Source of the DNA: Aminiphilus circumscriptus DSM 16581
GTDB lineage: Bacteria > Synergistota > Synergistia > Synergistales > Aminiphilaceae
DNA length: 64,000 nt
Reading direction: 5' to 3'
Assembly: GCF_000526375.1 (NCBI RefSeq)
Contig: NZ_JAFY01000007.1
Coordinates: 558,001 to 622,000, forward strand
Shown here: positions 1 through 64,000 of the stretch, piece by piece
Position numbering within the stretch: the stretch's first letter is position 1
Layout: the number at the start of each line of letters is the position of its first letter
The notes under the pieces: model-generated
Seen by the model: the letters and a program-made list of their open reading frames with translations, nothing else
The model's database searches: none
What the model was told of the DNA's origin: nothing
Position numbers and translations under genes: made by a program

Positions 1-1455
1 TCGCAGTTGTTGATTCCCCTGTCCGACAAGCAGCCCGGAAAGATCAGGGACGCGGGGCTGATCCGGCTTGTGCAGGGTGGTTTCGCCGTGTACAACGCCA
101 AGAGTGACGAAATTCTTCTTCTGCCCTTCGGCACGCTTGCGCTGCGCCGCAGCCTGGGAAAACTTCTCGCGCTCTTTGCAAAGACGGGAGTGCAGCCCAC
201 AGCGTGTTTCGGGGCCGGCCCCTTCTCCATCGCGGACCGTTTCGTCAGGGTTTTCGGCGAAGTCGCCCGGGCCTTTCTTGAAGAGCGGGAGGGAAATCTG
301 GTCTTCACGGGATACGGCGAGACCTTCGCCGAGGCCCAGACCTTTGTCCGTGCGCTGGGAGAGGCGGTGCGGGAGGAGCCGGTCTTCGCCGACCTCGGGT
401 GCCGCGTTCTGGAGGAGCGGAGGGACGATGCCTGGAGGCTCTCCATCGCGGTTCCGGCGCAAAAGGAGGCGCGGGAGTCCGCGCCGGGGATTTGCTGCTC
501 CGCCTGCGGCTGGGGCGGCCTGCCCGAGTCCATCGCTCCGGAGGAGGAGGCCTTTTCGGCAAAGAGTGCGCCCGGACACGGGGAGTTGCCCCTGAAAGAG
601 GCGCACACCCCCGGAGCGAACACTATTGCGGAACTGTGCCGTCAACTCGACGTGCCTCCCTCGCGGACGCTCAAGACCATGTGTTATTCCACGGGAATGG
701 GGGAGAACCTTCGGGTCGCCGCGGCTCTCGTTCGGGGGGACATGGCGATCAGCCTGGAAAAGCTCCGGCGAGCCCTCAATGCGTCGGAGATCCGTCGCAG
801 TACCCCGGAGGATCTTGCCCGATGCATCACCGGCGTGGCGGGGTACCTCGGCCCCATCGGACTGGGTGAGGCGGTCACGCTTGTGGCGGATTCCCGCGTG
901 GTGGGGGCCTGTGATCTCGTGGTGGGAGCGAACAAGCCGGACTTCCATCTCACCGGTGCCTGTTGGGGACGGGATTTTTCGGCTCCCTTTGTGGCGGACC
1001 TGGTGCGCTTCGAGAAGGATTCCCCCTGTCCTCTGTGCGGAGAGCCGCTCTCCGAGGCGAACTGGCGCGTTCTGGGGCATTTCGACGTCCCTGTCTCCCC
1101 CTCGGAAACGGCGCTGACCTGTCGGGACCAGGCGGGAACGCATAGCTTTCCTTTTGCGTGGACGGGGTGCGTCTTCGGCATCTCTCTTCTGTCGGCCCTT
1201 GCCGAGCAGGGGGGAGAAAAGTGGCCCGAGGGATACGCGCCCTTCGATGCATGGATCGTGCCCGTGCTCCCCGAGGACCATGAGACCGCCGAGCGCCTTC
1301 TGCAGGAGCTGTCCCAGCAGGGGCTGGCTCCGTTGCTCGACGACAGGGAGTGCGACGCGGAAAAAAAGATGGCCGACGCCCGCCTGGCGGGCGTGCCTGC
1401 CTTGTATCTGGTGGACACCACCACGTCGGGAAAGCACCTGTTGACCGACGCCTGA
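1..1455 (+). CDS. Prolyl-tRNA synthetase-like protein with YbaK editing domain (5' end outside window)
   Basis: The frame is open to the window edge, so the start lies upstream; the first in-frame start codon is TTG at 7. The remains of a class II ProRS core come first (AGLIRLVQGG resembles the ProRS N-terminus). A well preserved YbaK/INS editing domain follows at about residues 200-350, with RTLKTMCY, LVRGDMAIS, GACWGRDF and a CPLC pair, and then an anticodon-binding-like domain (residues 405-482). Catalytic motifs look lost: motif 2 is not recognisable, the HIFQLGTKYS region reads HFDVPVSPSE, and the GIGVSR arginine motif reads VFGISLLS. At about 480 residues it is also shorter than the usual ~570. 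I infer a paralogue that cannot charge tRNA but may edit mischarged tRNA-Pro. A divergent but active ProRS is less likely. Confidence 0.75.
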   Translation, partial: SQLLIPLSDKQPGKIRDAGLIRLVQGGFAVYNAKSDEILLLPFGTLALRRSLGKLLALFAKTGVQPTACFGAGPFSIADRFVRVFGEVARAFLEEREGNLVFTGYGETFAEAQTFVRALGEAVREEPVFADLGCRVLEERRDDAWRLSIAVPAQKEARESAPGICCSACGWGGLPESIAPEEEAFSAKSAPGHGELPLKEAHTPGANTIAELCRQLDVPPSRTLKTMCYSTGMGENLRVAAALVRGDMAISLEKLRRALNASEIRRSTPEDLARCITGVAGYLGPIGLGEAVTLVADSRVVGACDLVVGANKPDFHLTGACWGRDFSAPFVADLVRFEKDSPCPLCGEPLSEANWRVLGHFDVPVSPSETALTCRDQAGTHSFPFAWTGCVFGISLLSALAEQGGEKWPEGYAPFDAWIVPVLPEDHETAERLLQELSQQGLAPLLDDRECDAEKKMADARLAGVPALYLVDTTTSGKHLLTDA

Positions 1456-1543
1456 GTGGAGGAACGTGTTCCCTCCGGGGTTCGGTGCCGCGAATGCGGC
1501 TCGAAACGCCCCGAGGGACTGTGAATTGTGAGGTTGATACGCT

Positions 1544-2956
1544 ATGGATCGCTCGATACGCATGGGAGAAGAGCCCATTCCGCGGCTTCTCCTGCATTTT
1601 TCGCTGCCGGCGGTGGCGGGCCTGCTCGCCAACGCTCTGTACAATCTTGTGGACCGCATCTTCGTGGGGCAGACCGTCGGGGCCCTGGGCATCGCGGGCA
1701 TCGCCGTGGCCTTTCCCTACGTCATTGCAGGCATCGCCTTCTCACTGCTCATCGGCGTGGGCAGTTCCGCCCTGATCTCCATCAGCCTGGGCGAGGGCAA
1801 GCCGGACATAGCCTCCCGGGTCCTGGGCAACGGCATGTTCCTCGTTCTCATCCTTGGACTGCCTCTGGTCGTGGCGGGACGGTTTCTCGCGGAGCCCGTG
1901 CTCACGCTCTCGGGGGCCACGGAGAACATCATCGGTCCGGGACTGGAATACCTGCGCATCGTCAGTCTCGGTGTGCCGGCGACACTCGCCACGATCGTCC
2001 TGTCCCACTGCATTCGTGCCCAGGGATATCCCGCCTACGCCATGATGGTCGCCTTTCTCGGCGCCGGGGCCAACATCGCCCTGGACGCGCTCTTCATCTT
2101 CGGCTTCTCCATGGGCATCCAGGGGGCGGCCTGGGCGACGGTGATCTCCCAGTATCTCGCGGCCGTCGCCTCGGTGTGGTTTTTTCTGAGCGGGAGGGGA
2201 AGCGTGCGGGTCCACCTGGCGCACCTCGTCCCGGAGCGGGCCACCCTGGTGCGGATTTTTCAGATCGGGATAGCACCCTTTCTCATGGAGCTGAGCTTCA
2301 CGCTCCTCGTGGGGTGGATCAATCGGCTTCTCCGGGATTACGGGGGCGATCTGTACATCTCCGCCATGGGAATTTTCTTCAGTCTGGATTCGCTGCTTTT
2401 CCTTCCCGCCATCGGTATCGGCCAGGGGTTGCAACCCTTGGTGGGATACAACTACGGAGCGGGCAACTATCGCCGGGTGATCGAGACGGTACGCCTCGCT
2501 ATCGTCGGAACCACGGCCTTTTTCTGTGCGAGCTTCGTGGTCATCATGCTCTTCACCGCTCCGCTGGTGAAACTCTTCAACACGAGCGACCCGGAGCTGC
2601 TGGCCATCGCCACACGGGGGCTGCGCCTCTGTTACCTCGGCATGCCCCTTGCGGGGATCGGCGTGATGAGTTCCTTCACCTTCCAGGGACTTGGCAAGGC
2701 GCGACAGAGCCTGTTCCTGGGCATCGCCCGTCAGGTCATCTGCTTCGTGCCGCCTCTTCTCATTCTGCCCGGACTGTTCGGGACGGACGGTATCTGGCTC
2801 TCCGTTCCGGCGGCCGACGTGGGAAGCGCCATCATCGGCGGACTCTTTCTTTACGTGCAGTTCCGCAGTATGAGACGGGAGAAGATGTCCCCGGTCACTG
2901 TCCCCATGTTCCGGCCAGAGTGCACAGAAGAAGGGAAATGCCCGCCAGGACCATGA
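1544..2956 (+). CDS. MATE family efflux transporter
   Basis: The 470-residue polytopic membrane protein has the usual length of the multidrug and toxin extrusion family, with about 12 hydrophobic segments in two similar halves. The N-terminus (RLLLHFSLPAVAGLLANALYN, then VDRIFVG) matches the family signature, and the second half repeats it around GIFFSLDSLLFLPAIGIGQG. Such proteins export cationic drugs or metabolites by Na+ or H+ antiport across the inner membrane; the substrate cannot be told from sequence. An ATG at 1544 has GAGG about 11 bases upstream; a second ATG at 1562 is possible. It follows the ProRS-like gene by 88 bases, so a shared transcript is possible but not shown. Confidence 0.9.
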   Translation: MDRSIRMGEEPIPRLLLHFSLPAVAGLLANALYNLVDRIFVGQTVGALGIAGIAVAFPYVIAGIAFSLLIGVGSSALISISLGEGKPDIASRVLGNGMFLVLILGLPLVVAGRFLAEPVLTLSGATENIIGPGLEYLRIVSLGVPATLATIVLSHCIRAQGYPAYAMMVAFLGAGANIALDALFIFGFSMGIQGAAWATVISQYLAAVASVWFFLSGRGSVRVHLAHLVPERATLVRIFQIGIAPFLMELSFTLLVGWINRLLRDYGGDLYISAMGIFFSLDSLLFLPAIGIGQGLQPLVGYNYGAGNYRRVIETVRLAIVGTTAFFCASFVVIMLFTAPLVKLFNTSDPELLAIATRGLRLCYLGMPLAGIGVMSSFTFQGLGKARQSLFLGIARQVICFVPPLLILPGLFGTDGIWLSVPAADVGSAIIGGLFLYVQFRSMRREKMSPVTVPMFRPECTEEGKCPPGP

Positions 2957-3107
2957 CGAGGAAGAGCAAATTGTGATGGGGGAGCGGAAGGGTCCGCACC
3001 GCCCGGCGCAGGATGCCGTGTTTGCAGAAGATGTCGCCGAGGACGAAACAGCCCAGTGCGGCGCCGAAAAGGGTCATGTCGTTCAAGAGTGTGCCCTCCA
3101 GAATCAT
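2895..3107 (-). CDS. Possible small membrane protein (hypothetical)
   Basis: This is a weakly supported 70-residue frame. It encodes two hydrophobic stretches (MTLFGAALGCFVLGDIF and LLFLVMVLAGISLLLCTLAG) separated by a basic, proline-containing loop, which would make a two-span inner-membrane protein. It overlaps the 3' end of the MATE gene by about 60 bases on the opposite strand. No convincing ribosome binding site precedes the ATG at 3107 or the later ATG at 3077. It is listed because the 350-base interval between the MATE gene and lysE otherwise holds no gene. It could equally be a chance frame. Confidence 0.3.
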   Translation of the reverse strand: MILEGTLLNDMTLFGAALGCFVLGDIFCKHGILRRAVRTLPLPHHNLLFLVMVLAGISLLLCTLAGTWGQ

Positions 3108-3261
3108 ATGGTGTGGGGGGAAATACCGCCGGGCAGGCGCAGAGCGTTCTCTGTTCCGCTCTTCGTCCCGTCCGCCTTGCGGCGTCAGCATAGACCACCG
3201 GAATGACGGGGGTGTGACGGTTTCGTTCCGGTGTTCCGACGGGATATTCCACCCTTCCGGG

Positions 3262-3295
3262 AAGGCGTCCGGCCTGTTTCGGCCGGAGGTGCCTT
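3262..3295. terminator. Hairpin between MATE gene and lysE
   Basis: A 7-bp stem, TCCGGCC/GGCCGGA with a TGTTTC loop, is extended by AAGGC/GCCTT. On the plus strand it ends in TTTT. It lies 12 bases past the lysE stop and between two convergent genes, so it is a likely bidirectional terminator, better formed for plus-strand transcription. Confidence 0.55.
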
Positions 3296-3306
3296 TTCGG
3301 AAGGGG

Positions 3307-3936
3307 TCATTGTAGCACAGCCGTGCCGAGAGCGTATGCGCCGAAAAGGAGAATCACTGCTCCGGAGAGGTGGTTGATGATCAGGGTCGTTGCGGGAGAG
3401 ATCGCTCGGCGCAGCAGGGCGACGGAACCGCTTAGGAAAAGCCACCAGGCGAGCGACCCCGAGAAGAACCCCGAGATCATGACCAGCGGGACGTTGCCGC
3501 TGGCCCAGCTCGTCTCTCCGGCGAGGCTCGAGAACAGTGCCGTGAAGGAGAGGATGGTCATGGGGTTGGCCAGAGTGAGGAGACACGTGGTGCCCCAGAT
3601 GCGAAAGACTCCTTCGGGGGCTGCTTGGGAAGCGAATTCCTCGGAGGCGACTTTCCGGGCGCGGAGAATGCCCAGCCCGAGGTAGAGGAGAAAAGCGCCT
3701 CCTCCGAAGGCGAGAAGACGCCGATACTCCAGAAGGAACTGCGACGCCGCGGCCAGGCCGTAGGCGGCCACGGCTCCGTAACAGGCGTCCGCCGTGGCTG
3801 CGCCGAGCCCGGAGACGAAGCCCGCCGACATGCCGCTTCGGAGCGTTCGCTGGATGCAGAGAAGTCCGATGGGGCCCACCGGAGCGGCGATGGAGAGCCC
3901 GAGAAGAAAGGTCTTGAGGAAGAGAGCGGCGCTCAT
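3307..3936 (-). CDS. LysE/RhtB family amino-acid exporter
   Basis: The 209-residue protein has about six hydrophobic segments and the LysE/RhtB pattern near the N-terminus (GLSIAAPVGPIGLLCIQRTL, then GFVSGLGAATADACYG). Family members export lysine, arginine, threonine or homoserine lactones from the cytoplasm. The ATG at 3936 overlaps the stop of the preceding lrp-type gene by four bases (ATGA), so the two are translationally coupled. An Lrp/AsnC regulator next to a LysE exporter is a recurring arrangement in which the regulator senses the exported amino acid. The exact substrate is unknown. Confidence 0.9.
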   Translation of the reverse strand: MSAALFLKTFLLGLSIAAPVGPIGLLCIQRTLRSGMSAGFVSGLGAATADACYGAVAAYGLAAASQFLLEYRRLLAFGGGAFLLYLGLGILRARKVASEEFASQAAPEGVFRIWGTTCLLTLANPMTILSFTALFSSLAGETSWASGNVPLVMISGFFSGSLAWWLFLSGSVALLRRAISPATTLIINHLSGAVILLFGAYALGTAVLQ

Positions 3937-4406
3937 GGCTGCTCCTCCGGAGGAAGCGGCAGAGCGAGGGTCTCCTTGACGCTGGAGAGGACGATGGTGG
4001 TCCTGGTGCGGAGGACGCCCCGCAGTGATTTGATGTCCTCGCTGATGAGCCGGTCCAGATGCTCCGTGTCCCTGCAGCGGACTTTCAGCAGAAAATCGAA
4101 ATCCCCCGCGACGTGATGGCATTCCTGGATCTCCGGTGTGTTCGCCGTCAGATCGAGGAAGAGTGTCCGGTACCTGGGGTGGCGGAGCGTCACTTCGATG
4201 AAGGCGGAGAGGGAGAGTCCAAGGGCCTGCGGGGCTACGAGCGCGCTGTAGCCCCGGATGATTCGGGCTTCCTCCAGCTTGCGGACCCGTTCGGCGACGC
4301 TGGGGGAAGAGAGCCCCAGAGCGCCCGCGAGGTCGGTCCATTTCTTCCGTCCGTCCTCCAGGAGGGCGGCAATGATCTTGAGATCCGTTCCATCCAGGGA
4401 GATCAC
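3933..4406 (-). CDS. Lrp/AsnC family transcriptional regulator
   Basis: The protein is 157 residues, the usual size. An N-terminal winged helix-turn-helix (LDGTDLKIIAALLEDGRKKW, then LAGALGLSSPSVAERVRKLEE) is followed by the alpha-beta RAM ligand-binding domain from about residue 70 (FIEVTLRHP, GDFDFLLKVRCRD). Lrp-type proteins bind DNA as dimers or octamers and respond to amino acids. The start is GTG at 4406; no other start codon precedes it in frame, and AAGAAG lies just upstream. It is the first gene of a two-gene unit with the LysE-type exporter, which it probably regulates. Two palindromes 30-80 bases upstream are its likely operators. Confidence 0.92.
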   Translation of the reverse strand: MISLDGTDLKIIAALLEDGRKKWTDLAGALGLSSPSVAERVRKLEEARIIRGYSALVAPQALGLSLSAFIEVTLRHPRYRTLFLDLTANTPEIQECHHVAGDFDFLLKVRCRDTEHLDRLISEDIKSLRGVLRTRTTIVLSSVKETLALPLPPEEQP

Positions 4407-4435
4407 CTTCTTTGTTGAGGATAATTGCGATATTA

Positions 4436-4486
4436 TCCTTTTTTCAAAAGGAAATCAAGCGTCTTTTCCTTTTTTGAAAAAGGAAA
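4436..4486 (-). promoter_or_regulatory. Tandem A/T-rich palindromes, probable Lrp operator
   Basis: Two perfect palindromes lie upstream of the lrp-type gene: TCCTTTT-TTC-AAAAGGA at 4436-4452, and a 22-base one at 4465-4486 with arms TTTCCTTTTT/AAAAAGGAAA around TG. They share the TCCTTTT/AAAAGGA core, and their centres are about 31 bases apart, three helical turns. That fits cooperative binding of an Lrp-type protein on one DNA face. The operator role and autoregulation are inferred. Confidence 0.6.
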
Positions 4487-4556
4487 TCCTTTTCGGAGTA
4501 CAATGGAGTCGCCGGATGGTCATGCCCACTGCGGAGGAATCGCCGGAGGAAACGCG

Positions 4557-4581
4557 AAAAGCCGGCATTGCGCCGGCTTTT
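4557..4581 (-). terminator. Rho-independent terminator after yerC
   Basis: A perfect 10-bp stem (AAAAGCCGGC/GCCGGCTTTT, loop ATTGC) sits 55 bases beyond the yerC stop on the minus strand and ends in TTTT there. It separates yerC from the lrp promoter region. Confidence 0.75.
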
Positions 4582-4635
4582 CCGAGAGAACATTTCTGGA
4601 AGAATCTCCTTTGGGGGGCGCAGGGGGAGCAGGTC

Positions 4636-4947
4636 TCAGTTCTCGCTTTTCCCTCCGTTCGCCTCTTTCATGCGCTGCAGCACGAGGGGGTAACCGTCGG
4701 CGCCGAAGTCGAGGCACTTCTTCACCCGGCTGATCGTGACGGTGCTTGCCCCGGTTTTCTGGGCGATGACGGGATAGGTGTTGCCTTCATTGAGGAGACG
4801 AGCCACTTCCAGGCGCTGGGAGAATGCCTGGATCTCCGAGATGGTGGCCACATCGGTAAGGAACTGATAGACCTCTTCCACGTTCTTCAGGGTCAGGATT
4901 GCCGTGCAGAGGTTATCGGTGAGCGCGTCTTTCCATTTTGCTGACAT
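4636..4947 (-). CDS. yerC: YerC/YecD family TrpR-related DNA-binding protein
   Basis: The 103-residue protein has the Trp-repressor fold signature. A helical N-terminus (LCTAILTLKNVEEVYQFLTD) leads to SEIQAFSQRLEVARLL and then a helix-turn-helix (NTYPVIAQKTGASTVTISRV). It matches the YerC/YecD group, whose ligand and targets are poorly known; tryptophan need not be the effector. ATG at 4947 has GGAGG about ten bases upstream. It has its own promoter (5006-5033) and terminator (4557-4581), so it is transcribed alone. A palindrome over its promoter suggests autoregulation. Confidence 0.9.
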   Translation of the reverse strand: MSAKWKDALTDNLCTAILTLKNVEEVYQFLTDVATISEIQAFSQRLEVARLLNEGNTYPVIAQKTGASTVTISRVKKCLDFGADGYPLVLQRMKEANGGKSEN

Positions 4948-5005
4948 AGTTGTCTACCTCCGATTCAACGTAAACGTCAATAGTGCATGCCACAAAAACT
5001 CTCTT

Positions 5006-5033
5006 ATGTTACCACATTATGACCGACGGTCAA
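5006..5033 (-). promoter_or_regulatory. yerC promoter with overlapping palindrome
   Basis: On the minus strand TTGACC (5028-5033) and TAACAT (5006-5011) are 16 bases apart, reading into yerC. The 13-base palindrome TGACCGACGGTCA at 5020-5032 covers the -35 box, where a repressor would block polymerase. A short hairpin (AACGGGA/TCCCGTT, 5032-5051) lies next to it on the side of the divergent radical SAM gene. Confidence 0.5.
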
Positions 5034-5136
5034 CGGGAAAAAAGTCCCGTTTTGAGAGGTTGCACAACGTTTTCCGCATCGGGTTTTCATGACCTTCGCT
5101 GCATCAGTGGGGGAGTTCGAAGGGACGGAAGGGGCC

Positions 5137-6423
5137 ATGACAGTTTCCATGACACTTTCGGAGAAACTCACCGTTCTCGCCGGTGCGGCGAAATACGATG
5201 TCTCCTGTTCCTCCAGCGGAAGTTCCAGGAAGAACACGGGGGGGACGGGAAACGCCGGTCCAGCGGGAATCTGCCATAGTTGGACCGAGGATGGTCGCTG
5301 CGTTTCGCTCCTCAAGGTGCTCCTCTCCAACGAGTGCGTCTATGACTGTGCCTACTGCGTGAACAGAAGCAGCAACGACGTTCCCCGGAGCCATTTCACT
5401 CCCGAGGAAATGGCGGAGCTGACCATGCAGTTCTACAAGAGAAACTACATCGAGGGGCTCTTTCTGAGTTCCGCGGTGCACCGCACTCCGGATTACACCA
5501 TGGAAATGATGCTCCGCACGATCACGCTTCTCCGGAGGGAACACCGCTTCTCCGGCTACATTCACGCCAAGGTCATTCCCGGTGCCTCTCTCGAACTGGC
5601 GAGTCGCTTGGGTGCTCTGGCGGACCGGGTCAGCGTGAACATTGAGCTTCCCTCGGAGGAAAGCCTCCGTTTTCTGGCGCCGCAGAAATCGAAACACTCC
5701 GTGCTGGCTCCCATGTCGCATCTCTCTGAATCCATTCGGGAGGCCGCCGCGTCGGGAAAAGGCTCCTCCCGCTCGCTCCTCTTTGCCCCGGCGGGGCAGA
5801 GCACCCAACTCATCGTCGGCGCCACCGGCGAGAGCGATTTCCGGATTCTCCGCCTTTCCGAGGGACTTTATCGCCGCTATTCCCTGAAGAGAGTCTATTA
5901 CTCCGCCTACGTTCCCGTTTCGGACGACCGGCGCCTGCCGGCCCTGGCGGCACCGCCCCTGCTGCGGGAACACCGTCTCTACCAGGCGGACTGGTTGCTG
6001 CGCTTCTACGGTTTTCATCCGGAGGAACTGCTCGACGAGGCGAACCCCCAGCTCGACGCCGCGGTGGACCCGAAGGTCGCCTGGGCGCTTCGCAACCTGC
6101 ACTTGTTTCCTCTGGAGGTGAACACCGCGCCCTACGAGATGCTGCTGCGCGTTCCCGGAATCGGCGTCACCTCGGCGAAGCGCATCCTCACGGCACGCAA
6201 GGTGCGCCGCCTTGAGGAGGAACACCTGCGGCGGCTCGGCGTGGTGTTGAAACGGGGCCGATTTTTCCTCCTCTGCAACGGGCGCGCTCTCGCCCAGCCC
6301 GTGGGGGATCCGGTTCGGCTGCGGAACCTCCTCTGCGACAGGACGAAGGAGCGCGCCGCGCTCCGGAACGAGATGCGGCGGAGGCAGCTTCTACTTTTCT
6401 CTCCTGCGGAGATGCCCGTCTAG
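5137..6423 (+). CDS. Putative DNA modification/repair radical SAM protein (TIGR03916-like)
   Basis: The 428-residue protein has a radical SAM CxxxCxxC cluster motif (CVYDCAYC, Cys67/71/74 from the ATG at 5137). The N-terminus, LAGAAKYDVSCSSSGSS, is typical of the TIGR03916 family. A helix-hairpin-helix DNA-binding motif is near residues 325-345 (LLRVPGIGVTSAKRILTARK). It should bind a [4Fe-4S] cluster and SAM and act on nucleic acid; the reaction is not known. An ATG at 5149 is an alternative start, but 5137 has GGAAGGGG just upstream. The next gene, 29 bases on, is its usual TIGR03915-type partner, so the two form a conserved pair. Confidence 0.88.
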   Translation: MTVSMTLSEKLTVLAGAAKYDVSCSSSGSSRKNTGGTGNAGPAGICHSWTEDGRCVSLLKVLLSNECVYDCAYCVNRSSNDVPRSHFTPEEMAELTMQFYKRNYIEGLFLSSAVHRTPDYTMEMMLRTITLLRREHRFSGYIHAKVIPGASLELASRLGALADRVSVNIELPSEESLRFLAPQKSKHSVLAPMSHLSESIREAAASGKGSSRSLLFAPAGQSTQLIVGATGESDFRILRLSEGLYRRYSLKRVYYSAYVPVSDDRRLPALAAPPLLREHRLYQADWLLRFYGFHPEELLDEANPQLDAAVDPKVAWALRNLHLFPLEVNTAPYEMLLRVPGIGVTSAKRILTARKVRRLEEEHLRRLGVVLKRGRFFLLCNGRALAQPVGDPVRLRNLLCDRTKERAALRNEMRRRQLLLFSPAEMPV

Positions 6424-6452
6424 GGCGCGATACCTTCGGGAGGAGAAGCGAC

Positions 6453-7211
6453 GTGCGCGTGTATGTGTACGACGGAAGTTTCGAGGGGTTGCTCACGGTG
6501 TTTCACGGACTGTTCCGGGACAAGGCAGAGCCTCTGGCCATTCATCGCCGGGGCGTGGCGGCACAGGGGTTTCTTGCCGAGACCGTGGAGGTGGAGGCGG
6601 ACCCTGCGAAAGCGGACGCTCTCTACGAAGCCATGGAACGGCGCATGACTCCCCGGGCGGTGCGGCTGCTCTATCTGGCGCATCTCTCGGAGGAGCGCGA
6701 CGGAGAGATGCGCCTCTTCGCGTTCGTCCGCCGGGGCGGGCAGCTCGGGGAGCGTCTTCTGGACGATCTGGGCGACCCCGGGGTTGCTGCGGTGATGCGC
6801 ATGGCGAACCGGGTGGAGCGGGAACGGGAGCGTTTTCTGGGGCTTGTTCGCTTCCGCGAGGCGGGAACGTTTTTCTACGCGCCCATAGAACCCGCGTGTC
6901 GCCTGCTGCCTCTTCTGGGGGATCACTTCGCCCGCCGCTTTCCCTCCATGAAATGGATGATTCACGATGTGGGGAGAAAAGAGGCTCTCGTCTACGACGA
7001 GGAGGAGTGGTACCTCACCCCCTGCGACCTTCCCGGCGTGACGGACTTCGGCCCCCGCGAGGCGCACTACCAGCACCTCTGGAGAACGTATTTCGACGTT
7101 GCTGCGGTGGAGAACCGAAAGAGCCCGGAGCGCCAGCGAAATCGGATGCCGAAGAAGACCTGGAAATGGCTCGTGGAGATTCCCCGGGGAAAGCGCGAGC
7201 CCGGCGTGTGA
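6453..7211 (+). CDS. TIGR03915-type putative DNA metabolism protein
   Basis: The 252-residue protein begins VYVYDGSFEGLLTVF and contains KWMIHDVGRKEALVYD and the C-terminal pattern YQHLWRTYFDVAAVENRKSP followed by RMPKKTWKWL. These are characteristic of the family always found beside the radical SAM protein encoded just upstream. No catalytic motif can be assigned, and no uracil-DNA-glycosylase domain is fused to it, as occurs in some relatives. GTG at 6453 is preceded by GGGAGGAG at good spacing. The short gap implies co-transcription and a joint role in DNA repair or modification. Confidence 0.85.
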   Translation: MRVYVYDGSFEGLLTVFHGLFRDKAEPLAIHRRGVAAQGFLAETVEVEADPAKADALYEAMERRMTPRAVRLLYLAHLSEERDGEMRLFAFVRRGGQLGERLLDDLGDPGVAAVMRMANRVERERERFLGLVRFREAGTFFYAPIEPACRLLPLLGDHFARRFPSMKWMIHDVGRKEALVYDEEEWYLTPCDLPGVTDFGPREAHYQHLWRTYFDVAAVENRKSPERQRNRMPKKTWKWLVEIPRGKREPGV

Positions 7212-7464
7212 CCTCGCATGAACGGTGCTGCTCTCCGGAGGGCGTTGCAGCGGCGGAGGTCCGCAGCGCAAAACCGTGCGTGCCCGCGCCACCGGTCCGG
7301 GTTCGGACGGGAGCGGGAGGTCACACGGAGAAGAAATTCCGCGAAAGCCATTTTTTTGAGGAGCCCTTTTTCGGCATGTCCCTAGCCTGGAAAGGGGCCC
7401 CGCAGAGAGGCGAACGTGGCTACGGTTGCGTGCGCGGTGTTTCGGAGGGCGACTCTCCGTTCCC

Positions 7465-7998
7465 TTAGGGGAGTTCTCTCGTGGTTTGCGCGATGGCCTT
7501 CCAGTCGAAACGGTCGATCAGGGGCATTGCCTCATCGCGGCTCATGCCGGTATAGTCGAAGTTGAGGATCTCGTCGGTGTTTTCCCCGGCGAGGGAGACG
7601 AGGAGGTTGCCCGAGTTCTCTTTCTTCTGCCAGGTCTGGAAGATGCGGAATCCTCGCATCTCTCCGGACGTGACGGACACTTCGTCGGTTTCGAGCTGCA
7701 CGTCCTGGTAGGCTCCCGCCACGGCCCCGGTTCCGTATCCCTTGAGTACGGTGACGGTGAAGCTTTTTCCCTCGGCCTGGTAGGTGCGGGAGGCGGTGGT
7801 GGCCTTCTGGCCGTTCGCGGACATGCTCATGCCCTGGGGGGCGTCGGCCTCCCAGCCGGGAAGGTCCGGAAAAAGGGGATAGAGTTTTTCGTAGGGTTCC
7901 GAGGCCGGAGTGACGGCGGCGAACACGAGGATGGAGAGCAGGACGGACAGAACGGAAAGAAGCGGACGGGGCGGGCGGATGCTCTTCAAGAAGCTCAC
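7465..7998 (-). CDS. Exported protein of unknown function
   Basis: The product is up to 177 residues. It has a basic N-terminus, a hydrophobic core (LLSVLSVLLSILVFAAVTPAS) and a likely signal peptidase I site, so it should be secreted or periplasmic. The mature part is soluble, with repeated beta-strand-like stretches and an FQTWQKKENSGNLLVSLAG segment. I do not recognise the family. The start is uncertain: GTG at 7998 lies directly after GAAGGA, whereas TTG at 7989 has AAGGAG eight bases upstream and is as plausible. The gene is monocistronic and divergent from the diguanylate cyclase, with a candidate extended -10 promoter in the gap. Confidence 0.75.
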   Translation of the reverse strand: MSFLKSIRPPRPLLSVLSVLLSILVFAAVTPASEPYEKLYPLFPDLPGWEADAPQGMSMSANGQKATTASRTYQAEGKSFTVTVLKGYGTGAVAGAYQDVQLETDEVSVTSGEMRGFRIFQTWQKKENSGNLLVSLAGENTDEILNFDYTGMSRDEAMPLIDRFDWKAIAQTTRELP

Positions 7999-8032
7999 TC
8001 CTTCATCTGATGAATGGACAGGGCTTCCGCAG

Positions 8033-8041
8033 ATTCTAGCA
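8033..8041 (-). promoter_or_regulatory. Candidate extended -10 promoter
   Basis: The minus strand reads TGCTAGAAT, an extended -10 element (TGn plus TAGAAT), 35-45 bases upstream of the exported-protein gene. No good -35 box is seen, as is common for extended -10 promoters. Confidence 0.4.
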
Positions 8042-8114
8042 AAAAAGGATTTCTCCGGGTAGATCGGCCCAGGGAGAAAAGGAACCGAGCCGGATCTCCG
8101 GGGAGGGAAAACGC

Positions 8115-9629
8115 GTGAGAAGAAAGACCTGGACGGTTCTCGGACTGCTCTGCATCGCCATCGGCTATGTGTTCTCCGTCTCGCTCATCGTGTCGAACCA
8201 GCGCGTGAAGGAGCGGGAGTACACCTTCGAGAAGGTCCGCACCCTCTCCGTCCAGACGGGGGCGGCACTCCGCTGTTACGAGATGCTGGCGGAGCACGTC
8301 TGCGAGAGCGACTTGATCCGGAACGCTTCTTTTCTGGAGCTTCTGGAGCGCGTCGGCAAAAGAGGGCCGAACCGCCGGGAACTGTGTCTTGCCTTGGAGC
8401 GGACACTGCATATGCTCTTCCGGGAGCTGCAGAAGGAGGGTTTCGACGATCTCCGCTTCTTCGATGCCCTGGGGGAGCCCCTGCTCGCTCTGGGGAGCGG
8501 CGTGCCGATGGAGGAGACGACACTCCGGGAGCGAGAGCTTCTACAGAAGCTCCACGTGAACCGGAAGCCCGTGAGCGATTTCCAGCGGACCGGGACGGGC
8601 GTGCATTATGTCTTCGCCTTTCCCCTCTTCCGGGGAGCGGATTTCCTCGGAAGCGTCCATTTCGGCCTTTCCCTTCCGGCCATCTCCAGGACCATGCAGG
8701 CCATGTTCGGCACGAAGAGCTTTTTCGTGCTCTGGAGAGGTGTCCTGGAAGGCGTGCACCAGAGCGAGGGTGGGCGCTTTCGTGCGGTCGCCTTCTTTCC
8801 GGACCTTCTCATCAGCGAGAGTTTCGGAAAGGAATACGCGGATCTCGTCGCCGAGGTGGGATTTCAGGGGGACCGACAGGGACGAGTCCGGGAGCTGGTG
8901 AGTGCCGTCGCCCGACGGGAGGCGGACACGCTCTACTGGACTGCGGCGGATCAGGGCTTCAGTCTGACGCTCTACCCGCTGGAGGACAAGGCGAACAACT
9001 CCCTGGGGTATCTCATGAGCTACGAGGGAGAGTACCAGTTCAGCGTCATGAGGCAGTATTATCGTCTCCTGCTGGTGTTCATCTCCCTGTTCTTTCTTCT
9101 GCTCTTCTTCGCGGCGGTGCTCCTGGCCGCGTCGTCGGGGCGACTCGAGAAAATGGCGACCCGGGATCGGCTCACCGGGGCCTACAACCGGCATTTCTTC
9201 GCGGAGGTCGCGGCGAACGAGCTGAAGAAGGCCGCCCGGAACAAGGCGCCCCTCTCCCTGATCATGTTCGACGTGGATCACTTCAAGACCATCAACGACA
9301 CCTACGGGCACCATCTGGGGGACATGATCCTCAAGAAGATCGTCGCCACGGTTCGGGAGCACATCCGCAGCTATGACGCCTTCGCCCGCTGGGGAGGCGA
9401 CGAGTTTGTGCTGCTCCTTCCCGACACGCCCGCAGCAAAAGCGAGGGAGCTTGCGGAGCGTCTCCGGAACGCCGTGGCGGAGCAGAAGTATTTCTCCGCC
9501 GAGGGGGTCTCCGTGAGCATCGGTGTCTCTCAGATCGAGAACTACGGAGACTCCATCGAGGCTGTCGTCGAGAAGGCGGACCGGAACATGTATACGGCGA
9601 AGCAGAGGGGACGCAATCGCGTCGAATGA
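8115..9629 (+). CDS. Membrane-anchored diguanylate cyclase (sensor-GGDEF)
   Basis: The 504-residue protein has one N-terminal transmembrane helix (residues 7-27), a large extracytoplasmic sensor region of Cache-like size (30-310), a second transmembrane helix (about 312-338) and a GGDEF domain (345-504). The catalytic loop is intact (WGGDEF, residues 426-431), and the DRLTGAYNR and FDVDHFKTINDTYGH signatures are present. An RxxD inhibitory site (RSYD) lies five residues before GGDEF, so product feedback is expected. It should make cyclic di-GMP from GTP in response to an external signal. GTG at 8115 follows GGGAGGG. It appears to be transcribed alone. Confidence 0.92.
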   Translation: MRRKTWTVLGLLCIAIGYVFSVSLIVSNQRVKEREYTFEKVRTLSVQTGAALRCYEMLAEHVCESDLIRNASFLELLERVGKRGPNRRELCLALERTLHMLFRELQKEGFDDLRFFDALGEPLLALGSGVPMEETTLRERELLQKLHVNRKPVSDFQRTGTGVHYVFAFPLFRGADFLGSVHFGLSLPAISRTMQAMFGTKSFFVLWRGVLEGVHQSEGGRFRAVAFFPDLLISESFGKEYADLVAEVGFQGDRQGRVRELVSAVARREADTLYWTAADQGFSLTLYPLEDKANNSLGYLMSYEGEYQFSVMRQYYRLLLVFISLFFLLLFFAAVLLAASSGRLEKMATRDRLTGAYNRHFFAEVAANELKKAARNKAPLSLIMFDVDHFKTINDTYGHHLGDMILKKIVATVREHIRSYDAFARWGGDEFVLLLPDTPAAKARELAERLRNAVAEQKYFSAEGVSVSIGVSQIENYGDSIEAVVEKADRNMYTAKQRGRNRVE

Positions 9630-9821
9630 GATTGCCTTTGTGTTCCCTCCGTTTTCTTTCGCTTTTTCTTCGGAGGGCCGATCTTCTTTGTTCGATCTCT
9701 CCGGGTGGAGGGAGTCGCTTTTGCGTGTGCCAAAGTTCGCGGGTAACTCCGAGAGGCACCCTGGCGGAATCTCCGTCCCTCAAGTACAATGATGGGCACT
9801 GAAAAGTAGAGGTGACGAGGA

Positions 9822-11633
9822 TTGGAGACCGGCCGCATTCGCAATTTCTGCATCATCGCCCACGTGGACCATGGGAAGTCCACTCTGGCGGACCGTCTGC
9901 TCGAACTGACGGCGACCGTGGACATGCGTTTTCTCAAAGCGCAGCACCTGGATACCCTCGAACTCGAACGCGAGCGAGGGATCACCATCAAACTGGTTCC
10001 CGTGCGGATGCACTACCGTGACCGCGAGGGATGCGAGTACATCCTCAACCTGATCGACACCCCCGGGCACGTGGATTTTTCCTACGAGGTCTCCCGTTCC
10101 CTCGCGGCCTGCGAGGGCGCGCTTCTCGTGGTGGACGCCGCCCAGGGCGTGGAGGCCCAGACCGTGGCCAACGCCTACCTTGCGGTGGAGCAGGATCTGG
10201 AGCTGCTCCCCGTGGTGAACAAGATCGATCTCGCCTCGGCCCAGCCCGAGCGGGCACTCAAGGAGCTGGAGGACGTCATCGGCATCGACACGGAAGGGGC
10301 GCTGCTCGTCAGCGCCAAGAGCGGCGTCGGCATCGCCGAGGTGCTCGACGCGGTGGTCCGCAGGGTTCCCGCTCCCGAGGGAGACCCGGAGGCACCCCTG
10401 CAGGCGCTCATCTTCGACTCCGTGTACGACAACTACCGGGGTGTCATCTGCTACGTCCGGGTGGTGAACGGCAGCATCCGCTCGGGCCAGCAGATCACCT
10501 TCATGGCCAACGGCATCTCTGACCAGGTGGAGGAGGTGGGGTTCTTCACTCCCTCCATGCGCGCCTCGGAGGAACTCGGCCCCGGCGAGGTAGGCTACGT
10601 GATCGCCAACGTGAAGACTCTTCACGAGGCCCGCGTGGGAGACACCATTACCGACGCGAGGCGCCCTGCGGCGAAACCCCTTCCGGGGTACAAGCGGGTC
10701 AAGCCCGTGGTCTTCTGTGGCTTCTATCCCGTGGAACGCGAGGAGTATCCCCAGCTCCGGGACGCCCTGGAGAAACTCCAGCTCAACGATTCCGCCATCG
10801 ACTTCACTCCCGAGACCTCCGCTGCGCTCGGCTTCGGATTCCGCTGCGGCTTTCTCGGACTCCTGCACATGGACATCGCCAAGGAGCGCCTCCAGCGGGA
10901 GTTCAACGTGGATCTCGTCGCCACCACGCCCAACGTGGGCTATCAGGTGGTCCTTACTTCCGGGGAGATCCTGGAGGCCCATCGTCCGTCGGATTTCCCG
11001 GACCTGGGCAAGATCGAGGAGATCCGGGAGCCCTACATCAAGCTCTCCATTTTCCTTCCCACGGACTATGTGGGCAAGGTGATGCAGCTCTGCCAGGACA
11101 AGCGGGGTGTGTACGGAAGCATGGAGTACATCACCCCCGAGCGGGTGCGTCTTGTCTACGAACTCCCCCTCGCGGAGTTCATCCTCGACTTTCACGACAA
11201 GCTCAAGTCTGTCTCCCGGGGATACGCCTCCCTCGACTACGAGCACGTGGGATTCCGGCAGGGAAATCTCGTGAAGGTGGACGTGCTCCTCAACGATGAG
11301 CCCGTGGACGCCTTCTCCTTCATCTGCCACCAGGACGCGGCCTACCACAGAGGGCAGGCGGTGGTGCGCAAGCTGAAGGAACTCATCCCTCGGCAGCTCT
11401 TCGAGGTGCCGATCCAAGCGGCCGTGGGAAAGAAGGTCATCGTCCGGCAGAACATCAAGCCCCTGCGCAAGGACGTTCTCTCCAAGTGCTACGGTGGTGA
11501 CATCACCCGAAAGAGGAAGCTTCTGGAAAAACAGAAGGAAGGCAAAAAAAAGATGAAGCAGATCGGGCGGGTCTCCATTCCCCAGGAGGCGTTTCTCGCC
11601 TTTCTCAAGGTCAGTGAGGATGCGGAGGAGTAG
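9822..11633 (+). CDS. lepA: Elongation factor 4 (back-translocating ribosomal GTPase)
   Basis: The 603-residue protein is full length for LepA/EF4. GTPase motifs are in order: AHVDHGKST (G1), DTPGH (G3) and NKID (G4). The EF4-specific C-terminal domain ends in a basic tail ([20 protein letters not shown]). EF4 acts on ribosomes under ionic or cold stress and in assembly. The start is TTG at 9822 with GAGG upstream. A TACAAT sequence at 9785-9790 may be its -10 box, though the -35 is poor. The 192-base gap upstream holds only a CCCTCCG/CGGAGGG inverted repeat. hemW overlaps its 3' end, so the genes are co-transcribed. Confidence 0.97.
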
Positions 11634-12930
11634 ATCCGCTTTCTGCGATGACGGAGGAAGGGGCGGATGGAACGCCTCTTCCCTCCGGGACGAAGCTCTT
11701 CTGCGAAACGCCGCCGCCCTCGCCTCCGATGCTCCGCTCTCCGTCTATGTGCATATTCCCTTCTGCGTTCGCAAGTGTCCCTATTGTGCCTTCACAAGCC
11801 TCGTGCCCGCCTCCGGGGGAATCATCGATGCCTATCTGGAGGCGCTCGAAGGCGAACTTGCCCGTTGGACGGAAACGGCCGGAAGGATGTTCTGCGCGGA
11901 GACTCTCTACATCGGGGGCGGAACTCCGTCCCTCCTTGCTCCGCGTCAATGGGAGCGCCTGATCGGCATCCTGGAGGGGGGGCTCCGCTTTCTTCCCGGG
12001 GCGGAGGTGTCCGTGGAGGCGAATCCGGAGAGCCTCGCCGCAGCGTCGCTCCGGCTCTGGAGGGACTGGAGGATCTCCCGGGTGAGTCTGGGCGTGCAGA
12101 GTTTCGACGAGGAAGATCTGGCGTGGCTTCGGCGACCTCATTCGGCGGCCCGGGCGAGAGACGCCCTGTCGGCCTGTCTCGCCGCGGGGTTCCGCACCAG
12201 CGTGGACCTCATGTTCGGTCTGCCCTTCCAGACCCTCCACCGATGGCACCGGACCTTGCAGGAGCTTCTCCGCTCTGGGGTACGACATCTCTCCCTGTAT
12301 CAGCTTTCCCTGGAGAAGGACTCTGTCTGGGGAGTGTGCCCTCCTTCGGAACCCCTTCCCGACGGCTATGCCTTCTACCGGTTCGCCCAGTGGTATCTGC
12401 GGCGTAAGGGGTACGGGCAGTATGAGATCGCCAGTTTCGCCGCTTCCGGAGAATGGTGCCGCCACAATCTGGCCTACTGGCGGGGAGGAAATGTACTTGG
12501 CCTGGGGGCCGCCGCCTGGGGCTTTCTGGAGGGGATCCGCTACGGCAACGGGAATGACGTGGCGCGCTACGTGGCGGAGGCCCGAAGGAAGGGTGCCGTG
12601 TCCGTGGAAGAGCGCCTGGAGGGGAGAAAAAGAGCGGGAGAGGCGGCGGTGCTCGCGCTGCGGACCGCAGGAGGCGTGCGGCTCCGAAGTTTCGCCCGCC
12701 GCCATGGCCCGGATGAGGCGGCACGGCTTGTCCGGTGCCTCGAACCCTTCGGAGAACGTTTTCTCCGAAGGGAGTCCGGACGGATCGCCTTTTCTCCCGG
12801 GGGAATGCGGGTCGCCAATGCGTTGTGGACGGAGGTCCTCGCCGATGACGAGGAGACGCTTCTCCGGAAGAGGGTTCCTTGTCCGGCCGGTTCTGCCGCC
12901 GTTGACGTGACACTTCGAGAAGGGACATGA
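11614..12930 (+). CDS. hemW: HemW-like radical SAM protein (heme chaperone family)
   Basis: The 438-residue protein has the HemN/HemW pattern [17 protein letters not shown] with CxxxCxxC at residues 51, 55 and 58. [17 protein letters not shown] and the [16 protein letters not shown] and YEIASFA blocks follow. HemW binds heme and a [4Fe-4S] cluster and is not an oxidase; the older name is coproporphyrinogen oxidase-like. The gene overlaps lepA by 20 bases, and lepA-hemW adjacency is common. Start choice is GTG 11614 or ATG 11620. The N-terminal 40 residues are longer than usual. Its stop overlaps an ATG (12927) in frame with the next gene. Confidence 0.9.
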
Positions 12931-12980
12931 GAATCGTGCATCGTTTCGAAACGTCAGGAGAAAAATGTGCCGGAGAAAAA

Positions 12981-14750
12981 ATGACGGGGCTTCGGGGAGT
13001 GCTGACGGTTCTCCTCGCGGTTCTTCTGCTGTTGCAGGGAGCATGGGCGGAGGCGGAATCGGGAGGTGTCCGGAGGGATGTCTTTGTGCAGGGCATCCTG
13101 GAAGCGCGGGGGCTCTTCGCCTCCGGGGAGGCGAAGAGCCCAGCCCAGGCGGTGGCCTTTGCCCGAAACATCGATGCGGTTCCCTACTCGGACCAGCCGC
13201 CGGGAGGAGCGGTGACCCGGAGAGAGGCGCTCCGTATGCTCGTGCACAGTCTGGGACTCCGCTTCGAGGCAGGACTTCTGGCGGAGGCGTCGCTTCCCTA
13301 CGAGGACCTGAAAGGACTCTCCCCGTCCGACCGCGGTGCTGTGGCGGTGGCCCGTCTGATGGTCCCTCCGCTGCTTGAGGGGAACGCGAAGCGGCTTTCT
13401 CCGGATCAGAAGATCTCTCCTGCCGAGGCCAAACGCTTTCTGGAAGTTCTTGCCCAGGCGGAAGAGGGTTTTGTGCTGCGGGTCGAACTTGCCCCGACGG
13501 AGGGAATGCGGCTGCTTCTGCACCGCGAGGGTGCTCCGGCGCGCTCGCCGCGCTGGAGGACGGTCATCGACGGGTTCGACGGCAAGAACGAGGCGGAGCA
13601 GCTACGGAAAACCCTTGTGGGAGCAGGGCCGGAGATGAAGGTGGAGAACCACAACTACGAGTGGCGCCTCCGGTCGGACATGTTGGACTCTTTTCTCGAC
13701 GCGGAACGCCTCCGGAAGGCCGGGGCGAAGGCGGGAAAGGAGGCGCGGCTCGTTCCCTGCCTGCCGAGCTACGAGAACCTCTCCTCTCCCCGCTTCTGGG
13801 TTGCCCTGATCATCGATCCCGGCCTGTTCGGAATACGCCCCCTTCTTCCTCCGGAGGGACTTTCCACGCTCGCTCCGCTCGCCGCCATGACGGGTGGGAA
13901 CGCAGTGGCCGCCATCAACGGAGGTTTCTTCACCACCACGGGATATGGCCGGGGCTATCCCATCGGCACGCTGCTGGTGGACGGCACGCTGGTGAGCGAA
14001 CCCATGCGGGGGCGGACCTGTCTCGGGTGGAACCGGGACAATCTGGCCACCTTCGGTCCCACGGACTTCTCCGGGCGCGTGCTCGCCGACGCCTTCGGAG
14101 AACGGAAGCTCGCTACGGTGAACCGCTTCACCAAGGGAGACGCGTTGGTGCTGTACACGCCGCATTTCGGGCGGCGGACGCCCTCGTCGGGAGGCGTTCC
14201 CGCGGCGGAGGCGGTGATCCGGGACGGGCGATGCTTGGAAGTCCGCCAGGGCAGCGGCGGTGACATCCCCGCAGGGGCCAGGGTGCTTGCGGGGTACGGA
14301 GCCCAGGCCCCGACGGTGGCCGCCCTGCGCCCCGGAGACGCGGTGCGCGTGGAGACGACGCTCAACGAAGGTGATCCCCTGTGGGGAAAGATGGACCACA
14401 TCATCCAGGGAGGGCCGTTTCTTATTTTTGGAGGGGAAATTCAGAACGATCCGGAAAATCTTTCTGACTCCGTGACGCTGCGGCGCCATCCCCGGAGCGT
14501 CATCGGCCTCACCGGGAACGGACAGTGGGTTTTCTTCGTGGGGGACGGAAGAAATCCCTTCCACAGCGTGGGATTCACTCTTCGGGAGGTCTCGGAAATC
14601 CTCCGGGAGCTGCACGTGGACTACGCGCTGAACCTCGACGGCGGAGGGTCCTCGGAGCTTCTCGTGAAGGGGAAACGTGTTTCCCTACTCTCCGAGGGCA
14701 AGCCTCGCCCAGTCAGTTACGGCATTGGCGCGGTGCCGTTCCGACCTTAG
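12981..14750 (+). CDS. Exported phosphodiester glycosidase-family protein with SLH-like region
   Basis: The 589-residue product has a signal peptide (GVLTVLLAVLLLLQGAWA). An S-layer-homology-like segment lies at about residues 60-150 (VTRREALRMLVHSLGL, then YEDLKGLSPSD), and a middle region vaguely resembles SPOR repeats. The C-terminal half is a phosphodiester glycosidase (NAGPA, PF09992) domain with AAINGGFF, a conserved HIIQGGPFLI block and ALNLDGGGSSELLV. Such enzymes cleave sugar phosphodiesters, so a cell-wall or surface-glycan role is inferred. I chose ATG 12981 because GGAG lies five bases upstream and the signal peptide begins there. An in-frame ATG at 12927 overlaps the hemW stop. 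Confidence 0.85.
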   Translation: MTGLRGVLTVLLAVLLLLQGAWAEAESGGVRRDVFVQGILEARGLFASGEAKSPAQAVAFARNIDAVPYSDQPPGGAVTRREALRMLVHSLGLRFEAGLLAEASLPYEDLKGLSPSDRGAVAVARLMVPPLLEGNAKRLSPDQKISPAEAKRFLEVLAQAEEGFVLRVELAPTEGMRLLLHREGAPARSPRWRTVIDGFDGKNEAEQLRKTLVGAGPEMKVENHNYEWRLRSDMLDSFLDAERLRKAGAKAGKEARLVPCLPSYENLSSPRFWVALIIDPGLFGIRPLLPPEGLSTLAPLAAMTGGNAVAAINGGFFTTTGYGRGYPIGTLLVDGTLVSEPMRGRTCLGWNRDNLATFGPTDFSGRVLADAFGERKLATVNRFTKGDALVLYTPHFGRRTPSSGGVPAAEAVIRDGRCLEVRQGSGGDIPAGARVLAGYGAQAPTVAALRPGDAVRVETTLNEGDPLWGKMDHIIQGGPFLIFGGEIQNDPENLSDSVTLRRHPRSVIGLTGNGQWVFFVGDGRNPFHSVGFTLREVSEILRELHVDYALNLDGGGSSELLVKGKRVSLLSEGKPRPVSYGIGAVPFRP

Positions 14751-14761
14751 GTCGGAACGGC
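14735..14761 (+). terminator. Perfect hairpin at end of lepA-hemW unit
   Basis: Arms GCCGTTCCGACC (14735-14746) and GGTCGGAACGGC (14750-14761) form a 12-bp stem with a three-base loop. The stop codon of the glycosidase gene sits in the loop. There is no T-tract, so it may stabilise the 3' end or act with Rho. Confidence 0.5.
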
Positions 14762-14795
14762 TGCGGGGAGCGCCAGGTCAACGCAATCCGTCAAC

Positions 14796-15401
14796 TCAAC
14801 CCACGGAAAGGATTTTCCCCGCTTGCCGTAGGGCTTCGACGATGTCGAACATGTTGCTGATCGTCCCGAGCCGGATCTGCTCGGTGATACCGAAGTGCTT
14901 TGTGCAGGTGCCGCAGACGAGGATCTGCGTTCCCTTCGCCTGGAGCTCTTCGAGGCTTTCCGAGGTTGAACTCTCTGGAAGGGCGAGCATGACTCCCTCG
15001 TTCATCAGAGCGATGGTCTCCGGAAGCGTGGATCCTTGGGACAGTGTCCCGAGAAACGCCTTCATCAGCACGTCTCCAAGCGCTTCATCCCGCTTTCCCA
15101 GTGTTTTTGAGGTGAGAAGGACTGCAAGGGAGGCATTGCCGCAGGTGGAGGTATCCGAAAGCTCGGGAAGTACTTCCGTCGCCGTTGCGGGGGGTGTCCC
15201 TTCGCCGACGATGCGGAAATCCGTTCCCTCTTCGTGTATCTCTGCCCGATAGCCCGATTTTTCGAGAAACCGGGAGACATTGTTTTTGGCAACGGCGTTG
15301 TCCACAAAAATTTCAAGGGATGTGGCACCGGCCGCGATGGCGTTCTTCGTCAGAACCACCGGCTGAGGGCAGGCTTTGCCGCGGGCGTCGATGTGCTGCA
15401 T
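14796..15401 (-). CDS. yedF: Selenium metabolism protein YedF (TusA-DsrE type)
   Basis: The 201-residue protein has two domains. Residues 1-70 are TusA-like, with the sulfurtransferase CPxP motif (ARGKACPQPVVLTK, Cys10). Residues 100-201 are DsrE-like, including VMLALPESS and VCGTCTKHFGI with paired cysteines. This two-domain architecture is the YedF family that co-occurs with selenium utilisation. It may deliver selenium or sulfur from a persulfide or selenide carrier, but the exact step is not established. ATG 15401 has AAGGAG about ten bases upstream. It is divergent from selA-selB, 182 bases away, which supports a selenium role. Confidence 0.9.
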   Translation of the reverse strand: MQHIDARGKACPQPVVLTKNAIAAGATSLEIFVDNAVAKNNVSRFLEKSGYRAEIHEEGTDFRIVGEGTPPATATEVLPELSDTSTCGNASLAVLLTSKTLGKRDEALGDVLMKAFLGTLSQGSTLPETIALMNEGVMLALPESSTSESLEELQAKGTQILVCGTCTKHFGITEQIRLGTISNMFDIVEALRQAGKILSVG

Positions 15402-15583
15402 GTGTTTCCCATCTCCTTCTTCAATTATGATAGAAAAATCCTGTGTTCCCCCTTGGGGAGTGCTTCAAGCGCGATAAGACAACCCTTCGCCGCTTGCGTT
15501 GATGGTTTCCCGGCGACGGCTTCGTGGAGCTTTGGTGTATCATTACCTCTAAAGAAGAGTATAACCGATGAGAGGGTGAGACC

Positions 15584-16984
15584 GTGAAGGATACACTTCG
15601 GGAGTTGCTTCGCGCCATACCCCCCATGGAACGTTTTCTGGAGACGCCCTGGGCAGAAGAGGCCTCCCTTGGTTTGGGCAGGGACAGCATCAAGAGCATC
15701 GTCTCCGACGTGATCGGTGAATACCGCAACGCACTCCGAAAGGGTGAGGGAACAGTGCTCTCCGTGGAGGATCTCGAAGCGGAGATGCGGCGGCGATGCC
15801 TGGAGAAATGCGCACCGAGCCTTCGCCCTGTGGTGAACGCCACAGGGGTGGTGGTGCACACCAATTTGGGGAGATCCTGTCTGCACGACGAGGCCATCGA
15901 GGCGCTGACGGCCGTTGCCCGGAGCTACAGCACCTTGGAATACAATCTCGACGGAGGAAAACGGGGGCACCGGGACTCTCATGTGGAGTGGCTTCTCTGC
16001 CAGCTTACCGGTGCCGACGCTGCTCTTGTGGTGAACAACAATGCGGCGGCAGTGCTTCTTTGTCTCGCCGCGCTGGCAAAAGATCGGGAGGTGGTCGTTT
16101 CCCGTGGTGAACTTGTGGAAATCGGCGGTTCCTTCCGCATTCCCGACATCATGGCCTTCTCTGGGGCGAAAATGCGGGAGGTGGGCACGACCAACCGCAC
16201 TCATTTCCGGGATTATGCCGAGGCCGTCTCGGAGGCAACGCGCATGCTCCTTAAGGTACATCCTTCGAACTACCGCATCGTGGGCTTTTCCGCCGAGGTG
16301 GGACGGGAGGAACTCGCCACGCTGGCGAGGGAGAAGAAACTCGTTTTTCTGGAGGATCTCGGAAGCGGCGTTTTGGTGGACCTCTCCCCCTTCGGTCTTT
16401 CCGGAGAACCCACGGTGCGCCACTGTATTGCCGAAGGCGTGGATCTCGTCACGTTCTCGGGGGATAAACTGCTCGGCGGTCCTCAGATCGGCGCCGTAGT
16501 CGGACGGAAACAGCTCGTGGACGAACTTCGCCGCTATCCCCTCGCTCGGGCGCTGCGAGTTGACAAAATGACCCTGGCTGCTCTGGAGGCGACGCTGCGC
16601 CTTTACTTGACGGACCGGTGGCGGGAAATTCCCTCCCTGGCCATGCTCTGTGTGGATGGAGACATCTTGCGGGAGCGGGCGGAATGCCTTGCCGCTCGGC
16701 TTGGCGAGGCGATTCCGGCGGCTTCCTGCCGTGTACTGTCCGTTGAGGACGCCGTGGGGGGTGGCGCGTTTCCCGCCCGGGGAATTGACGGCTTTGCCGT
16801 TGCGGTGAGCCTGCCGGGTTGGAGCGCCGCAGCACTCCAGGCCCGCCTTCGCCTCTGCGTTTACCCTGTCGTGGCAAACGTTCAGAATGAACTCGTCTGC
16901 CTGCATCTCCGAACGCTCTCGGGGGAGGATGAGGAGTGCCTCCTCGCTGCGTTCCGGGAAATTACAGGAGGTGGAGAACCATGA
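15584..16984 (+). CDS. selA: L-seryl-tRNA(Sec) selenium transferase
   Basis: The 466-residue protein is full length. It converts Ser-tRNA(Sec) to Sec-tRNA(Sec) with selenophosphate and pyridoxal phosphate. The PLP lysine is Lys295 in FSGDKLLGGPQIG. Other SelA blocks are NATGVVVHTNLGRS, LEYNLDGGKRGHRD, GTTNRTHFRDY and FLEDLGSG. The start is GTG at 15584 after GAGAGGGTGAG. Its stop overlaps the selB start by four bases. No gene for tRNA(Sec) or for selenophosphate synthetase is seen in this window, so those must lie elsewhere. Confidence 0.96.
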   Translation: MKDTLRELLRAIPPMERFLETPWAEEASLGLGRDSIKSIVSDVIGEYRNALRKGEGTVLSVEDLEAEMRRRCLEKCAPSLRPVVNATGVVVHTNLGRSCLHDEAIEALTAVARSYSTLEYNLDGGKRGHRDSHVEWLLCQLTGADAALVVNNNAAAVLLCLAALAKDREVVVSRGELVEIGGSFRIPDIMAFSGAKMREVGTTNRTHFRDYAEAVSEATRMLLKVHPSNYRIVGFSAEVGREELATLAREKKLVFLEDLGSGVLVDLSPFGLSGEPTVRHCIAEGVDLVTFSGDKLLGGPQIGAVVGRKQLVDELRRYPLARALRVDKMTLAALEATLRLYLTDRWREIPSLAMLCVDGDILRERAECLAARLGEAIPAASCRVLSVEDAVGGGAFPARGIDGFAVAVSLPGWSAAALQARLRLCVYPVVANVQNELVCLHLRTLSGEDEECLLAAFREITGGGEP

Positions 16985-18936
16985 ACGCCGGTGAGCGGGA
17001 AGTTCCCTTCGTTCTAGGGACGGCGGGGCACATCGACCACGGCAAGACCACCCTTGTGAAGGCCCTCACGGGAATCGACTGCGACCGGCTTCAGGAGGAG
17101 AAGAAGCGGGGCATCACCATCGAACTTGGATTCGCCCCTCTGCGTCTTCCCGGCGGAGCCGTGGTGAGCATCGTGGATGTGCCGGGGCACGAGCGTTTCA
17201 TTCGGCAGATGGTGGCGGGCGCTTCTGGCGTGGACGCGGTGCTCTTCGTGGTTGCCGCGGACGAAGGAGTCATGCCCCAGACGCGGGAACACCTGGCGAT
17301 TCTCTCCCTCCTCGGTGTCCGGGACGGCGTGGTGGCCCTTACGAAGGCCGACCTCGTGGACCCCGAGATGTTGGAACTCGTCCGGGAGGACGTGGCGGAG
17401 GCTCTCCGGGGAACGTTTCTGGAGAGCGCACCGGTTTTCGCCGTTTCGGCGCACACCGGCGAGAACCTGGACCTTCTCACCCAGGCCCTGGAATCTCTCG
17501 TGGAGCGTGTTCCCCCCAGGGATCGTTCCGGAGGATTCTTTTTGCCCGTGGACAGGGCGTTTCCCATTTCGGGATTCGGAACAGTGGTGACCGGAACGGC
17601 CTATACGGGTACGTTGCGCTCGGGGAGTGATGTGGTCCTTCTTCCCTCGGAACGGGCTGGCAAGGTACGCACTCTTCAAGTGCATGGCCGTCTCGTGGAA
17701 GAGGCCTGGGCGGGGCAACGGATCGCCGTCAATCTTTCGGGAGTGCCCGTGGATGCGATCAACCGCGGAGACGTGCTTTGCTCGCCCGGCATGTTCGTTC
17801 CCACCTCCTGTCTGGACGTGGTCCTCCGGGTGCTTGCTTCCTCAATGGAGCCGGTGAAGCACTGGCAACGGGTCCACCTTCACGTAGGAACCTCGGACAC
17901 GCTCGCCCGGGTGGCTTTGTTGGATCGGCGCCAGATCGAACCCGGCGAAGAAGCTCCCGCACAGCTCGTCCTCGAAGAGCGCATCGTTGCCTGTTTGCAT
18001 CAGCGTTTCGTGGTGCGCTTCTACAGTCCTCTCGTGACCATCGCGGGAGGCGAGATCCTCTATCCCTACGGAAACAAACCCCGGGGGCGAAAGGCCAGGG
18101 CCGCCGTGGCGGGACGGATCGAAACGCTCCTTGCCGCTCCCGGAGGAAGCACGTTGTTCGCTCTTCTCGCGGACGAGCGAACCCGCATCTCCCTGAAGGA
18201 GGCCATGGTCTTGCTCCAGCAGACTGCAGAGGGAGTGCGCGCCCTGGCGCAAGAGCTTGTCCGGGGGAAACGCATCGTCGTTCTGGGGAAGGGCAATGAC
18301 GAGAGCTATGTCTCTACGGTTCAGCTGAAGAAGATCGAGACGCTTCTCCTTGAGACGCTCGACGAATTCCATGCGACTATGCCCCAATTGCGGGGAATGC
18401 CCCTGGAGCAGCTTGTGGCACGCCTTTTCCCCGGCGAGGATGTCCGTTCCGCGAAGGAGATCCTTTCCCTCTTCCTCGAAAATAGCACGATTTTGCTGGA
18501 AGAGGGGCGGGTCAGGTCGCCCCGGTTCATCTACAGGGATCCTGAGGAGTTACGGCGGCAATTACGCGATCTCGAAGAACTGTGCGCACGTTCCGGTGTG
18601 GTTCAACTCCCGCTTCTGGAGGAAGTGCGCCACGCACTGCATCTCTCCGAGCAGGACCTGCGCATTCTCATGGATGTGGCGCGCCAGGAGGGGCTTGTGG
18701 CGGTGATTTCCGAGGGCATGCTTCTTCACCGGGTGGTGGAGGAGCGCCTTCTCGGACTGCTCGGTACGGTGGAATCTGATATCACCGTCGCGTCGGTGCG
18801 GGACCTCACCGGAAGCAGTCGGAAATACGTGCTTCCCATTCTCGAACATTTCGACGCCCAGGGGTACACGCGTCGCGTGGGTGACAAACGAATCCTTCGA
18901 AAGAAAAATCTCAGGCAAGAAGGCAAAAATAAATAA
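16981..18936 (+). CDS. selB: Selenocysteine-specific translation elongation factor
   Basis: The 651-residue protein has an EF-Tu-like GTPase domain (GTAGHIDHGKTTLVKALTGI, DVPGH, TKAD), beta-barrel domains and C-terminal winged-helix repeats (from about residue 440) that bind the SECIS hairpin in mRNA. It delivers Sec-tRNA(Sec) to in-frame UGA codons. ATG 16981 is chosen because it follows a strong GGAGGTGGAG and overlaps the selA stop (ATGA). An upstream in-frame GTG at 16936 is inside selA and unneeded. The last 30 bases and the untranslated tail are strikingly A-rich, and a structured RNA-like segment follows. Confidence 0.96.
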   Translation: MNAGEREVPFVLGTAGHIDHGKTTLVKALTGIDCDRLQEEKKRGITIELGFAPLRLPGGAVVSIVDVPGHERFIRQMVAGASGVDAVLFVVAADEGVMPQTREHLAILSLLGVRDGVVALTKADLVDPEMLELVREDVAEALRGTFLESAPVFAVSAHTGENLDLLTQALESLVERVPPRDRSGGFFLPVDRAFPISGFGTVVTGTAYTGTLRSGSDVVLLPSERAGKVRTLQVHGRLVEEAWAGQRIAVNLSGVPVDAINRGDVLCSPGMFVPTSCLDVVLRVLASSMEPVKHWQRVHLHVGTSDTLARVALLDRRQIEPGEEAPAQLVLEERIVACLHQRFVVRFYSPLVTIAGGEILYPYGNKPRGRKARAAVAGRIETLLAAPGGSTLFALLADERTRISLKEAMVLLQQTAEGVRALAQELVRGKRIVVLGKGNDESYVSTVQLKKIETLLLETLDEFHATMPQLRGMPLEQLVARLFPGEDVRSAKEILSLFLENSTILLEEGRVRSPRFIYRDPEELRRQLRDLEELCARSGVVQLPLLEEVRHALHLSEQDLRILMDVARQEGLVAVISEGMLLHRVVEERLLGLLGTVESDITVASVRDLTGSSRKYVLPILEHFDAQGYTRRVGDKRILRKKNLRQEGKNK

Positions 18937-18966
18937 AAAGAAAATAATAATAAATTTTTTATATAT

Positions 18967-19040
18967 GCCATCTTCGGAAGTGGGCTTTATGCCACGAGGC
19001 TGAAACGGGATGGCAAGCCACTGCGCGCTTCCAAAGAAGA
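18967..19040 (+). ncRNA. Candidate structured 3' UTR or small RNA after selB
   Basis: The 74-base segment can fold in two exclusive ways. In one, TCTTC-GGAAG-TGG(G)CTT (18971-18987) pairs with AAGCCA, CTTCC and GAAGA (19015-19040). In the other, GCCATC (18967-18972) pairs with GATGGC (19009-19014) around a GTGG/CCAC hairpin. It lies between the selB stop and a terminator, upstream of the veg promoter, so it would be the 3' end of the sel transcript. I do not recognise a known RNA family. No compensatory evidence is available from one sequence. Confidence 0.3.
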
Positions 19041-19063
19041 GATCGGCGCGGAGCCGGTTTTTC
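19041..19063 (+). terminator. Terminator of selA-selB transcript
   Basis: A short stem ATCGGC/GCCGGT (one wobble pair, loop GCGGA) is followed by TTTTT. It lies about 105 bases past selB and just before the veg promoter. Confidence 0.55.
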
Positions 19064-19089
19064 TCAAGTGTAATAAATGACATGCAACT

Positions 19090-19118
19090 TTGCGTAATCT
19101 GGAATTTTATGGTAAAAT
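19090..19118 (+). promoter_or_regulatory. veg promoter
   Basis: TTGCGT (19090-19095) and TAAAAT (19113-19118) are separated by 17 bases and precede the veg ATG by 31 bases. This is a good housekeeping sigma-70-type match. Confidence 0.65.
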
Positions 19119-19149
19119 CGATCCAAATTTCCATTAGGGAGTGAAGCAC

Positions 19150-19395
19150 ATGGGCTGCAGCCTTTCGAGCATTCGAGAGCGGATAACTCTGCACAAGGGT
19201 TCGCGAGTTCGGTACAAGGCCTCGAAAGGACGCCGCAAAGTGGAGGAGCGCCAGGGAGTCATCATCGAAACCTATCCCAAGCTGTTTACCATGTTTGTGG
19301 AGTCCCAGAACAGTACGGTTTCCTTCAGTTACGTCGAACTTTTGACGCACGAGGTGGAACTGGAGATTCTCCCCCAGCACGAGAAGATCGTCTGA
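19150..19395 (+). CDS. veg: Veg family protein
   Basis: The 81-residue protein matches the Veg family (DUF1021), with KASKGRRKVEERQGVIIETYPKLF and the VSFSYVELLTHEVEL end. In Bacillus, Veg influences biofilm matrix genes; the molecular activity is unclear. It folds as a small SH3-like beta barrel. ATG 19150 has AGGGAG upstream; GTG 19141 is a weaker alternative. Veg lying just upstream of ispE, as here, is a conserved order in Gram-positives. Its own strong promoter and two terminators downstream imply a separate short transcript. Confidence 0.9.
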   Translation: MGCSLSSIRERITLHKGSRVRYKASKGRRKVEERQGVIIETYPKLFTMFVESQNSTVSFSYVELLTHEVELEILPQHEKIV

Positions 19396-19424
19396 TTTGT
19401 TCTGGAGGGAATGAGGAGTGTGGG

Positions 19425-19453
19425 CAAAAACCCGACTTTGTCTTCGGGGTTTT
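19425..19453 (+). terminator. First hairpin after veg
   Basis: AAAACCC pairs with GGGTTTT across a 14-base spacer that can pair further (CGA/TCG). A T-rich tail follows. It lies 30 bases after the veg stop. Confidence 0.55.
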
Positions 19454-19463
19454 CTTTGTCTCT

Positions 19464-19485
19464 GAAACCCTGAAAGGGTTTTTTG
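19464..19485 (+). terminator. Second terminator after veg
   Basis: AAACCC-TGAAA-GGGTTT is followed by TTT, a compact rho-independent terminator directly behind the first hairpin. Confidence 0.7.
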
Positions 19486-19514
19486 TGCTTTTTTGTAACG
19501 ACAGCGTTTTTCCG

Positions 19515-19536
19515 ACCCGACGCCTCGGCGTCGGGT
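19515..19536. repeat. Palindrome between veg and ispE
   Basis: Perfect 10-base arms ACCCGACGCC/GGCGTCGGGT flank TC. It is the third consecutive inverted repeat in this 219-base gap and lies 79 bases before the ispE start. It may be a leader hairpin or an operator. Confidence 0.5.
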
Positions 19537-19614
19537 TCGTCGTATGAAAAGTGTCCGCATCCGCGTCCCCTTTCGGCGTTTTTTCAGCGATGCGGGGAAC
19601 GAAGGAGAACGATC

Positions 19615-20490
19615 ATGCAGGAACAACTTTTCTCTTACGGAAAGATAAATTTTACGCTGCGTGTCACCGGAAAAAGAGGGGATGGATATCATTTTCTTGT
19701 AACCTCTTTTTTTCGAATCGGACCGCTTGAAACCTTGACAATTCGAGAAATAAAGCATCATAATGTCCAGAGCCCGGATGTCCTTCGCGTGCACAATGCG
19801 GTTGTGGCGGAAGAGAACATTCTTTTTCGGGTTCTTCGGGAGGCGAGGCAAGAAATACCTGATCTTCCGGCCCTGGAAATGGACCTCTGGAAGCAGGTTC
19901 CTCCCGGAAGTGGCCTCGGAACGGGCAGCGGCAATGCGGTGGCGCTGGTGCGCTGGCTCCGGGATCGCAAGGGCGTCACTTTCGGCGGTTCACTGGCCCG
20001 GATAGGGGCGGATGTTCCCTTTTTGGCAGGGGATGCGCGGTGCGCCCGTGGAGAGGGCGTGGGAGAGGTCTTGATCCCGCTTCCGAACCTTTCGGAATGT
20101 GCTGTCGTTCTGCTTCTTCCCCGATGGCGTTGCGACACGAGGGACATGTTCCGGGAGCTGGATGTGCTCTGCGAGATTCCTTCAGCGGAGGGCGCGTGGT
20201 TTGACGAGGGAGTGGCCCGGCAGGAGCTCGATCTTCTTTGCGGGCGCCTCCGGAATCATGAGAGAGTGGGATTGCTGCCAAACGATTTTCTTGCTCCGCT
20301 GCGGAGGCGGCACCCCGAGTACGAACGCTTTTTTGCCGTCGCGGAAGCAACGGGCTCCTTTGCCTGGGGCGTCAGCGGCAGCGGCAGTACGGCCTTCGCT
20401 CTCTTTCCGGCGAGGGAGGCGACGAAGGGTTTGTGTGCTCGTGCCGGAGAGTGGGCATGGGTGCATACCTTGATCGTATTGGAGGAATGA
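19615..20490 (+). CDS. ispE: 4-diphosphocytidyl-2-C-methyl-D-erythritol kinase
   Basis: The 291-residue GHMP kinase phosphorylates CDP-methylerythritol in the non-mevalonate isoprenoid pathway. The substrate motif is YGKINFTLRVTGKRGDGYHFL, the ATP loop is VPPGSGLGTGSGNAVAL, and the C-terminal glycine motif is WGVSGSGSTAFALF. Its length is typical. ATG 19615 follows AAGGAG at eight bases; the frame extends further upstream through the terminators but without a usable start. The AT-rich first codons differ from the surrounding genes. Its stop overlaps a possible start of purR, as in Bacillus, where ispE and purR are adjacent. Confidence 0.94.
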   Translation: MQEQLFSYGKINFTLRVTGKRGDGYHFLVTSFFRIGPLETLTIREIKHHNVQSPDVLRVHNAVVAEENILFRVLREARQEIPDLPALEMDLWKQVPPGSGLGTGSGNAVALVRWLRDRKGVTFGGSLARIGADVPFLAGDARCARGEGVGEVLIPLPNLSECAVVLLLPRWRCDTRDMFRELDVLCEIPSAEGAWFDEGVARQELDLLCGRLRNHERVGLLPNDFLAPLRRRHPEYERFFAVAEATGSFAWGVSGSGSTAFALFPAREATKGLCARAGEWAWVHTLIVLEE

Positions 20491-20495
20491 GAGAC

Positions 20496-21293
20496 ATGAG
20501 AGGGCAACGCACGGAGCGCCTCGTCCGTATTGCCTCCCGCTTTTTGTTTTCCCCGTCCCGCCAACTGTCGCTCACGAAAGTTGCTACGGATTTCGACGTG
20601 TCGAAAACCGTCGTCAGCGACGACGTGGCGATCATCGATGCGGCTTTTCGTCAGGAGGGGCTCGGACGCATGATGGTGGATCGCGGCAGGAACGGAGGTG
20701 CTGCCTTCGTGCCCGAGATGAGCGAGGAACGACGCAAAACCTTCCTCGAAGAGCTGGCGGTCATTCTCTCCGGTAAGGACCGGTTGCTTCCCGGAGGACT
20801 AATCTACTACAGTGACCTGATCTTTCATCCTTTCTACGCGTTGAACCTGGGATATATCATGGCCGGAAGTTTTCAGGGAACGAAGGTGGATGTGGTCATG
20901 ACCTCCGAGGTCAAAGGGATTCCCCTGGCCATGTTCACGGCCTATGCCCTGGGGGTTCCACTGGCAGTGTGTCGCTTCCGCAACAGGGCGAGCGACGGGC
21001 CCGCCGTGGCGGTGCACTATCCCACTGCAGGAGGAGATGTGCGGACCATGTATATGGGAATGCGCCATCTCGAACGCGATTCCCGGGTGCTCATCGTGGA
21101 CGATTTCATGCGTGGAGGAAGCACTGCTGCGGGAATGCTCCAGGTTGCCCAAGAATTCGGAGCGAAGGTCACGGGGATGGGCGTGTTCCTGGTCTCTGCG
21201 GAACCTCAAAAGAAAGCTGTTCCGGAATACACGGCGTTGCTTCGCCTCTCCAACGTGGAGGGCGTGGCAAGGGTTGACGTGGCATCCCGCTGA
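20496..21293 (+). CDS. purR: PurR-type purine regulator (phosphoribosyltransferase fold)
   Basis: The 265-residue protein has an N-terminal winged helix (RTERLVRIASRFLFSP, then KVATDFDVSKTVVSDDVAII) fused to a PRTase-like domain. That domain carries a PRPP-binding loop (RVLIVDDFMRGGSTAAGM). This is the Firmicutes PurR class, which represses purine genes and is released from DNA by PRPP. It is unrelated to the LacI-type PurR of enterobacteria. ATG 20496 is chosen because GGAGG lies ten bases upstream; ATG 20487 overlaps the ispE stop but is only one base from that site. Target operators are not seen in this window. Confidence 0.9.
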   Translation: MRGQRTERLVRIASRFLFSPSRQLSLTKVATDFDVSKTVVSDDVAIIDAAFRQEGLGRMMVDRGRNGGAAFVPEMSEERRKTFLEELAVILSGKDRLLPGGLIYYSDLIFHPFYALNLGYIMAGSFQGTKVDVVMTSEVKGIPLAMFTAYALGVPLAVCRFRNRASDGPAVAVHYPTAGGDVRTMYMGMRHLERDSRVLIVDDFMRGGSTAAGMLQVAQEFGAKVTGMGVFLVSAEPQKKAVPEYTALLRLSNVEGVARVDVASR

Positions 21294-21321
21294 ATCGCTC
21301 TACAGCGCGTCCGGATCCGGT

Positions 21322-21350
21322 TTGACGCGAATCATGACCTGCGCTACAAT
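21322..21350 (+). promoter_or_regulatory. Ferredoxin promoter
   Basis: TTGACG (21322-21327), a 17-base spacer and TACAAT (21345-21350) make one of the best sigma-70-type promoters in the window, 23 bases before the ferredoxin start. Confidence 0.75.
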
Positions 21351-21372
21351 CGTCCCGCGGAAGGAGGTGACC

Positions 21373-21564
21373 ATGATCATGGTCGTAACGCTTGATGCGG
21401 ACGAATGCATCGGATGTGGCGTGTGCTCTCAGATCTGCCCGGACGTGTTTGAACTGAATGAGGACGCGGGAAAGGCGAGAGTCATTCGTCCCGAAGGTGC
21501 GGAGTGTGCCACCGAAGCTGTAGACAGTTGCCCTGTCGGGTGTATCCATATAGAGCAGAAGTGA
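21373..21564 (+). CDS. Single-cluster [4Fe-4S] ferredoxin
   Basis: The 63-residue protein closely resembles Thermotoga-type ferredoxin. CIGCGVCSQIC supplies Cys12, 15 and 18, and SCPVGC supplies Cys53 as the fourth ligand. Cys22 and Cys45 correspond to a known structural disulfide. Cys57 is extra. It is a low-potential electron carrier for pyruvate or 2-oxoacid oxidoreductases and hydrogenases. A perfect AAGGAGGTGA precedes the ATG at 21373, and a strong promoter and hairpin flank it, so it is probably a highly expressed single gene. A second in-frame ATG lies at 21379. Confidence 0.93.
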   Translation: MIMVVTLDADECIGCGVCSQICPDVFELNEDAGKARVIRPEGAECATEAVDSCPVGCIHIEQK

Positions 21565-21572
21565 CGGATCGA

Positions 21573-21602
21573 CGGCTTTTCTGGCTCCCCTGGGGAAAGC
21601 CG
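21573..21602 (+). terminator. Hairpin after ferredoxin gene
   Basis: CGGCTTT/AAAGCCG arms enclose an inner CCCC-T-GGGG stem, nine bases past the ferredoxin stop. Only a weak T-tract follows (CTTTCTG). Confidence 0.55.
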
Positions 21603-21620
21603 CTTTCTGTGCGCCCTTGC

Positions 21621-21697
21621 GGGCCCATAGCTCAAGTGGTTAGAGCCACCGGCTCATAACCGGAAGGTTCCTGGTTCAAGTCCAGGTGGGCCCACCA
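21621..21697 (+). tRNA. tRNA with CAT anticodon (Met or Ile2)
   Basis: The full cloverleaf has acceptor GGGCCCA/TGGGCCC, a D-stem GCTC/GAGC, an anticodon stem CCGG/CCGG with loop CTCATAA (anticodon CAT), a T-arm CCTGG-TTCAAGT-CCAGG and an encoded CCA end. It lacks initiator features, since the first pair is G-C. The D-arm and the CGGCTCATAACCG context look more like tRNA-Ile2 (lysidine-modified, reading AUA) than elongator tRNA-Met. Sequence alone does not settle it. Base 27-43 appears to be an A-A mismatch. Confidence 0.9.
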
Positions 21698-21712
21698 GAA
21701 TCATGAATGCCA

Positions 21713-21736
21713 AGCCACCGAGCGGTGGCTTTTTTT
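21713..21736 (+). terminator. Rho-independent terminator after tRNA
   Basis: AGCCACC-GAGC-GGTGGCT is followed by seven T residues, a strong terminator 15 bases past the tRNA. Confidence 0.85.
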
Positions 21737-21763
21737 GTATGACCGGGGAGGTGCCGGGAGACG

Positions 21764-22549
21764 ATGGAGAAGCGGGTGGACGAAATCCTGGAGGAAGTGC
21801 ATTGGATCGCACCTTTTTCGGGAGCGGAATCCTGGGATAATGTGGGGCTTCTCGTCGGGTCACCTTCCTGGTCCGTGAAACGAATCGCCGTGGCCGTGGA
21901 TGTCACCGAGGAGATCGTGGAGCGCGCCGCCCAAAAGGGGTGTTCGCTGCTTTTCAGTCATCATCCCCTTTTTCTGCACCCCTTGAAAAACGTGCTCCTC
22001 AATACGCGGGAGGGGCGGATCATTGAAAGGAGTCTGGCTCATCGCGTCGCCCTCGTCGCTCTTCATACAAACTGGGATCGCTCCCGCATCGGCGTGAACG
22101 TTGCTTTGGCGAGCGCGCTTTCTCTGCGGGATGTGAGGCCCCTCCTGCCGGCAACGGAGGCCGAACTGTGGGGTGATGGGGCCGTCGGTTCCCTTGATGC
22201 CGCAGTACCTCTGCGGGATTTTTGCGCGGGGCTCCGGAAAGCGTGGGATATCTCCTGGGTTCAAGCGTACGGAGATCCTCGCCGTGTCGTTTCCAGGGTG
22301 GCCCTTCTGGGAGGTTCCGGCGGCGGATTCTGGAAAGCTGCGTGCACATCGGGAGCACACGTGTACGTAACGGGTGATCTCAAGTATCATGATCGTTTGG
22401 ACGCCCTGTGGCACGGGCTCGATCTCGTCGTGGTCGATCATGGCGAGATGGAGGAATGGTCCATGAAACATCTCGCCATGGCGGTCCGGGAGATGACAGG
22501 CCTTGAGACAGAGGTTTTTCCTCTTCCGCGGCGGATGTTTTCCGCGTAA
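21764..22549 (+). CDS. Nif3-like dinuclear metal centre protein
   Basis: The 261-residue protein is a NIF3/YbgI (DUF34) family member. It has the AESWDNVGLLVG start motif, metal-binding SHHPLFLHPLK, HTNWDRS and the late VVDHGEMEEWS motif. Relatives form hexamers with a pair of metal ions in each subunit. A GTP cyclohydrolase-like or chaperone activity has been proposed, but the function is unsettled. ATG 21764 is the likely start, with GGGAG upstream. It stands between the tRNA terminator and trpS and may share transcription with trpS, 77 bases downstream. Confidence 0.9.
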   Translation: MEKRVDEILEEVHWIAPFSGAESWDNVGLLVGSPSWSVKRIAVAVDVTEEIVERAAQKGCSLLFSHHPLFLHPLKNVLLNTREGRIIERSLAHRVALVALHTNWDRSRIGVNVALASALSLRDVRPLLPATEAELWGDGAVGSLDAAVPLRDFCAGLRKAWDISWVQAYGDPRRVVSRVALLGGSGGGFWKAACTSGAHVYVTGDLKYHDRLDALWHGLDLVVVDHGEMEEWSMKHLAMAVREMTGLETEVFPLPRRMFSA

Positions 22550-22626
22550 GCGTCATGAGGTGATTCGAAGAGATGTGTGTATCGGAGAACCGCTGTGAAT
22601 CGGCGGAAAACAAGAGGTGATCGGAA

Positions 22627-23616
22627 GTGAAGGAACGTGTTTTCAGCGGCATGCGCCCCACGGGAAAACTGCATCTCGGGCATCTGGCAGGAGCGCTGAC
22701 GAACTGGGTTCGCATGCAGGACGACTATGAGTGTTTCTATTGTATCGTGGACTGGCACGCCCTTATGTCGGACTATGCCGACGTGAGCAGGGTGCGGAGC
22801 AACTGCCGGGAGGTTCTTCTCGACTGGCTCGCCTCCGGCCTTGATCCCGAACGGAGCACTATCTTCATTCAATCCCACGTGCCGGAGCACGCGGAACTCC
22901 ATCTGGCCCTCTCCATGATCACGCCTTTGGGATGGCTTGAACGGTGTCCCACCTACAAGGACCAGATCCTCAATCTCAAAAACAAGGACCTGGGAAACTA
23001 TGCGTTTCTCGGTTATCCTGTCCTCATGGCCGGAGACATTGTTCTCTACAAGGCGCATAAGGTGCCTGTAGGAGAGGATCAGTCCGCGCATCTGGAGATT
23101 ACCCGAGAGATCGTGCGACGGTTCAACAATTTCTTCGGCGAGGTTTTCCCCGAGCCGGACATTCTGCTCACACCCTTTCCCAAGGTGCCGGGAACGGATG
23201 GAAGAAAGATGAGCAAATCCTACGACAACTCCCTGAACATCTCTGACACTACCGAGGTCATCTGGGAGAAACTTCGGACCATGATGACCGACCCCGCCCG
23301 GGAGCGCCGCTCCGATCCGGGAGATCCGGAAAAATGTCCAGTCTGGGATCTGCACAAGGTGTTTACCTCCGATGCGGTCTGCCGCGAGGAGCTTGCCCAG
23401 GGATGCCGCACTGCGGGAATCGGCTGCATCGACTGTAAGAAAGTGCTCCGGGACAACGTGAACACTCTGCTCGATCCGATTCGGGAGCGCCGGCATCACT
23501 ACGAGAACCACGGGGACGAAGTGATGGACATCCTGGCGGAGGGAGCGAAGAAGGCCCGTCTCGTCGCCGCGGCGACGATGAACGAAGTGAAGCAGGCCAT
23601 GGGGCTTGTCCTGTAG
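22627..23616 (+). CDS. trpS: Tryptophanyl-tRNA synthetase
   Basis: The 329-residue class I synthetase has typical TrpRS length. It has the HIGH-like motif HLGH at residues 17-20 (RPTGKLHLGHLAGAL) and KMSKS near residue 194 (GRKMSKSYDN), plus the MAGDIVLYKAHKVPVGEDQ block that binds tryptophan and ATP. It charges tRNA-Trp in the cytoplasm. The start is GTG at 22627, preceded by AGAGGTG. The downstream genes scpA and scpB commonly follow trpS in this type of genome, and spacing suggests one transcript. Confidence 0.97.
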   Translation: MKERVFSGMRPTGKLHLGHLAGALTNWVRMQDDYECFYCIVDWHALMSDYADVSRVRSNCREVLLDWLASGLDPERSTIFIQSHVPEHAELHLALSMITPLGWLERCPTYKDQILNLKNKDLGNYAFLGYPVLMAGDIVLYKAHKVPVGEDQSAHLEITREIVRRFNNFFGEVFPEPDILLTPFPKVPGTDGRKMSKSYDNSLNISDTTEVIWEKLRTMMTDPARERRSDPGDPEKCPVWDLHKVFTSDAVCREELAQGCRTAGIGCIDCKKVLRDNVNTLLDPIRERRHHYENHGDEVMDILAEGAKKARLVAAATMNEVKQAMGLVL

Positions 23617-23698
23617 GAACAGGTGCGGCGAGCCTTTTTGGAAATTTCAGTGGTCTCCACTCTCTTGAGCCGAGAACGACGCGACAGGAGTGGATGCC

Positions 23699-24436
23699 AT
23701 GTTCTATGAAGTGGTGACGGGTTCGTTCGCCGGACCGCTGGATGTGTTGTGTGCACTTGTAGAATCCCGTTCCATCGAGGTTTCCACCATTCGCGTCTGG
23801 GAGGTCATTTCCCTTTATGGGAAGTACCTTTCCGAGACGGAACGTACGACCATCAAGGAATTGGCGGAATTCCTCTCTCTTGCGGCACGCCTTCTGCTCG
23901 GGAAGGTGCATGCGCTCCTTCCCGAGCAGAAGGCGGCGGTGCTTCCCGGGGATGAGGACGATGCTCCGGAAGACCTAGTCCGAGCCCTTTCCCGCTACCG
24001 TCCCTACCGGAAGGCGGCGGAGGTTTTCGGCGAGCGGTTTCGGGTGCGCAGTGCCTTTTTCTCCCGCCCGGGAGCCGACGAAGGGCCGCCCATCTACGAT
24101 CTGGGGGATCTCTATGCGCTTTCCCGTCTCTGGTGGCGCCTGCTCGACCGGAAACGGGGCGGTGCTCAGGGGGATGAAGAAGGCTACGAGGATTTTGCCT
24201 GGGAAGGCGTCCCCATGGCGGTTCCCGAGGAGACCCAGGTGGAGACGCGCATGCAGGAAATTCGGGATCTTCTCGACGAGCGCGGGGAAGTGACGTTGGA
24301 GGAGTTGCTCACCCCTGCACCGACGAAATCGGTGTTGGTGCTTTGTCTGCTTGCACTTCTGGAGCTGAGTCGTCTGGGGGAACTTCGCATGTTTCAGAAA
24401 GAACTGTTCGGTCATGTCACCGTCGTCGCTCTGTAG
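23699..24436 (+). CDS. scpA: Segregation and condensation protein A
   Basis: The 245-residue kleisin subunit of the SMC condensin complex starts FAGPLDVLCALVESRSIEVS, close to the family consensus, with ELAEFLSLAARLLLGKV in the N-terminal SMC-binding helices. The C-terminal winged helix ends in LALLELSRLGELRMFQKELFG. It bridges SMC heads for chromosome compaction and segregation. ATG 23699 has AGGAG nine bases upstream; GTG 23690 is too close to that site. scpB follows within 14 bases. Confidence 0.94.
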   Translation: MFYEVVTGSFAGPLDVLCALVESRSIEVSTIRVWEVISLYGKYLSETERTTIKELAEFLSLAARLLLGKVHALLPEQKAAVLPGDEDDAPEDLVRALSRYRPYRKAAEVFGERFRVRSAFFSRPGADEGPPIYDLGDLYALSRLWWRLLDRKRGGAQGDEEGYEDFAWEGVPMAVPEETQVETRMQEIRDLLDERGEVTLEELLTPAPTKSVLVLCLLALLELSRLGELRMFQKELFGHVTVVAL

Positions 24437-24449
24437 CGGAGGAGAGCCT

Positions 24450-25046
24450 GTGCAGCCTTTTCTGACAGCCCTGGAACGCACCGTCGAGGCGATTCTCTTT
24501 GTCGCCTCCGAACCGGTCTCCACGGCGGAACTCGCGGAGACCACGGGGAGTTCCCCGGCTTCCGTTGAAGCGGCCCTCTCCTCCCTGCGATGCCACTACG
24601 AAGCGGAACGACACGGGTTGACCCTTCTGCCTCTGGCCGGAGGATGGCAGATGGTCACCTCTTCCGATCTTGAGGAGGAGCTTCTCCGGTTCCGCGATGT
24701 GGCGGGGAGCAACAGGATACGCCTGAGCAAGGCTGCCTTGGAAACATTGGCGGTTATCGCCTACAATCAACCCGTGACGCGTTCGGAGATTGAGGAGATC
24801 CGGGGTGTGAGATCGGATCGCGTGGTGGAGACCCTCCTGGGACACGGGCTTGTCCGCGTGGCGGGAAGAAAGAAGGGGACGGGAACCCCGCTTCTCTACC
24901 GGACGACGGACCGCTTTATGGAGCTTTTCGGGCTTAATTCCATCGCGGATCTCCCCTCCCGGGAGGAACTCGAGGACGAACTCGCGAATGCCGAAGAAAC
25001 GACTAATGGCACGTCCGCCTTTTTGGCGGAGAGCGAAGGAGAATGA
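24450..25046 (+). CDS. scpB: Segregation and condensation protein B
   Basis: The 198-residue protein contains the two winged-helix domains of ScpB. VEAILFVASEPVS marks the first, and SKAALETLAVIAYNQPVTRSEIEEIRGV marks the second. It dimerises and binds ScpA in the SMC complex. GTG 24450 is selected because GGAGGAG lies about five bases upstream. The frame is open back to an ATG at 24414 inside scpA, which lacks a binding site. The acidic C-terminal tail is poorly conserved, as usual. Confidence 0.94.
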   Translation: MQPFLTALERTVEAILFVASEPVSTAELAETTGSSPASVEAALSSLRCHYEAERHGLTLLPLAGGWQMVTSSDLEEELLRFRDVAGSNRIRLSKAALETLAVIAYNQPVTRSEIEEIRGVRSDRVVETLLGHGLVRVAGRKKGTGTPLLYRTTDRFMELFGLNSIADLPSREELEDELANAEETTNGTSAFLAESEGE

Positions 25047-25050
25047 CTCC

Positions 25051-25800
25051 GTGCATTCTTTCCGTTCGAATGGGACGGCCATGCGGCTGAACAAGTATCT
25101 CGCCTCCTGTGCCGTAGGGTCTCGAAGGACCGCGGACGCGCTGATTTTCGCAGGAAGAGTCCGGGTGAACGGAGAGGTGGTGCGGGAACCCGGAAGGAGC
25201 GTGCTTCCCGGAACGGATCTCGTTTTGGTGGATGGCGTCGTCGCCTCCCCGACGGAAAAGCTCTACGTGGTTTTTCACAAACCACCTGGCGTGGTCTGCG
25301 CCTGTAAGGATCGCTTCGAAAAAACCGTGATGGATCTTTTGCCGCCCTCTCTGGTTGGACAGGGACTTTTTCCGGTGGGGCGGTTGGACAAGGAATCCGA
25401 AGGACTGTTGCTTCTCACGAACGACGGCGATTTTGCCCAGGAAATCATGCATCCCTCCTTCGGTGTGATCAAACGCTACCACGTGCGCCTGACCGCGCCG
25501 GTGGACGCGAGAACGCTGCAGCAGTGGAGAAAAGGTATCCTCATGGAGGGCAGGGTCGTCGTGCCCGTTCTCGTAGAGCCACTCTGGGGTTCTGAGAAGT
25601 CCTTCTGGATTCGGGTCGATCTCCAGGAGGGAAAGAAGCGGGAGATCCGCGTCATGGCCAGAGCCTTGGGATTGCGGATTCGGCGTCTTGTCCGCGTCGC
25701 CGTGGGCAAACTCGAACTCGCCGAACTTCAATCGGGGGCATGGCGGCTGTTTACCCGGGAAGAGTTGTGTCGTATGATTGCTCTAGGTGGTAGGATCTAG
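25051..25800 (+). CDS. rluB: RluB/RsuA-family rRNA pseudouridine synthase
   Basis: The 249-residue protein has an S4 RNA-binding domain (RLNKYLASCAVGSRRTADALI) followed by the pseudouridine synthase fold with VGRLDKESEGLLLLTNDG, whose aspartate is catalytic, and GKKREIRVMARALGLRIRRLVR. RluB modifies 23S rRNA near position 2605. GTG 25051 has AAGGAG nine bases upstream; ATG 25081 gives the more standard N-terminus MRLNKYL but has a weaker site. It follows scpB by four bases, a conserved scpA-scpB-rluB order. Confidence 0.92.
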   Translation: MHSFRSNGTAMRLNKYLASCAVGSRRTADALIFAGRVRVNGEVVREPGRSVLPGTDLVLVDGVVASPTEKLYVVFHKPPGVVCACKDRFEKTVMDLLPPSLVGQGLFPVGRLDKESEGLLLLTNDGDFAQEIMHPSFGVIKRYHVRLTAPVDARTLQQWRKGILMEGRVVVPVLVEPLWGSEKSFWIRVDLQEGKKREIRVMARALGLRIRRLVRVAVGKLELAELQSGAWRLFTREELCRMIALGGRI

Positions 25801-25832
25801 TTCGAAATGCCTATTCGCCGGGAGGGGAGAGG

Positions 25833-26714
25833 ATGCAGGGACTTGACGAACGAACCCGCGAACTGATTCAGCGCAGGGTCCTGAAACGGGTGAAGGATAT
25901 CCCCTCGTTGCCCCAGTTTGTGGTGGACACGTTGAAGAAACTCGACGATCCGAAGAGCAGCGCATCGGATGTCGCCGATCGTCTTTCCAAGGACGAGGGA
26001 CTCGTCATCCGTATCTTGCGGCTTGCCAATTCCGCTTATTATGGATTGCCCCGCCGTATCGTGAGCGTCACCGAAGCGATCGCGCTTCTCGGGTTCAAGA
26101 CCGTCAAGAGCATCGTGCTCGCCGCGTCGGTCTACAAGTTCATGGACAGTTCCTTCTCCGGCTACGCTTTGGACAGGGGGCTTTTGTGGAAACACTCCCT
26201 CAGTGTCGCTTTCGCGGCGAAACACATCGCTAGAAAGTGCAAGGTGGAAGAAGAAGAGGCCTATGTGGCGGGTATGCTGCACGATCTGGGAAAGATCGTG
26301 CTCAACGATTTCGTCCGTTTCGGCTACGGGATCATCGTGCGCCTCGTGGAGGAGGAGCAGGTTCCCTTCATGGACGCGGAGCGCCAGGTGCTCGGGTTCG
26401 ACCATGCTCTCGTGGGCGGGCTCATTCTCGAACAGTGGAACCTTCCGGAGTCGTACATGGCTTCGGCCAGATACCATCACGAGCCGGAAGCGTACGAGGG
26501 ACAAGAGGGTGTCATCCGTTCCATCGTGGATGTGATCCACGTGGCGAATGCGCTCTGTCTCATGCTCGGCATCGGCGTGGGTGCGGACGGTCTTCAGTAT
26601 TATCTGTCGGAGAACGCGCTGGAACGTCTCGGTATCTTCGATGTGGAGGGACTCATGTCCGAGATCGTCGATCTGATTTCCCAGGTGGACGAGGAATTTC
26701 AGGTAGGAGAGTAG
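25833..26714 (+). CDS. HDOD domain protein
   Basis: The 293-residue protein consists of one HDOD domain, starting LPQFVVDTLKKLDDP and including ILRLANSAYYGL and AIALLGFKTVKSIVLAASV. Unusually for HDOD proteins, the HD pair is preserved (GMLHDLGKIVLN, His150-Asp151) with further histidines at ARYHHEPEA, so metal-dependent hydrolase activity is conceivable. HDOD proteins usually act as signalling scaffolds with cyclic di-GMP or kinase pathways. ATG 25833 follows GGGAGGGGAGAGG. The stop overlaps the cmk start by one base. Confidence 0.88.
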   Translation: MQGLDERTRELIQRRVLKRVKDIPSLPQFVVDTLKKLDDPKSSASDVADRLSKDEGLVIRILRLANSAYYGLPRRIVSVTEAIALLGFKTVKSIVLAASVYKFMDSSFSGYALDRGLLWKHSLSVAFAAKHIARKCKVEEEEAYVAGMLHDLGKIVLNDFVRFGYGIIVRLVEEEQVPFMDAERQVLGFDHALVGGLILEQWNLPESYMASARYHHEPEAYEGQEGVIRSIVDVIHVANALCLMLGIGVGADGLQYYLSENALERLGIFDVEGLMSEIVDLISQVDEEFQVGE

Positions 26715-27385
26715 TGACGTCATTCATGGGAATGCTCATTACCATCGACGGACCAGCTGGATCCGGCAAGAGCACCGTATCGAGAAAACTTTCCGAGAAG
26801 CTCGGAATTCCCTTTCTCGACACGGGGGCGCTTTATCGTGCCCTCGCGTTTTTTCTGCATCGCAAGAACGTTCCTTCCATGGAGGGGCCTGTCCTCGACG
26901 CCGAGCTGGCGGCGGTGACGGTGAAACTGAAGACGAGCGCGGTTTTGGTTAACGGAGAGGATGTGACGCAGTTCATCCGTTCGCCCAGGGTCGATGCGGT
27001 CGTCTCGGCTTATGCGGCCCTGCCGTCCCTACGGCGGAAGCTCCTGGACCTGCAGCGCGACCAAGCGGGCGAGCTGGGTCTCATCGCCGACGGAAGAGAC
27101 ATGGGAACGGTGGTCTTTCCCTGGGCGACGCTGAAGATCTTTCTCACCGCCTCCCAGGAGGAGCGGGCATTGCGCCGATGGAAAGAACTTCGGGAACGAG
27201 GGGAGTCCTGTACCCTTGAGGAGGTCCTCGAGGAGGTCCGCCGTCGGGACCGGATCGATTCGGAGCGGGAGGTGGCGCCGCTGCGAGCGGCGCCCGATGC
27301 GGTGATCCTGGATACGGACGGTCTTTCGATTGAAGAAGTGGTACAGCGCCTCCTCGATATGATCGCCGCACGACGAAACACGTGA
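26714..27385 (+). CDS. cmk: Cytidylate kinase
   Basis: The 223-residue protein phosphorylates CMP and dCMP. A P-loop (ITIDGPAGSGKSTVSRKL) is followed by FLDTGALYRALAF, GLIADGRDMGTVVFP, whose RDMG arginine is conserved, and the lid RRRDRIDSEREVAPLRAA. The start is GTG 26714, with AGGAG four bases upstream. A later ATG at 26726 gives MGMLITIDG but lies 16 bases from the site. Downstream order cmk-plsC is common. Confidence 0.95.
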   Translation: MTSFMGMLITIDGPAGSGKSTVSRKLSEKLGIPFLDTGALYRALAFFLHRKNVPSMEGPVLDAELAAVTVKLKTSAVLVNGEDVTQFIRSPRVDAVVSAYAALPSLRRKLLDLQRDQAGELGLIADGRDMGTVVFPWATLKIFLTASQEERALRRWKELRERGESCTLEEVLEEVRRRDRIDSEREVAPLRAAPDAVILDTDGLSIEEVVQRLLDMIAARRNT

Positions 27386-27395
27386 GGTCCTCTCC

Positions 27396-28034
27396 ATGAA
27401 AACCATCAAGTATTTTCTCGTTCGTTTTTTCTGCAAGCTCTATCTTCTCCTGTATCATCGGTGCAGTGTTTCGGGTCTCGAGGGTGTGCCGCAGAGGCGA
27501 CCTCTCATCATCGCTTCGAATCACTGCAGTCATCTCGATCCGATCGCCGTCGGCGTTTCCTATCCGGAAAGGCTCCGGTTTCTCGCGAAGGAGGAACTTT
27601 TTCGGGTTCCCTTCATCGGTTTCGTCGTCTCCGCCGTGGGAGCGGTTCCGGTGGCGAGGGAGGACAGCCAGCGTGCGGGGGTCGTGTTGAAAATTCTTCT
27701 GGAGCTTCTCGAGGCCGGAGAAAGTGTGGTCCTCTTTCCCGAAGGCCACCGTTCCAAGGATGGTCGGCTGCAGAAATTGGAGGGCGGTGTGGCATTGCTT
27801 GCGAGCAGGACCATGACGCCGGTGCTTCCCGTCTTCGTGGACGGGGGATTTCATGCTATGCCCCCCGGAGCGGGATTCCCCAGACCGGGCAAGCTCAGGG
27901 TCGTGTACGGAGAGACGATCTATCCCGATCAGGCGCCGGAGGGGTGTTCCGAGAAGGAGCGGCGTCAGTGGATACTGGAGGAGCTCGAGCGGCGCCTGCG
28001 CTCCATGGAGGCGGATTCCCGTGCCGGAGGATAG
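27396..28034 (+). CDS. plsC: 1-acyl-sn-glycerol-3-phosphate acyltransferase
   Basis: The 212-residue protein carries the acyltransferase NHxxxxD motif (ASNHCSHLDPIAVG) and the second motif VLFPEGHRSKDGRL. It makes phosphatidic acid from lysophosphatidic acid at the inner membrane; the N-terminal hydrophobic stretch probably anchors it. Genes for its acyl donors (plsX, fab genes) are 16 kb downstream. It starts 11 bases after cmk and overlaps hflX by 14 bases, so it is in the same transcript. Confidence 0.92.
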   Translation: MKTIKYFLVRFFCKLYLLLYHRCSVSGLEGVPQRRPLIIASNHCSHLDPIAVGVSYPERLRFLAKEELFRVPFIGFVVSAVGAVPVAREDSQRAGVVLKILLELLEAGESVVLFPEGHRSKDGRLQKLEGGVALLASRTMTPVLPVFVDGGFHAMPPGAGFPRPGKLRVVYGETIYPDQAPEGCSEKERRQWILEELERRLRSMEADSRAGG

Positions 28035-29151
28035 TTCCCTCTCCAAGCGGAGAGCGCTCACAGTCTTTCTCGAACGCCCCGGAGAAGAAGATCTGCGAGT
28101 GCTTCTCGAAAAAGAACTCCAACTTCTCCTGGAAAATGTGGGAATCAGCGTGGTGGGAACGGTGGTCCAGAGGCGAGCGGCTCCCGATCCCGCCTTTTTT
28201 ATCGGTCAGGGGAAAGCGGAGGAGGCGGCACTGATGGCGCGCTCTCTTGATGCGGGTGTCCTCGTCTTCGACGATGCTCTCACGCCCGGTCAGGTGCTCA
28301 ACCTGAAGAAGCGAACCGGTCTGGAGATCCAGGACCGTCCCGGCGTCATCGTCACGATCTTTCAGGCCAGGGCGCACACCGCGGAGGCGAAACTTCAGGT
28401 GGAACTCGCCCGGTGCCGTTACGAGGTTCCCCTTCTGAAGGGGCTTGGACAGCAGATGTCCCGGACGGGTGGAGGCATCGGGACCAGGGGTCCCGGAGAG
28501 ACGGAATTCGAGCGGCATCGACGCAAACTGGAGAGGCGCATTCGGGATATCGACAAAAAACTCCAAGTGGTGCGGCAGCGCCGGGAATATCAGCGGAAAC
28601 GACGTTCCCGCTCCGGATTTCCCACAGTCGCCCTTGTGGGATACACGAACAGTGGAAAGTCTACCTTGTTACGAACTCTTTCTGGAGATGGTTCCATTCT
28701 CGCTCGGGATCAGCTTTTTTCCACCCTGGACACGGCGGTGCGTCGCGTGACGCTCCCCGGAGGGCGGGAAATCCTGATGGCAGATACGGTGGGATTCATT
28801 CGGAAGCTGCCACCGGCGTTGGTGGCAGCGTTTCGTGCGACCCTCGAAGAAGTTGCATCGGCGGATCTTGTGCTGCTCGTACTGGAGGTGGCTTCCCCGG
28901 ACGTGACGGAGACGCTCCAGACGGTACAGCAGATGCTCTTCGACATCGGCGCTGGAACGGTGCCCAGAATACTGGTGCTCAACAAGGTCGACCTCGTCGA
29001 TTCCGTGTTTTTGGAAAGAATTCAGGAGAGGCTTGTCGGAGCAGGAGAGACGGTGGTTTCCGTGAGCGCTCTCCGGGGAGACGGTCTCGACGTTCTTCTC
29101 CGAAGGATTGCTGCACGTTTGAACGAGAAGCCCTGGGAGGAGAGTGTGTAG
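28021..29151 (+). CDS. hflX: GTPase HflX
   Basis: The 376-residue protein has the HflX N-terminal domain, with FIGQGKAEEAA and the glycine-rich QMSRTGGGIGTRGPGETEFE segment. The GTPase domain follows: VALVGYTNSGKSTLL (G1), DTVGFIRKLPPALVAAF (G3) and LNKVDL (G4). It binds the 50S subunit and splits stalled or hibernating ribosomes. GTG 28021 has GGAGG upstream. It overlaps plsC by 14 bases and is followed two bases later by yicC. Confidence 0.94.
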   Translation: MPEDSSLSKRRALTVFLERPGEEDLRVLLEKELQLLLENVGISVVGTVVQRRAAPDPAFFIGQGKAEEAALMARSLDAGVLVFDDALTPGQVLNLKKRTGLEIQDRPGVIVTIFQARAHTAEAKLQVELARCRYEVPLLKGLGQQMSRTGGGIGTRGPGETEFERHRRKLERRIRDIDKKLQVVRQRREYQRKRRSRSGFPTVALVGYTNSGKSTLLRTLSGDGSILARDQLFSTLDTAVRRVTLPGGREILMADTVGFIRKLPPALVAAFRATLEEVASADLVLLVLEVASPDVTETLQTVQQMLFDIGAGTVPRILVLNKVDLVDSVFLERIQERLVGAGETVVSVSALRGDGLDVLLRRIAARLNEKPWEESV

Positions 29152-29152
29152 T

Positions 29153-30040
29153 GTGCTGCGCAGCATGACAGGATTCGGGCGTGCCCAATGCGAGGGGGAA
29201 TGGGGATCCCTTGCCGTCGAAATATCCAGCGTCAATCATCGGTTCCAGGAAGTGAGCGTTCGCCTTCCCCGGGAAGTGGCGCATGCCGAACATGCGCTGC
29301 AACAAAGGGTACGTCAGGCGTTCCGCCGGGGGAAAGCCCAGCTTCGCGTGGAGCTTCGCCTCGCCTTGACCGCAAAGAGCGCCCTCGTCAACGAGGAGGT
29401 TTTCGAAGTCTACGTCCGCAAGATTAATGCTTTGCGCACGTCTCTGGACCTTCCTGGGGAGTTTCGCTGGGAGAGCCTTCTCGCCCTTCCCGGTGTTGTG
29501 GGTAGCGCGGTGGATTCTCAGGACACTTCGGACGAGGCCATCCAGGAAGCCCTGCGTTCCACCCTCGACGATGCCCTTGCACAATGGAATGCCATGCGAC
29601 GAACCGAGGGCGAACACCTCGAGGAGGATGTGAGGGGCCATTTGCGCCTCTTCGAGGAACGGATTGATCTCATCGAGCGACGCTGGCCGGAAATGAGGGA
29701 CAATGCCTTCCGGTCCATGGTGGAGCGGGTGACGCTCCTTGCGGTGGAGTGTGGTCCTCTTCCCGATCAGGGACGTTTGCTTCAGGAGATGGCTCTTCTC
29801 TCCGATCGATGGGACATCGCCGAAGAGATCTCCCGCTCCCGAAGCCACCTCGAAAAATTTCGGCAGATTCTCGATGGCGAGGAGGGGAGCGGCAAGAAGC
29901 TCGACTTCCTCCTGCAGGAAATGAACAGAGAGATCAACACCATTGCGTCCAAGGTCGCGGACGCGGAGTTGCGATGGGTTGCGGTCGAGGCGAAGAGTGA
30001 TCTCGAGCGCCTGAGAGAACAGATTCAGAACGCGGAGTGA
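29153..30040 (+). CDS. yicC: YicC family endoribonuclease
   Basis: The 295-residue protein begins [30 protein letters not shown], the family signature, and ends with the conserved [21 protein letters not shown] block and a final helix. YicC of Escherichia coli is an endoribonuclease that helps degrade small RNAs; activity here is inferred. GTG 29153 lies nine bases after GGAGGAGAG. ATG 29165 would give the minimal MTGFGRA start. The order yicC-remA-gmk-rpoZ is typical of Bacillus-like genomes. Confidence 0.93.
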
Positions 30041-30045
30041 GAGAC

Positions 30046-30309
30046 ATGGGATATCGTCTGGTTCACATCGGTTTCGGCAATATGGTGGTGGGTGAACGCA
30101 TTGTCGGCATCATCAGTCCCGCCTCCGCCCCGATCAAGCGTCTAAAAGAGGAAGCGAGAGAAGCGGGCAGGCTCGTTGACGCCACGCAGGGGAGAAAGAC
30201 CCGGGCGGTCATCGTGACGGACAGCAATCATGTGATCCTGTCCGCGCTTCAGCCAGAAACCCTCTCCCATCGCTTCGAAGTGGGAGGGGACGATGGCGAG
30301 GAGGAATAG
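30046..30309 (+). CDS. remA: RemA-family regulatory protein (DUF370)
   Basis: The 87-residue protein matches RemA, with [29 protein letters not shown] and [28 protein letters not shown]. In Bacillus RemA is an oligomeric DNA-binding activator of matrix and osmoprotection genes. Its presence in a non-sporulating anaerobe suggests a more general role. ATG 30046 is preferred over GTG 30037 because GGAG lies about ten bases upstream. The acidic tail overlaps the gmk start by 17 bases. Confidence 0.9.
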
Positions 30310-30880
30310 AGGGATACTTTTCGTCATCTCCGGGCCGAGCGGCGCCGGAAAGGGAACCCTTCGGAAAATCCTTTTCGACCGGGTTCCCGGACTTGCCTAT
30401 TCCGTCTCCTGCACGACACGACATCCCCGAGAAGGCGAGCGGGACGGCATCGACTACTGGTTCGTCACGGAAGAGGCGTTCAACCGAGCCCGCGATCGCG
30501 GAGAATTTCTCGAGTGGGCTTTAGTGCACGACCATCACTACGGAACCCGTGCCGAGGATGTGCGACGCGAGCTGGAGCGTGGTCGCGACGTGGTGCTCGA
30601 GATCGACGTTCAGGGGGCGCTTTCCATACGTGACGCCTGTCCGGATGCGGTGCTCATCTTCATCGCTCCCCCCTCTGTGGATGAGCTTTCCGATCGACTC
30701 CGGGAGCGGGGTACCGAGACGCCCGAAGACCTTTCCCTTCGCTTGAGAAACGCCATGACGGAGATGGAAATGGCCTCGAAGTACGATCACGTGATTTTGA
30801 ACGACAATGTCGAACGTGCTGCGGAGGAACTCATTGCTCTCGTGGAGAGTTACAGAAATTCCAAGGAGGTTCAGTCATGA
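30293..30880 (+). CDS. gmk: Guanylate kinase
   Basis: The 195-residue protein phosphorylates GMP and dGMP. It has the P-loop [18 protein letters not shown], the GMP-binding [22 protein letters not shown], and the [13 protein letters not shown] block. The length is normal. ATG 30293 overlaps the end of remA, and its TGA overlaps the ATG of rpoZ (ATGA), so translation is coupled along remA-gmk-rpoZ. Confidence 0.96.
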
Positions 30881-31125
30881 TTTTTTGCGATTTGGACGAG
30901 CTTTTCAGTAAATTGCCCATCGAGAACAAATACCTGCTCACTCGCGTCCTCGCCCAGCGGGCGAGACAACTCAGCGAGAGCAAGGGACGCAATATTCTGG
31001 AGGAGTCAGGAGAGAAGTACATCTCTTCGGCTATACGGGAGCTCGCTGCGGGCTCGCTTGTTCTTTCCTTTTCTCCCGAGGAGGAAAGCGCACCTCGGAG
31101 CGCCGACAAGTCGCCGTCCGCCTGA
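30877..31125 (+). CDS. rpoZ: RNA polymerase omega subunit
   Basis: The 82-residue protein has the omega core ENKYLLTRVLAQRARQL, then ISSAIRELAAGSLV, corresponding to the family RARQL and A-I-E segments. It helps assemble RNA polymerase and may bind ppGpp. The C-terminal tail is serine- and glutamate-rich. It overlaps gmk by four bases and is followed 41 bases later by coaBC, the usual order. Confidence 0.88.
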   Translation: MIFCDLDELFSKLPIENKYLLTRVLAQRARQLSESKGRNILEESGEKYISSAIRELAAGSLVLSFSPEEESAPRSADKSPSA

Positions 31126-31166
31126 GACGGCACGGGAGCGTTCGACTGCGTGAAGGGGGCGAGGTC

Positions 31167-32390
31167 GTGACGGCGTGGAAAGAGAAGCGGCGGATTCTTC
31201 TCGGGGTGAGCGGGGGCATTTCCGCCTACAAAGTCCCGGATTTCGTTCGTGCCCTGCGGCACGGAGGCAACGAGGTGGACTGTATCCTCACGGAAGCGGC
31301 GGAGCGTTTTGTGAGCCCCATGGTGCTCGCCACTCTGTCGGAACGGCGGGTATGGCTCGAGCGCGATTTTTTGAGTGACGACGGGGGGCCGCAAATTCCC
31401 CATATCCGCCTTGCCGAACGGGCTGAGGCCTGCGGCGTCGTCCCCTGCACGGCGGATACACTGCGCAAGATAGCCCAGGGAGAGGCGGGAACGCTCCTCG
31501 GAGCGACGCTTCTCGCGCTGCGCGCCCCGGTGGTCCTTTTTCCGGCTATGAACGTGCACATGTGGGATCATCCGGCCACACAGGCCTCCGTTACCCGCTG
31601 TCGCGAATTGGGATACCGGGTGATCGAGCCGGAGGAGGGGTATTTGGCCTGCGGTTACGAGGGACGTGGACGACTTCCCTCCAAGGAGGTCATCCTGGAG
31701 GAGCTGTGGCGTGCGCTCTCTCCCAAGTGCGACCTGGAGGGCGTGCGTGTTCTCGTGACGGCGGGACCAACCCTCGAATTTCTGGATCCCGTCCGTTTCC
31801 TCAGCAACCCGAGTTCCGGAAAGATGGGGTATGCCATGGCGCGCACAGCCTGGTATCGTGGCGCGGAAGTCTGTTTGGTGACGGGGCCCGTTCCGCTCGA
31901 TCCTCCGCCGGGAGTGGAATGCGTTCGCGTCACCTCCGCCCTGGAAATGCACGATGCGGTCTTGCGAAAGCTCGAGTGGGCGACGGTGATCGTGAAGGCC
32001 GCGGCGGTGGGAGACTACCGGGCGGCACAGCAGGAGACGCGGAAGATCAAGCGCGAATCGCGGGAGCGCCTCTGCCTGGACCTAGAACAGAACCCGGACA
32101 TCGCCGCCGCCGTGGGGAGCCGCAAGCGGGCGGACCAGTTTCTGCTGGGGTTCGCCGCGGAGACGGACGACCTCATCGCCCATGCGCAGTCCAAGATGCG
32201 CAGAAAAGGGTTGGACATGATCGTCGCCAACCCCGTTTCGGGACAGCGTAACGCCTTCGGCGCGGAGGACAACAGCGTGGTTGTCATCGACAAAAGCGGC
32301 GTTGTCGCCGAATTCTCCGGAAACAAGGAATCCGTGGCGGATTCCCTGTGGGACGAGGTCGGAAAACGACTTCGCGGAAAAGGGGCATGA
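31167..32390 (+). CDS. coaBC: Bifunctional phosphopantothenoylcysteine decarboxylase / phosphopantothenate-cysteine ligase
   Basis: The 407-residue fusion carries out two steps of coenzyme A synthesis. The flavin-dependent CoaC half has GVSGGISAYKVPDFVRAL, the active-site histidine in IPHIRLAER and the PAMN motif (FPAMNVHMW). The CoaB half begins at VLVTAGPTLEFLDPVRFLSN and has SSGKMGYAMA. GTG 31167 follows GGGGGCGAGG. The product supplies CoA for the fab pathway; coaD lies 6.5 kb downstream. Its stop overlaps the start of the priA-like gene (ATGA). Confidence 0.95.
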   Translation: MTAWKEKRRILLGVSGGISAYKVPDFVRALRHGGNEVDCILTEAAERFVSPMVLATLSERRVWLERDFLSDDGGPQIPHIRLAERAEACGVVPCTADTLRKIAQGEAGTLLGATLLALRAPVVLFPAMNVHMWDHPATQASVTRCRELGYRVIEPEEGYLACGYEGRGRLPSKEVILEELWRALSPKCDLEGVRVLVTAGPTLEFLDPVRFLSNPSSGKMGYAMARTAWYRGAEVCLVTGPVPLDPPPGVECVRVTSALEMHDAVLRKLEWATVIVKAAAVGDYRAAQQETRKIKRESRERLCLDLEQNPDIAAAVGSRKRADQFLLGFAAETDDLIAHAQSKMRRKGLDMIVANPVSGQRNAFGAEDNSVVVIDKSGVVAEFSGNKESVADSLWDEVGKRLRGKGA

Positions 32391-34207
32391 CCGCCACCCT
32401 TTCCGTCCACGTACCCGGCCCCTGGTGGCATGCGCTTTCCTATCTGCATGAAACGCCCCTCCGGGAGGGGCTGCGCGTTCTTGTCCCCGTAGGACGAGGG
32501 AAACGGATCGGCTTCGTCGGAAAAGAGACGTCCGTCTTCGGAGACGGCCCTCTTCCCGGAAAAGTGCGCCTCCGGTCCGTCGAAGCCGTTCTCGATGATG
32601 TTCCGTCCCTGGGGTGGGAGCTCTGGCACCTCACCGCATGGATGGGAACGGCCTTTTTTTGCGGTATGCCTCTTGCCCTGTCCGTGGTCTCTCCGGCGTT
32701 TCTCATGAAACGAGAGATCTTCTCTTTTCCGGAAATGCCTCTGCCGGAGAATACTCGGACGGGTGGAGAGGAATTCGTCTACCGGGAGAAAAAACGTTTC
32801 CGGTTCGAACGCTACATAGAGATTCTGGGCAGAAATCCCGCAGGACCCTCGGGGCTCGCTCTTTTTTCCGAGGAAGGAGAGGCACGAGATTTCTGGACGG
32901 CTCTTCCCGAATCGATGCGCGAAAAGGGCGTCCTGTGGCCTTCGTTGGGTGGAAAGCGCCTCGCGGAAACATGGCGGAAGGTCCGGAGCGGCGAGACGAC
33001 GTTTGTCGTGGGAGCGCGGGGGGCTGTGTTCGCACCCCTTTTCCGGCCGGAGGTCATTCTCGTTGATGAGGAGGCGAGCGGCGGCCACATTGGCCCCGGC
33101 ACTCCCGCCTTTCATGTCAGGACCGTCGCCTTTCGGCGTGCTCAGCTCTGGAAATCCCTTTTCCTTCTGGGGGGAAGGATGCCTTCGTCCAGAGTGTTTC
33201 TTCGCGGAAGGCTCTCTTGTTCCTCCAAACCCGGAAAACGGCTCATTTTCGTGGATGTGGGACGTGCAAAGCGCCATGACGTGACAGGGGTGGAAGGAGG
33301 ACTCCGTCTCAGCGGAACTCTCGTGCGCAGAACCTTCGAAGCCGTCTCCGCGGGCAAGGTGGTTCTCTGGCTCCTCGACCGGAAGGGATATGCCGGAGAA
33401 GTCGTCTGCGACCAATGCGGCCGCTCCTTTCACTGTCCCCGATGCGGTACTGTGTGCAGAGTGGAGGGCGAGAGCCTCCATTGTTCCCTGTGTGGAGAGA
33501 AGCAACTCTTTCCTCGGGAATGTCCGGCATGCCGCAACCTTCTCCTGGTGGGGAAACGTCCCGGCCTGGAGGCGTTGTTGCCCATTGCGGAACGACTGTG
33601 GAAGGGAGCTTTTCCTGTCCGGCTCTGGCACAGCGGGCTTTCGGGAGAGAAGCGCCACTTGCGCGCTCTTCTGGAGGAAATGCGCCGCGGGGGACTCGTG
33701 GTGGGCACTCGCTATGCGCTGCAGCTTTGCGATGCACTCCCAGTCGGGTGCGTTTCCTGGATAGACGCGGACGGAGAGGCGCGTCGTCCCTTTTATGATG
33801 CGCGCTTCCAGGCCTTCAAGATGGTTTGGGAGTCCTGCTGGAGAGGAGAAGGAGCGGAGCACCGTCTCGTTGTCGTCCAGAGCAGGAACGTTTCCCTTCC
33901 ATGGCTGGGGGCTCTGAAGGTCGGCTGGGATGTCTTCTGGAGACGGGAGCTTCAGGAACGAAAGGATTTAAACCTTCCCCCGTGGACAACCTTGCTCTGT
34001 CTCGAGCTGCCCGAGACGATGGAGAAGGAGCGCCTGGTGGATCGATTGGAGGCCGAAGGGTTTGCCCCTCTCGACCCGGATCCATCGGGGCGGATGGTGT
34101 GGCTTCGCGTGCAGGAAGGACATCGCCTCTTTCGCGCCCTCTTTCCGCTCTTCCACCTTCAGTCGCGTCAAGGCGACTTTCCGAGAATCACCCTGTGGCG
34201 TGAATGA
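32387..34207 (+). CDS. priA: PriA-like primosomal protein without helicase motifs
   Basis: The 606-residue protein keeps the PriA layout: a 3'-DNA-binding N-terminus, a degraded helicase core, an eight-cysteine zinc region (VCDQCGRSFHCPRCGTVC to PRECPACRN, from about residue 338) and a C-terminal domain (ERKDLNLPPWTTLLCLELPE). Walker A (GVTGSGKTEVY in active enzymes) is absent; the aligned stretch reads ILGRNPAGPSGLALF. Motif II survives as VDEEASGGH, GSATPS is GGRMPS, and the late QVAGRAGR motif is gone. Replication-restart loading may remain while ATPase is lost, as proposed for actinobacterial PriA. It overlaps coaBC by four bases. Confidence 0.85.
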   Translation: MTATLSVHVPGPWWHALSYLHETPLREGLRVLVPVGRGKRIGFVGKETSVFGDGPLPGKVRLRSVEAVLDDVPSLGWELWHLTAWMGTAFFCGMPLALSVVSPAFLMKREIFSFPEMPLPENTRTGGEEFVYREKKRFRFERYIEILGRNPAGPSGLALFSEEGEARDFWTALPESMREKGVLWPSLGGKRLAETWRKVRSGETTFVVGARGAVFAPLFRPEVILVDEEASGGHIGPGTPAFHVRTVAFRRAQLWKSLFLLGGRMPSSRVFLRGRLSCSSKPGKRLIFVDVGRAKRHDVTGVEGGLRLSGTLVRRTFEAVSAGKVVLWLLDRKGYAGEVVCDQCGRSFHCPRCGTVCRVEGESLHCSLCGEKQLFPRECPACRNLLLVGKRPGLEALLPIAERLWKGAFPVRLWHSGLSGEKRHLRALLEEMRRGGLVVGTRYALQLCDALPVGCVSWIDADGEARRPFYDARFQAFKMVWESCWRGEGAEHRLVVVQSRNVSLPWLGALKVGWDVFWRRELQERKDLNLPPWTTLLCLELPETMEKERLVDRLEAEGFAPLDPDPSGRMVWLRVQEGHRLFRALFPLFHLQSRQGDFPRITLWRE

Positions 34208-34265
34208 ACGTACCGATATGCCGAAAAGGCAACAGAAAACGTAGAAACGAGAGGTAGGAAAACAC

Positions 34266-35588
34266 ATGGCTGTCGTAACTGTCGTAGGGCGCCCGAACGT
34301 AGGGAAATCATCGCTTTTCAACAGGATCGTCGGAAGGCGTGCCGCCATTGTCGACGATCTTCCCGGCGTGACCCGGGACAGACTCTATGGAGAGACCGAG
34401 TGGAACGGACGCCGGTTCTACGTGGTCGATACGGGCGGCATCGTCTTCGAGGAGGATCTCCCCTTTGCTCCGGGCGTGTTTGCCCAGGTCCGTTCGGCCA
34501 TTGAGGAGAGCGATGTCATTCTTTTTGTCATCGATGGCAGGAACGGGCCGAATTCCGTGGACGGGGAGATCGCCTCGCTCCTCCGGAAGAGCCGGGTTCC
34601 GATTCTCGTGGTGTGCAACAAAATCGACGACCCCGTTCACGAGAAGGAAATGTACGAAGCCTACGGACTCGGCTTCGAACAAGTTTTCCCCGTCAGCGCC
34701 ATGCACGGGCGGAATGTCGAGGACCTTCTCGATGCGGTGGTCTCGCTTCTGCCCGAACCGGGAAGCGAGGAGGAGGTCGAGGAACCGGAGATCTCCGTTG
34801 CGCTCATAGGGCGTCCGAACGTCGGAAAATCGAGTATCCTCAATGCTTTGCTCGGAGAGGAGCGTTCCCTCGTGAGTCCCATTCCGGGAACGACGAGGGA
34901 TGCCATTGATTCTCTCGTGGATATCGGTGGTGTCCTCTATCGCTTCATAGACACCGCAGGCTTGCGGCGAAAGAGTCGCGTCGATTCCGACGTGGAATAT
35001 TACTCGAACCTCCGCAGTTTCGAGGCCATCGACCGGTGCCACGTGGCGGTGCTGGTCATGGAAGGAGGAGAGACGGCGACGGATCAGGACAAACGGCTTG
35101 CCGGCCGGGTGCTGGACCGAGGCAAAGGGCTCGTTCTCGTGGTGAACAAATGGGATCTGGCGCCGAAACGGGAAGCTCTGGGAGACGAAATGCGCAAATT
35201 TCTGAAAAACGAATTTACCTTTGCGGCGCATGCACCCACGGTGTTTGTCTCCGCGAAGACCGGAAGGAACCTCCACAAGATTCCGGAGCACGTAGCGGTC
35301 GTGCACGCAAACCGGCGTCGCCGCATTTCCACATCCGAGCTGAACCGACTTCTTCGGGACCTGATGGCGTTCGAACGCCTTCCCAGCGACGGGTCTGGGC
35401 GATTTCTCAAGATCTATTACTGTGCCCAGGTACGGACAGCACCGCCTACCTTCGCCTTTTTCGTCAACGATCCGAATATCGTCACCCAGCAATTTCACCG
35501 GCACGTGGAGAAACAGTTGCGCCAGCTTGCCTGCTTCGATGGCGTTCCTCTTCGAATTCACTGGCGAAAAAGCGAGAGAAAGGAATAA
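34266..35588 (+). CDS. der: Ribosome assembly GTPase Der (EngA)
   Basis: The 440-residue protein has two tandem GTPase domains and a KH-like C-terminus. G1 motifs are VGRPNVGKSSLFNRI and IGRPNVGKSSILNAL; G3 motifs are DTGGI and DTAGL; G4 motifs are CNKIDD and VNKWDL. It is required for 50S subunit maturation. The ATG at 34266 follows GAGGTAGG. It ends the long co-directional block that begins near the HDOD gene. Confidence 0.97.
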   Translation: MAVVTVVGRPNVGKSSLFNRIVGRRAAIVDDLPGVTRDRLYGETEWNGRRFYVVDTGGIVFEEDLPFAPGVFAQVRSAIEESDVILFVIDGRNGPNSVDGEIASLLRKSRVPILVVCNKIDDPVHEKEMYEAYGLGFEQVFPVSAMHGRNVEDLLDAVVSLLPEPGSEEEVEEPEISVALIGRPNVGKSSILNALLGEERSLVSPIPGTTRDAIDSLVDIGGVLYRFIDTAGLRRKSRVDSDVEYYSNLRSFEAIDRCHVAVLVMEGGETATDQDKRLAGRVLDRGKGLVLVVNKWDLAPKREALGDEMRKFLKNEFTFAAHAPTVFVSAKTGRNLHKIPEHVAVVHANRRRRISTSELNRLLRDLMAFERLPSDGSGRFLKIYYCAQVRTAPPTFAFFVNDPNIVTQQFHRHVEKQLRQLACFDGVPLRIHWRKSERKE

Positions 35589-35595
35589 TAACCTC

Positions 35596-35625
35596 TTGAC
35601 CATCAGCAAAGAAGCTGGTAATAAT
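35596..35625 (+). promoter_or_regulatory. hup promoter
   Basis: TTGACC (35596-35601) and AATAAT (35620-35625) are 18 bases apart, about 70 bases before the hup start. Confidence 0.5.
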
Positions 35626-35693
35626 AGGCGGGAACAGGAGCCGTTGCGGTGTTCGCAAAGGTTCCTGTCAATTTGTACAGGAGGTGTTGCGCG

Positions 35694-35999
35694 GTGACGA
35701 AGAATGACCTGGTGCAGGAGGTTGCCAAAGCGACGAATGTGAGCAAGAAAGCGGCAGCCGAAGCGGTGGAGGCGGTCTTCAAGGCCGTTCAGGGCGCTCT
35801 CGCGAAGGGCGACAAGGTGCAGCTCGTGGGCTTTGGAACCTTCGAGGTTCGTCACCGTGCCCCGAGACAGGGAAGAAATCCCCAGGATCCCAAGAAGGTC
35901 ATCAAGATTCCCGCGAAGAACGTTCCCGCATTCCGTCCCGGGAAGGCCTTGAAAGACGCGGTGGATGCCAAGGCCGCGAAGGCTGCGAAGAAGAAATAG
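35694..35999 (+). CDS. hup: HU family DNA-binding protein
   Basis: The 101-residue histone-like protein has the classic start TKNDLVQEVAKATNVSKKAAAEAVEA, then VQLVGFGTFEVRHRAPRQGRNPQ and a proline-tipped arm with IPAKNVPAFRPGKALKDAV. A lysine- and alanine-rich tail extends it by about ten residues. It bends DNA and compacts the nucleoid. GTG 35694 has a strong AGGAGGTG seven bases upstream. With its own promoter and terminator it is transcribed alone and probably abundantly. Confidence 0.95.
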   Translation: MTKNDLVQEVAKATNVSKKAAAEAVEAVFKAVQGALAKGDKVQLVGFGTFEVRHRAPRQGRNPQDPKKVIKIPAKNVPAFRPGKALKDAVDAKAAKAAKKK

Positions 36000-36045
36000 T
36001 CCTTTTTCGCCTTTCTTATCCGGCTGTGCGCGCATACTGTCCGTG

Positions 36046-36070
36046 ACGGCAGGTTCGCCTGCCGTTTTTT
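36046..36070 (+). terminator. hup terminator
   Basis: ACGGCAGG-TTCG-CCTGCCGT followed by TTTTT is a textbook terminator with a stable UUCG tetraloop, 46 bases past hup. Confidence 0.9.
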
Positions 36071-36082
36071 ATTTTATGGAAT

Positions 36083-36172
36083 CTCTGAATAAGGCTGCGT
36101 CAGCCCCGCAGAGCGCCTCGCAGAGCCTGATGCGACCCGAGTCAAGGAAAAACCAAAGGTCTTTATTCAGAG
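36083..36172. repeat. Possible miniature element with terminal inverted repeats
   Basis: CTCTGAATAA at 36083-36092 is repeated inverted as TTATTCAGAG at 36163-36172, bounding 90 bases. Inside are a GGCTG/CAGCC hairpin and a GCAGAGC direct repeat. No transposase is present. It lies between the hup terminator and the ksgA stop. It could be a MITE-like remnant or a long-stem terminator for ksgA. Confidence 0.35.
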
Positions 36173-36188
36173 TTTTCTCAGAGCTTCC

Positions 36189-37031
36189 TTACATGGCGAG
36201 ATGCCTTTTCTTAAGGTCGTTGTGCAAAGCCAGCCACTGGCCGGTTTCCAATTCCTCCGCTCTTGCGGTGGGGGCTATCGCCAGGGACGAGAGGCGCTCC
36301 TCGGCGTGTGCGCGGTCCTTGCCGGCAATGCCAAGGAGCGTGGTGCGCAACATTTTCCTCCGTTGGGCAAAGGCGTTGCGAAGAAGGGACCTCCAGAGGG
36401 AATCGCCGGGAAGCCATGCGTACTCTTTTTCCAGAACGATCCGGACCAGGCTGGAGTCCACCGAGGGACGCGGAAAGAATGCCGTAGGAGGGATGTTCCG
36501 AAGGAGTGCCACATGTCCCATAGCTTCGAGCGTGATACCGAGGGGTGTCCGTGCCTTTGTGCCCGGAGAGGCGACGAGGCGTTCCGCCGCTTCTTTCTGG
36601 ACCATGAGGAGCAGTGTCCGCAATCCACGTCCGCTCAGGCACTCGAGGAGTGTCCAGAGAAGGGGTGTCGTGATGTAGTAGGGGACGTTGGCGATGACCT
36701 TGTTTGGTCCTTCGGGCAGCTCTCCGTAGGGAAAGCGGAGAGCGTCGCCCCAGTGGAGACGGAGCCTGGGGTGGCGCTGCGCCAGGGGTTCCAGATAGGG
36801 GGCCAGCCTCCGGTCCAGTTCGATGGCAATGACCTCCCGACATGGTCCGGCGAGCAGTTCTTCCGTGAGCACTCCCATCCCGGGACCGATTTCCAGAACG
36901 AGATCCTCCGGGGCAAGCTGTGCTTCCTCGGCGAGAATGCGGAGGATATTCCGGTCCTTGAGGAAATTCTGGCCTATGTCCGTATTCGGAACGAAAGACG
37001 AAACTCTCTTTCCTTTGCCTTTCACGAGCAC
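36189..37031 (-). CDS. ksgA: 16S rRNA (A1518/A1519-N6) dimethyltransferase
   Basis: The product is about 280 residues. SAM-binding motifs are DIGQNFLKD, VLEIGPGMGVLTEELL and EVIAIELDRRL, and the catalytic NVPYYITTPLL (NxPY) is present. The C-terminal domain has FFPRPSVDSSLVRI. KsgA dimethylates two adenines near the decoding centre during 30S assembly. GTG 37031 has AAGGTGG four bases upstream, and GTG 37025 is an equal alternative. The frame is open far upstream through the tRNA-Pro gene, but that is not coding. It lies 111 bases downstream of tRNA-Pro, beyond a terminator. Confidence 0.93.
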   Translation of the reverse strand: MLVKGKGKRVSSFVPNTDIGQNFLKDRNILRILAEEAQLAPEDLVLEIGPGMGVLTEELLAGPCREVIAIELDRRLAPYLEPLAQRHPRLRLHWGDALRFPYGELPEGPNKVIANVPYYITTPLLWTLLECLSGRGLRTLLLMVQKEAAERLVASPGTKARTPLGITLEAMGHVALLRNIPPTAFFPRPSVDSSLVRIVLEKEYAWLPGDSLWRSLLRNAFAQRRKMLRTTLLGIAGKDRAHAEERLSSLAIAPTARAEELETGQWLALHNDLKKRHLAM

Positions 37032-37103
37032 ATTTCCACCTTCCCCGTCACTCCTCCGGAAATGGGAGACTTTTGTCCCGCCATTCCGCTTCCATACGGA
37101 AAG

Positions 37104-37130
37104 AAAAAGGGGGAACCTTTCGGCTCCCCC
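37104..37130 (-). terminator. Terminator after tRNA-Pro
   Basis: On the minus strand GGGGGA-g-CC / GG-t-TCCCCC with loop GAAA is followed by TTTTT, a dozen bases past the tRNA. Confidence 0.75.
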
Positions 37131-37141
37131 TTTCTTTTCAG

Positions 37142-37219
37142 TGGTCGGGATGAGAGGATTTGAACCTCCGACACCCTGCACCCCATGCAGGTGCGCTAGC
37201 CAGGCTGCGCTACATCCCG
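37142..37219 (-). tRNA. tRNA-Pro (GGG)
   Basis: The minus strand gives the cloverleaf with acceptor CGGGATG/CATCCCG, an anticodon stem CCTGC/GCAGG with loop ATGGGGT (anticodon GGG, G37 as usual for proline), T-loop TTCAAAT and a CCA end. It decodes CCC and probably CCU. A strong promoter lies 12-40 bases upstream and a terminator just downstream. Confidence 0.93.
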
Positions 37220-37230
37220 AAACGCGAGCT

Positions 37231-37259
37231 ATTCTAGCGCACGAATCCAGTTCGGTCAA
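37231..37259 (-). promoter_or_regulatory. tRNA-Pro promoter
   Basis: On the minus strand TTGACC (37254-37259) and TAGAAT (37231-37236) are 17 bases apart, and the -10 box ends 12 bases before the tRNA. It is a strong sigma-70-type promoter. Confidence 0.8.
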
Positions 37260-37426
37260 GCCACCGAATTGCCTCTTGCGGTGGGACAGGGATGATAAGG
37301 TCATCCCTGAAACAGGATACGGGTGAAGTTCCCCGTGGTCTTCGGAGGATGCAACGACATGTCCGTGTGGTTTCCTGAAAAAAGCCGGGTATAATGTGAG
37401 CGGCTCCGGAATGGGGAGGTGGCGTC

Positions 37427-38368
37427 GTGGGTTTCTATCTGAGTGGTTTTTATCGTATGCTTTCGGAGCAGCCGTATTTCGATTGGCCCGAAAAGCTTCA
37501 AGGGCGTCTGCCCTGGGTCGAGATCGGATTCGGCAACGGCGAATTTCTCGAACACCTTGCCGGGGCGTGTCCGCACCAGCCGATGGTGGGCATGGAAGTG
37601 TCCTTGACATGCCTTGACAAGGCCGCAAGGCGTCTCCATCGCCTGGGAGCGGAAAATGTCCGGCTTCTGTTGGGAGACGCACGTTTCCTGTTACGGGAAT
37701 GCTTCGAGGACAATGGAGTAGAAAGGGTTTTCATGAATTTCCCCTGCCCCTGGCCGAAAAGTCGGCACGCTCGGAGGCGCGTCACATCCAAGAGGTTCGC
37801 CGATGCGCTTGCGGCTGTCCTTTGCGTAGGAGGAACGTTCCATCTCGTCACGGACGAGGCATGGTATGCCCGGGAGGCCATGGCTTTCCTCGGAGAACAT
37901 CCGGCCCTGTGTGGCCGACTTGAGGACGCTGAAGCGTCCGATCGGCCCGTGGCGACCAAATACGAAAGAAAGTGGCGGGCCCTGGGCAAGGACATTCTGT
38001 CCGTGGTGGTGGAGAAAACCGCTCCCTGGAGAGGGGAGCGTCTCGTGGAGGAGGGGAGAGCGCTGCACGTCGAAGTTGTGTTCGAAGGCGATCTTTGGCA
38101 ATGTCTCCGTGCGCTCGAAGGGAGGGAGGGGCACCAAAACGAAGCTCATTGGATCTTTAGGGAAGTTTTTCTGGGAAACGATAGCAGTGTGCTGGTGCAG
38201 GTCATCGCCAATGACGACGGATTTGAACAGCGGTTTTTCCTTCGCGCCGTCCGTCGAAACGACCGTGTTCTCATGAAGATCGACGACACGGCGACGCCCT
38301 TCAGAACGCCCGCAGTCCGCTTTTCCCTCGAAGAGGCGGCGAGATTTCTGACGAAGAATCTCCCTTGA
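37427..38368 (+). CDS. trmB: tRNA (guanine-46 N7)-methyltransferase with C-terminal extension
   Basis: The 313-residue protein has a TrmB core (residues 1-205): LPWVEIGFGNGEFLEHLA binds SAM, then VGMEVS, RLLLGDAR and RVFMNFPCPWPKSRHARRR. The family motif is usually PDPWPK; here the aspartate is cysteine. About 105 extra residues follow, with alternating strands (HVEVVFEGDLWQCL and VLVQVIANDDGFEQRFFLRA). Some thermophile TrmB proteins also carry C-terminal extensions. GTG 37427 follows GGGAGGTGG. It overlaps rsmD by four bases. Confidence 0.9.
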   Translation: MGFYLSGFYRMLSEQPYFDWPEKLQGRLPWVEIGFGNGEFLEHLAGACPHQPMVGMEVSLTCLDKAARRLHRLGAENVRLLLGDARFLLRECFEDNGVERVFMNFPCPWPKSRHARRRVTSKRFADALAAVLCVGGTFHLVTDEAWYAREAMAFLGEHPALCGRLEDAEASDRPVATKYERKWRALGKDILSVVVEKTAPWRGERLVEEGRALHVEVVFEGDLWQCLRALEGREGHQNEAHWIFREVFLGNDSSVLVQVIANDDGFEQRFFLRAVRRNDRVLMKIDDTATPFRTPAVRFSLEEAARFLTKNLP

Positions 38369-38901
38369 CACGATCGGGAAAGGGGACTGGACCGGTGAAG
38401 GAGGTCAGGCCTACGTCGGGGAAAGTCCTGCAGGCGCTGTTCAACATTCTCGGAGATAAAGTCTCGGCAGGAGGCTTCCTCGACCTCTTTGCCGGTACGG
38501 GACAGATTGCTCTCGAAGCCTGGCGGCGTGGAGCCCGTCCCGTCGTGGCCGTGGAGGTGCTCAGGAACCGATGCGAACGTCTCCGGGAAAACCTGGGAGG
38601 CGAAACGGAACTGGGAGTTCTTTGCATGGACGTTCGGAGAGCACTTGTTTTCCTTGCGAAAAGGAAGAGTCTCTTCGCCGTTGTTTTCGCCGATCCGCCC
38701 TACGGAAACGGATGGATGCCCGTCCTTTTCGAGCTCCAGGCACAGATCACGAAACTGCTCCTTCCCGGTGGATTGTTCGTGGTGGAGCATTCGGCGAGAG
38801 AACCTTATCCTGAAACTTCCCCCGGGTGGAGCGCGGAAAGTCGCACCTACGGCGAGACCGTGCTCACCTTTCTGCGGCGGGACGAGTCGGAAACGAGTTG
38901 A
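38365..38901 (+). CDS. rsmD: 16S rRNA (guanine-966 N2)-methyltransferase
   Basis: The 178-residue protein has the RsmD pattern VRPTSGKVLQALFNIL, then FLDLFAGTGQIALEAWRRGA (SAM site) and the catalytic FADPPYGNG. It is slightly short at the N-terminus compared with homologues, which start about ten residues earlier with an IAGKYRG segment. TTG 38365 overlaps the trmB stop; GTG 38395 is a possible later start. rsmD-coaD adjacency is very widespread. Confidence 0.9.
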   Translation: MTRSGKGTGPVKEVRPTSGKVLQALFNILGDKVSAGGFLDLFAGTGQIALEAWRRGARPVVAVEVLRNRCERLRENLGGETELGVLCMDVRRALVFLAKRKSLFAVVFADPPYGNGWMPVLFELQAQITKLLLPGGLFVVEHSAREPYPETSPGWSAESRTYGETVLTFLRRDESETS

Positions 38902-38907
38902 GAGACG

Positions 38908-39405
38908 ATGAGAAAAGCCGTGTATCCGGGATCCTTCGATCCCATCACGAACGGGCATGTGTACATTGCCGAGAGGTCCGCTGCGTTGTTCGACGAGTTG
39001 GTGGTGGCGGTTCTCTTTAACACTCAGAAACAAGGAACGTTCAACATCGAGGAACGGAAAGCCATGGCGAGGGAAGCCCTGATCCATATCCCGAACGTGC
39101 ACGTCTCTTCCTTTGAGGGATTGCTCGTGGATTTCATGCGCCAGGAGCGGAGTCGAATCATCATCCGGGGGCTTCGAGCCCTTTCGGATTTCGAATACGA
39201 ATTTCAACTCGCCCAGATGAACCGCCAGCTTGCTCCGGAGATCGAGACGTTCTTCATCGTCACGGAAGCCCAATATTCCTATCTGTCCAGCCGATCCGTC
39301 AAGGAGGTCTTTCATTTTGGGGGGTCGATCCAGGGTATGGTGCCTCCGGGGGTCTACAGGCGCCTTCGCGAGCGTTTTCCTCCGCCCGGGTTGGACATGC
39401 GGTAG
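38908..39405 (+). CDS. coaD: Phosphopantetheine adenylyltransferase
   Basis: The 165-residue protein has typical length. It begins KAVYPGSFDPITNGHVYIAER with the nucleotidyl-transferase TxGH motif, continues with RGLRALSDFEYEFQLAQMNR, and ends with YSYLSSRSVKEV. It adds AMP to 4'-phosphopantetheine in CoA synthesis, the step after coaBC. It starts six bases after rsmD. A hairpin shared with the convergent tmcAL gene follows. Confidence 0.96.
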   Translation: MRKAVYPGSFDPITNGHVYIAERSAALFDELVVAVLFNTQKQGTFNIEERKAMAREALIHIPNVHVSSFEGLLVDFMRQERSRIIIRGLRALSDFEYEFQLAQMNRQLAPEIETFFIVTEAQYSYLSSRSVKEVFHFGGSIQGMVPPGVYRRLRERFPPPGLDMR

Positions 39406-39411
39406 CGGCGC

Positions 39412-39454
39412 TCCCACACCGGTCCTCCGACGCTCAGAGGAGGATGGTGCGGGA
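39412..39454. terminator. Imperfect bidirectional hairpin between coaD and tmcAL
   Basis: TCCC, CACC and TCCTCC pair with GGAGGA, GGTG and GGGA across a ten-base loop, giving a 14-bp interrupted stem. The right half overlaps the last codons of tmcAL. There is no T-tract. Confidence 0.4.
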
Positions 39455-40639
39455 TGTCGCTTCCGTTCTGATTTGTGGATTTGGGATTAGATTTTCCCAA
39501 ATTTCCGCCGCACGGTGTTCGAAATTCATGATTCTTCGGGCATAGGCCGTGCCGGGAGCGGAAGCTCGCGAGAGCACCGGAAGCGAGGCGGAATCTCGCA
39601 TACGCCGAAGGAGCGCCCGTCCCGTGCGGTTTGCTCCGAGAACTCTGATGTAGGCGGGGCCGAGGCGTTGTGCCGCCTTGTATTCCCAGTGATCCACCCC
39701 CAACAGGATGTGCATGAGGTGTCTTTGAATGCGCCCCCGGGGATAACGCTTGGTGACGCAGGCGTTCACCAGCTCCTCCCAGGACGTGCTGTGTTGTGCC
39801 GCGTCGAGGATTCTGTGCTCCAGTCCTTCCCGTAATTCCGCTGAGGAAGCGATTCCTCCCGCTCCGCTCCGGAGAAGGAGGGACCGGAGAATGCGCCAGA
39901 GAGCGGTGCGGTCCGCGGTGGTCCGTCCCTCGTCCAGGGACTGCAGCAAAAGGGTCGCGGAGGGTGCGGGCATGGCCCGGCGAAGCGCTTCCCGGTCGTC
40001 GCGCCGTGCCATCTCCCGAAGCGCTGTCGCGCTGGCCAGAGCGTCCGGTGTGGGATCGTGGTATCCTTTGCCTTTGCGAAGCACGGGAACGAGGACCAGC
40101 CCGTACTGTCCGGAGAGGACGCGACAGGAATAGGCTACGGCGAGGGAATTGTTTGCGCCTCCGAGAAAGCCTTTCCCCTGGGGGAGAAGTGCCTCCACCG
40201 CCCTGCTTCGTGCTTCGACGAAGGAATATCCTGCGTCGAGGAAGAACCGCAGCTTCTCCTTGAAGAGCGGGGGTTCCTGAACTAAAATGGCTGCGATAGT
40301 ATCCAATTCCGAACAGGGATTTTCCATGCCGAAGGACAGATGCGTCACGAGTCCTGTGCGGGCGAGAATGTCCACGCCCGCATTGGCGAAGATTCCGGCG
40401 TTCGCGCAGGAAAAAAGGCAAGGCAGCTCGAGAACGAGGTCCGCGCCACAGCTCAGGGCCATGCGTGTGCGTTGCCACTTGTCAAGAAAAGCCGGCTCTC
40501 CCCGCTGCACGAAATGAGAGGAAAGAGCTACCACAACTGCATCGGCGGCGCTCATGTCTCTTGCTGTCGTCAAATGATAGGTGTGGCCATTGTGCAACGG
40601 ATTGTATTCGGCGATAATGCCCACGACGTTCTTTTTCAT
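39434..40639 (-). CDS. tmcAL: tRNA(Met) cytidine acetate ligase
   Basis: The 401-residue protein has the nucleotidyltransferase start VVGIIAEYNPLHNGHTYHL (HxGH) and the GEPAFLDKWQRTRMAL, LELPCLFSCANAGIFA and GANNSLAVAY blocks of the TmcAL (DUF795) family. In Bacillus the enzyme acetylates the wobble cytidine of elongator tRNA-Met using acetate and ATP. Its gene is divergent from acetate kinase (ackA), 62 bases away, which fits shared use of acetate. ATG 40639 is preferred; ATG 40645 lies too close to the GGGGGG binding site. Confidence 0.9.
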   Translation of the reverse strand: MKKNVVGIIAEYNPLHNGHTYHLTTARDMSAADAVVVALSSHFVQRGEPAFLDKWQRTRMALSCGADLVLELPCLFSCANAGIFANAGVDILARTGLVTHLSFGMENPCSELDTIAAILVQEPPLFKEKLRFFLDAGYSFVEARSRAVEALLPQGKGFLGGANNSLAVAYSCRVLSGQYGLVLVPVLRKGKGYHDPTPDALASATALREMARRDDREALRRAMPAPSATLLLQSLDEGRTTADRTALWRILRSLLLRSGAGGIASSAELREGLEHRILDAAQHSTSWEELVNACVTKRYPRGRIQRHLMHILLGVDHWEYKAAQRLGPAYIRVLGANRTGRALLRRMRDSASLPVLSRASAPGTAYARRIMNFEHRAAEIWENLIPNPQIRTEATSRTILL

Positions 40640-40701
40640 ATCCATTCCCCCCGGAGAAACCATACGTGTCCGGGGTTACTCAGGTCAAGGGAGGTAATCG
40701 C

Positions 40702-41895
40702 GTGAAAGTCCTCGTTTTGAACTGCGGCAGCTCTTCCCTCAAGTACCAGCTCTTTGACATGACTGGTGAGGAGGTTATGGCAAAGGGGCTTGTGGAGCGT
40801 ATCGGTATCGAGGGTGGACGCATCAAGCATACCAAGACCGGTATGGATTCAGTGGTTTCCGACAGTGATTTCCCGAACCACAAAGTCGCCATTAAGGCGG
40901 TTCTCGACTGCCTGCTCCATGGCGAACACGGTTCCCTCCAGAGCCTTGAAGAGCTTCGTGCCGTCGGACATCGGGTCGTTCACGGCGGTGAAAAATTCGC
41001 CAAATCCGTGGTCGTCACGGCGGATGTCCTCAGGACCATCGACGAATGCACGCCCTTCGCGCCTCTGCACAACCCCGCGAATCTCCTCGGCATCAAGTCC
41101 ATGATGGAAATCCTTCCCAAGGTTCCGCAGATCGCCGTTTTCGACACGGCTTTCCATCAGACCATGCCGGAGCGGTCCTTTATCTACGGGGTTCCCTATC
41201 ACTACTACGAGACGTATCGCGTGCGGCGATTCGGTTTTCACGGAACGAGTCACCTGTACGTGGCGCACCGCGCGGCGGAGATGCTTGGAAAACCTCTCGA
41301 AAATCTGAAGATCGTCACTTGCCATCTCGGCAACGGCAGTTCCATCGCCGCCGTGGACGGGGGCAGATCGGTGGACACGACGCTCGGGTTCGGCACCGTC
41401 TCGGGGGTGCTCATGGGAACCCGGTGCGGTGACGTTGATCCCGTGGCAGTGCTTCACCTCATGCAGGAAGAAGGACTGGACTCCAAGGCCATGAGTCACG
41501 TGCTTCACAAGGATAGCGGTGTGCTGGGAATCTCCGGCATCAGCAGTGACCTCCGTGATGTTGAGGACGCCGCGGCGGGCGGAAACCGCCGGGCGAAACT
41601 CGCGCTCGATATCCTCTGCTATGGCGTGAAGAAATATATCGGCGCCTATGCGGCGGCTATGGGAGGACTGGATGCGGTGGTCTTCACCGCCGGAGTCGGG
41701 GAGAACTCGGTTCTTGTCCGGGAGATGGTGTGCGAGGGATTGGAATTCCTCGGAGCCCTCTTCGACAAATCCAAGAATGCTGTGCGAGGGAAAGAAGCTT
41801 TCATCTGCAAGCCCGATTCCAGGGTGGCGCTTCTCGTCGTTCCCACGAACGAGGAACTTGTCATCGCGAGAGACACCCTGTCGTTGGTTTCCTGA
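40702..41895 (+). CDS. ackA: Acetate kinase
   Basis: The 397-residue protein is full length, with VKVLVLNCGSSSLKYQLFD at the start, VFDTAFHQTMP, RRFGFHGTSHLYV, CHLGNGSSIAAV and VVFTAGVGENS. It interconverts acetyl phosphate plus ADP and acetate plus ATP, a central energy step of anaerobic fermentation. GTG 40702 follows GGGAGG. Phosphotransacetylase is not in the window. The next genes, yceD-rpmF, begin 38 bases downstream and may be read from the same transcript. Confidence 0.97.
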   Translation: MKVLVLNCGSSSLKYQLFDMTGEEVMAKGLVERIGIEGGRIKHTKTGMDSVVSDSDFPNHKVAIKAVLDCLLHGEHGSLQSLEELRAVGHRVVHGGEKFAKSVVVTADVLRTIDECTPFAPLHNPANLLGIKSMMEILPKVPQIAVFDTAFHQTMPERSFIYGVPYHYYETYRVRRFGFHGTSHLYVAHRAAEMLGKPLENLKIVTCHLGNGSSIAAVDGGRSVDTTLGFGTVSGVLMGTRCGDVDPVAVLHLMQEEGLDSKAMSHVLHKDSGVLGISGISSDLRDVEDAAAGGNRRAKLALDILCYGVKKYIGAYAAAMGGLDAVVFTAGVGENSVLVREMVCEGLEFLGALFDKSKNAVRGKEAFICKPDSRVALLVVPTNEELVIARDTLSLVS

Positions 41896-41932
41896 AAAAA
41901 GCCGACGTGACATCGGCGAGGTGGTATGCGCG

Positions 41933-42514
41933 ATGATGTGGGAGGCCATGCCGGAATCATGGAATTTTCGTGTTTCCTCAGGGCAAAAGACCCCGGGAGA
42001 AGAAAAACACTATTCCTGGGATTTGAGAAACCCCATGGAGATTTTCTATTGGGGGCAGGAATATCGTTTCCCAGAGGGATTTTCCGTGAGGGCGTTGGTC
42101 TTCCGGCTGGACGACGCAACGCAAGTGGACCTCCATGTCGAGGGGGCCGCATATGTTCCATGTGCTCGGTGTCTTCGTCTCGTTTCTCTTGCCATAAACG
42201 AAAATTTCGTGTATTTTTATAAACTGCGGCCTGAAGGTGATCAAAGCGAAGAAGAGGACGATACGGACCAGGAGCGCTTTGTCATCCTCCGTGAGACGAC
42301 CGATGTCATTGATATTCGGGAGCAGGTCTGGGAGACACTTCTCGAATCGTTGCCCGCCAAGGCCCTTTGTGACGAAGGATGCCTCGGGATCTGTCCTCGG
42401 TGCGGTGCCGACCTGAACGAGAGGTCGTGTGCGTGTGTTCGCGATATGGATCCCCGGCTTGCCGCGTTGTTTCCGTTGCAGGAGAAGAACGAAACCGAAG
42501 GAGGAGAACACTGA
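41933..42514 (+). CDS. yceD: YceD/DUF177 family protein
   Basis: The 193-residue protein is of the YceD (DUF177) family, always found before rpmF. It has VPCARCLRLVSLAI and a C-terminal cysteine cluster (CDEGCLGICPRCGADLNERSCAC) that probably binds zinc. It is linked to 23S rRNA accumulation in plants and bacteria. ATG 41933 has GAGGTGG seven bases upstream. Its TGA overlaps the rpmF ATG by one base. Confidence 0.88.
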   Translation: MMWEAMPESWNFRVSSGQKTPGEEKHYSWDLRNPMEIFYWGQEYRFPEGFSVRALVFRLDDATQVDLHVEGAAYVPCARCLRLVSLAINENFVYFYKLRPEGDQSEEEDDTDQERFVILRETTDVIDIREQVWETLLESLPAKALCDEGCLGICPRCGADLNERSCACVRDMDPRLAALFPLQEKNETEGGEH

Positions 42515-42705
42515 TGGCGGTACCGAAAAGGAGGGTGTCGCACGCGCGCACCCATAACCGGAAGGCCCATTGGCTGGGAGATCTGAGTATGCCCTCCACG
42601 GGAACCTGTCCCCATTGCGGGGAGCCCGTGCTGAGCTATCGCGCCTGCCGTGCCTGCGGCCACTACAGAGGACGCAAAGTGGCAGAAGGCAAGGAAGAAG
42701 CGTAA
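42514..42705 (+). CDS. rpmF: Ribosomal protein L32
   Basis: The 63-residue protein begins AVPKRRVSHARTHNRKAHW and has a four-cysteine zinc ribbon (CPHCGEPV, CRACGHYRG). This is the zinc-binding form of bL32. It is normally followed by plsX and fabH; here fapR and a promoter are inserted between. ATG 42514 has GGAGGAG nine bases upstream. A long-stem terminator follows. Confidence 0.95.
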   Translation: MAVPKRRVSHARTHNRKAHWLGDLSMPSTGTCPHCGEPVLSYRACRACGHYRGRKVAEGKEEA

Positions 42706-42724
42706 GACGCACTTCTTTTTTCTG

Positions 42725-42797
42725 AGCCCGGAACAGAGAGCGGACGTGATATGGACAGTGCGTCGCTTTTGTTCTCTGTTTCGGGCTGTTTTGTTTT
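42725..42797 (+). terminator. Long-stem terminator after rpmF
   Basis: Arms of 15 bases (AGCCCGGAACAGAGA, 42725-42739, and TCTCTGTTTCGGGCT, 42773-42787, one wobble) enclose a loop with further pairing. The tail GTTTTGTTTT follows. It ends the ackA-yceD-rpmF transcript. Confidence 0.65.
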
Positions 42798-43114
42798 CCC
42801 GGAGCTGGTTCGCGAGGTATCTCTGCACTACAAAAGTGATTCTTCCGAAAAACCATTATCCCTCCGAGAAAGAATTCCTTTGGTCCTTTCCCCGGTCTGT
42901 CGAGCATCTTTATCGTAAAAAGTGCTCCTCCTGAGAAGAGCTTCTGTGAAACACCTCCGTTCGAAAAACTCCCCGGAAAAATCCTCGTTGCAGCGATGCT
43001 CCTTTGCGAAGAGCCTTATGGTTCATGGAGCCACGAAAATGGGTCCAGCGTGTCGGGGCTCCAAGGTATTCCAAGGAAGAATGCGCCACTTTGCTGGAAA
43101 TCACATTCCCCATC
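42798..43114. other. Noncoding interval before the fapR promoter
   Basis: About 320 bases without a supported gene. Open frames at 42650-42934 and 42922-43167 on the plus strand lack ribosome binding sites and family features and have unusual composition. No tRNA, riboswitch or repeat is recognised. It may hold upstream regulatory sites for the fatty-acid operon. Confidence 0.5.
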
Positions 43115-43144
43115 TTGACCAAAAAGCGGGTTCCCCCATATACT
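43115..43144 (+). promoter_or_regulatory. Promoter of the fapR-fab operon
   Basis: TTGACC (43115-43120) and TATACT (43139-43144) are 18 bases apart. Each is a five-of-six match to consensus. Transcription would start near 43151, ahead of fapR. Confidence 0.7.
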
Positions 43145-43163
43145 TTCTCAGTGGCGGTTACTG

Positions 43164-43182
43164 TTAATACCTGATGCTAAAA
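43164..43182 (+). promoter_or_regulatory. Candidate FapR operator
   Basis: TTAATACCTGATGCTAAAA resembles the Bacillus FapR box (TTAGTACCT followed by a TTAAT half). Eight of the first nine bases agree. It lies just downstream of the predicted start of transcription and touches the fapR ribosome binding site, so repression by FapR, relieved by malonyl-CoA, is plausible. Confidence 0.5.
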
Positions 43183-43207
43183 GGAGGGGGTCGCACTGGT
43201 TCGGTCG

Positions 43208-43786
43208 GTGTACCGAAAGCTTCGACATCAGAAGCTTCTCTCCCTTTTGGATTCGGATCCTCTTCGCACCGACGAGGAACTCGCAGGTCTTTTGAGAGCC
43301 AGCGTGAGCACGATACGGCTGGACAGAGCCCTGCTCGGCATTCCCGAACTCCGGGAGCGGACGCGACTGATGGCGGAAAAGGCCACCAGTCGTCTCAGAT
43401 CCCTTCGGTATGATGAGGTCGTGGGTGAACTTGTCGACCTCGAACCCAACGTATGGGGACTTTCCATTCTTCAGACCGATGGGTCCATGGCTTTCCGGCA
43501 CACTTCCCTCCTGAGTGATCATCATATTTATGCGATGGCAAGTTCCCTGGCCATTGCGGTCATCGGGGCGGACATGGTTATCATGGGTTCCGCCAGGGTC
43601 AGGTACAGAGCGCCTGTTTATGTCGGAGACAAACTTGTGGCTCGTGCGAAGGTAGGCACATTCAAGGGGAATAAATTCGTCGTGAGCGTGCGCATTCGTG
43701 TCGACGAGGTGGAGAAATTTCTCGGGCGTTTCATTGTTGTGGTCGTTCCCGAGGCGGAGACCACGAAACCCGGTGATTCCCTCTGA
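43208..43786 (+). CDS. fapR: FapR-type fatty-acid biosynthesis regulator
   Basis: The 192-residue protein has an N-terminal helix-turn-helix (RTDEELAGLLRASVSTIRLDRALLGIPELRER), nearly identical in layout to Bacillus FapR, and a hotdog-fold effector domain from about residue 75 that binds malonyl-CoA. It represses fab and pls genes. GTG 43208 is 20 bases from the AAGGAGG at 43181, too far. A CTG at 43196 in the same frame is eight bases from it and gives an N-terminus as long as Bacillus FapR, so a rare CTG start is possible. It is first in the fab operon. Confidence 0.9.
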   Translation: MYRKLRHQKLLSLLDSDPLRTDEELAGLLRASVSTIRLDRALLGIPELRERTRLMAEKATSRLRSLRYDEVVGELVDLEPNVWGLSILQTDGSMAFRHTSLLSDHHIYAMASSLAIAVIGADMVIMGSARVRYRAPVYVGDKLVARAKVGTFKGNKFVVSVRIRVDEVEKFLGRFIVVVVPEAETTKPGDSL

Positions 43787-43830
43787 AACGCAAACAATGT
43801 CGGAGCCTTAGCCGGAGAGAGGTGGAGAGT

Positions 43831-44841
43831 ATGCATCTGGCTCTTGATGTGATGGGGGGAGACCACGCTCCGACGGAAATCTGTCGGGGTGCCGTTCTGG
43901 CCTGTCGAGAGTTTCAGGATCTGGAAATCGCCCTCGTCGGGCAGGGGCCTGTGGTGGAAAGAACCCTGGAGGAAATTGGTCACAAGGATGAGAAGAGGCT
44001 TCATATCGTTCATGCGGAAGAGACCATCGGCATGGACGAATCTCCCTCGGTGGCAATACGCAAGAAGCGGCAGTCGAGCATGCGGATCGCCATGGAAATG
44101 GTGCGTTCCAGGGAGGCGGAGGGATGTGTCTCCGCGGGGAACACCGGAGCCATCGTTGCCGGCGGCGTTCTTGTGGTGGGGCGTATCCCAGGAATCGAAC
44201 GACCTGCACTTGGCGCACCTCTTCCGGTTCTGAACCGGGTGTCCCTGTTGCTCGACGTGGGAGCCACCGTGCGGTGCAAACCCATACATCTCTATCAATT
44301 CGCCGTCATGGGCGAAGTTTACATGCGATGCATCATGGGCGTACAACGTCCTGAAATCGCCCTGCTCTCCAACGGTGAGGAGGAGATCAAGGGAGACGAG
44401 GTCGTCATGGAGGCCCGGGAACTCCTGCGGAAGAACTCTTTCCACAGCTTTGTCGGCTACGTGGAGGGAAAAGACGTCCCAAAAGGCGCGGCGGATGTGG
44501 TCGTTTGTGACGGGTTCACCGGAAACATTCTTCTCAAGTTTGGCGAAGGAATTGTTCATGGCGTGTACGATCTTCTCCGGGAAGAACTCAGCAGACGTTT
44601 GTTGCCCAAGATCGGAATGGTCTTCATGATTCCGATGTTCAAGGATATGTGGCGTCGTTTCGATTACGAACAGTACGGCGGTACTCCGTTGCTCGGGGTG
44701 GATGGTGCAGTTGTGAAAGCTCACGGCAGGTCGAAAGCCATGGCGATTTCGAGCGCTCTCCGGGTTGCCAGGGATTTTGCCCAGAGAAAAGGCGTTGCCA
44801 TGATTCGGGAGGAATTGCTCCAGAGAGGAGATGCTCCATGA
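43831..44841 (+). CDS. plsX: Phosphate acyltransferase PlsX
   Basis: The 336-residue protein converts acyl-ACP to acyl phosphate for phospholipid synthesis. Its start, HLALDVMGGDHAPTEICRGA, and the later GCVSAGNTGA, LLDVGATVRCKP and VVCDGFTGNILLK blocks are conserved. ATG 43831 follows GAGAGGTGG; GTG 43822 is a weaker alternative. It overlaps fabH by four bases (ATGA), and sits directly after fapR as in many Firmicutes. Confidence 0.95.
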   Translation: MHLALDVMGGDHAPTEICRGAVLACREFQDLEIALVGQGPVVERTLEEIGHKDEKRLHIVHAEETIGMDESPSVAIRKKRQSSMRIAMEMVRSREAEGCVSAGNTGAIVAGGVLVVGRIPGIERPALGAPLPVLNRVSLLLDVGATVRCKPIHLYQFAVMGEVYMRCIMGVQRPEIALLSNGEEEIKGDEVVMEARELLRKNSFHSFVGYVEGKDVPKGAADVVVCDGFTGNILLKFGEGIVHGVYDLLREELSRRLLPKIGMVFMIPMFKDMWRRFDYEQYGGTPLLGVDGAVVKAHGRSKAMAISSALRVARDFAQRKGVAMIREELLQRGDAP

Positions 44842-45836
44842 GTTTGTTCTCCGGGAAAGCAGTGAGCCTTTGGGGAATCGGCATGCATGTTCCCGAACGC
44901 ATTCTGACGAATCAGGAACTGGAGCAAATGGTGGACACGTCGAACGAATGGATTCTGGAACGCACAGGAATCCGAGAGCGGCATATCGTCGCTCCGGAGA
45001 AACAGACGAGCGATTTGGCTGTCGAGGCAGGCAGAATCGCTCTCGAACGGGCGGGACTCGCTCCGGAAGAGTTGGACATGGTCATTGTGGCCACGAATTC
45101 CCCCGACACGATTTTCCCTTGTACCGCCGCGAAGGTTCAGGGGAAGCTTGGAGCGAAAAAGGCGGGCGCTTTCGATGTGCAGTCGGGCTGCACCGGGTGC
45201 GTGTACGCCTTGACCGTTGCCGTCTCTGGAATCGCCGCAGGCGTTTGGAGGCATGTTCTGGTCATCGGGGCTGAAGCGCTTTCCCGTCTCATCAACTGGC
45301 AGGACAGAAACACCTGCGTTCTTTTCGGGGATGGAGCCGGAGCGTGCGTACTCGGCCCCCGCCGGGAAGGAGACGGCCGATTCATTGCCGCGTCGCTTCG
45401 GGCGGACGGAACGAAACATGACCTCATCAGTCTTCCTGCCGGTGGTTCGGAAAGACCCGCCTCGAAGGAGACCCTCGAAGAGGGAGCTCATTTTGTGCAT
45501 ATGAAAGGTAACGAGGTCTTCAAGTTCGTCAACAGGGAATTGCCTCCGTTCCTTCAGTCCTTCTGCGAGAGTTCGGGGGTCGAGCCGGGACACGTGGACT
45601 GGTGGATCTTTCACCAGGCGAACTGGCGTATTATGGATGGCATTCTCAGGCGCTTCGGCGTTTCCCCGGAGCGTGCCGTGGTGAATCTGGACCGGTACGG
45701 AAACACCTCGGCCGCGTCGGTTTTTCTGGCTCTTTGCGAAGCCCTCGACGACGGTCGGATCCGGAAAGGACAAAAGATGGTCATCAACAGCTTCGGAGCG
45801 GGCATGACCTACGGTGCGATTCTCCTTGAAGTGTGA
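44838..45836 (+). CDS. fabH: 3-oxoacyl-ACP synthase III
   Basis: The 332-residue enzyme starts fatty-acid synthesis from acetyl-CoA or branched acyl-CoA and malonyl-ACP. The catalytic cysteine is in DVQSGCTGCVYAL; the histidine is in WIFHQANWRI and the asparagine in RYGNTSAAS. The WGIGMHVPERILTN start and NEWILERTGIRERHI are typical. An amino-acid fermenter could supply branched-chain primers, but specificity cannot be read from sequence. Confidence 0.95.
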   Translation: MSLFSGKAVSLWGIGMHVPERILTNQELEQMVDTSNEWILERTGIRERHIVAPEKQTSDLAVEAGRIALERAGLAPEELDMVIVATNSPDTIFPCTAAKVQGKLGAKKAGAFDVQSGCTGCVYALTVAVSGIAAGVWRHVLVIGAEALSRLINWQDRNTCVLFGDGAGACVLGPRREGDGRFIAASLRADGTKHDLISLPAGGSERPASKETLEEGAHFVHMKGNEVFKFVNRELPPFLQSFCESSGVEPGHVDWWIFHQANWRIMDGILRRFGVSPERAVVNLDRYGNTSAASVFLALCEALDDGRIRKGQKMVINSFGAGMTYGAILLEV

Positions 45837-45847
45837 GGTGAAGGGTG

Positions 45848-46786
45848 ATGCGATTCTCCACGAAACTGAACGAGCTGCTTCGTATTGACTATCCCATTCT
45901 CCAGGGTGGAATGGCCTGGGTCGCGGATGCTCAGCTTGCGGCTGCGGTGAGCAACGGAGGCGGTCTCGGCATCATTGCCGCGGCGAACGTGCCGCCGGAG
46001 ATCCTGGACCAGGAACTCGCCAAGGTTCGCACACTCACGGACAAACCCTTCGGACTGAATATCATGCTCCTCTCTCCGACGGCCGAGGACGCACTGCTTC
46101 TCGCAGAACGACACAAGGTGCCCGTGGTCACCACCGGAGCAGGCGCTCCCGGGAAAATCATCGATCGCCTGAAACCGTTGGGAACCGTTGTCATTCCCGT
46201 GATCGCCTCGGTGGCGCACGCGAAGAGAGTAGTCAAGCAAGGTGCGGACGCGGTGGTCGCGGAAGGCTTGGAATCGGGGGGGCACATCGGCGAAACCTCC
46301 ACCATGTCCCTGGTGCCGCAGGTGGTGGACGCCGTTTCTGTTCCCGTGATTGCCGCGGGGGGAATCGCGGACGGCCGCGGAATCGTCGCTGCGTTGGCCC
46401 TTGGCGCGGAGGGTGTGCAGGTGGGAACTCGATTTGTCTGCGCCGCTGAATGCACGGCTCACCGCAACTACAAGGAGATGATTCTCAAGGCGGGAGACCG
46501 GAGCACGACGGTGACAGGGCGTCCCACGGGGCATCCCGTCCGCTGCCTGAAGAACAAACTTTCCCAGGCGTTCGAGGAATTGGAGAGGGCGTCCGCCAGT
46601 TTGGAGGAATTTGAGCGTCTTGGGGCGGGACGCCTGCGCAAGGCCGTCGTGGAAGGTGACGTGGAATGGGGATCCGTCATGGCCGGGCAGATCGCGGGTC
46701 TGGTGAAAGATGTGAAGCCTGCCGGGCAGATTATTGAAGAAATGTTCGAACAGGCTCGTGAGATTTTGGGGCGTCTGGCTCGCTGA
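45848..46786 (+). CDS. fabK: Enoyl-ACP reductase II
   Basis: The 312-residue FMN-dependent protein is FabK, the triclosan-insensitive alternative to FabI. It has YPILQGGMAWVADAQLAAAVSNGGGLGII, GLNIMLLSP, VIAAGGIADGRG and LGAEGVQVGTRF. The homologous family of nitronate monooxygenases is the main alternative, but the location between fabH and fabD settles the role. No fabI is seen. ATG 45848 is chosen; GTG 45845 immediately before it is equally possible. Confidence 0.94.
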   Translation: MRFSTKLNELLRIDYPILQGGMAWVADAQLAAAVSNGGGLGIIAAANVPPEILDQELAKVRTLTDKPFGLNIMLLSPTAEDALLLAERHKVPVVTTGAGAPGKIIDRLKPLGTVVIPVIASVAHAKRVVKQGADAVVAEGLESGGHIGETSTMSLVPQVVDAVSVPVIAAGGIADGRGIVAALALGAEGVQVGTRFVCAAECTAHRNYKEMILKAGDRSTTVTGRPTGHPVRCLKNKLSQAFEELERASASLEEFERLGAGRLRKAVVEGDVEWGSVMAGQIAGLVKDVKPAGQIIEEMFEQAREILGRLAR

Positions 46787-46823
46787 TGTTGTGAGGTTTT
46801 AAAGGAGAGACGGGAGGTCGATC

Positions 46824-47774
46824 ATGAAATACGCGTTTCTTTTCCCCGGGCAAGGCGCACAGGAGGTCGGCATGGGGAAAACGCTCTTGGAGGAATTCGC
46901 CGCGGCACGCCGGGTATTCGAGGTTGTCGATGGAGCCCTGGGTTTTCCTCTGAGCGACATGATCCTCAACGGCCCGGAAAGCGAACTGCAGAAGACGGAG
47001 TTTACGCAGCCTGCCATCATGACCGTTGGAATCGCTCTGCATTCCGTTCTCGTCGAGGAATTAGGTGTCACACCGGCTCCGGTCTGCTCTGCGGGACACA
47101 GTCTCGGCGAATATACCGCGCACGTCGCCGCGGGAACGCTCACCCTTGAGGATGCGGTGAGGCTCGTGCATCTTCGAGGAAAGCTCATGCAGGAAGCGGT
47201 ACCTCTCGGTGTGGGTGCCATGGCGGCCATTATGGGCCTTTCTGCGGAGGAAACGGAAGCCGTCTGTCGCGAGGTCTCCGAAGAGGGTCGGATCTGTGAG
47301 GCCGCGAACTACAACGCACCGAGCCAGACGGTGATCTCCGGACACCGGGAAGCGGTAGACGAGGCGGTGAAGCGGGCAAAAGAGAGGGGGGCAAAAAAAG
47401 CGATTCCTCTCAAAGTGAGTGCTCCGTTCCACTGCTCTTTGATGAAACCTATGGCGCGCATGCTTCAGAGCGCGTTCAAGGAAGTTTCCTGGCATCGTCC
47501 TTCCTGTCCCGTTGTGGCTAACGTGAATGCCGAACCTGTGGAGGAGCTGCACGCCATAAGAGATGCTCTGTATCGGCAAACCTTCAACCCCGTGAGATGG
47601 GTCGCATCAATTTATACGATGGAACGTCTTGGTGTGGAAACCTTCATTGAATTCGGTCCGGGAAATGTGCTCTCGGGCCTCGTCAAGCGGACCCTTGAAA
47701 ACGCGGTTACTCTGAATGTGCGGAACTCAGGCGAGTGCCGTGCCCTCGCCGAGCTTCTGAAGGGAGGGCGATGA
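46824..47774 (+). CDS. fabD: Malonyl CoA-ACP transacylase
   Basis: The 316-residue enzyme loads malonyl groups on ACP. FLFPGQGAQEVGMG, the nucleophile loop SAGHSLGEYTAH, KLMQEA with its arginine-containing segment LRGKLMQ, and SAPFHCSLMKP with the catalytic histidine are all present. ATG 46824 is preceded by GGGAGG. The malonyl-CoA that it consumes is also the expected FapR effector. Confidence 0.96.
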   Translation: MKYAFLFPGQGAQEVGMGKTLLEEFAAARRVFEVVDGALGFPLSDMILNGPESELQKTEFTQPAIMTVGIALHSVLVEELGVTPAPVCSAGHSLGEYTAHVAAGTLTLEDAVRLVHLRGKLMQEAVPLGVGAMAAIMGLSAEETEAVCREVSEEGRICEAANYNAPSQTVISGHREAVDEAVKRAKERGAKKAIPLKVSAPFHCSLMKPMARMLQSAFKEVSWHRPSCPVVANVNAEPVEELHAIRDALYRQTFNPVRWVASIYTMERLGVETFIEFGPGNVLSGLVKRTLENAVTLNVRNSGECRALAELLKGGR

Positions 47775-47775
47775 C

Positions 47776-48549
47776 GTGGGAAAACGGTCGGAATCGTTTT
47801 CTTCTGGAGCGTCCCCGAAGGTTGTCCTCGTCACGGGAGGTGCCCGTGGCATAGGCAAGGCGATCTCCCTGGAGATGGCCCGCCGCGGCTTTTCCGTGGC
47901 GATCAACTATAATACCTCCGCAGGACCTGCGGAAGAGCTTGTTCGAAACGCCGACGAGGTGGGAGTGCGCATTGCCGCCTACCAGGCAAACGTCACTGAC
48001 GCGACGCAGGCGAAAAAACTCTTCGCGGAGATCAAGGCCGATCTCGGACCTGTGGACGTCCTCGTGAACAATGCGGGCATCACCAGGGACACGCTTCTTC
48101 TGCGCATGAAGGATGAAGACTGGGATGCAGTTCTCGAGACGAACCTTCGCTCCGTCTTTCTGTGTACCCGCGAAGCCCTTCGGGACATGAGCAGAAACCG
48201 CTGGGGAAGGATCATCTCCATCAGTTCCGTCATCGGACTTGTCGGCAACATTGGACAGGCGAATTATGCCGCCTCCAAGGCGGCGATCCTGGGGTTTACG
48301 AAAAGCGTCGCCCGGGAATACGGGGGAAGAAACATCACGGTGAATGCCGTGGCACCCGGATTTATCGGGACGGATATGACTGCGTCCTTGGGGGAAGATG
48401 TCAAGCGGGAAATGCTGCAGCGTATTCCTCTCGGAAGGGCGGGAACGCCGGAGGATGTGGCGAGAGTGGTGGCGTTTCTCGCCTCCGAGGATGCCGCGTA
48501 CGTTACCGGACAGGTCATCGCCGTTGACGGCGGAATGACTATGTGCTGA
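47776..48549 (+). CDS. fabG: 3-oxoacyl-ACP reductase
   Basis: The 257-residue short-chain dehydrogenase has the NADP-binding [32 protein letters not shown], and the Ser-Tyr-Lys triad ([20 protein letters not shown]), followed by [12 protein letters not shown]. It reduces 3-oxoacyl-ACP. GTG 47776 starts one base after the fabD stop and follows GGGAGGG. The first 15 residues, serine-rich, are an extension over typical FabG. Confidence 0.96.
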
Positions 48550-48574
48550 GATGGTAAAAAAGGAGGTGAACGAA

Positions 48575-48826
48575 ATGAACATGGAGGAAGTCAGAACCCG
48601 TCTCAAGGAAATCGTCGTAGATCGCCTGGACTGCGAAGAAGGGCAGATTACTCCCGAGGCCTCTTTTGTGGAGGATCTTGGAGCGGATTCCCTCGATATT
48701 GTCGAACTGATCATGGGTATCGAGGAGGAGTTCGACATCGAAATCCCTGATGAAGATGCAGAAAAGCTCACCAATGTCGGTGAAGCAATGGAGTACATCA
48801 AGAACAAGCTAGGAATCGAGGAATAG
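48575..48826 (+). CDS. acpP: Acyl carrier protein
   Basis: The 83-residue acidic helical protein carries the phosphopantetheine serine in [24 protein letters not shown] 48575 has AAGGAGGTG six bases upstream; the upstream ATG at 48551 is not needed. ACP is usually the most abundant product of this operon. The perfect hairpin just downstream could raise its mRNA level relative to fabF. Confidence 0.97.
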
Positions 48827-48832
48827 AGAGCA

Positions 48833-48883
48833 ACAATCCCTCCGAGAGAGCGACACGTCGTGTCGCTCTCTCGGAGGGATTGT
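48833..48883 (+). other. Perfect 24-bp hairpin between acpP and fabF
   Basis: Arms at 48833-48856 (beginning ACAATCCC) and 48860-48883 are exact inverted copies with a three-base GTC loop. There is no T-tract, and fabF follows 58 bases later, so read-through is expected. A long perfect RNA helix of this size, about two turns, is the type of structure RNase III cleaves; rnc is two genes downstream. Possible roles are mRNA processing, acpP mRNA stabilisation or partial termination. Confidence 0.75.
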
Positions 48884-48940
48884 GGTGGATGTACGAACAT
48901 CGGGCATCCTGGAAACAGGAATGCGAAGGAGTGACTCGGA

Positions 48941-50179
48941 TTGAGGAGAGTCGTTGTCACCGGTTTGGGTGTAGTGAGTCCTATCGGACATGGGCGAGAA
49001 AACTACTGGCGGGCTCTCTGCGAGGGTAAGAGCGGCGTCGGTCCCATCACGCTGTTCAATGGGGAAAATTTCCCCGTGCGTATCGCGGCGGAGGTCAAGG
49101 ACTACAATCCCGAGCTCTATATGGAGCGCAAGGAGATCCGGAGAACGGACCGGGTCATTCAGTTCGCTGTCGGAGCGGCGGAAATGGCCGTCAACGACGC
49201 ACGCCTCGACGTAAAGAGCCTGGATCCTTATAAATTCGGCGTCTATGTGGGAAGTGCCGAGGGTGGCATCACCACTACCAACGAGGGATACAAGGATCTC
49301 ACTGAAAAAGGTCCTTCCAGGGTGAGTCCCTTTTTCATTCCCATGATGATCAGCAACATGCCCGCAGCATATGTAGCCATCCGCTACGGCGCCAAGGGGC
49401 CCAACATCTGTGTCGTCACGGCGTGTGCTACGGCAAACAACACCGTTGCCGAAGCCTACCACGCCATGCGCCGGGGCGAGGCGGACGTCATTCTCGCCGG
49501 CGGTGCGGAAGCGGGCATCACACCCATCTGTGTTGCGGGCTTCGCTGCCATTAAGGCTCTCTCCACAAAGAACGACGACCCCGAACATGCATCGAGACCC
49601 TTCGATGTGCAGCGGGACGGGTTCGTTCTTGGGGAGGGCGCTGGAATCCTTGTGCTGGAAGAACTCGAACACGCCAAGGCACGGAATGCCACCATCCTGG
49701 CAGAGATCGTCGGTGTGGGGGCATCTTGCGACGCCTATCACATCACGGCGCCGAGCCCCGATGGAGAGGGAGCCGTGAGGGCCATGCGGCTCGCTCTCGA
49801 AAGCGCCGGATGGTCGCCGGAACAGGTGGATCTCATCAATGCCCACGGCACGTCCACGCCGTTGAACGACAAAACCGAGGCGTTGGCTATCGCCCGAGTT
49901 TTCGGGGAGAGGAACGAGAACGTTCTCGTCAACTCCACAAAGTCCATGGTCGGGCACGGTTTGGGTGCTGCGGGGGCACTTGAGGCCATTGCGGGCATCC
50001 AGTCCCTCGTTGAGGGGATCGTGCATCCCACGGTCAACCTGGAGAAACAGGATCCGGAGTGTCCCGTTCACGTCGTTGGCAGAAATGCCGTTCGAAAGGA
50101 CGTGAAGCGCTTCCTCTCCAACAGTTTCGGCTTCGGTGGCCACAACTGCGTGCTTGCCTTCTCACGCTACATGGACTAA
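48941..50179 (+). CDS. fabF: 3-oxoacyl-ACP synthase II
   Basis: The 412-residue elongation enzyme has the Cys-His-His triad: VVTACATANN, NAHGTSTPLND and NSTKSMVGHGLGAAG. It starts RRVVVTGLGVVSPIGHGRENYW. TTG 48941 lies nine bases after AAGGAG. A separate SD after the long hairpin implies that its translation is independent of acpP. It is followed seven bases later by rnc. Confidence 0.96.
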   Translation: MRRVVVTGLGVVSPIGHGRENYWRALCEGKSGVGPITLFNGENFPVRIAAEVKDYNPELYMERKEIRRTDRVIQFAVGAAEMAVNDARLDVKSLDPYKFGVYVGSAEGGITTTNEGYKDLTEKGPSRVSPFFIPMMISNMPAAYVAIRYGAKGPNICVVTACATANNTVAEAYHAMRRGEADVILAGGAEAGITPICVAGFAAIKALSTKNDDPEHASRPFDVQRDGFVLGEGAGILVLEELEHAKARNATILAEIVGVGASCDAYHITAPSPDGEGAVRAMRLALESAGWSPEQVDLINAHGTSTPLNDKTEALAIARVFGERNENVLVNSTKSMVGHGLGAAGALEAIAGIQSLVEGIVHPTVNLEKQDPECPVHVVGRNAVRKDVKRFLSNSFGFGGHNCVLAFSRYMD

Positions 50180-50185
50180 AAGCGA

Positions 50186-50929
50186 ATGTACGCCGACGGA
50201 ACCCGTGACGACTGGTGGTTGAGAGGGCTCGATGCCTTTCAGGACCAGCTTGGCCACCGTTTCCGGAATAGGGAGTTTCTTGTGGAGGCGCTCACGCATG
50301 CCTCTTTCGCCCATGAGGCGGGGATGGCTTTCTGGAACGAGCGGCTCGAATACCTTGGGGATGCGGTGCTGGAATTGACCGTTTCCGAAATTCTGTACGA
50401 CGAGTTCCCCCGGTGGAACGAAGGGGAACTCACGAAGGAGCGTGCTCGGATCGTTTGTGAGAGGACACTCGCCCAGTGGGGGATGAAGATGCGGATTCCT
50501 CATCTCCTTCGGCTCGGGAGAGGATTGCAGCGCCAGGGCGGACGGGAGAATCCCTCCATCTGTGCGGATGCTGCGGAGGCGGTCTTCGGCGCCGTCTTCC
50601 TTGACGGGAAATACGCGGCGGCACAACAGGTGATCCGGCGTTTTCTTGTTGTTCTGAGGACACTGGAAAGCGAGGAGACCATCGATCCTAAATCGAAACT
50701 CCAGCTCCTTTTCGCGGAACGTCGCGTCATGGATCACCGCTACCATCTCCTCGGCATGTCCGGGCCAGAGCACGCTCCTCTTTTCGAGGTGGAAGTGCGT
50801 GCTGGAGGGATGTCCTTCGGCAAGGGACAGGGCGCATCAAGAAGGGACGCGGAATGGAACGCTGCGCGGAATACACTGCGGATGCTTCTTCGGCGTTCGC
50901 CCCAGGGGCCGTATTCGAGCGTGAAATGA
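50186..50929 (+). CDS. rnc: Ribonuclease III
   Basis: The 247-residue enzyme has the signature NERLEYLGDAVLELTVSE and the catalytic acidic residues in ADAAEAVFGAVFLD. A double-stranded RNA-binding domain follows from about residue 170 (DPKSKLQLLF to GASRRDAEWNAARNTLRML). It processes rRNA and structured mRNAs. ATG 50186 lies just after fabF without a strong binding site, so coupling is likely. Long hairpins before fabF and after rnc could be its own targets. Confidence 0.96.
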   Translation: MYADGTRDDWWLRGLDAFQDQLGHRFRNREFLVEALTHASFAHEAGMAFWNERLEYLGDAVLELTVSEILYDEFPRWNEGELTKERARIVCERTLAQWGMKMRIPHLLRLGRGLQRQGGRENPSICADAAEAVFGAVFLDGKYAAAQQVIRRFLVVLRTLESEETIDPKSKLQLLFAERRVMDHRYHLLGMSGPEHAPLFEVEVRAGGMSFGKGQGASRRDAEWNAARNTLRMLLRRSPQGPYSSVK

Positions 50930-50953
50930 ATGAGCGACAAACACCTTGCTCTT

Positions 50954-51005
50954 GAAAGGGCAAAGAAAAGGACACGGCATATCCGGTCCTTTCCTTTGCC
51001 CTTTC
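50954..51005 (+). other. Long near-perfect hairpin after rnc
   Basis: Twenty-base arms at 50954-50973 and 50986-51005 pair with one A-C mismatch. An inner CGG/CCG stem (50975-50977, 50983-50985) with loop CATAT lengthens the helix to about 22 bp. No T-tract follows. It may end the operon or act as an RNase III site that controls rnc mRNA. Confidence 0.6.
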
Positions 51006-51037
51006 GTCGTCCTCGCGTTTTCTCCGGACGATGGATC

Positions 51038-51065
51038 TTGTCCGTTGCACTCTGCGCCGTATGAG
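51038..51065 (+). promoter_or_regulatory. Candidate promoter for the LysM gene
   Basis: TTGTCC (51038-51043) and TATGAG (51060-51065) are 16 bases apart, 65 bases before the LysM/M23-like gene. Confidence 0.4.
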
Positions 51066-51129
51066 ATTCCAAAGGAGGCGATCTTGAAGAAATGGCAGGA
51101 CAAGCCATGTCTTTGAAAGGAGTACGACC

Positions 51130-52431
51130 GTGAAAAAGTCCGTTGTGACACGTCGGCTACGTGGATGCGTGGGTACTGTGGTGAGTGTGCTTTTCGCGGC
51201 GACACTCCTCTGGGCCGGAGAATTGCCCTGGATGGAGCATCGGGTTCACGCCGGGGAGACTCTGGAGAGTATTGCCGAACAGTACGGTCTGGAAGCGGCG
51301 GAACTGCTGGCGGCGAACGACCTGAACGAGACCGTGTCCGCTCTTGGTGAAGGAATGATTCTGCTTGTCCCACGGAATCGCTCCCTGCTTGTGGCAACTC
51401 TTGTGGAAGTGCAGCGGAGAAAACTTTTCTCCCAAAAGTTCCCCGGAAACGAGGGAAGCGTAGTAGCGTCAGCAGTGGACGGAGCGCAGGCTTCGACGGT
51501 ATTTCCCGGTGAAATGGCGGGAAGTGCCGTTGGTGCCGGTATGGATGTGGACGTGGAGGAACCGGTACGAGTAGAATCCGCAGATGAAGAACCGCTCCTC
51601 ACGTCCAGGAATGATATGTCGGAGTCGTTTTCTTCGCAGGAAGAAACTGCGACAGTGGGCACTCCCCTCGATCAGGGTGTACAATCTCATGGCGCTCGAC
51701 TGTGGCGGGAGCATGTCGTTGCACGAGGTGAAACGCTCTATGCTCTTTCAAGACGCTATGGCGTTTCGGTGGAAAAGATCGCGTCGCTGAACGCTCTGGT
51801 TGCCGAGGTCCCGTTGGCCGTGGGCTTGATCCTGAGAATCCCTCCCGGGGAAGATTCGGCAATTTCGGTGGATTTTCAGAATGCGACAACGTCGTCCTTG
51901 GAAACACCCCCGGCGGCGACGGAACTTCCGGTCCCTGAAGCCCCGGAAAAGAGAGAAACCGAAGTCGGCAAGGGAGCGCTCGGTGCGGTTCGCGTGGAGA
52001 TCTCTTCCGGAATGACAGGCCAGACAAGCGCTTCTACAGTGAAACCACTGTCCTGGCCTGCAAAAGGACGTGTGGTACGCACGTTCGAAGAGGGACTCAA
52101 GGAAGCAGGAGCGGAATCCTCCGGTTCGGGCATTGCCATCGCGTTCTCCGAAGGGAACGACGTTTACGCCGCCGCCGAAGGTAAGGTGCTTCAGGCGGGG
52201 TGGATGAAGGGGTTCGGCAATACGGTGTTTCTGGCTCATGCGGCTGGATTGACGACGTTTTACGGCAATCTTGAAGTGCTCCACTGCAGGGCGGGTGAGT
52301 CCGTGACGAAGGGACAGCGCATCGGAACCGCGGCGCGAGGAGAGGAAACGCAGGAGCGGGTCCTGTTTTTTCATGTTCTGAAAGGCGGAAAATCCGTCGA
52401 TCCCTTGGCCTATCTTCCGACGATACCATGA
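51130..52431 (+). CDS. LysM and M23-like domain envelope protein
   Basis: The 433-residue protein has a signal peptide (VVSVLFAATLLWAGELP), two LysM peptidoglycan-binding domains (residues 37-80, HRVHAGETLESIAEQYGL; 196-240, HVVARGETLYALSRRYGV), a low-complexity linker and a C-terminal M23-like domain (315-430). The M23 zinc ligands look incomplete. The first HxGxD motif reads GSGIAIAF and the final HxH is FHVLKGG, so it is probably a non-catalytic activator like EnvC or NlpD. The start GTG 51130 follows AAGGAG. A role in cell separation is inferred. Confidence 0.85.
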   Translation: MKKSVVTRRLRGCVGTVVSVLFAATLLWAGELPWMEHRVHAGETLESIAEQYGLEAAELLAANDLNETVSALGEGMILLVPRNRSLLVATLVEVQRRKLFSQKFPGNEGSVVASAVDGAQASTVFPGEMAGSAVGAGMDVDVEEPVRVESADEEPLLTSRNDMSESFSSQEETATVGTPLDQGVQSHGARLWREHVVARGETLYALSRRYGVSVEKIASLNALVAEVPLAVGLILRIPPGEDSAISVDFQNATTSSLETPPAATELPVPEAPEKRETEVGKGALGAVRVEISSGMTGQTSASTVKPLSWPAKGRVVRTFEEGLKEAGAESSGSGIAIAFSEGNDVYAAAEGKVLQAGWMKGFGNTVFLAHAAGLTTFYGNLEVLHCRAGESVTKGQRIGTAARGEETQERVLFFHVLKGGKSVDPLAYLPTIP

Positions 52432-52444
52432 GGAGGCGACACGC

Positions 52445-52957
52445 ATGATCGAGTTGCAGACCGAACGCTTGCGTCTGGTGGCTCTCGACGGAGAACATCT
52501 CCGGTTGTTACTTGAGAACCCTGAAGACTTCTGTCGCCGTTTGGGCGTCGCGTCGAACCGGGTGGAAACGAACGAGGAACTGCGGTGTGCCCGGGAGAAA
52601 ATGTATGCCGGAACGAAGCGTTGCCCCGAAGAATATTACTGGTACACGGAATGGCAGATCATCTACAAGGAAGAGAACAGCATAGTGGGGAGCTTCTGTT
52701 TTAAGGGGGCTCCGAACGAGTTGGGCGAGGTCGAGGTCGGCTACAGCACAGCGTCCCCATATCGTAGCAAGGGATTCATGACCGAGGCGATGCGAGTTGT
52801 AGCGACCTGGGTGTTCAAGAACGCGGGCGTGACGGCACTCATTGCGGAGACGCCGAAGGATAACGTCCCTTCCCACAGGGTGTTGCAGAAGATCGGCATG
52901 GAAATCGTCCGGGAAAGCCCCACCTCCTTCTGGTGGCGCCTCCGGCGACGTTCCTGA
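52445..52957 (+). CDS. GNAT family acetyltransferase (RimJ/RimL-like)
   Basis: The 170-residue protein starts IELQTERLRLVALDGEHL and contains the acetyl-CoA-binding stretch PYRSKGFMTEAMRVVATWVF with NVPSHRVLQKIGM. This pattern fits the RimJ/RimL acetyltransferases that modify N-terminal serine or alanine or small substrates. The acceptor is unknown. ATG 52445 follows GAGGAGGCG. It lies 13 bases after the LysM gene and precedes the V-ATPase genes by 30 bases. Confidence 0.88.
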   Translation: MIELQTERLRLVALDGEHLRLLLENPEDFCRRLGVASNRVETNEELRCAREKMYAGTKRCPEEYYWYTEWQIIYKEENSIVGSFCFKGAPNELGEVEVGYSTASPYRSKGFMTEAMRVVATWVFKNAGVTALIAETPKDNVPSHRVLQKIGMEIVRESPTSFWWRLRRRS

Positions 52958-52987
52958 CCTTGCGGTGACGCTTCTTTTCACGGCTTC

Positions 52988-53608
52988 ATGAAAGAGAAAC
53001 TGCCACCCACCAGAGGAAGCATGATGAAGGCTCTTCGTGCCCTGAAGCTCGCGGAAAAGGGGCACGATCTGCTTGAACAGAAGCGACAGGTTCTCATGAT
53101 GGAACTCGTCCGCCACATCGATGAGGCCAAGGAACTCCAGAGCAGGGTCGCGGAGGTCTTTGACGGTGCATACAAAGCATTGCAGAAGGCCAACATCACG
53201 TTGGGCATTGAGACGGTTGAGGAAATTGCTCTGGCTATTCCCGAGGAGAAGGGATTCATCGTGCGTCTTCGTTCCGTCATGGGAGTGGAAATCCCCGAGA
53301 TCGATCCGATGGACGGTGCGCCGAGGCCTTGTTACTCCTTTTGGGACACCTCGGCAAGCATGGATCGGGCATTTGTGGAGTTTCGCAAAGTGCTCGCTCT
53401 TCTCGCCCGCCTGGCCGAAATAGAGAACGGTGTGTATCGTCTGGCCGTGCAGATCAGAAAGACCCACCGGCGCGTCAACGCGCTGGAAAAAATGGTTATA
53501 CCCGGATATGGCGAGAGCATCGCGGCCATTTCGAACGCACTCGAAGAAAGTGATCGGGAGGACTTCGTCCGCATGAAAATGGCCAAGCGTTCCGAAAACG
53601 CAGGCTAG
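52988..53608 (+). CDS. atpD: V-type ATP synthase subunit D
   Basis: The 206-residue protein is the central-shaft subunit D. It begins LPPTRGSMMKALRALKLAEKGHDLLEQKR, the family signature, and consists of long N- and C-terminal helices (VYRLAVQIRKTHRRVNALEKMVIPGY) that form the rotor coiled coil. It is first in the operon, whereas subunit D usually follows subunit B. No obvious ribosome binding site precedes the ATG at 52988. Confidence 0.92.
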   Translation: MKEKLPPTRGSMMKALRALKLAEKGHDLLEQKRQVLMMELVRHIDEAKELQSRVAEVFDGAYKALQKANITLGIETVEEIALAIPEEKGFIVRLRSVMGVEIPEIDPMDGAPRPCYSFWDTSASMDRAFVEFRKVLALLARLAEIENGVYRLAVQIRKTHRRVNALEKMVIPGYGESIAAISNALEESDREDFVRMKMAKRSENAG

Positions 53609-53728
53609 CGCTGTTCCGGAAGAGAGGTGTTTCGTGAGGGTGTTTTCGTTGTCGTCTTTTCCCATTCGAGGAGGTGGCGCAACGGAATTACCCGGTCCGA
53701 ACACGAACATCGGGGAGGTGAGTCGATT

Positions 53729-54118
53729 TTGAGCGCGTTGCAGGAAGTGCTCGCTGTTCTTTTGGGAGCGGAAAGCGAGGCGAACCATCTCATCGAGGAA
53801 GGGCGCGACGAAGCGGACCGCATTTCCAAGAGCGTCCGGGAAAAATTTGCCCAGGAACGGGAGCATCGTCTTCGGGCGGCCAGAGAACAAGCTAAGGCCA
53901 TCGTCGAGTCCGCCCGAAGCAGTGCCGACGTGGAATCCGCGCAGATTCTCTCGATGGCGCAACAAGAGGCGGCGGCATTGACCAGGCGTTTCGAGGAGAA
54001 CGGCAGAGGTGTTGTCAAAACCCTTGTTGCGGAGATCGCCTCCCAGTATCTGGCGAAGGGAGGGAGGCCGGTTGACGGGTTTTCTTTCCCTGGGAGAGCG
54101 GACTGCCGTAGGAGCTAA
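53729..54118 (+). CDS. V-type ATP synthase peripheral stalk coiled-coil subunit (H/G type)
   Basis: The 129-residue product is mostly a charged coiled coil (ESEANHLIEEGRDEADRISK, then EREHRLRAAREQAKAIVES), as in the H or G subunit that pairs with subunit E in the outer stalk. TTG 53729 is selected because GGGGAGGTG lies eight bases upstream. It overlaps the next gene by 47 bases. Assignment rests on position and coiled-coil content rather than on a conserved motif. Confidence 0.75.
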   Translation: MSALQEVLAVLLGAESEANHLIEEGRDEADRISKSVREKFAQEREHRLRAAREQAKAIVESARSSADVESAQILSMAQQEAAALTRRFEENGRGVVKTLVAEIASQYLAKGGRPVDGFSFPGRADCRRS

Positions 54119-55163
54119 GGCTCATGTCTTTTTCGGAAGATTGCTGACCGACGAGTCCTATTGGAGACTCCTGCACTGTGATACGGTACGGGAGATTGTA
54201 GAGTACCTCAAGTCGCTTCCCGGATTCGCTCCATATCTCCTCTCCGTTTCTCCGGAGATCCACAGGGCGGAGTTGGAGGATGTCCTCGAGATGCTTCCTC
54301 TGCGAGAGACTCTGACTTTTTTGGGCTATCTCACGGGGGGACAGCGGGCGTATGTGCGTTGCTGGATTGATCTCTACGAGGCGGATCTGCTCAAGAGAAC
54401 CATGCGTTCCCTCTTCTCCAGGAAACAGGATCGAGAACAATTACGTCAACGCTTTGCTCTGATTCCGAAGCCGTCCTTCTCGAGTGAGACGCTACTGTCC
54501 TCCAGAAGCTACGAGGAATTCCTGGAAGCGCTCTCGGGGAGCGGTTATTACAGAGTATTACGGGAACCTTTGGCCAAACTCTCCGACGAGGGTGGTTCCC
54601 TTTTCAGTGCGGAAACTGCGGTGGATCTCCATGTTTTGTCCGCCCTTTTCCGAGCCGCAGGAAAAGTAGACTCCTGCAACGGGGCGGGCATTCTTTCCCT
54701 CGTGGGGACCATGGTGGACTTGTTGAATGTGTCGTGGCTTCATCGATCCGCCCGTTTTTTCGACATGCATTTCGAGGAGATGTTGAATCGTCTGCTCCCC
54801 GTGCGCTATCGACTCGGCTTGGCTTTTTTGCGAAAACTCTCCCGTGCCGAGAGCCCAGAGGCGTTTTGGGACTTGCTTCGGCACTCCTGTTATGGTGGAG
54901 CACTCGGAGAGTCGCTCCCCAAGGAGGATTTTGAACTGGAAACCAGGATAAAGCAACATCTCTGGCGGCAGGCGAGGCAGCTTTTCCGGAGAAGCGGGAT
55001 CGGCTTTCATTCCCTGGTGGCCTACCTTTTTCTTCGGAGGTACGAGATTCAGGATCTCAAGACGATCATCGAGGACGTACGGTACGACTTCGATAGACGA
55101 GAAGCACTGCTCTTCATGGTGCGTCCGATCGTTCCGGGAGGTGAGCGCGCGTGGCGGTGGTGA
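54072..55163 (+). CDS. atpC: V-type ATP synthase subunit C
   Basis: The 363-residue helical protein matches subunit C (d-type), the funnel that couples the central shaft to the membrane ring. GRLLTDESYWRLLHCDTVREIVEYL and, near the end, YLFLRRYEIQDLKTIIEDVRY are typical of the repeated C-subunit helices. TTG 54072 has GGGAGG eight bases upstream. It overlaps subunit I by 13 bases. Confidence 0.88.
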   Translation: MTGFLSLGERTAVGAKAHVFFGRLLTDESYWRLLHCDTVREIVEYLKSLPGFAPYLLSVSPEIHRAELEDVLEMLPLRETLTFLGYLTGGQRAYVRCWIDLYEADLLKRTMRSLFSRKQDREQLRQRFALIPKPSFSSETLLSSRSYEEFLEALSGSGYYRVLREPLAKLSDEGGSLFSAETAVDLHVLSALFRAAGKVDSCNGAGILSLVGTMVDLLNVSWLHRSARFFDMHFEEMLNRLLPVRYRLGLAFLRKLSRAESPEAFWDLLRHSCYGGALGESLPKEDFELETRIKQHLWRQARQLFRRSGIGFHSLVAYLFLRRYEIQDLKTIIEDVRYDFDRREALLFMVRPIVPGGERAWRW

Positions 55164-57109
55164 AGATGCTGGCCCTCACTCTGGCCGGCCCGAAAGAGGA
55201 GACGGAAGTTGTCGCCAGACAGATGGTACTTCGGGGTGGTTTTCAACCGATTCCTCTCGATTTGCTCGTGTCCGATCGCAAGATGCGGGCCCGAGTGGGC
55301 ACGCCCACGGACAATCCCTACGATACGCTGCTGACGAAGGTTGCGTCGGTGTGGCATGCCGCGGGGGAAGCGTTGCCGGAACCTGCGCCTATTCTGTCGG
55401 ACCGTTCCTTTACCCTGGAAAAGGCTCGCTGCATGGTGGAGACCGCCGTGAGAAAACTCGATCTCTGGGAGCGCAGGAAGCGGGAACTAGCGGAATCAGT
55501 GGAGGAGTTGGAAGCCGCAAAGGTACTCCTGGATGCGCTCCATGCGGTGTCGCATTCCCTGGAGGATCTTGCGACGATGCGGCACATGGCGGTTTTTTTT
55601 GGAAGGATTTCCGAGGAGAACGGGAAACGTCTTCTGGAAACATCTGAGGATGTCCCGTTCCTACCCGTTCCCCTCAGAGTGCAGGGTGGCGACATGTGGG
55701 TTCTCTGTTTCGCTATCCCAGGCTATCGCGACGGGGCGGCAAAACTTCTCGAATCCGTCAATTTCAAGGTTTTCCCCTTGACACAAATGATCGAAAAGCT
55801 CCGTTCCGCCGAGGAAAATCGCGTGAACCGGCTCATCGTGAACAGGAGGAAGGCCGTCGAGGGATTGGAGAAAGCCGCACGAAATTTTCTTTTCGATCAC
55901 CGGCAGGAACTCGTCGCTCTTTTCAATCAGATCTACACAATGCAACGCGTGTACGACCTCTGCAAAGGACGTGGGGAAATCGGGGACATGTACCTCCTCT
56001 CGGGATGGATCCCCGAGGACATTCGGGAAGAGGTCCTCTCGGTCATCGCCGCGGAGGCGCCGAAAACGGCGGTCTTCGTGGAGGAGACGACGCACGCGCT
56101 CGCCTCTGGTTTCCGTGTACCCACGCTTTTGCGGAATCTTCCCTTTGTGCGCTCTTTCCAGGAGATCGTGGCCATCTATAGTCTTCCCTCCTACGGAGAA
56201 ATGGATCCATCCTTTCTTGTGGCGCTGAGTTTCTGTGCCATGTTCGGTTTCATGTTTGGAGACGTGGGACATGGCCTGCTCCTGGCCCTGGGTGGACACT
56301 TCCTCATGAAGCGGCGTGTGGTGACGAAAGCGATCGGGGCTGTCATCAAAACAGCCGGGGTATCCTCAGTTCTTTTCGGTTTTCTCTACGGCAGCGTTTT
56401 CGGCATGGAGGGAATTCTGCCACCGCTCTGGTTTTCTCCGATGGAACACATGGACAGGCTGCTCAAGCTTTCTCTCGGCGCAGGTGTCGGTTTCGTCACC
56501 CTCGGAATGCTCCTCAACATGGTGGCCCGCTACCGGGAGGGAGATTTCGGAAGGCTGCTTTTCGACGGTCAGGGCCTTGCCGGACTGGTCTTCTACTGGT
56601 CGGCGGCACTCATGGCCTTCAGCGCGTTCTCCGGGACGCCTTTGCCCTTCCCGAAGTGGATCGGAGGAACGCTTCTGCTCATTTTGCTTCTCGTGATCTT
56701 CCTGCGGGATGTTCTCGCAAGGACGTTGCTGAGGCGACGGAGTACTGCGGTGGAGGAATCCCCGGTAGTGCATGTCTTCGAGGTGCTTCACGGTCTGCTC
56801 TCCTTTTTGAGCAATACCGCATCTTTCGTCCGGCTCGCCGCGTTTGCATTGAATCACGTAGGGCTTTCCCTCGCTGTCTTCATGCTTGCGGACATGGTGC
56901 ACAACGTTCCGGGGGGGCCGATTCTCAAAGTGCTCCTCCTCGTTCTAGGCAATCTTCTCATCGTCGGTCTCGAGGGACTCATTGTCTTTATCCAGACGCT
57001 TCGACTCGAGTACTACGAGTTTTTCAGCAAGTTCTACCGGGGCGGAGGAAGCCCCTTCCGGCCCGTGGGATGGGCGGGAAGAGATCTGTCGCGCTTGAAG
57101 GCGAGGTAG
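55151..57109 (+). CDS. atpI: V-type ATP synthase subunit I
   Basis: The 652-residue protein has a cytoplasmic N-terminal half with coiled-coil segments and a C-terminal membrane half with about seven transmembrane helices starting near residue 340. SLPSYGEMDPSFLVALSFCAMFGFMFGDVGHGLLLALGG is the signature of subunit I (the a subunit), and SFVRLAAFALNHVGLSLAVFMLAD contains the conserved arginine that faces the K-ring. GTG 55151 follows GGGAGGTGAG. Confidence 0.95.
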   Translation: MAVVKMLALTLAGPKEETEVVARQMVLRGGFQPIPLDLLVSDRKMRARVGTPTDNPYDTLLTKVASVWHAAGEALPEPAPILSDRSFTLEKARCMVETAVRKLDLWERRKRELAESVEELEAAKVLLDALHAVSHSLEDLATMRHMAVFFGRISEENGKRLLETSEDVPFLPVPLRVQGGDMWVLCFAIPGYRDGAAKLLESVNFKVFPLTQMIEKLRSAEENRVNRLIVNRRKAVEGLEKAARNFLFDHRQELVALFNQIYTMQRVYDLCKGRGEIGDMYLLSGWIPEDIREEVLSVIAAEAPKTAVFVEETTHALASGFRVPTLLRNLPFVRSFQEIVAIYSLPSYGEMDPSFLVALSFCAMFGFMFGDVGHGLLLALGGHFLMKRRVVTKAIGAVIKTAGVSSVLFGFLYGSVFGMEGILPPLWFSPMEHMDRLLKLSLGAGVGFVTLGMLLNMVARYREGDFGRLLFDGQGLAGLVFYWSAALMAFSAFSGTPLPFPKWIGGTLLLILLLVIFLRDVLARTLLRRRSTAVEESPVVHVFEVLHGLLSFLSNTASFVRLAAFALNHVGLSLAVFMLADMVHNVPGGPILKVLLLVLGNLLIVGLEGLIVFIQTLRLEYYEFFSKFYRGGGSPFRPVGWAGRDLSRLKAR

Positions 57110-57182
57110 GCGGTTTTCCACCCCTCAAAGGATCTGAAATACCTTTTCCTCATCGAGATGAGTTCGAAAGGAGACATGTTTC

Positions 57183-57605
57183 GTGAACATCATGGGCTTG
57201 TTATTGACGGGTTCGGGAATTGCGTTTCTGCTGGTTGTGGGAGGTTTTCTGAGAAAGAGACAGGTTCCCGACTCGAAGCGAATCCTTCTCGGTTGTCTGG
57301 CCTTTTCTCTTGCTCTGCTCCTTTCCGGATCCCTCCTCGCGATTGGTGCCGGGGCCGCTACGGAAGCGGGCGCAACCGGCACCGTGCAGGCCGCCTCGGG
57401 ATGGGCCTTTCTCGGAGCGAGCCTCGCGACGGGAATGGCCTGCATCGGTGCCGGTATCGCCGTTGCGGTGGTGGGAGCGGCTGCCCTCGGTGTCGTGGGG
57501 GAGAAACCGGAACTGTTGGGATCGACGCTTATCTACCTCGGCCTCGCCGAAGGGATCGCCATTTACGGAGTCATCGTCTCCCTGTTGATCCTTGGAAAGG
57601 TGTAA
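57183..57605 (+). CDS. atpK: V-type ATP synthase subunit K (rotor ring proteolipid)
   Basis: The 140-residue protein appears to have four hydrophobic helices (about 3-22, 33-57, 71-97, 106-136). The ion-binding glutamate is in LIYLGLAEGIAIYGVIVSL. Only one of the two hairpins carries a carboxylate. The E-S/T and Q residues of known sodium-binding rings are not obvious, which hints at proton coupling. That is an inference. GTG 57183 starts the gene; the ring is built from several copies. Confidence 0.9.
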   Translation: MNIMGLLLTGSGIAFLLVVGGFLRKRQVPDSKRILLGCLAFSLALLLSGSLLAIGAGAATEAGATGTVQAASGWAFLGASLATGMACIGAGIAVAVVGAAALGVVGEKPELLGSTLIYLGLAEGIAIYGVIVSLLILGKV

Positions 57606-57612
57606 GGGTTTC

Positions 57613-57927
57613 ATGCGTGCGTTTCTCGTGAGCGACAACCACGATTCGCTGGTGGGGATGCGCATTGCCGGTATTGATGGTGTTCTGGTTCGCAGCGGTG
57701 ATGAGACGAGGCGAGTCGTACGGGAACTCATCGAGAAGGACAGGGACCTGGGAATTCTCGTTTTCACGGAAAAGGCAGCCGCTGCGGTGCCGGACCTGAT
57801 GAAACAGCTTCGGGAACATGGAGGTCTTCCCCTGATCGTGGAAATCCCCGATCGCCACGGTTTCGACCGGGGAGCGGATTTCCTGACCCGATATGTCAAG
57901 GACGCCATAGGAGTGAGGATGGAATGA
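57613..57927 (+). CDS. atpF: V-type ATP synthase subunit F
   Basis: The 104-residue small subunit of the central shaft starts RAFLVSDNHDSLVGMRIAGIDGVLVR and has the DLGILVFTEKAAAAVPDLM and LPLIVEIPDRHG blocks. It binds subunit D. ATG 57613 follows GTAAGGG. It overlaps subunit E by four bases (ATGA). Confidence 0.9.
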   Translation: MRAFLVSDNHDSLVGMRIAGIDGVLVRSGDETRRVVRELIEKDRDLGILVFTEKAAAAVPDLMKQLREHGGLPLIVEIPDRHGFDRGADFLTRYVKDAIGVRME

Positions 57928-58535
57928 CCGATCTGCAGGCGGACAAACTTACGGGTCTTCGAGACCACATCGTGGAGAGGGCACATATGGAAAGTCACGC
58001 TCTTCTTGAGACCGTGAAGAAGGATATCGCGACATGGTACTCTCGGGAAGCGGAGAAGCTCGACACCGAGGTGGATCTCCTGCTGCGGGACGCACGCTCC
58101 CGTGCGGAGGAGATCCGAAGGCGGCAGATCGCCGCTGCGGAGCGCGAGCGGGTTCGGGAGCGCCTGCGGGTTCAGAATCGTCTTCTCCAGGATGCCCAGG
58201 GCATGCTTGAGGAGGAGTTGGCCTCCCTGCGGGAGCGGGAGGATTATGACAGCATTCTCCTTGGACTTTTGAAGGAAACACTGGAGCATCTCGGCACCGG
58301 GGGTTCCTTCCGTTTCCGCTTGGCTTCAGCGGATGGGGTACACGGGAAAGCCCTGGAGAAGGCCGTTTCAGGCATCGAAGGTGTCACGGTTTCCTTCGAT
58401 CCAGAACCCGCCCCGATTTCGGGAGGAATTTTCCTGGTTTCCGAGGACGGCAAGGTTCATGTTCTCGCGGACTGGCACGTCAAAGCGCAGGAGATGACCG
58501 AGACCCTGGCACAGCGTCTGCTGCCGCTCCTGTAG
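57924..58535 (+). CDS. atpE: V-type ATP synthase subunit E
   Basis: The 203-residue peripheral stalk protein has a long N-terminal helix (HMESHALLETVKKDIATWYS, then coiled coil to residue 100) and a C-terminal globular domain (ISGGIFLVSEDGKVHVLADW). With the H/G-type subunit it forms the outer stalk that holds the A3B3 head. ATG 57924 overlaps subunit F. Confidence 0.88.
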   Translation: MTDLQADKLTGLRDHIVERAHMESHALLETVKKDIATWYSREAEKLDTEVDLLLRDARSRAEEIRRRQIAAAERERVRERLRVQNRLLQDAQGMLEEELASLREREDYDSILLGLLKETLEHLGTGGSFRFRLASADGVHGKALEKAVSGIEGVTVSFDPEPAPISGGIFLVSEDGKVHVLADWHVKAQEMTETLAQRLLPLL

Positions 58536-58556
58536 AAAGGTACCGTGGAGGCCATT

Positions 58557-60347
58557 ATGGAACGTAGGGGATACATCACGTCGGTCAATGGCCCCGTGGT
58601 CCGGGGAAGGGGCATGCGCAATTTCGCCATGCGCGAGATGGTTCGCGTCGGAGAGGGTGGATTCATCGGAGAAGTCATCCGCATGGACGATGACGAGGCA
58701 GTCATTCAGGTCTACGAGGACACTCAGGGAGTACGCCTGGGGGAACCCGTCACGGGAACGGGGGAATCGCTTTCCGTCTCCCTGGGGCCTGGTTTGATCG
58801 GGCAGATTTTCGACGGCATTGCCCGACCGCTCCGCACCCTTCTCGACAGGGAGGGGCTCTATCTCGGCAGAGGACTTTCGATTCCCCAGGTGGATCCGGC
58901 GCTTTCCTGGGATTTCGCCCCTCAGGCACGCGTGGGAGACCTCGCGTTTCCAGGCATGCTCCTCGGCGTCATTCAGGAAACTCCTCTCTTCGAGCATCGT
59001 GTCATGGTTCCTCCGGGAATCGAAGGGACCTTCTCCTGGATCGCGAAGGAGGGAATGTGCCGCGCCGATGCCGTGGTGGCAAGGGTTAAATCTCCCCTCG
59101 GGTGGGAGAGGGATATCCCCCTGCTGCAGCGCTGGGCGGTGCGGACTCCCCGACCCGTGCGTTCCCGACTTTTGCCGCGGGAGCCCCTCGTGACGGGACA
59201 GCGCGTCATCGACGGCCTCTTTCCTCTGGCGAAGGGTGGTGTGGCGTGCATTCCCGGCGGATTCGGCACGGGAAAAACGGTGACCCAGCACCAGCTTGCC
59301 AAATGGTGTGAGGCGAAAGTCGTGGTCTACATCGGCTGCGGAGAACGGGGCAACGAGATGACCGATGTGCTGGAGGAATTTCCCCGGCTCGAGGACCCGC
59401 GGTCCGGAAGACCCCTCATGGAAAGGACGATTCTTATCGCCAACACGTCCAACATGCCCGTTGCGGCTCGGGAAGCCTCTATCTACACGGGGATCACCAT
59501 GGCGGAGTACTTCCGGGACATGGGGTACGATGTGGCTCTTATGGCGGACTCCACGTCGAGGTGGGCCGAGGCGCTCCGCGAGATTTCAGGAAGATTGGAG
59601 GAGATTCCCGCGGAGGAGGGATTTCCCGCATACCTTCCTACCCGACTCGCCGAATTCTACGAGCGGGCGGGAAGTGTCGAAACCATGGGAGGCGAGAAAG
59701 GAAGCATTTCCATCATTGGTGCCGTTTCGCCGCCGGGAGGAGATTTCACTGAGCCTGTGACTCGGCACACGAAGCGTTTCATCCGTTGCTTTTGGGCACT
59801 CGACAAGCGTCTCGCCAACGCACGCCACTTTCCCGCCATCGGATGGCTCGAATCCTACAGTGAATACGCGGAGGACGTGGAGGAGTGGTTTGCCGTTCAT
59901 GTGGATTCCAGGTGGGGAGCCTGCCGCGAGGAGGCCCGTAGGCTTCTCGCGGAGGAGGAGAAAATCCAGCAGGTCATTCGCCTTGTCGGAGAGGATGTCC
60001 TCCCCGACGATCAGAAGCTTATCGCTTTCACGGCGTTCCTTCTCAAGAACGGGTACCTGCAGCAAAGCGCCTTCGGAACCGATTCCTACTATCCTCCCGA
60101 GAACGGCTTTGCACTGCTCGACCTGATTCTTCATTTTCACGAGAAAGCCTCGGAGCTTGTGCAGCGCGGTGTTCCCCTCTCTTTGTTCCGTGATCTCGAA
60201 GAAGTGGTGCAGTTGACGCATCTTCGAGAAGTTCCCCTGGAAAAAATCGGGAACTTCGACGAGATCCGAAACAAGCTGGATCGGCAGCTCGAAAAGGTTG
60301 GGGCCGAGCGCGTGGCCACCAGTGGAGGCATACCGTCATGGCATTGA
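58557..60347 (+). CDS. atpA: V-type ATP synthase catalytic subunit A
   Basis: The 596-residue catalytic subunit has RRGYITSVNGPVVRGRGM at the start. The P-loop is GGFGTGKTVTQHQLA, then GCGERGNEMTDVLEEFP, MADSTSRWAEALREISGRL and the C-terminal helix bundle. It is a full-length A subunit with the non-homologous insert typical of V/A enzymes. ATG 58557 has GGAGG five bases upstream; GTG 58545 is less likely. It overlaps subunit B by ten bases. Confidence 0.97.
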   Translation: MERRGYITSVNGPVVRGRGMRNFAMREMVRVGEGGFIGEVIRMDDDEAVIQVYEDTQGVRLGEPVTGTGESLSVSLGPGLIGQIFDGIARPLRTLLDREGLYLGRGLSIPQVDPALSWDFAPQARVGDLAFPGMLLGVIQETPLFEHRVMVPPGIEGTFSWIAKEGMCRADAVVARVKSPLGWERDIPLLQRWAVRTPRPVRSRLLPREPLVTGQRVIDGLFPLAKGGVACIPGGFGTGKTVTQHQLAKWCEAKVVVYIGCGERGNEMTDVLEEFPRLEDPRSGRPLMERTILIANTSNMPVAAREASIYTGITMAEYFRDMGYDVALMADSTSRWAEALREISGRLEEIPAEEGFPAYLPTRLAEFYERAGSVETMGGEKGSISIIGAVSPPGGDFTEPVTRHTKRFIRCFWALDKRLANARHFPAIGWLESYSEYAEDVEEWFAVHVDSRWGACREEARRLLAEEEKIQQVIRLVGEDVLPDDQKLIAFTAFLLKNGYLQQSAFGTDSYYPPENGFALLDLILHFHEKASELVQRGVPLSLFRDLEEVVQLTHLREVPLEKIGNFDEIRNKLDRQLEKVGAERVATSGGIPSWH

Positions 60348-61714
60348 GAGAATATATGGGGTTGAAGAAGATTCAGGGGCCCTTTGTGCTCGTCGAAAGT
60401 GTGTCCGGAGTGGGGTACGGCGAGCTTGTGAGCATCATCGTTCCCTCCGGCAAGGAGCGATTGGGGCGTGTTGTCCTTCTCGACGAGAGGGCGACCTTGG
60501 TTCAGGTCTTTTCCGGTACGGACGAACTCGTCCCCGAATCCACCCGTTCCCGTTTTCTCGGAAAAGGATTGAGTCTCACCCTGGCGCCATCCATTCTCGG
60601 GCGCACTTTTTCCGGGCTCGGGGAGCCCCGGGACGACTGTGGTCCCGTCTATGGAGGCGTGTCCAGGGATGTGAACGGCCTTCCGCTGAACCCCATGGCG
60701 CGCCGATATCCCAGGGATTTCATCCACACGGGAATCTCCGCCATCGACACGCTGACCACACTGATTCGGGGACAGAAACTTCCCATTTTTTCCGGAAACG
60801 GCCTGCCGCACAATCAGCTTGCCGTACAGATCGCCGTGCAATCGCGACTCGTTGGAGCCGAGAACTTCGCCGTCGTGTTCGCGGGGATTGGCATCAAACA
60901 CGATGACGCCGCTTTTTTTGTCCGTGAACTCGTGGAAAAAGGTAAGACGAACAACCTCGTAATGTTTCTCAATCTCGCCGACGACCCCGTGATCGAGCGG
61001 ATCGCGACACCACGGATGGCACTTTCCGCGGCGGAATACCTCGCCTTCGACCTGGGCATGCACGTCCTGGTCATTCTCACGGACATGACGAACTACTGCG
61101 AGGCTCTGCGCGAGCTGGGCGTGGCCCGAGGGGAGGTCCCGAGCAGGAAGGGCTACCCAGCGTACATGTACAGTGATCTCGCGTCCCTTTACGAACGGGC
61201 GGGCGTTCTTCGCGACGCCCAGGGAAGCCTCACGCAGCTCCCCATCCTTTCCATGCCCAATGACGACATCACACACCCCATTCCGGACCTGACGGGATTC
61301 ATCACCGAGGGGCAGATCGTGCTCTCCCGGGAACTGGATGCACAGTCCGTCTATCCTCCCATCGATGTGCTCACGAGTCTTTCCCGGCTCATGAAGGACG
61401 GCATCGGGAAAAACTACACCAGGGACGACCACCCGAACCTGGCAAGCCAGCTTTTCGCTTCCTACAGCCGGGTTCAGGAAGTCCGCGCTCTCGCCGGAGT
61501 CGTGGGAGCTGACGAATTGGGGAAGATCGACAAGTCTTACGTGGAGTTCGGCGAGGCTTTCGAGAAACGTTTTCTTGCCCAGGGAAAGGACGAGGACCGC
61601 GATATCGGACAATCCTTGGATCTCGCATGGGAGCTTCTGCACGTGTTGCCCCGGTCGGAGCTGACCAGAGTTTCCCTCGAACAGATCAGCGCTCACAGAA
61701 AACGGAGTGGTTGA
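60338..61714 (+). CDS. atpB: V-type ATP synthase regulatory subunit B
   Basis: The 458-residue subunit lacks the catalytic P-loop, as expected, and has EYMGLKKIQGPFVLVESV, NPMARRYPRDFIHTGISAID, FSGNGLPHNQLAVQIA and ILTDMTNYCEALRE. It forms the hexameric head with subunit A. ATG 60338 overlaps the end of subunit A. It is the last ATPase gene in the operon. Confidence 0.97.
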   Translation: MALREYMGLKKIQGPFVLVESVSGVGYGELVSIIVPSGKERLGRVVLLDERATLVQVFSGTDELVPESTRSRFLGKGLSLTLAPSILGRTFSGLGEPRDDCGPVYGGVSRDVNGLPLNPMARRYPRDFIHTGISAIDTLTTLIRGQKLPIFSGNGLPHNQLAVQIAVQSRLVGAENFAVVFAGIGIKHDDAAFFVRELVEKGKTNNLVMFLNLADDPVIERIATPRMALSAAEYLAFDLGMHVLVILTDMTNYCEALRELGVARGEVPSRKGYPAYMYSDLASLYERAGVLRDAQGSLTQLPILSMPNDDITHPIPDLTGFITEGQIVLSRELDAQSVYPPIDVLTSLSRLMKDGIGKNYTRDDHPNLASQLFASYSRVQEVRALAGVVGADELGKIDKSYVEFGEAFEKRFLAQGKDEDRDIGQSLDLAWELLHVLPRSELTRVSLEQISAHRKRSG

Positions 61715-61784
61715 TCCGTGAGATTTTCACACCTCGGTAAAACACGATTTTGTGCTACACTTTGTTCCGAGGGAGGTGATGAAC

Positions 61785-62288
61785 ATGCGCATCGATTCTG
61801 TGGATATCACTTCTTCCAAAGAGACGGAACGGAAAGGAACCGCTTCGGATCGGGCACAGACCGCCGAGAACCTGCGGCGGGCTCTCGAGAAAACCCAGGA
61901 CGCAGTGGCGGAGGAACGGGAGAACATCATGACCCGCCATCACGAGACCGTTCGCAAGGGACAGGAGGCCAATCGGAAAAGGCGCCTGGAAACGGAGCGG
62001 AAAAAAGAGCGGTTCGAGGACGCCCGGGCGAGGACGGAACGCTTCGAGGAGCAGCGGGAAGTCGCAGCACGCGAGAAGGAATCCTTGGTTTCCGGTCGCA
62101 AGGCGGCGGCGGAACGTTCCCGTGGCATTGCTCTTGATGCGGAACGACGAAACCTTCCAGGAGGCGAAGAACGAGAGAGTTCGGCCTCTCTGCGACAGGA
62201 GCGGGACGAGGTCGAACGGAGCAGAGTGGAACTGGACGCGGAAGCGAATCGCCTGGATCGCCTGCGCCGGAAACAGTGGCTCGGGTGA
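61785..62288 (+). CDS. Highly charged coiled-coil protein of unknown function
   Basis: The 167-residue product is almost entirely glutamate, arginine, lysine and alanine, with no signal peptide or membrane helix. It predicts as one long coiled coil (RKRRLETERKKERFEDARAR and REVAAREKESLVSGRKAAAE). No family is recognised. ATG 61785 has GAGGGAGGTG eight bases upstream, so it is well expressed. It lies 70 bases past atpB and shares the long bidirectional terminator that follows. It might be linked to the ATPase only by position. Confidence 0.7.
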   Translation: MRIDSVDITSSKETERKGTASDRAQTAENLRRALEKTQDAVAEERENIMTRHHETVRKGQEANRKRRLETERKKERFEDARARTERFEEQREVAAREKESLVSGRKAAAERSRGIALDAERRNLPGGEERESSASLRQERDEVERSRVELDAEANRLDRLRRKQWLG

Positions 62289-62292
62289 GATG

Positions 62293-62349
62293 CAGAAAAG
62301 GGAAAAGGCGACGGGGATGCCCCCGTCGCCTTTTCCCTTTTCTGTTTTT
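62293..62349. terminator. Long bidirectional terminator
   Basis: Exact 24-base arms at 62293-62316 (starting CAGAAAAG) and 62321-62344 enclose ATGC and are followed by TTTTT on the plus strand. It separates the convergent coiled-coil and TAXI genes. Confidence 0.85.
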
Positions 62350-62373
62350 GACTGCGCACGCAAAGAGGCAGTT

Positions 62374-63336
62374 CTACTTGATCTCCGGAATGGCGATACC
62401 CTTTTCCTTGTAATATTTCGCCGCACCGGGGTGCAGAGGAACGGAGAGTCCGTCCAGAGCAGTTTCGAGAGTGATGAGCTTCGCCTTCGCATGCACGGCG
62501 TCGAGATCACGCACATTCTCCCAGAGCGTCTTCGTGAAGGTGTAGACCAGGTCCTCACTCAGATCCTCTCGGCAGACGAGCATGGCGACCACGGCAGGCG
62601 TCACGGTGTCGTGGTCCACCCCGGAATAGGTCCCCGCCGGAATGACGTCCTTCTTGAAGAAAGGATATTTCTCACGCAGTGCCTTGATGTAGTCCTCGCT
62701 GAAACTGACGAGGTCGATGGGAGTCGTGGTGGCCAGATCCATGACGGAGGAGGTGGGGAATCCCGCCACGACGAATCCGGCGTCGAGCTGGTCGTCCTTG
62801 AAGCGCTGGGTCGTGTTGGCAAAGTCGAGAAAATCGACCTTCATGTCATCGTATTTCAACCCAGCAACGTCGAACATAGCCCGCACGTCACCCTCGACGC
62901 CCGAGCCGGGAGCTCCAACGGAAACGCGTTTTCCCTTGAGGTCCATAATGTCCTTCACGGGATTCTTTTTCAGAGTGATGAAATGGATGTGCTCGGGATA
63001 GAGGCAGCCAATACCGCGGATGTTCTGGAAGGGCTCCTTGAACATCATTTCGCCCTTCCAGGCCCAATAGGCAAGGTCATTTTGTGCGAAGGCGATTTCA
63101 ATCTGGTTTGTACCGATGAGGTTGAGATTCGCCGCGGAGGCGTTTCCCGTCTCGGATGTCACCTGAAGCTCAGGGACGTTGCGGTTGATGATGTCCGCAA
63201 TGCCGCCGCCGAGCGGGTAATAGGTTCCCGTGGTGCCTCCGGTCGCGATGGAGAGAAACTCCTTAGCGAAGGCCATACCGGAGAGAGCCGCCGTGAGAAT
63301 CACTACGAGAAGTACAAGAAATCCGAACCTGCGCAT
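62374..63336 (-). CDS. TAXI family TRAP transporter solute-binding protein
   Basis: The 320-residue protein has a signal peptide (FGFLVLLVVILTAALSGMAFA). The TAXI-type binding fold follows, with FLSIATGGTTGTYYPLGGGIADIIN, VTSETGNASAANLNLIGTNQIEIAFAQNDLA and GLKYDDMKVDFLDFA. It is the extracytoplasmic component of a TRAP transporter, often for glutamate or other dicarboxylates in this group. The permease genes are not in the window. ATG 63336 follows GGGGAGGAG and has a strong promoter. Substrate is unknown. Confidence 0.93.
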   Translation of the reverse strand: MRRFGFLVLLVVILTAALSGMAFAKEFLSIATGGTTGTYYPLGGGIADIINRNVPELQVTSETGNASAANLNLIGTNQIEIAFAQNDLAYWAWKGEMMFKEPFQNIRGIGCLYPEHIHFITLKKNPVKDIMDLKGKRVSVGAPGSGVEGDVRAMFDVAGLKYDDMKVDFLDFANTTQRFKDDQLDAGFVVAGFPTSSVMDLATTTPIDLVSFSEDYIKALREKYPFFKKDVIPAGTYSGVDHDTVTPAVVAMLVCREDLSEDLVYTFTKTLWENVRDLDAVHAKAKLITLETALDGLSVPLHPGAAKYYKEKGIAIPEIK

Positions 63337-63450
63337 GAAACAATCTCCTCCCCTCTTCTGTGTACCCGACAATGGTTGCCTTCTCCACGAGGCTGATTCG
63401 CTCAGCCGTTGTTTCGCCGGGACCCCCACCCCCTTTCGATCTTCAGGAAA

Positions 63451-63479
63451 AGTATAGAATGGCGAGGGCGTTCGATCAA
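63451..63479 (-). promoter_or_regulatory. TAXI gene promoter
   Basis: On the minus strand TTGATC (63474-63479) and TATACT (63451-63456) are 17 bases apart, 115 bases before the TAXI start, leaving a leader of about 110 bases. This is one of the stronger promoters in the window. Confidence 0.65.
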
Positions 63480-63614
63480 GTCACCCAATTCGATTTGGTC
63501 TGCAAAACAATGTGCCCTTTCGAGCGCTTTGGGAGATATAATAATGCAAGGGATGCGGTGCGTCCATTCGATCTCGCACTGCGAAAGCCAGGTCGCATAG
63601 AAGGGCGTGACGAT

Positions 63615-64000
63615 GTGGAAAACCAGTCGGTTCAGGCAAAAGAAGTGGAACGCAACGGCCAGATGTTGCGACTTGATCTGAGCTTAACCATAACCGATGA
63701 GAGTCAGGCAGGACGAGCAGCTCTACTCTTGGCGGCCACCACATCACCTGTGGAGGAAACACGGCTTCGGGAACAACTGCAAAAGTGGGGATGGAGGGCC
63801 GTTGCCACCGAAGTGGGAGGGCTAGCGGGCGATCTGCCGCAGAAGATCACCCGAGCTGTCGTCGGTGCTGCTCTCAATGCGAACGTTGTGGAGAAGCGGA
63901 GCGGTGAGATGCACGCGCTCATGCATGCAGCCCTTGAGGCAATGAACGGGTTCATGTCCACGAGCATGCTCGAAGCCAGCATCGGGGCGAAGATCGCCAT
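63615..64000 (+). CDS. HutP-like regulator (3' end outside window)
   Basis: The partial protein of 128 residues so far resembles HutP, the histidine- and magnesium-dependent RNA-binding antiterminator of Bacillus. It shares the core AALLLAATTSPVEETRLREQ and, notably, MHALMHAALEAMNGF, which aligns with ESHALYHATMEALHG of HutP, including the two metal-binding histidines. The start is uncertain: GTG 63615 has AAGGGC nine bases upstream, GTG 63558 follows AAGGGA, and the frame is open back to an ATG at 63510 with no binding site. A TATAAT at 63537-63542 lies in this span. No hut enzyme genes are visible. Confidence 0.75.
   Translation, partial: MENQSVQAKEVERNGQMLRLDLSLTITDESQAGRAALLLAATTSPVEETRLREQLQKWGWRAVATEVGGLAGDLPQKITRAVVGAALNANVVEKRSGEMHALMHAALEAMNGFMSTSMLEASIGAKIA

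Follow-up and report, generated by a model that had tools for sequence, protein, structure and literature searches.

A catalytically dead P-type prolyl-tRNA synthetase as a probable trans-editing enzyme in the Synergistales

The best sequence and fold matches of the protein family considered here are the bacterial P-type prolyl-tRNA synthetases (ProRSs; 2j3l/2j3m, 5ucm; NF006625), in which a class II scaffold, an INS editing domain and an anticodon-binding domain (ABD) follow one another in a single chain. In the Escherichia coli enzyme the INS domain deacylates Ala-tRNAPro, the K279A enzyme being editing-defective, and the specificity of this domain comes from the ABD, which reads G35 and G36, with changes in the acceptor stem mattering little (PMC3973320). 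The acceptor stem is read by ProXp-ala, and YbaK acts without tRNA specificity (PMC3973320). These two proteins, represented by 5vxb for ProXp-ala and by 1dbu/2dxa for YbaK, together with the 2cx5-type protein named ProXp-x (PMC11295145), share the INS fold and the catalytic lysine and operate in trans beside a ProRS that has no INS domain. ProXp-ala is the known trans-editor of Ala-tRNAPro and ProXp-x also has some activity towards Ala (PMC11295145). An E-type ProRS occurs in about 22% of bacteria and charges P-type tRNAPro (PMC12152171).

Two further systems combine editing with synthetase parts in other ways. The archaeal ThrRS-ed of Sulfolobus joins a separate editing domain to an ABD and works beside a ThrRS that lacks editing (PMC11295145, PMC7373986), and the ProXp-ala-ProRS fusions of protists such as Leishmania and Plasmodium unite an INS-superfamily domain with a ProRS (PMC11295145, PMC3532385). 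What, then, does an editing domain look like on its way out of a synthetase? The trans-editors of the INS superfamily are thought to be single-domain proteins, and the path from cis- to trans-editing has so far mostly been guessed.

The locus described here lies at the start of a 64,000-nucleotide stretch of the genome of Aminiphilus circumscriptus DSM 16581 (G000; 3.22 Mb in 7 contigs), which corresponds to C7:558001-622000 and is termed the window. Positions 1-1455 of its forward strand encode residues 4-487, and the stop, of a ProRS-derived protein. The reading frame is open at the window edge; in the genome an ATG stands nine bases upstream (G000:C7:557992), preceded by GGGAGG, giving a full protein of 487 residues with the N-terminus MKLSQLLIPLSD..., the first three residues of which are missed by the window. 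The features, in window coordinates, are as follows.

1-1455, forward strand: coding sequence of the ProRS-derived, putative editing protein; start codon 9 bases before the window, family shared with relatives
1-480, forward strand: shrunken N-terminal class II ProRS scaffold, from alignment to E. coli and sister-class ProRSs and a well-ordered model
496-507, forward strand: first CxxC, probable zinc ribbon flanking INS, with near-invariant C166 and C169; present in 35 of 41 members
607-972, forward strand: INS (YbaK-type) aminoacyl-tRNA editing domain (PF04073), the most conserved part of the family
673-675, forward strand: codon of the catalytic lysine, K225 of the window frame, K228 of the full protein and K279 of E. 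coli; 47 of 47 members
946-948, forward strand: codon of the conserved INS histidine, H316 of the window frame and H369 of E. coli; 47 of 47 members
1027-1038, forward strand: second CxxC, probable zinc ribbon; present in 36 of 41 members
1183-1185, forward strand: Ser at the position aligned with the motif 3 Arg (E. coli R450)
1252-1425, forward strand: ABD (PF03129), C-terminally shortened in this genus
37142-37219, reverse strand: tRNA-Pro(GGG), a candidate substrate, with a C1:G72, A73 acceptor end (bacterial, P-type identity)

The elements that the protein has lost, motif 2 and the arginine of motif 3, are those by which class II synthetases bind ATP and the adenylate. Alignment to E. coli ProRS and to five complete P-type ProRSs from the sister class of the same phylum reveals a ProRS-like start and a retained motif 1-like region, with LPFG at residues 44-47 of the 487-residue protein, after which the segment around E. 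coli residues 74-118 is missing and the whole of the motif 2 block (RDEVRPRFG, R140-G148 in E. coli) is absent. Beyond this gap come a CxxC, the INS domain, a second CxxC, a motif 3 without its arginine and an ABD without its last part. The deletion of motif 2 extends to 47 of 47 aligned family members, some of which are close relatives of one another, and the commonest residues at the motif 3 position in this set are A, S and P, Arg not being among those listed. Pfam places tRNA_edit (PF04073; E 7e-21; 74.9 bits against a threshold of 25.5) on residues 203-324 and HGTP_anticodon (PF03129; E 1e-5; profile positions 3-63 of 94) on residues 418-475, and reports no class II core domain in the protein. 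The NCBIfam proline--tRNA ligase models cover residues 195-471 only, the INS-ABD part, and the scores fall well below the equivalog requirements, at 140 against 558 bits for NF006625 and 79 against 307 bits for TIGR00409. The protein descends from P-type ProRS, with the same domain order and INS active-site residues, yet lacks what defines a ProRS of that type, and in some lineages of the family the ABD too is shortened or lost. The preliminary description of this locus, which had claimed an intact INS/YbaK editing domain within a damaged class II ProRS, is borne out on both counts. Its further statement that an ABD is still carried holds for most of the family outside the group labelled f5, but in this genus that domain is shortened.

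Despite these losses the chain is predicted to be well folded. An AlphaFold2 model based on 41 sequences has a mean pLDDT of 91 and a pTM of 0.88, the scaffold included and the last residues unordered. Foldseek matches it best to bacterial ProRSs (2j3m at E 7e-32) and also finds the INS-fold structures 2cx5 and 1wdv. The two CxxC motifs probably form a zinc ribbon; their cysteines are absent from some family members.

The editing site presents the opposite picture to the synthetic one. The window protein retains T257, I263, L266, T277, K279, D350, H369, R377 and D378 (E. coli numbers), and across the 47 members T257, L266, K279, H369, R377 and D378 are invariant, the I263 position is I or V, D350 is kept in 44 and T277 in 42. 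Mean pairwise identity between family members reaches 0.47 in the INS domain as against 0.26-0.35 in the others. By fold and active-site residues the protein belongs to the INS superfamily, and a deacylase activity would be expected of it. Its INS domain is of the ProRS type, unlike that of YbaK, whose equivalog model TIGR00011 gives only 16.7 bits against a cut-off of 153. It differs from ProXp-ala, YbaK and ProXp-x, which are single-domain proteins (PMC11295145) of ~150-180 residues, in being 487 residues long with a synthetase scaffold and, usually across the family, an ABD. The resemblance to ThrRS-ed is functional only, since that protein is archaeal, belongs to the threonine system and has a DTD-like editing fold unrelated to INS; its partner, moreover, is a ThrRS in shortened form, the partner in the present case being a ProRS of another type. 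The protist fusions carry ProXp-ala at the N-terminus of a working E-type ProRS, in contrast to the dead P-type synthetase part of the present protein.

That partner came to light in the search for a second, complete proS that the preliminary description had proposed. The same genome encodes a complete E-type ProRS of 479 residues (G000:C5:487673-489094), in which motifs 2 and 3 are present and INS is not, which scores 534 bits with TIGR00408 over a cut-off of 437 and has Thermus ProRS (1h4q) as its best PDB match. An E-type enzyme over the cut-off is found in 157 of 188 genomes of the phylum, and the full P-type ProRS is limited to five genomes of the sister class, where the E-type scores are weak cross-matches. 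The genome also encodes a free-standing YbaK and a ProXp-x closest to 2cx5; ProXp-ala was not detected in it. One conceivable reason for keeping an ABD, an E-type acceptor stem unreadable by ProXp-ala, does not apply to the one tRNA considered: the tRNAPro(GGG) of the window carries the bacterial C1:G72 and A73.

The protein is neither confined to this genome nor recent. A profile search locates it in 69 of the 183 Synergistales genomes, spread over 26 genera of this order, and also recovers the five full P-type enzymes, all in the sister class; tblastn finds it in 35 of 61 relatives. A one-pattern scan of the named genome collection returned 32 loci that are family members, all from Synergistota, the next matches being ordinary ProRSs from other phyla. 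The reading frame is intact in relatives at 30-44% identity, and a second genome of the genus has the same shortened end. In the tree the family forms a single clade (SH-aLRT 100) on a long stem, apart from the complete ProRSs, and the ABD-less members of f5 form one clade within it. Against a same-genus relative dN/dS is 0.13 overall, 0.09 for INS and 0.04 for the N-terminal scaffold, a comparison that contains few substitutions. The family is thus an old clade under purifying selection. One genome (G010; loci L021 and L055) holds two diverged copies from different parts of the tree, plus ProXp-ala.

The gene does not belong to a conserved operon, a possibility that was rejected, as its neighbours in the window (TetR, HlyD/ABC, MATE and LysE) are non-translational. 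Two regulators, one of the Trp-repressor type and one Lrp/AsnC, are encoded at window 3933-4947 on the reverse strand; they adjoin a LysE-type exporter and are close to the MATE efflux gene that comes after the ProRS-derived one. PADLOC gave no match, and Rfam gave nothing beyond two tRNAs in the window and a 12 kb region round the gene. In four relatives that are apparently from termite gut (L112, L116, L125, L127) the ABD-less version lies just after genes for alaS, adenosylhomocysteinase and an amidohydrolase, and in L112 the E-type proS is less than 4 kb away. Proximity to alaS was seen only in this subgroup among the relatives.

Evidence on function comes from the distribution of the known Ala-tRNAPro editor. 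Across the 183 genomes of the order 62 have only the ProRS-derived protein, 51 only ProXp-ala, 7 both and 63 neither, for which Fisher's test gives p = 5e-7 by genome and 0.0017 by genus; on the tree of the E-type ProRS about 2 informative independent pairs lie in the expected direction and 0.1 in the opposite one, too few for significance. Genus g13 illustrates the pattern within a single genus, with the ProRS-derived protein in six genomes and ProXp-ala in the seventh. The free-standing proteins L178, L180 and L184 are ProXp-ala, the matches of L184 including 5vxb, the solved Caulobacter crescentus ProXp-ala. The near-exclusion points to a function common to both proteins, short of proof, and it supports an editing role; with 63 of 183 genomes having neither editor and 7 having both, the ProRS-derived protein is neither strictly required nor exclusive. 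In two genomes of genus g5 a ProXp-ala gene adjoins the E-type proS (L178:505-2473, L179:103-2135) and the ProRS-derived protein is missing. No complementarity with ProXp-x is seen: ProXp-x occurs in 139 of 188 genomes, whether or not the ProRS-derived family is present. Order-wide, 15 genomes, several of them nearly complete, are without any detectable INS-type protein.

Taken with the sequence features, this favours, at a probability of about three in four, a catalytically dead P-type ProRS that would act as a trans-editing enzyme, most likely on Ala-tRNAPro. Given how the E. coli enzyme edits, INS and ABD without an aminoacylation site are what correcting the Ala-tRNAPro of another ProRS would need. 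The proposal in the preliminary description of a synthetase turned editing factor is supported by the family-wide loss of motifs beside a kept editing site, by the E-type ProRS and by the near-exclusion with ProXp-ala. Mechanistically, the E-type ProRS would make some Ala-tRNAPro, the ProRS-derived protein would bind it, either capturing it free or docking on the E-type ProRS, its ABD presumably recognising anticodon bases G35 and G36 as in the parent ProRSs, and the INS domain would hydrolyse the Ala ester using the conserved lysine. With YbaK clearing Cys-tRNAPro and ProXp-x clearing Abu-tRNA, the three enzymes may constitute a sieve. Since this genus has a shortened ABD and f5 has lost it, anticodon reading is not the sole route of tRNA choice; the f5 members without an ABD perhaps choose their tRNA via the acceptor stem or through docking.

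The most serious competitor is that the protein is the same kind of enzyme with another substrate, its INS domain deacylating, for example, Abu-, Ser- or Cys-tRNA and not mainly Ala-tRNAPro. Members of the INS superfamily have diverged towards Cys, Abu and Ser/Thr (PMC11295145), ProXp-x with its some Ala activity co-occurs widely, and the ABD-less lineages must have altered their tRNA choice. We nonetheless regard this as unlikely, since T257, I263/V, L266, K279 and H369 match the Ala-editing INS of ProRS in nearly all members and the near-exclusion is with ProXp-ala, ProXp-x being present with or without the ProRS-derived protein. Less probable again is a non-enzymatic partner, a chaperone or regulator that binds tRNAPro or the E-type ProRS with INS as a relic, which would account for the keeping of a non-catalytic scaffold that is well folded in the model and has some appeal in view of the position near alaS in the termite-gut relatives, one of which has the E-type proS close by as well; a most conserved INS domain with an invariant catalytic lysine is the opposite of a relic.

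Nor does the gene behave as a decaying pseudogene, an assembly or window-edge artefact, or an ordinary proS. That the window starts within the gene and that this genus has a partly eroded ABD might suggest as much, but the genome supplies the full frame, the start and the ribosome-binding site, the same gene end recurs in a second genome of the genus, dN/dS is low and 69 genomes carry the gene; motif loss and family conservation add to the grounds for rejection, and we give this account very little weight. The faintest of the alternatives is a divergent ProRS that still works and duplicates the role of the E-type enzyme. The database models do call the protein a proline--tRNA ligase, though below cut-off, but none of the aligned members has motif 2 and the arginine of motif 3 is gone.

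Preferring the reading as a dead P-type synthetase that edits in trans, we can suggest a history. The P-type enzyme would have been displaced by an E-type ProRS in the ancestor of the order and the old enzyme retained for editing only, the ABD being lost later in one family and ProXp-ala occurring instead in other lineages. With somewhat less assurance, but on balance in favour, we regard the family as an undescribed class of trans-editor, a P-type ProRS stripped of aminoacylation that would function as a multi-domain, anticodon-reading Ala-tRNAPro deacylase kept in much of the order after the E-type takeover, with the full P-type enzyme of the sister class, the dead scaffold with INS and ABD, the dead scaffold with INS and replacement by ProXp-ala as its intermediates. 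A literature search, mostly outside subscription papers, where a prior mention is possible, found no paper describing such a ProRS-derived editor and none linking Synergistetes with prolyl-tRNA synthetase. The earlier idea of a new route to quality control of tRNA-Pro is supported as a reading of the data, though archaeal ThrRS-ed already provides a parallel in the threonine system (PMC11295145, PMC7373986).

A proline--tRNA ligase annotation may be attached to genes of this family, which are not to be counted as ProRS. The family makes it testable whether INS can function without a synthetase site and how an ABD ~70 Å away directs it, a question raised by the work on the E. coli enzyme (PMC3973320). 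Within one phylum the steps from cis- to trans-editing, together with the near-exclusion of ProXp-ala, would be visible side by side.

Follow-up and report, generated by a model that had tools for sequence, protein, structure and literature searches.

The question raised by this locus is whether a PriA protein that has lost its motor motifs can still serve replication restart. The helicase activity of PriA, although widely conserved, can be dispensed with under laboratory conditions, raising the question of why it is retained. The window analyzed here comprises 64,000 nucleotides of Aminiphilus circumscriptus DSM 16581 (Synergistota; GCF_000526375.1, contig NZ_JAFY01000007.1, positions 558,001-622,000). 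Its forward strand carries a priA coding sequence of 606 amino acids plus stop (32387..34207), identified by its open reading frame and by Pfam, NCBIfam, and solved-chain matches. The initial annotation described the product as a PriA pseudohelicase, with a recognizable PriA framework and zinc region but lacking Walker A, GSATPS, and the C-terminal arginine motif.

The priA start codon (ATG at 32387) shares a 4-base overlap (ATGA) with the stop codon of coaBC (31167..32390, + strand), located directly upstream, and the priA stop codon ends at 34207. A wrong start or wrong frame was ruled out by checking the open reading frame and this overlap. The neighboring coaBC, used as a synteny marker of priA, was found at most 150 bp upstream of priA at 86 of the 88 Synergistota loci with at least 400 bp of upstream sequence, and the same arrangement was seen in Bacillota. 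The GTPase gene der, an open reading frame at 34266..35588 (+ strand) in the window, lies downstream of priA at 49 of the 85 Synergistota loci with at least 400 bp of downstream sequence. NCBIfam PriA models matched the window protein with E-values down to 1.5e-40, yet far under the model cut-offs, solved PriA chains with E-values down to 2.7e-34, and hhalign paired it with PriA at a probability of 100 (E = 2.5e-72). Its TIGR00595 score of 127 bits resembles that of an actinobacterial control (128) and compares with 565 to 730 bits for five intact PriAs. We infer that the gene is the functional, orthologous priA of a Synergistota bacterium.

The recognizable part of the framework begins with the 3' DNA-end-binding domain (3'BD; residues 7-103, 32405..32695, + strand), which matched PF17764 (7.5e-10, 39 bits, cut-off 22.7) and was found in 90 of the 91 PriAs read from Synergistota; the sole exception is a truncated sequence. 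A winged-helix domain is usual, though not universal, in the PriA family. At its canonical place, alignment spacing revealed only a short linker (residues 104-138, 32696..32800, + strand), spanning 36 residues between aligned points versus 121 to 210 in eight intact PriAs. The winged-helix profile PF21213 matched E. coli PriA and none of the 91 Synergistota sequences; the actinobacterial and Pusillibacter control PriAs were also unmatched. The cysteine-rich zinc region inside lobe 2 (C341-C382, four CxxC pairs, 33407..33532, + strand) retains all eight cysteines in the window protein and in each of the 91 sequences. The C-terminal domain region (residues 531-606, 33977..34204, + strand) has diverged from PriA_C: PF18074 found no match in the window PriA or the actinobacterial control, and matched 2 of the 91 sequences, including the deepest, L003. 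Since the winged helix and similarity to PriA_C are lost, fork recognition may diverge from that of E. coli further than is assumed. An AlphaFold prediction on a two-sequence alignment (window PriA and L002) reached a pLDDT of 33, too low to reveal the fold of the former ATP pocket.

Alignment with eight intact reference PriAs from four phyla (Pseudomonadota, Bacillota, Cyanobacteriota, and Bacteroidota) bore out the described loss of Walker A, GSATPS, and motif VI. Walker A, GVTGSGKTEVY in intact PriAs, has become REKKRFRFERY (residues 133-143, 32783..32815, + strand), as located by alignments and hhalign. R139 (32801-32803) aligns with E. coli K230, an assignment that was the same under three alignment settings, with hhalign likewise pairing R139 with K230; this column holds arginine in 90 of 91 Synergistota sequences, the remaining one being truncated. 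In the alignment, Walker B (motif II) is half kept, with DEEH replaced by DEEA (residues 227-230, 33065..33076, + strand), and because D227, E228, and E229 survive, weak or unusual nucleotide binding may persist. The same alignment placed the former motif III (GSATPS) at GGRMPS (residues 262-267, 33170..33187, + strand), where GSATP has become GGRMP and the S356 column is glycine in 86 of 91 sequences. Motif V, GTQMLAKG in intact PriAs, now reads GTRYALQL within GTRYALQLCD (residues 440-449, 33704..33733, + strand), and motif VI, formerly QVAGRAGR, reads ESCWRGE, with WESCWRG at residues 481-487 (33827..33847, + strand). The new block at the motif VI site is conserved in ten of twelve families (f1-f10), S483 in 86 of 86 and G487 in 85 of 86 sequences. 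The eight intact PriAs share 83 invariant columns; across these, Synergistota sequences kept 708 of 2,542 ATPase-motif cells (28%) versus 2,082 of 4,044 cells outside these motifs (51%) and 728 of 728 cysteine cells, a pattern that we read as ATPase-motif loss exceeding drift.

A PriA-profile match was present in 185 of 185 Synergistota genomes, with the PriA cut-off exceeded in only 4 (best score 350.9 bits). The alignment across the phylum that the initial annotation proposed, read at residue level in 91 of the 185 PriAs with all 12 families represented, gave the same motif loss in every one: a P-loop at the Walker A position, the SATP motif, and QxxGRxGR were each found in 0 of 91, the latter two being present in 8 of 8 intact references. 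DExH strings occurred in 5 of 91 sequences, in L031 and L043 as EEGH displaced by one residue from the motif II column and in the others elsewhere, and GxxxxGKS in one, outside the Walker A column. A loose P-loop pattern matched 173 of 185 genomes, but 12 of 13 inspected sites were UvrB-type GVTGSGKT[FY]T and one belonged to another protein; the pattern was therefore tightened, and the exact PriA P-loop pattern was found in 0 of 185 genomes in a DNA search. Viral contigs searched for further PriAs yielded none. The initial annotation had not mentioned the winged-helix loss, the phylum-wide extent, or the arginine that takes the place of the Walker A lysine.

Open frames of approximately 600 amino acids are retained phylum-wide (88 of 90 extracted frames scored as full, the truncated L023 among them). 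The dN/dS of the window priA against its nearest relative was 0.14, and, of 18 pairs, the 14 whose dS was usable (0.12 to 3.5) gave values of 0.07 to 0.23; the close pair L008/L009, with very few changes, gave 0.44, and in three distant pairs dS had reached saturation. The gene is under purifying selection. In a PriA tree without actinobacterial PriA, the Synergistota clade had a support of 0.42 and f1-f11 a support of 1.0, whereas with actinobacterial PriA that sequence nested inside Synergistota at a support of 0.054, which we read as long-branch noise. Monophyly of Synergistota PriAs relative to the references is weakly supported. We infer that ATPase loss dates to the last common ancestor of the Synergistota sampled, or earlier. 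The loss reported in the initial annotation is real, but its suggestion of an independent loss needs correcting, as the loss is old and common to the whole phylum as sampled. Sites of motifs III, IV, and VI carrying new fixed residues in f1-f10 look reused rather than decaying.

An actinobacterial precedent, invoked in the initial annotation, holds at the sequence level. PriA of the control Tsukamurella tyrosinosolvens (NCBIfam PRK14873 type) is, like the window PriA, short, with eight zinc cysteines and without Walker A, SATP, motif VI, and the winged helix. It differs in having tryptophan at the Walker A lysine column and WDD rather than DEE in motif II, and the window protein scores poorly on the separate NCBIfam models for actinobacterial PriA. 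The experimentally shown precedent is from Deinococcus, which the initial annotation did not name. D. radiodurans PriA has no ATPase activity and binds ssDNA, forks, and DnaB, DnaB binding having been shown for this species only; no PriB or DnaT partner was reported (PMC4504706). DciA was found in Deinococcota and Thermus control genomes, as in A. circumscriptus. Both proteins are PriA orthologs without ATPase motifs and with arginine at the Walker A lysine, a substitution general to Deinococcus-Thermus PriA (PMC4504706). However, D. radiodurans PriA matches motifs I and II poorly (PMC4504706), whereas in the window PriA nothing of the P-loop remains, motifs III, V, and VI have disappeared, there is no winged helix, and new conserved residues replace the motifs. 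PriA pseudohelicases are already known from D. radiodurans, and the Synergistota variant appears to be more extreme and rewired.

E. coli PriA shares with the window PriA the order of 3'BD, lobe 1, lobe 2 with zinc insertion, and C-terminal domain. The natural arginine of the window PriA equals the laboratory separation-of-function change K230R (priA300), although E. coli PriA K230R, unlike the window PriA, has all its remaining motifs and the winged helix intact. The K230R protein is helicase-dead yet restart-competent, and helicase-dead PriA rescues recG mutants, RecG being thought to prevent D-loop unwinding and backward replication restart by PriA helicase. The PriA ATPase is dispensable for PriA-PriB restart in vivo, and PriA K230A was used in DnaB loading assays. 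The suggestion that restart uses protein recruitment without ATP fits these E. coli results and the D. radiodurans findings. E. coli PriA works with PriB, DnaT, and DnaC, alongside RecG, but DnaC and RecG were not found in the A. circumscriptus genome, the single genome searched for RecG; the IstB-family matches inspected were IstB and DnaA. A RecG candidate, L035, was rejected as UvrB. PriC and DnaD/DnaB_2 were likewise not found in the A. circumscriptus genome, and a TIGR00595 search for a second intact priA, the finding named in the initial annotation as refuting, returned only the window PriA, Mfd, and UvrB. Among the candidate substitutes named there, DnaB and another helicase, of PcrA/Rep type, are present and DnaD was not found; a DciA gene is also present.

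We consider it likely that Synergistota PriA is an ancestral, phylum-wide pseudohelicase acting as an ATP-independent platform for fork recognition and DnaB recruitment. As the ATP-burning and unwinding parts are lost, restart in this phylum probably consists of fork holding and recruitment of the replicative helicase. The two RecA-like lobes, almost complete in length but devoid of motifs for nucleotide binding or an arginine finger, would serve as a scaffold, and, judging from the pore in E. coli cryo-EM structures, the lobes, zinc region, and C-terminal domain may hold lagging-strand template ssDNA. The complex would then recruit DnaB without ATP, with DciA as the putative loader, and f1-f10 would have fixed new residues at the former motifs III, IV, and VI after ATPase loss.

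A decaying pseudogene or local assembly artifact could account for the lost motifs and the low similarity to PriA models, but the phylum-wide open frames, low dN/dS, and identical motif state in 91 genomes make this barely credible. Persisting ATPase or helicase activity, through a nucleotide site too diverged for sequence comparison to recognize, is very improbable: the acidic residues of motif II and the K230-to-D320 spacing are kept (88 in the window PriA versus 90), and E229 (glutamate in 90 of 91 sequences) and R245 are near-invariant in the Synergistota alignment, but the P-loop lysine is arginine in 90 of 91 sequences, the P-loop glycines and motif VI are gone, and K230R alone abolishes the E. 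coli ATPase (PMC4504706). Departure of the gene from replication restart for another job, e.g., as a zinc-ribbon DNA-binding factor, seems only slightly less improbable; it would agree with the lost winged helix and PriA_C similarity and the new conserved blocks in f1-f10, but sits poorly with the 3'BD and zinc cysteines kept throughout, the place kept beside coaBC, and the status of this gene as sole PriA in a genome where PriC was not found.

A further alternative concerns the origin of the loss. In deep bacterial phylogeny, Synergistota and Deinococcus-Thermus tend to be placed near each other. Both have arginine in place of the Walker A lysine (PMC4504706 for Deinococcus-Thermus), and a joint inheritance, lysine to arginine first and further erosion later, is conceivable. 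We nevertheless regard it as doubtful: a single lysine-to-arginine change is easily repeated, the remainder of Walker A is wholly erased in Synergistota, whereas in Deinococcus-Thermus the motif is described as a poor match with GKT changed to arginine, and the actinobacterial control has tryptophan at this column.

Returning to the ATP-independent platform, it is tempting to speculate, if only tentatively, that Synergistota constitute a natural recG priA300-like phylum, with arginine for Lys230 and no unwinding by PriA, RecG absent, and the loss of either one having removed the cost of losing the other or even made it advantageous. In this scenario, the rewired block in lobe 2 (W458, S483, WRG) would be a putative DnaB-DciA docking face working without ATP. 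The PriA half of this reading comes from 91 genomes and the RecG absence from one. A literature search pairing PriA with Synergistetes or Synergistota found no paper on motor loss, which does not prove that it is unpublished, and in the literature found, recruitment of DnaB and DciA to forks has only been suggested. A phylum without PriA helicase since its common ancestor, with RecG also missing in the one genome searched, would offer a natural test. Synergistota PriA may predict which fork structures restart without unwinding, bears on whether a balance between RecG and PriA helicase exists beyond E. coli, and would provide a minimal restart platform, free of ATP, on which the recruitment of DnaB and DciA to forks could be worked out.

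Alignment of PriA sequences from Synergistota suggests that loss of the ATPase motifs is not restricted to the window but is shared across this phylum. PriA was read from 91 of the 185 Synergistota genomes, with all 12 families included and one duplicate (L037, identical to L002) excluded, and aligned with nine reference PriAs, of which eight are intact and represent four phyla and the ninth is actinobacterial. In Walker A, the column of E. coli K230 holds arginine in 90 of the 91 rows, the exception being a truncated sequence (L023), and this assignment was identical in three alignment settings and also when profiles were aligned with each other. None of the rows keeps G227 or T231, and one each keeps G224 and G229. 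Similarly, motif III keeps T358 in one row and S356 in three, motif V keeps K544 in one and G545 in none, and motif VI keeps Q580 in one and R587 in none. Thus, the loss of Walker A, GSATPS, and the C-terminal arginine motif proposed in the initial annotation is borne out (G227 0/91, T358 1/91, R587 0/91), as is its recognition of the zinc region, in which all eight cysteines are present in every row. Motif II is half preserved (D320 column, aspartate in 57 rows and glutamate in 34; E322 column, glutamate in 90 of 91). The eight intact PriAs share 83 invariant columns; at these, Synergistota rows kept 28% of the ATPase cells, 51% of other cells, and 100% of the cysteines, indicating that loss is concentrated in ATPase chemistry.

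The remaining 94 genomes were assessed by profile score and DNA pattern alone. The PriA profile TIGR00595 matched in all 185 genomes but exceeded its cut-off in only four, and in these PriAs (L003 to L006, from families f12 and f11), too, Walker A, SATP, and motif VI are absent. Intact PriAs scored 565 to 730 bits (n = 5), compared to 351 for the best Synergistota protein, 127 for the window PriA, and 128 for the actinobacterial control. A DNA pattern for the PriA P-loop G[VI]TxSGKTE[VI][YF] was found in none of the 185 genomes; a looser pattern picks up the related P-loop of UvrB. At the protein level, and as judged by eye, the stricter pattern agrees with all but one of the eight intact references. 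The control, from Tsukamurella tyrosinosolvens, is encoded at L122:1440-3431 of NZ_LR134460.1, a record labelled as a 360-kb plasmid yet containing coaBC, metK, and priA, and therefore probably a chromosome fragment; several other priA-bearing plasmid records look similar.

In the window PriA, Pfam matched the 3'BD (7.5e-10), whereas DEAD, Helicase_C, winged helix, PriA zinc, and PriA_C remained unmatched; NCBIfam PriA models gave E values down to 1.5e-40, yet far below their cut-offs. Among the 91 PriAs, the 3'BD (PF17764) was matched in 90, DEAD (PF00270) weakly in one (0.008), Helicase_C in one (L003), and PriA_C in two. The winged helix model PF21213 matched E. coli PriA but none of the 91. 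Since it also failed to match the intact Pusillibacter PriA, spacing is the stronger evidence of winged-helix loss: the 3'BD end and the K230 column are separated by a median of 35 residues in the 91 rows versus 121 to 210 in the eight intact PriAs, and by 59 in the actinobacterial protein. Spacing between motifs within the lobes is almost preserved (88 versus 90 from former motif I to II), and thus the lobes survive as a scaffold.

L003 of the deepest family, f12, retains DEES, NRRGYA, and DFRSGER, and f11 PriAs are intermediate between it and families f1 to f10. In the 86 rows of the latter, new residues are fixed at or near the old motif sites (numbered as in the window PriA: W328, 86; G263, 83; W458, 85; S483, 86; G487, 85; R493, 85). 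This suggests that former motif sites were reused rather than decaying. A dN/dS of 0.14 between the window gene and its near relative L002 indicates purifying selection. Values of 0.07 to 0.23 were obtained in 14 of 18 pairs having usable dS and 0.44 in one close pair with very few changes; three pairs were saturated.

The gene itself (32387-34207, plus strand) encodes 606 amino acids, and its ATG start shares four bases with the coaBC stop. The locus, named by reading translations, is ordered gmk-rpoZ-coaBC-priA-der-HU; coaBC likewise lies upstream of priA in Monoglobus, and gmk-rpoZ does in Pusillibacter. The closest named record is from the Synergistaceae MAG UBA5560, with 96% identity across the full protein. 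A 615-amino-acid open frame antisense to priA (32015-33862, minus strand), one of many long antisense frames in this window of 59% G+C, is most likely a codon-bias shadow. The window contains two tRNAs, tRNA-Pro(GGG) near a ksgA-like gene (37142-37219, minus strand) and tRNA-Met (21621-21697).

The genome containing the window, G000 (3.22 Mb, 7 contigs, 99.9% complete), was searched for restart partners. A second, intact priA, which would speak against the pseudohelicase reading of the initial annotation, was not found there; the remaining TIGR00595 matches were Mfd and UvrB. As for substitutes, DnaB scored above its cut-off and a UvrD-family helicase best matched PcrA and Rep, while DnaD/DnaB_2 and PriC gave no match. 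Of the eight IstB-family matches, all but the weakest two were identified as IstB fragments and DnaA, and thus no DnaC was seen among them. The fragments at C2:833715-834008 and C2:187631-187870 belong to the IS21 helper and are what is left of IS21 elements; elsewhere lie two IstB copies of full length, which score equally. DciA is encoded on the same contig as DnaA, about 5 kb apart by coordinates. It was detected in 159 of the 185 genomes and undetected in 26, including one that is 100% complete (G122) and several of genus g16, where it is either strongly diverged or lost.

RecG is usually considered widespread among bacteria. In G000, the only Synergistota genome covered by this search, the top match to the RecG profile TIGR00643 was Mfd (362 bits versus a cut-off of 659), and the other five were UvrB, one DEAD RNA helicase in two pieces, and two further DEAD proteins; thus, RecG was not found. 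In E. coli, recG defects are reported to be suppressed by inactivation of the PriA helicase, K230R included, and RecG is thought to prevent D-loop unwinding by PriA and backward DnaB loading (PMC7326373, PMC4752480, PMC4631800). Fixation of the K230R-equivalent residue together with the lack of RecG, the latter in the single genome G000, is striking. If, however, Deinococcus and mycobacteria retain RecG, such a pairing is not a general rule.

PriA pseudohelicases are already known for Deinococcus-Thermus, and actinobacterial PriA was described as smaller and very divergent (Rocha et al. 2005, PMC1193525). Searches of a literature library for PriA together with Synergistetes or Synergistota yielded no report of such a PriA from this phylum. 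PriA of D. radiodurans is reported to lack measurable ATPase activity and to unwind negligibly, while binding single-stranded DNA, forks, and DnaB (PMC4504706). In the E. coli preprimosome, the 3'BD touches the leading-strand 3' end, and CRR, HD2, and CTD build a pore for the lagging-strand single-stranded DNA (PMC13377028). That DciA may work with PriA has been suggested (PMC9825169). Drawing on these homologues, we infer an ATP-free mechanism for Synergistota PriA, in which the retained 3'BD, lobes, and zinc region would be the parts required, and the lost motifs those that serve unwinding.
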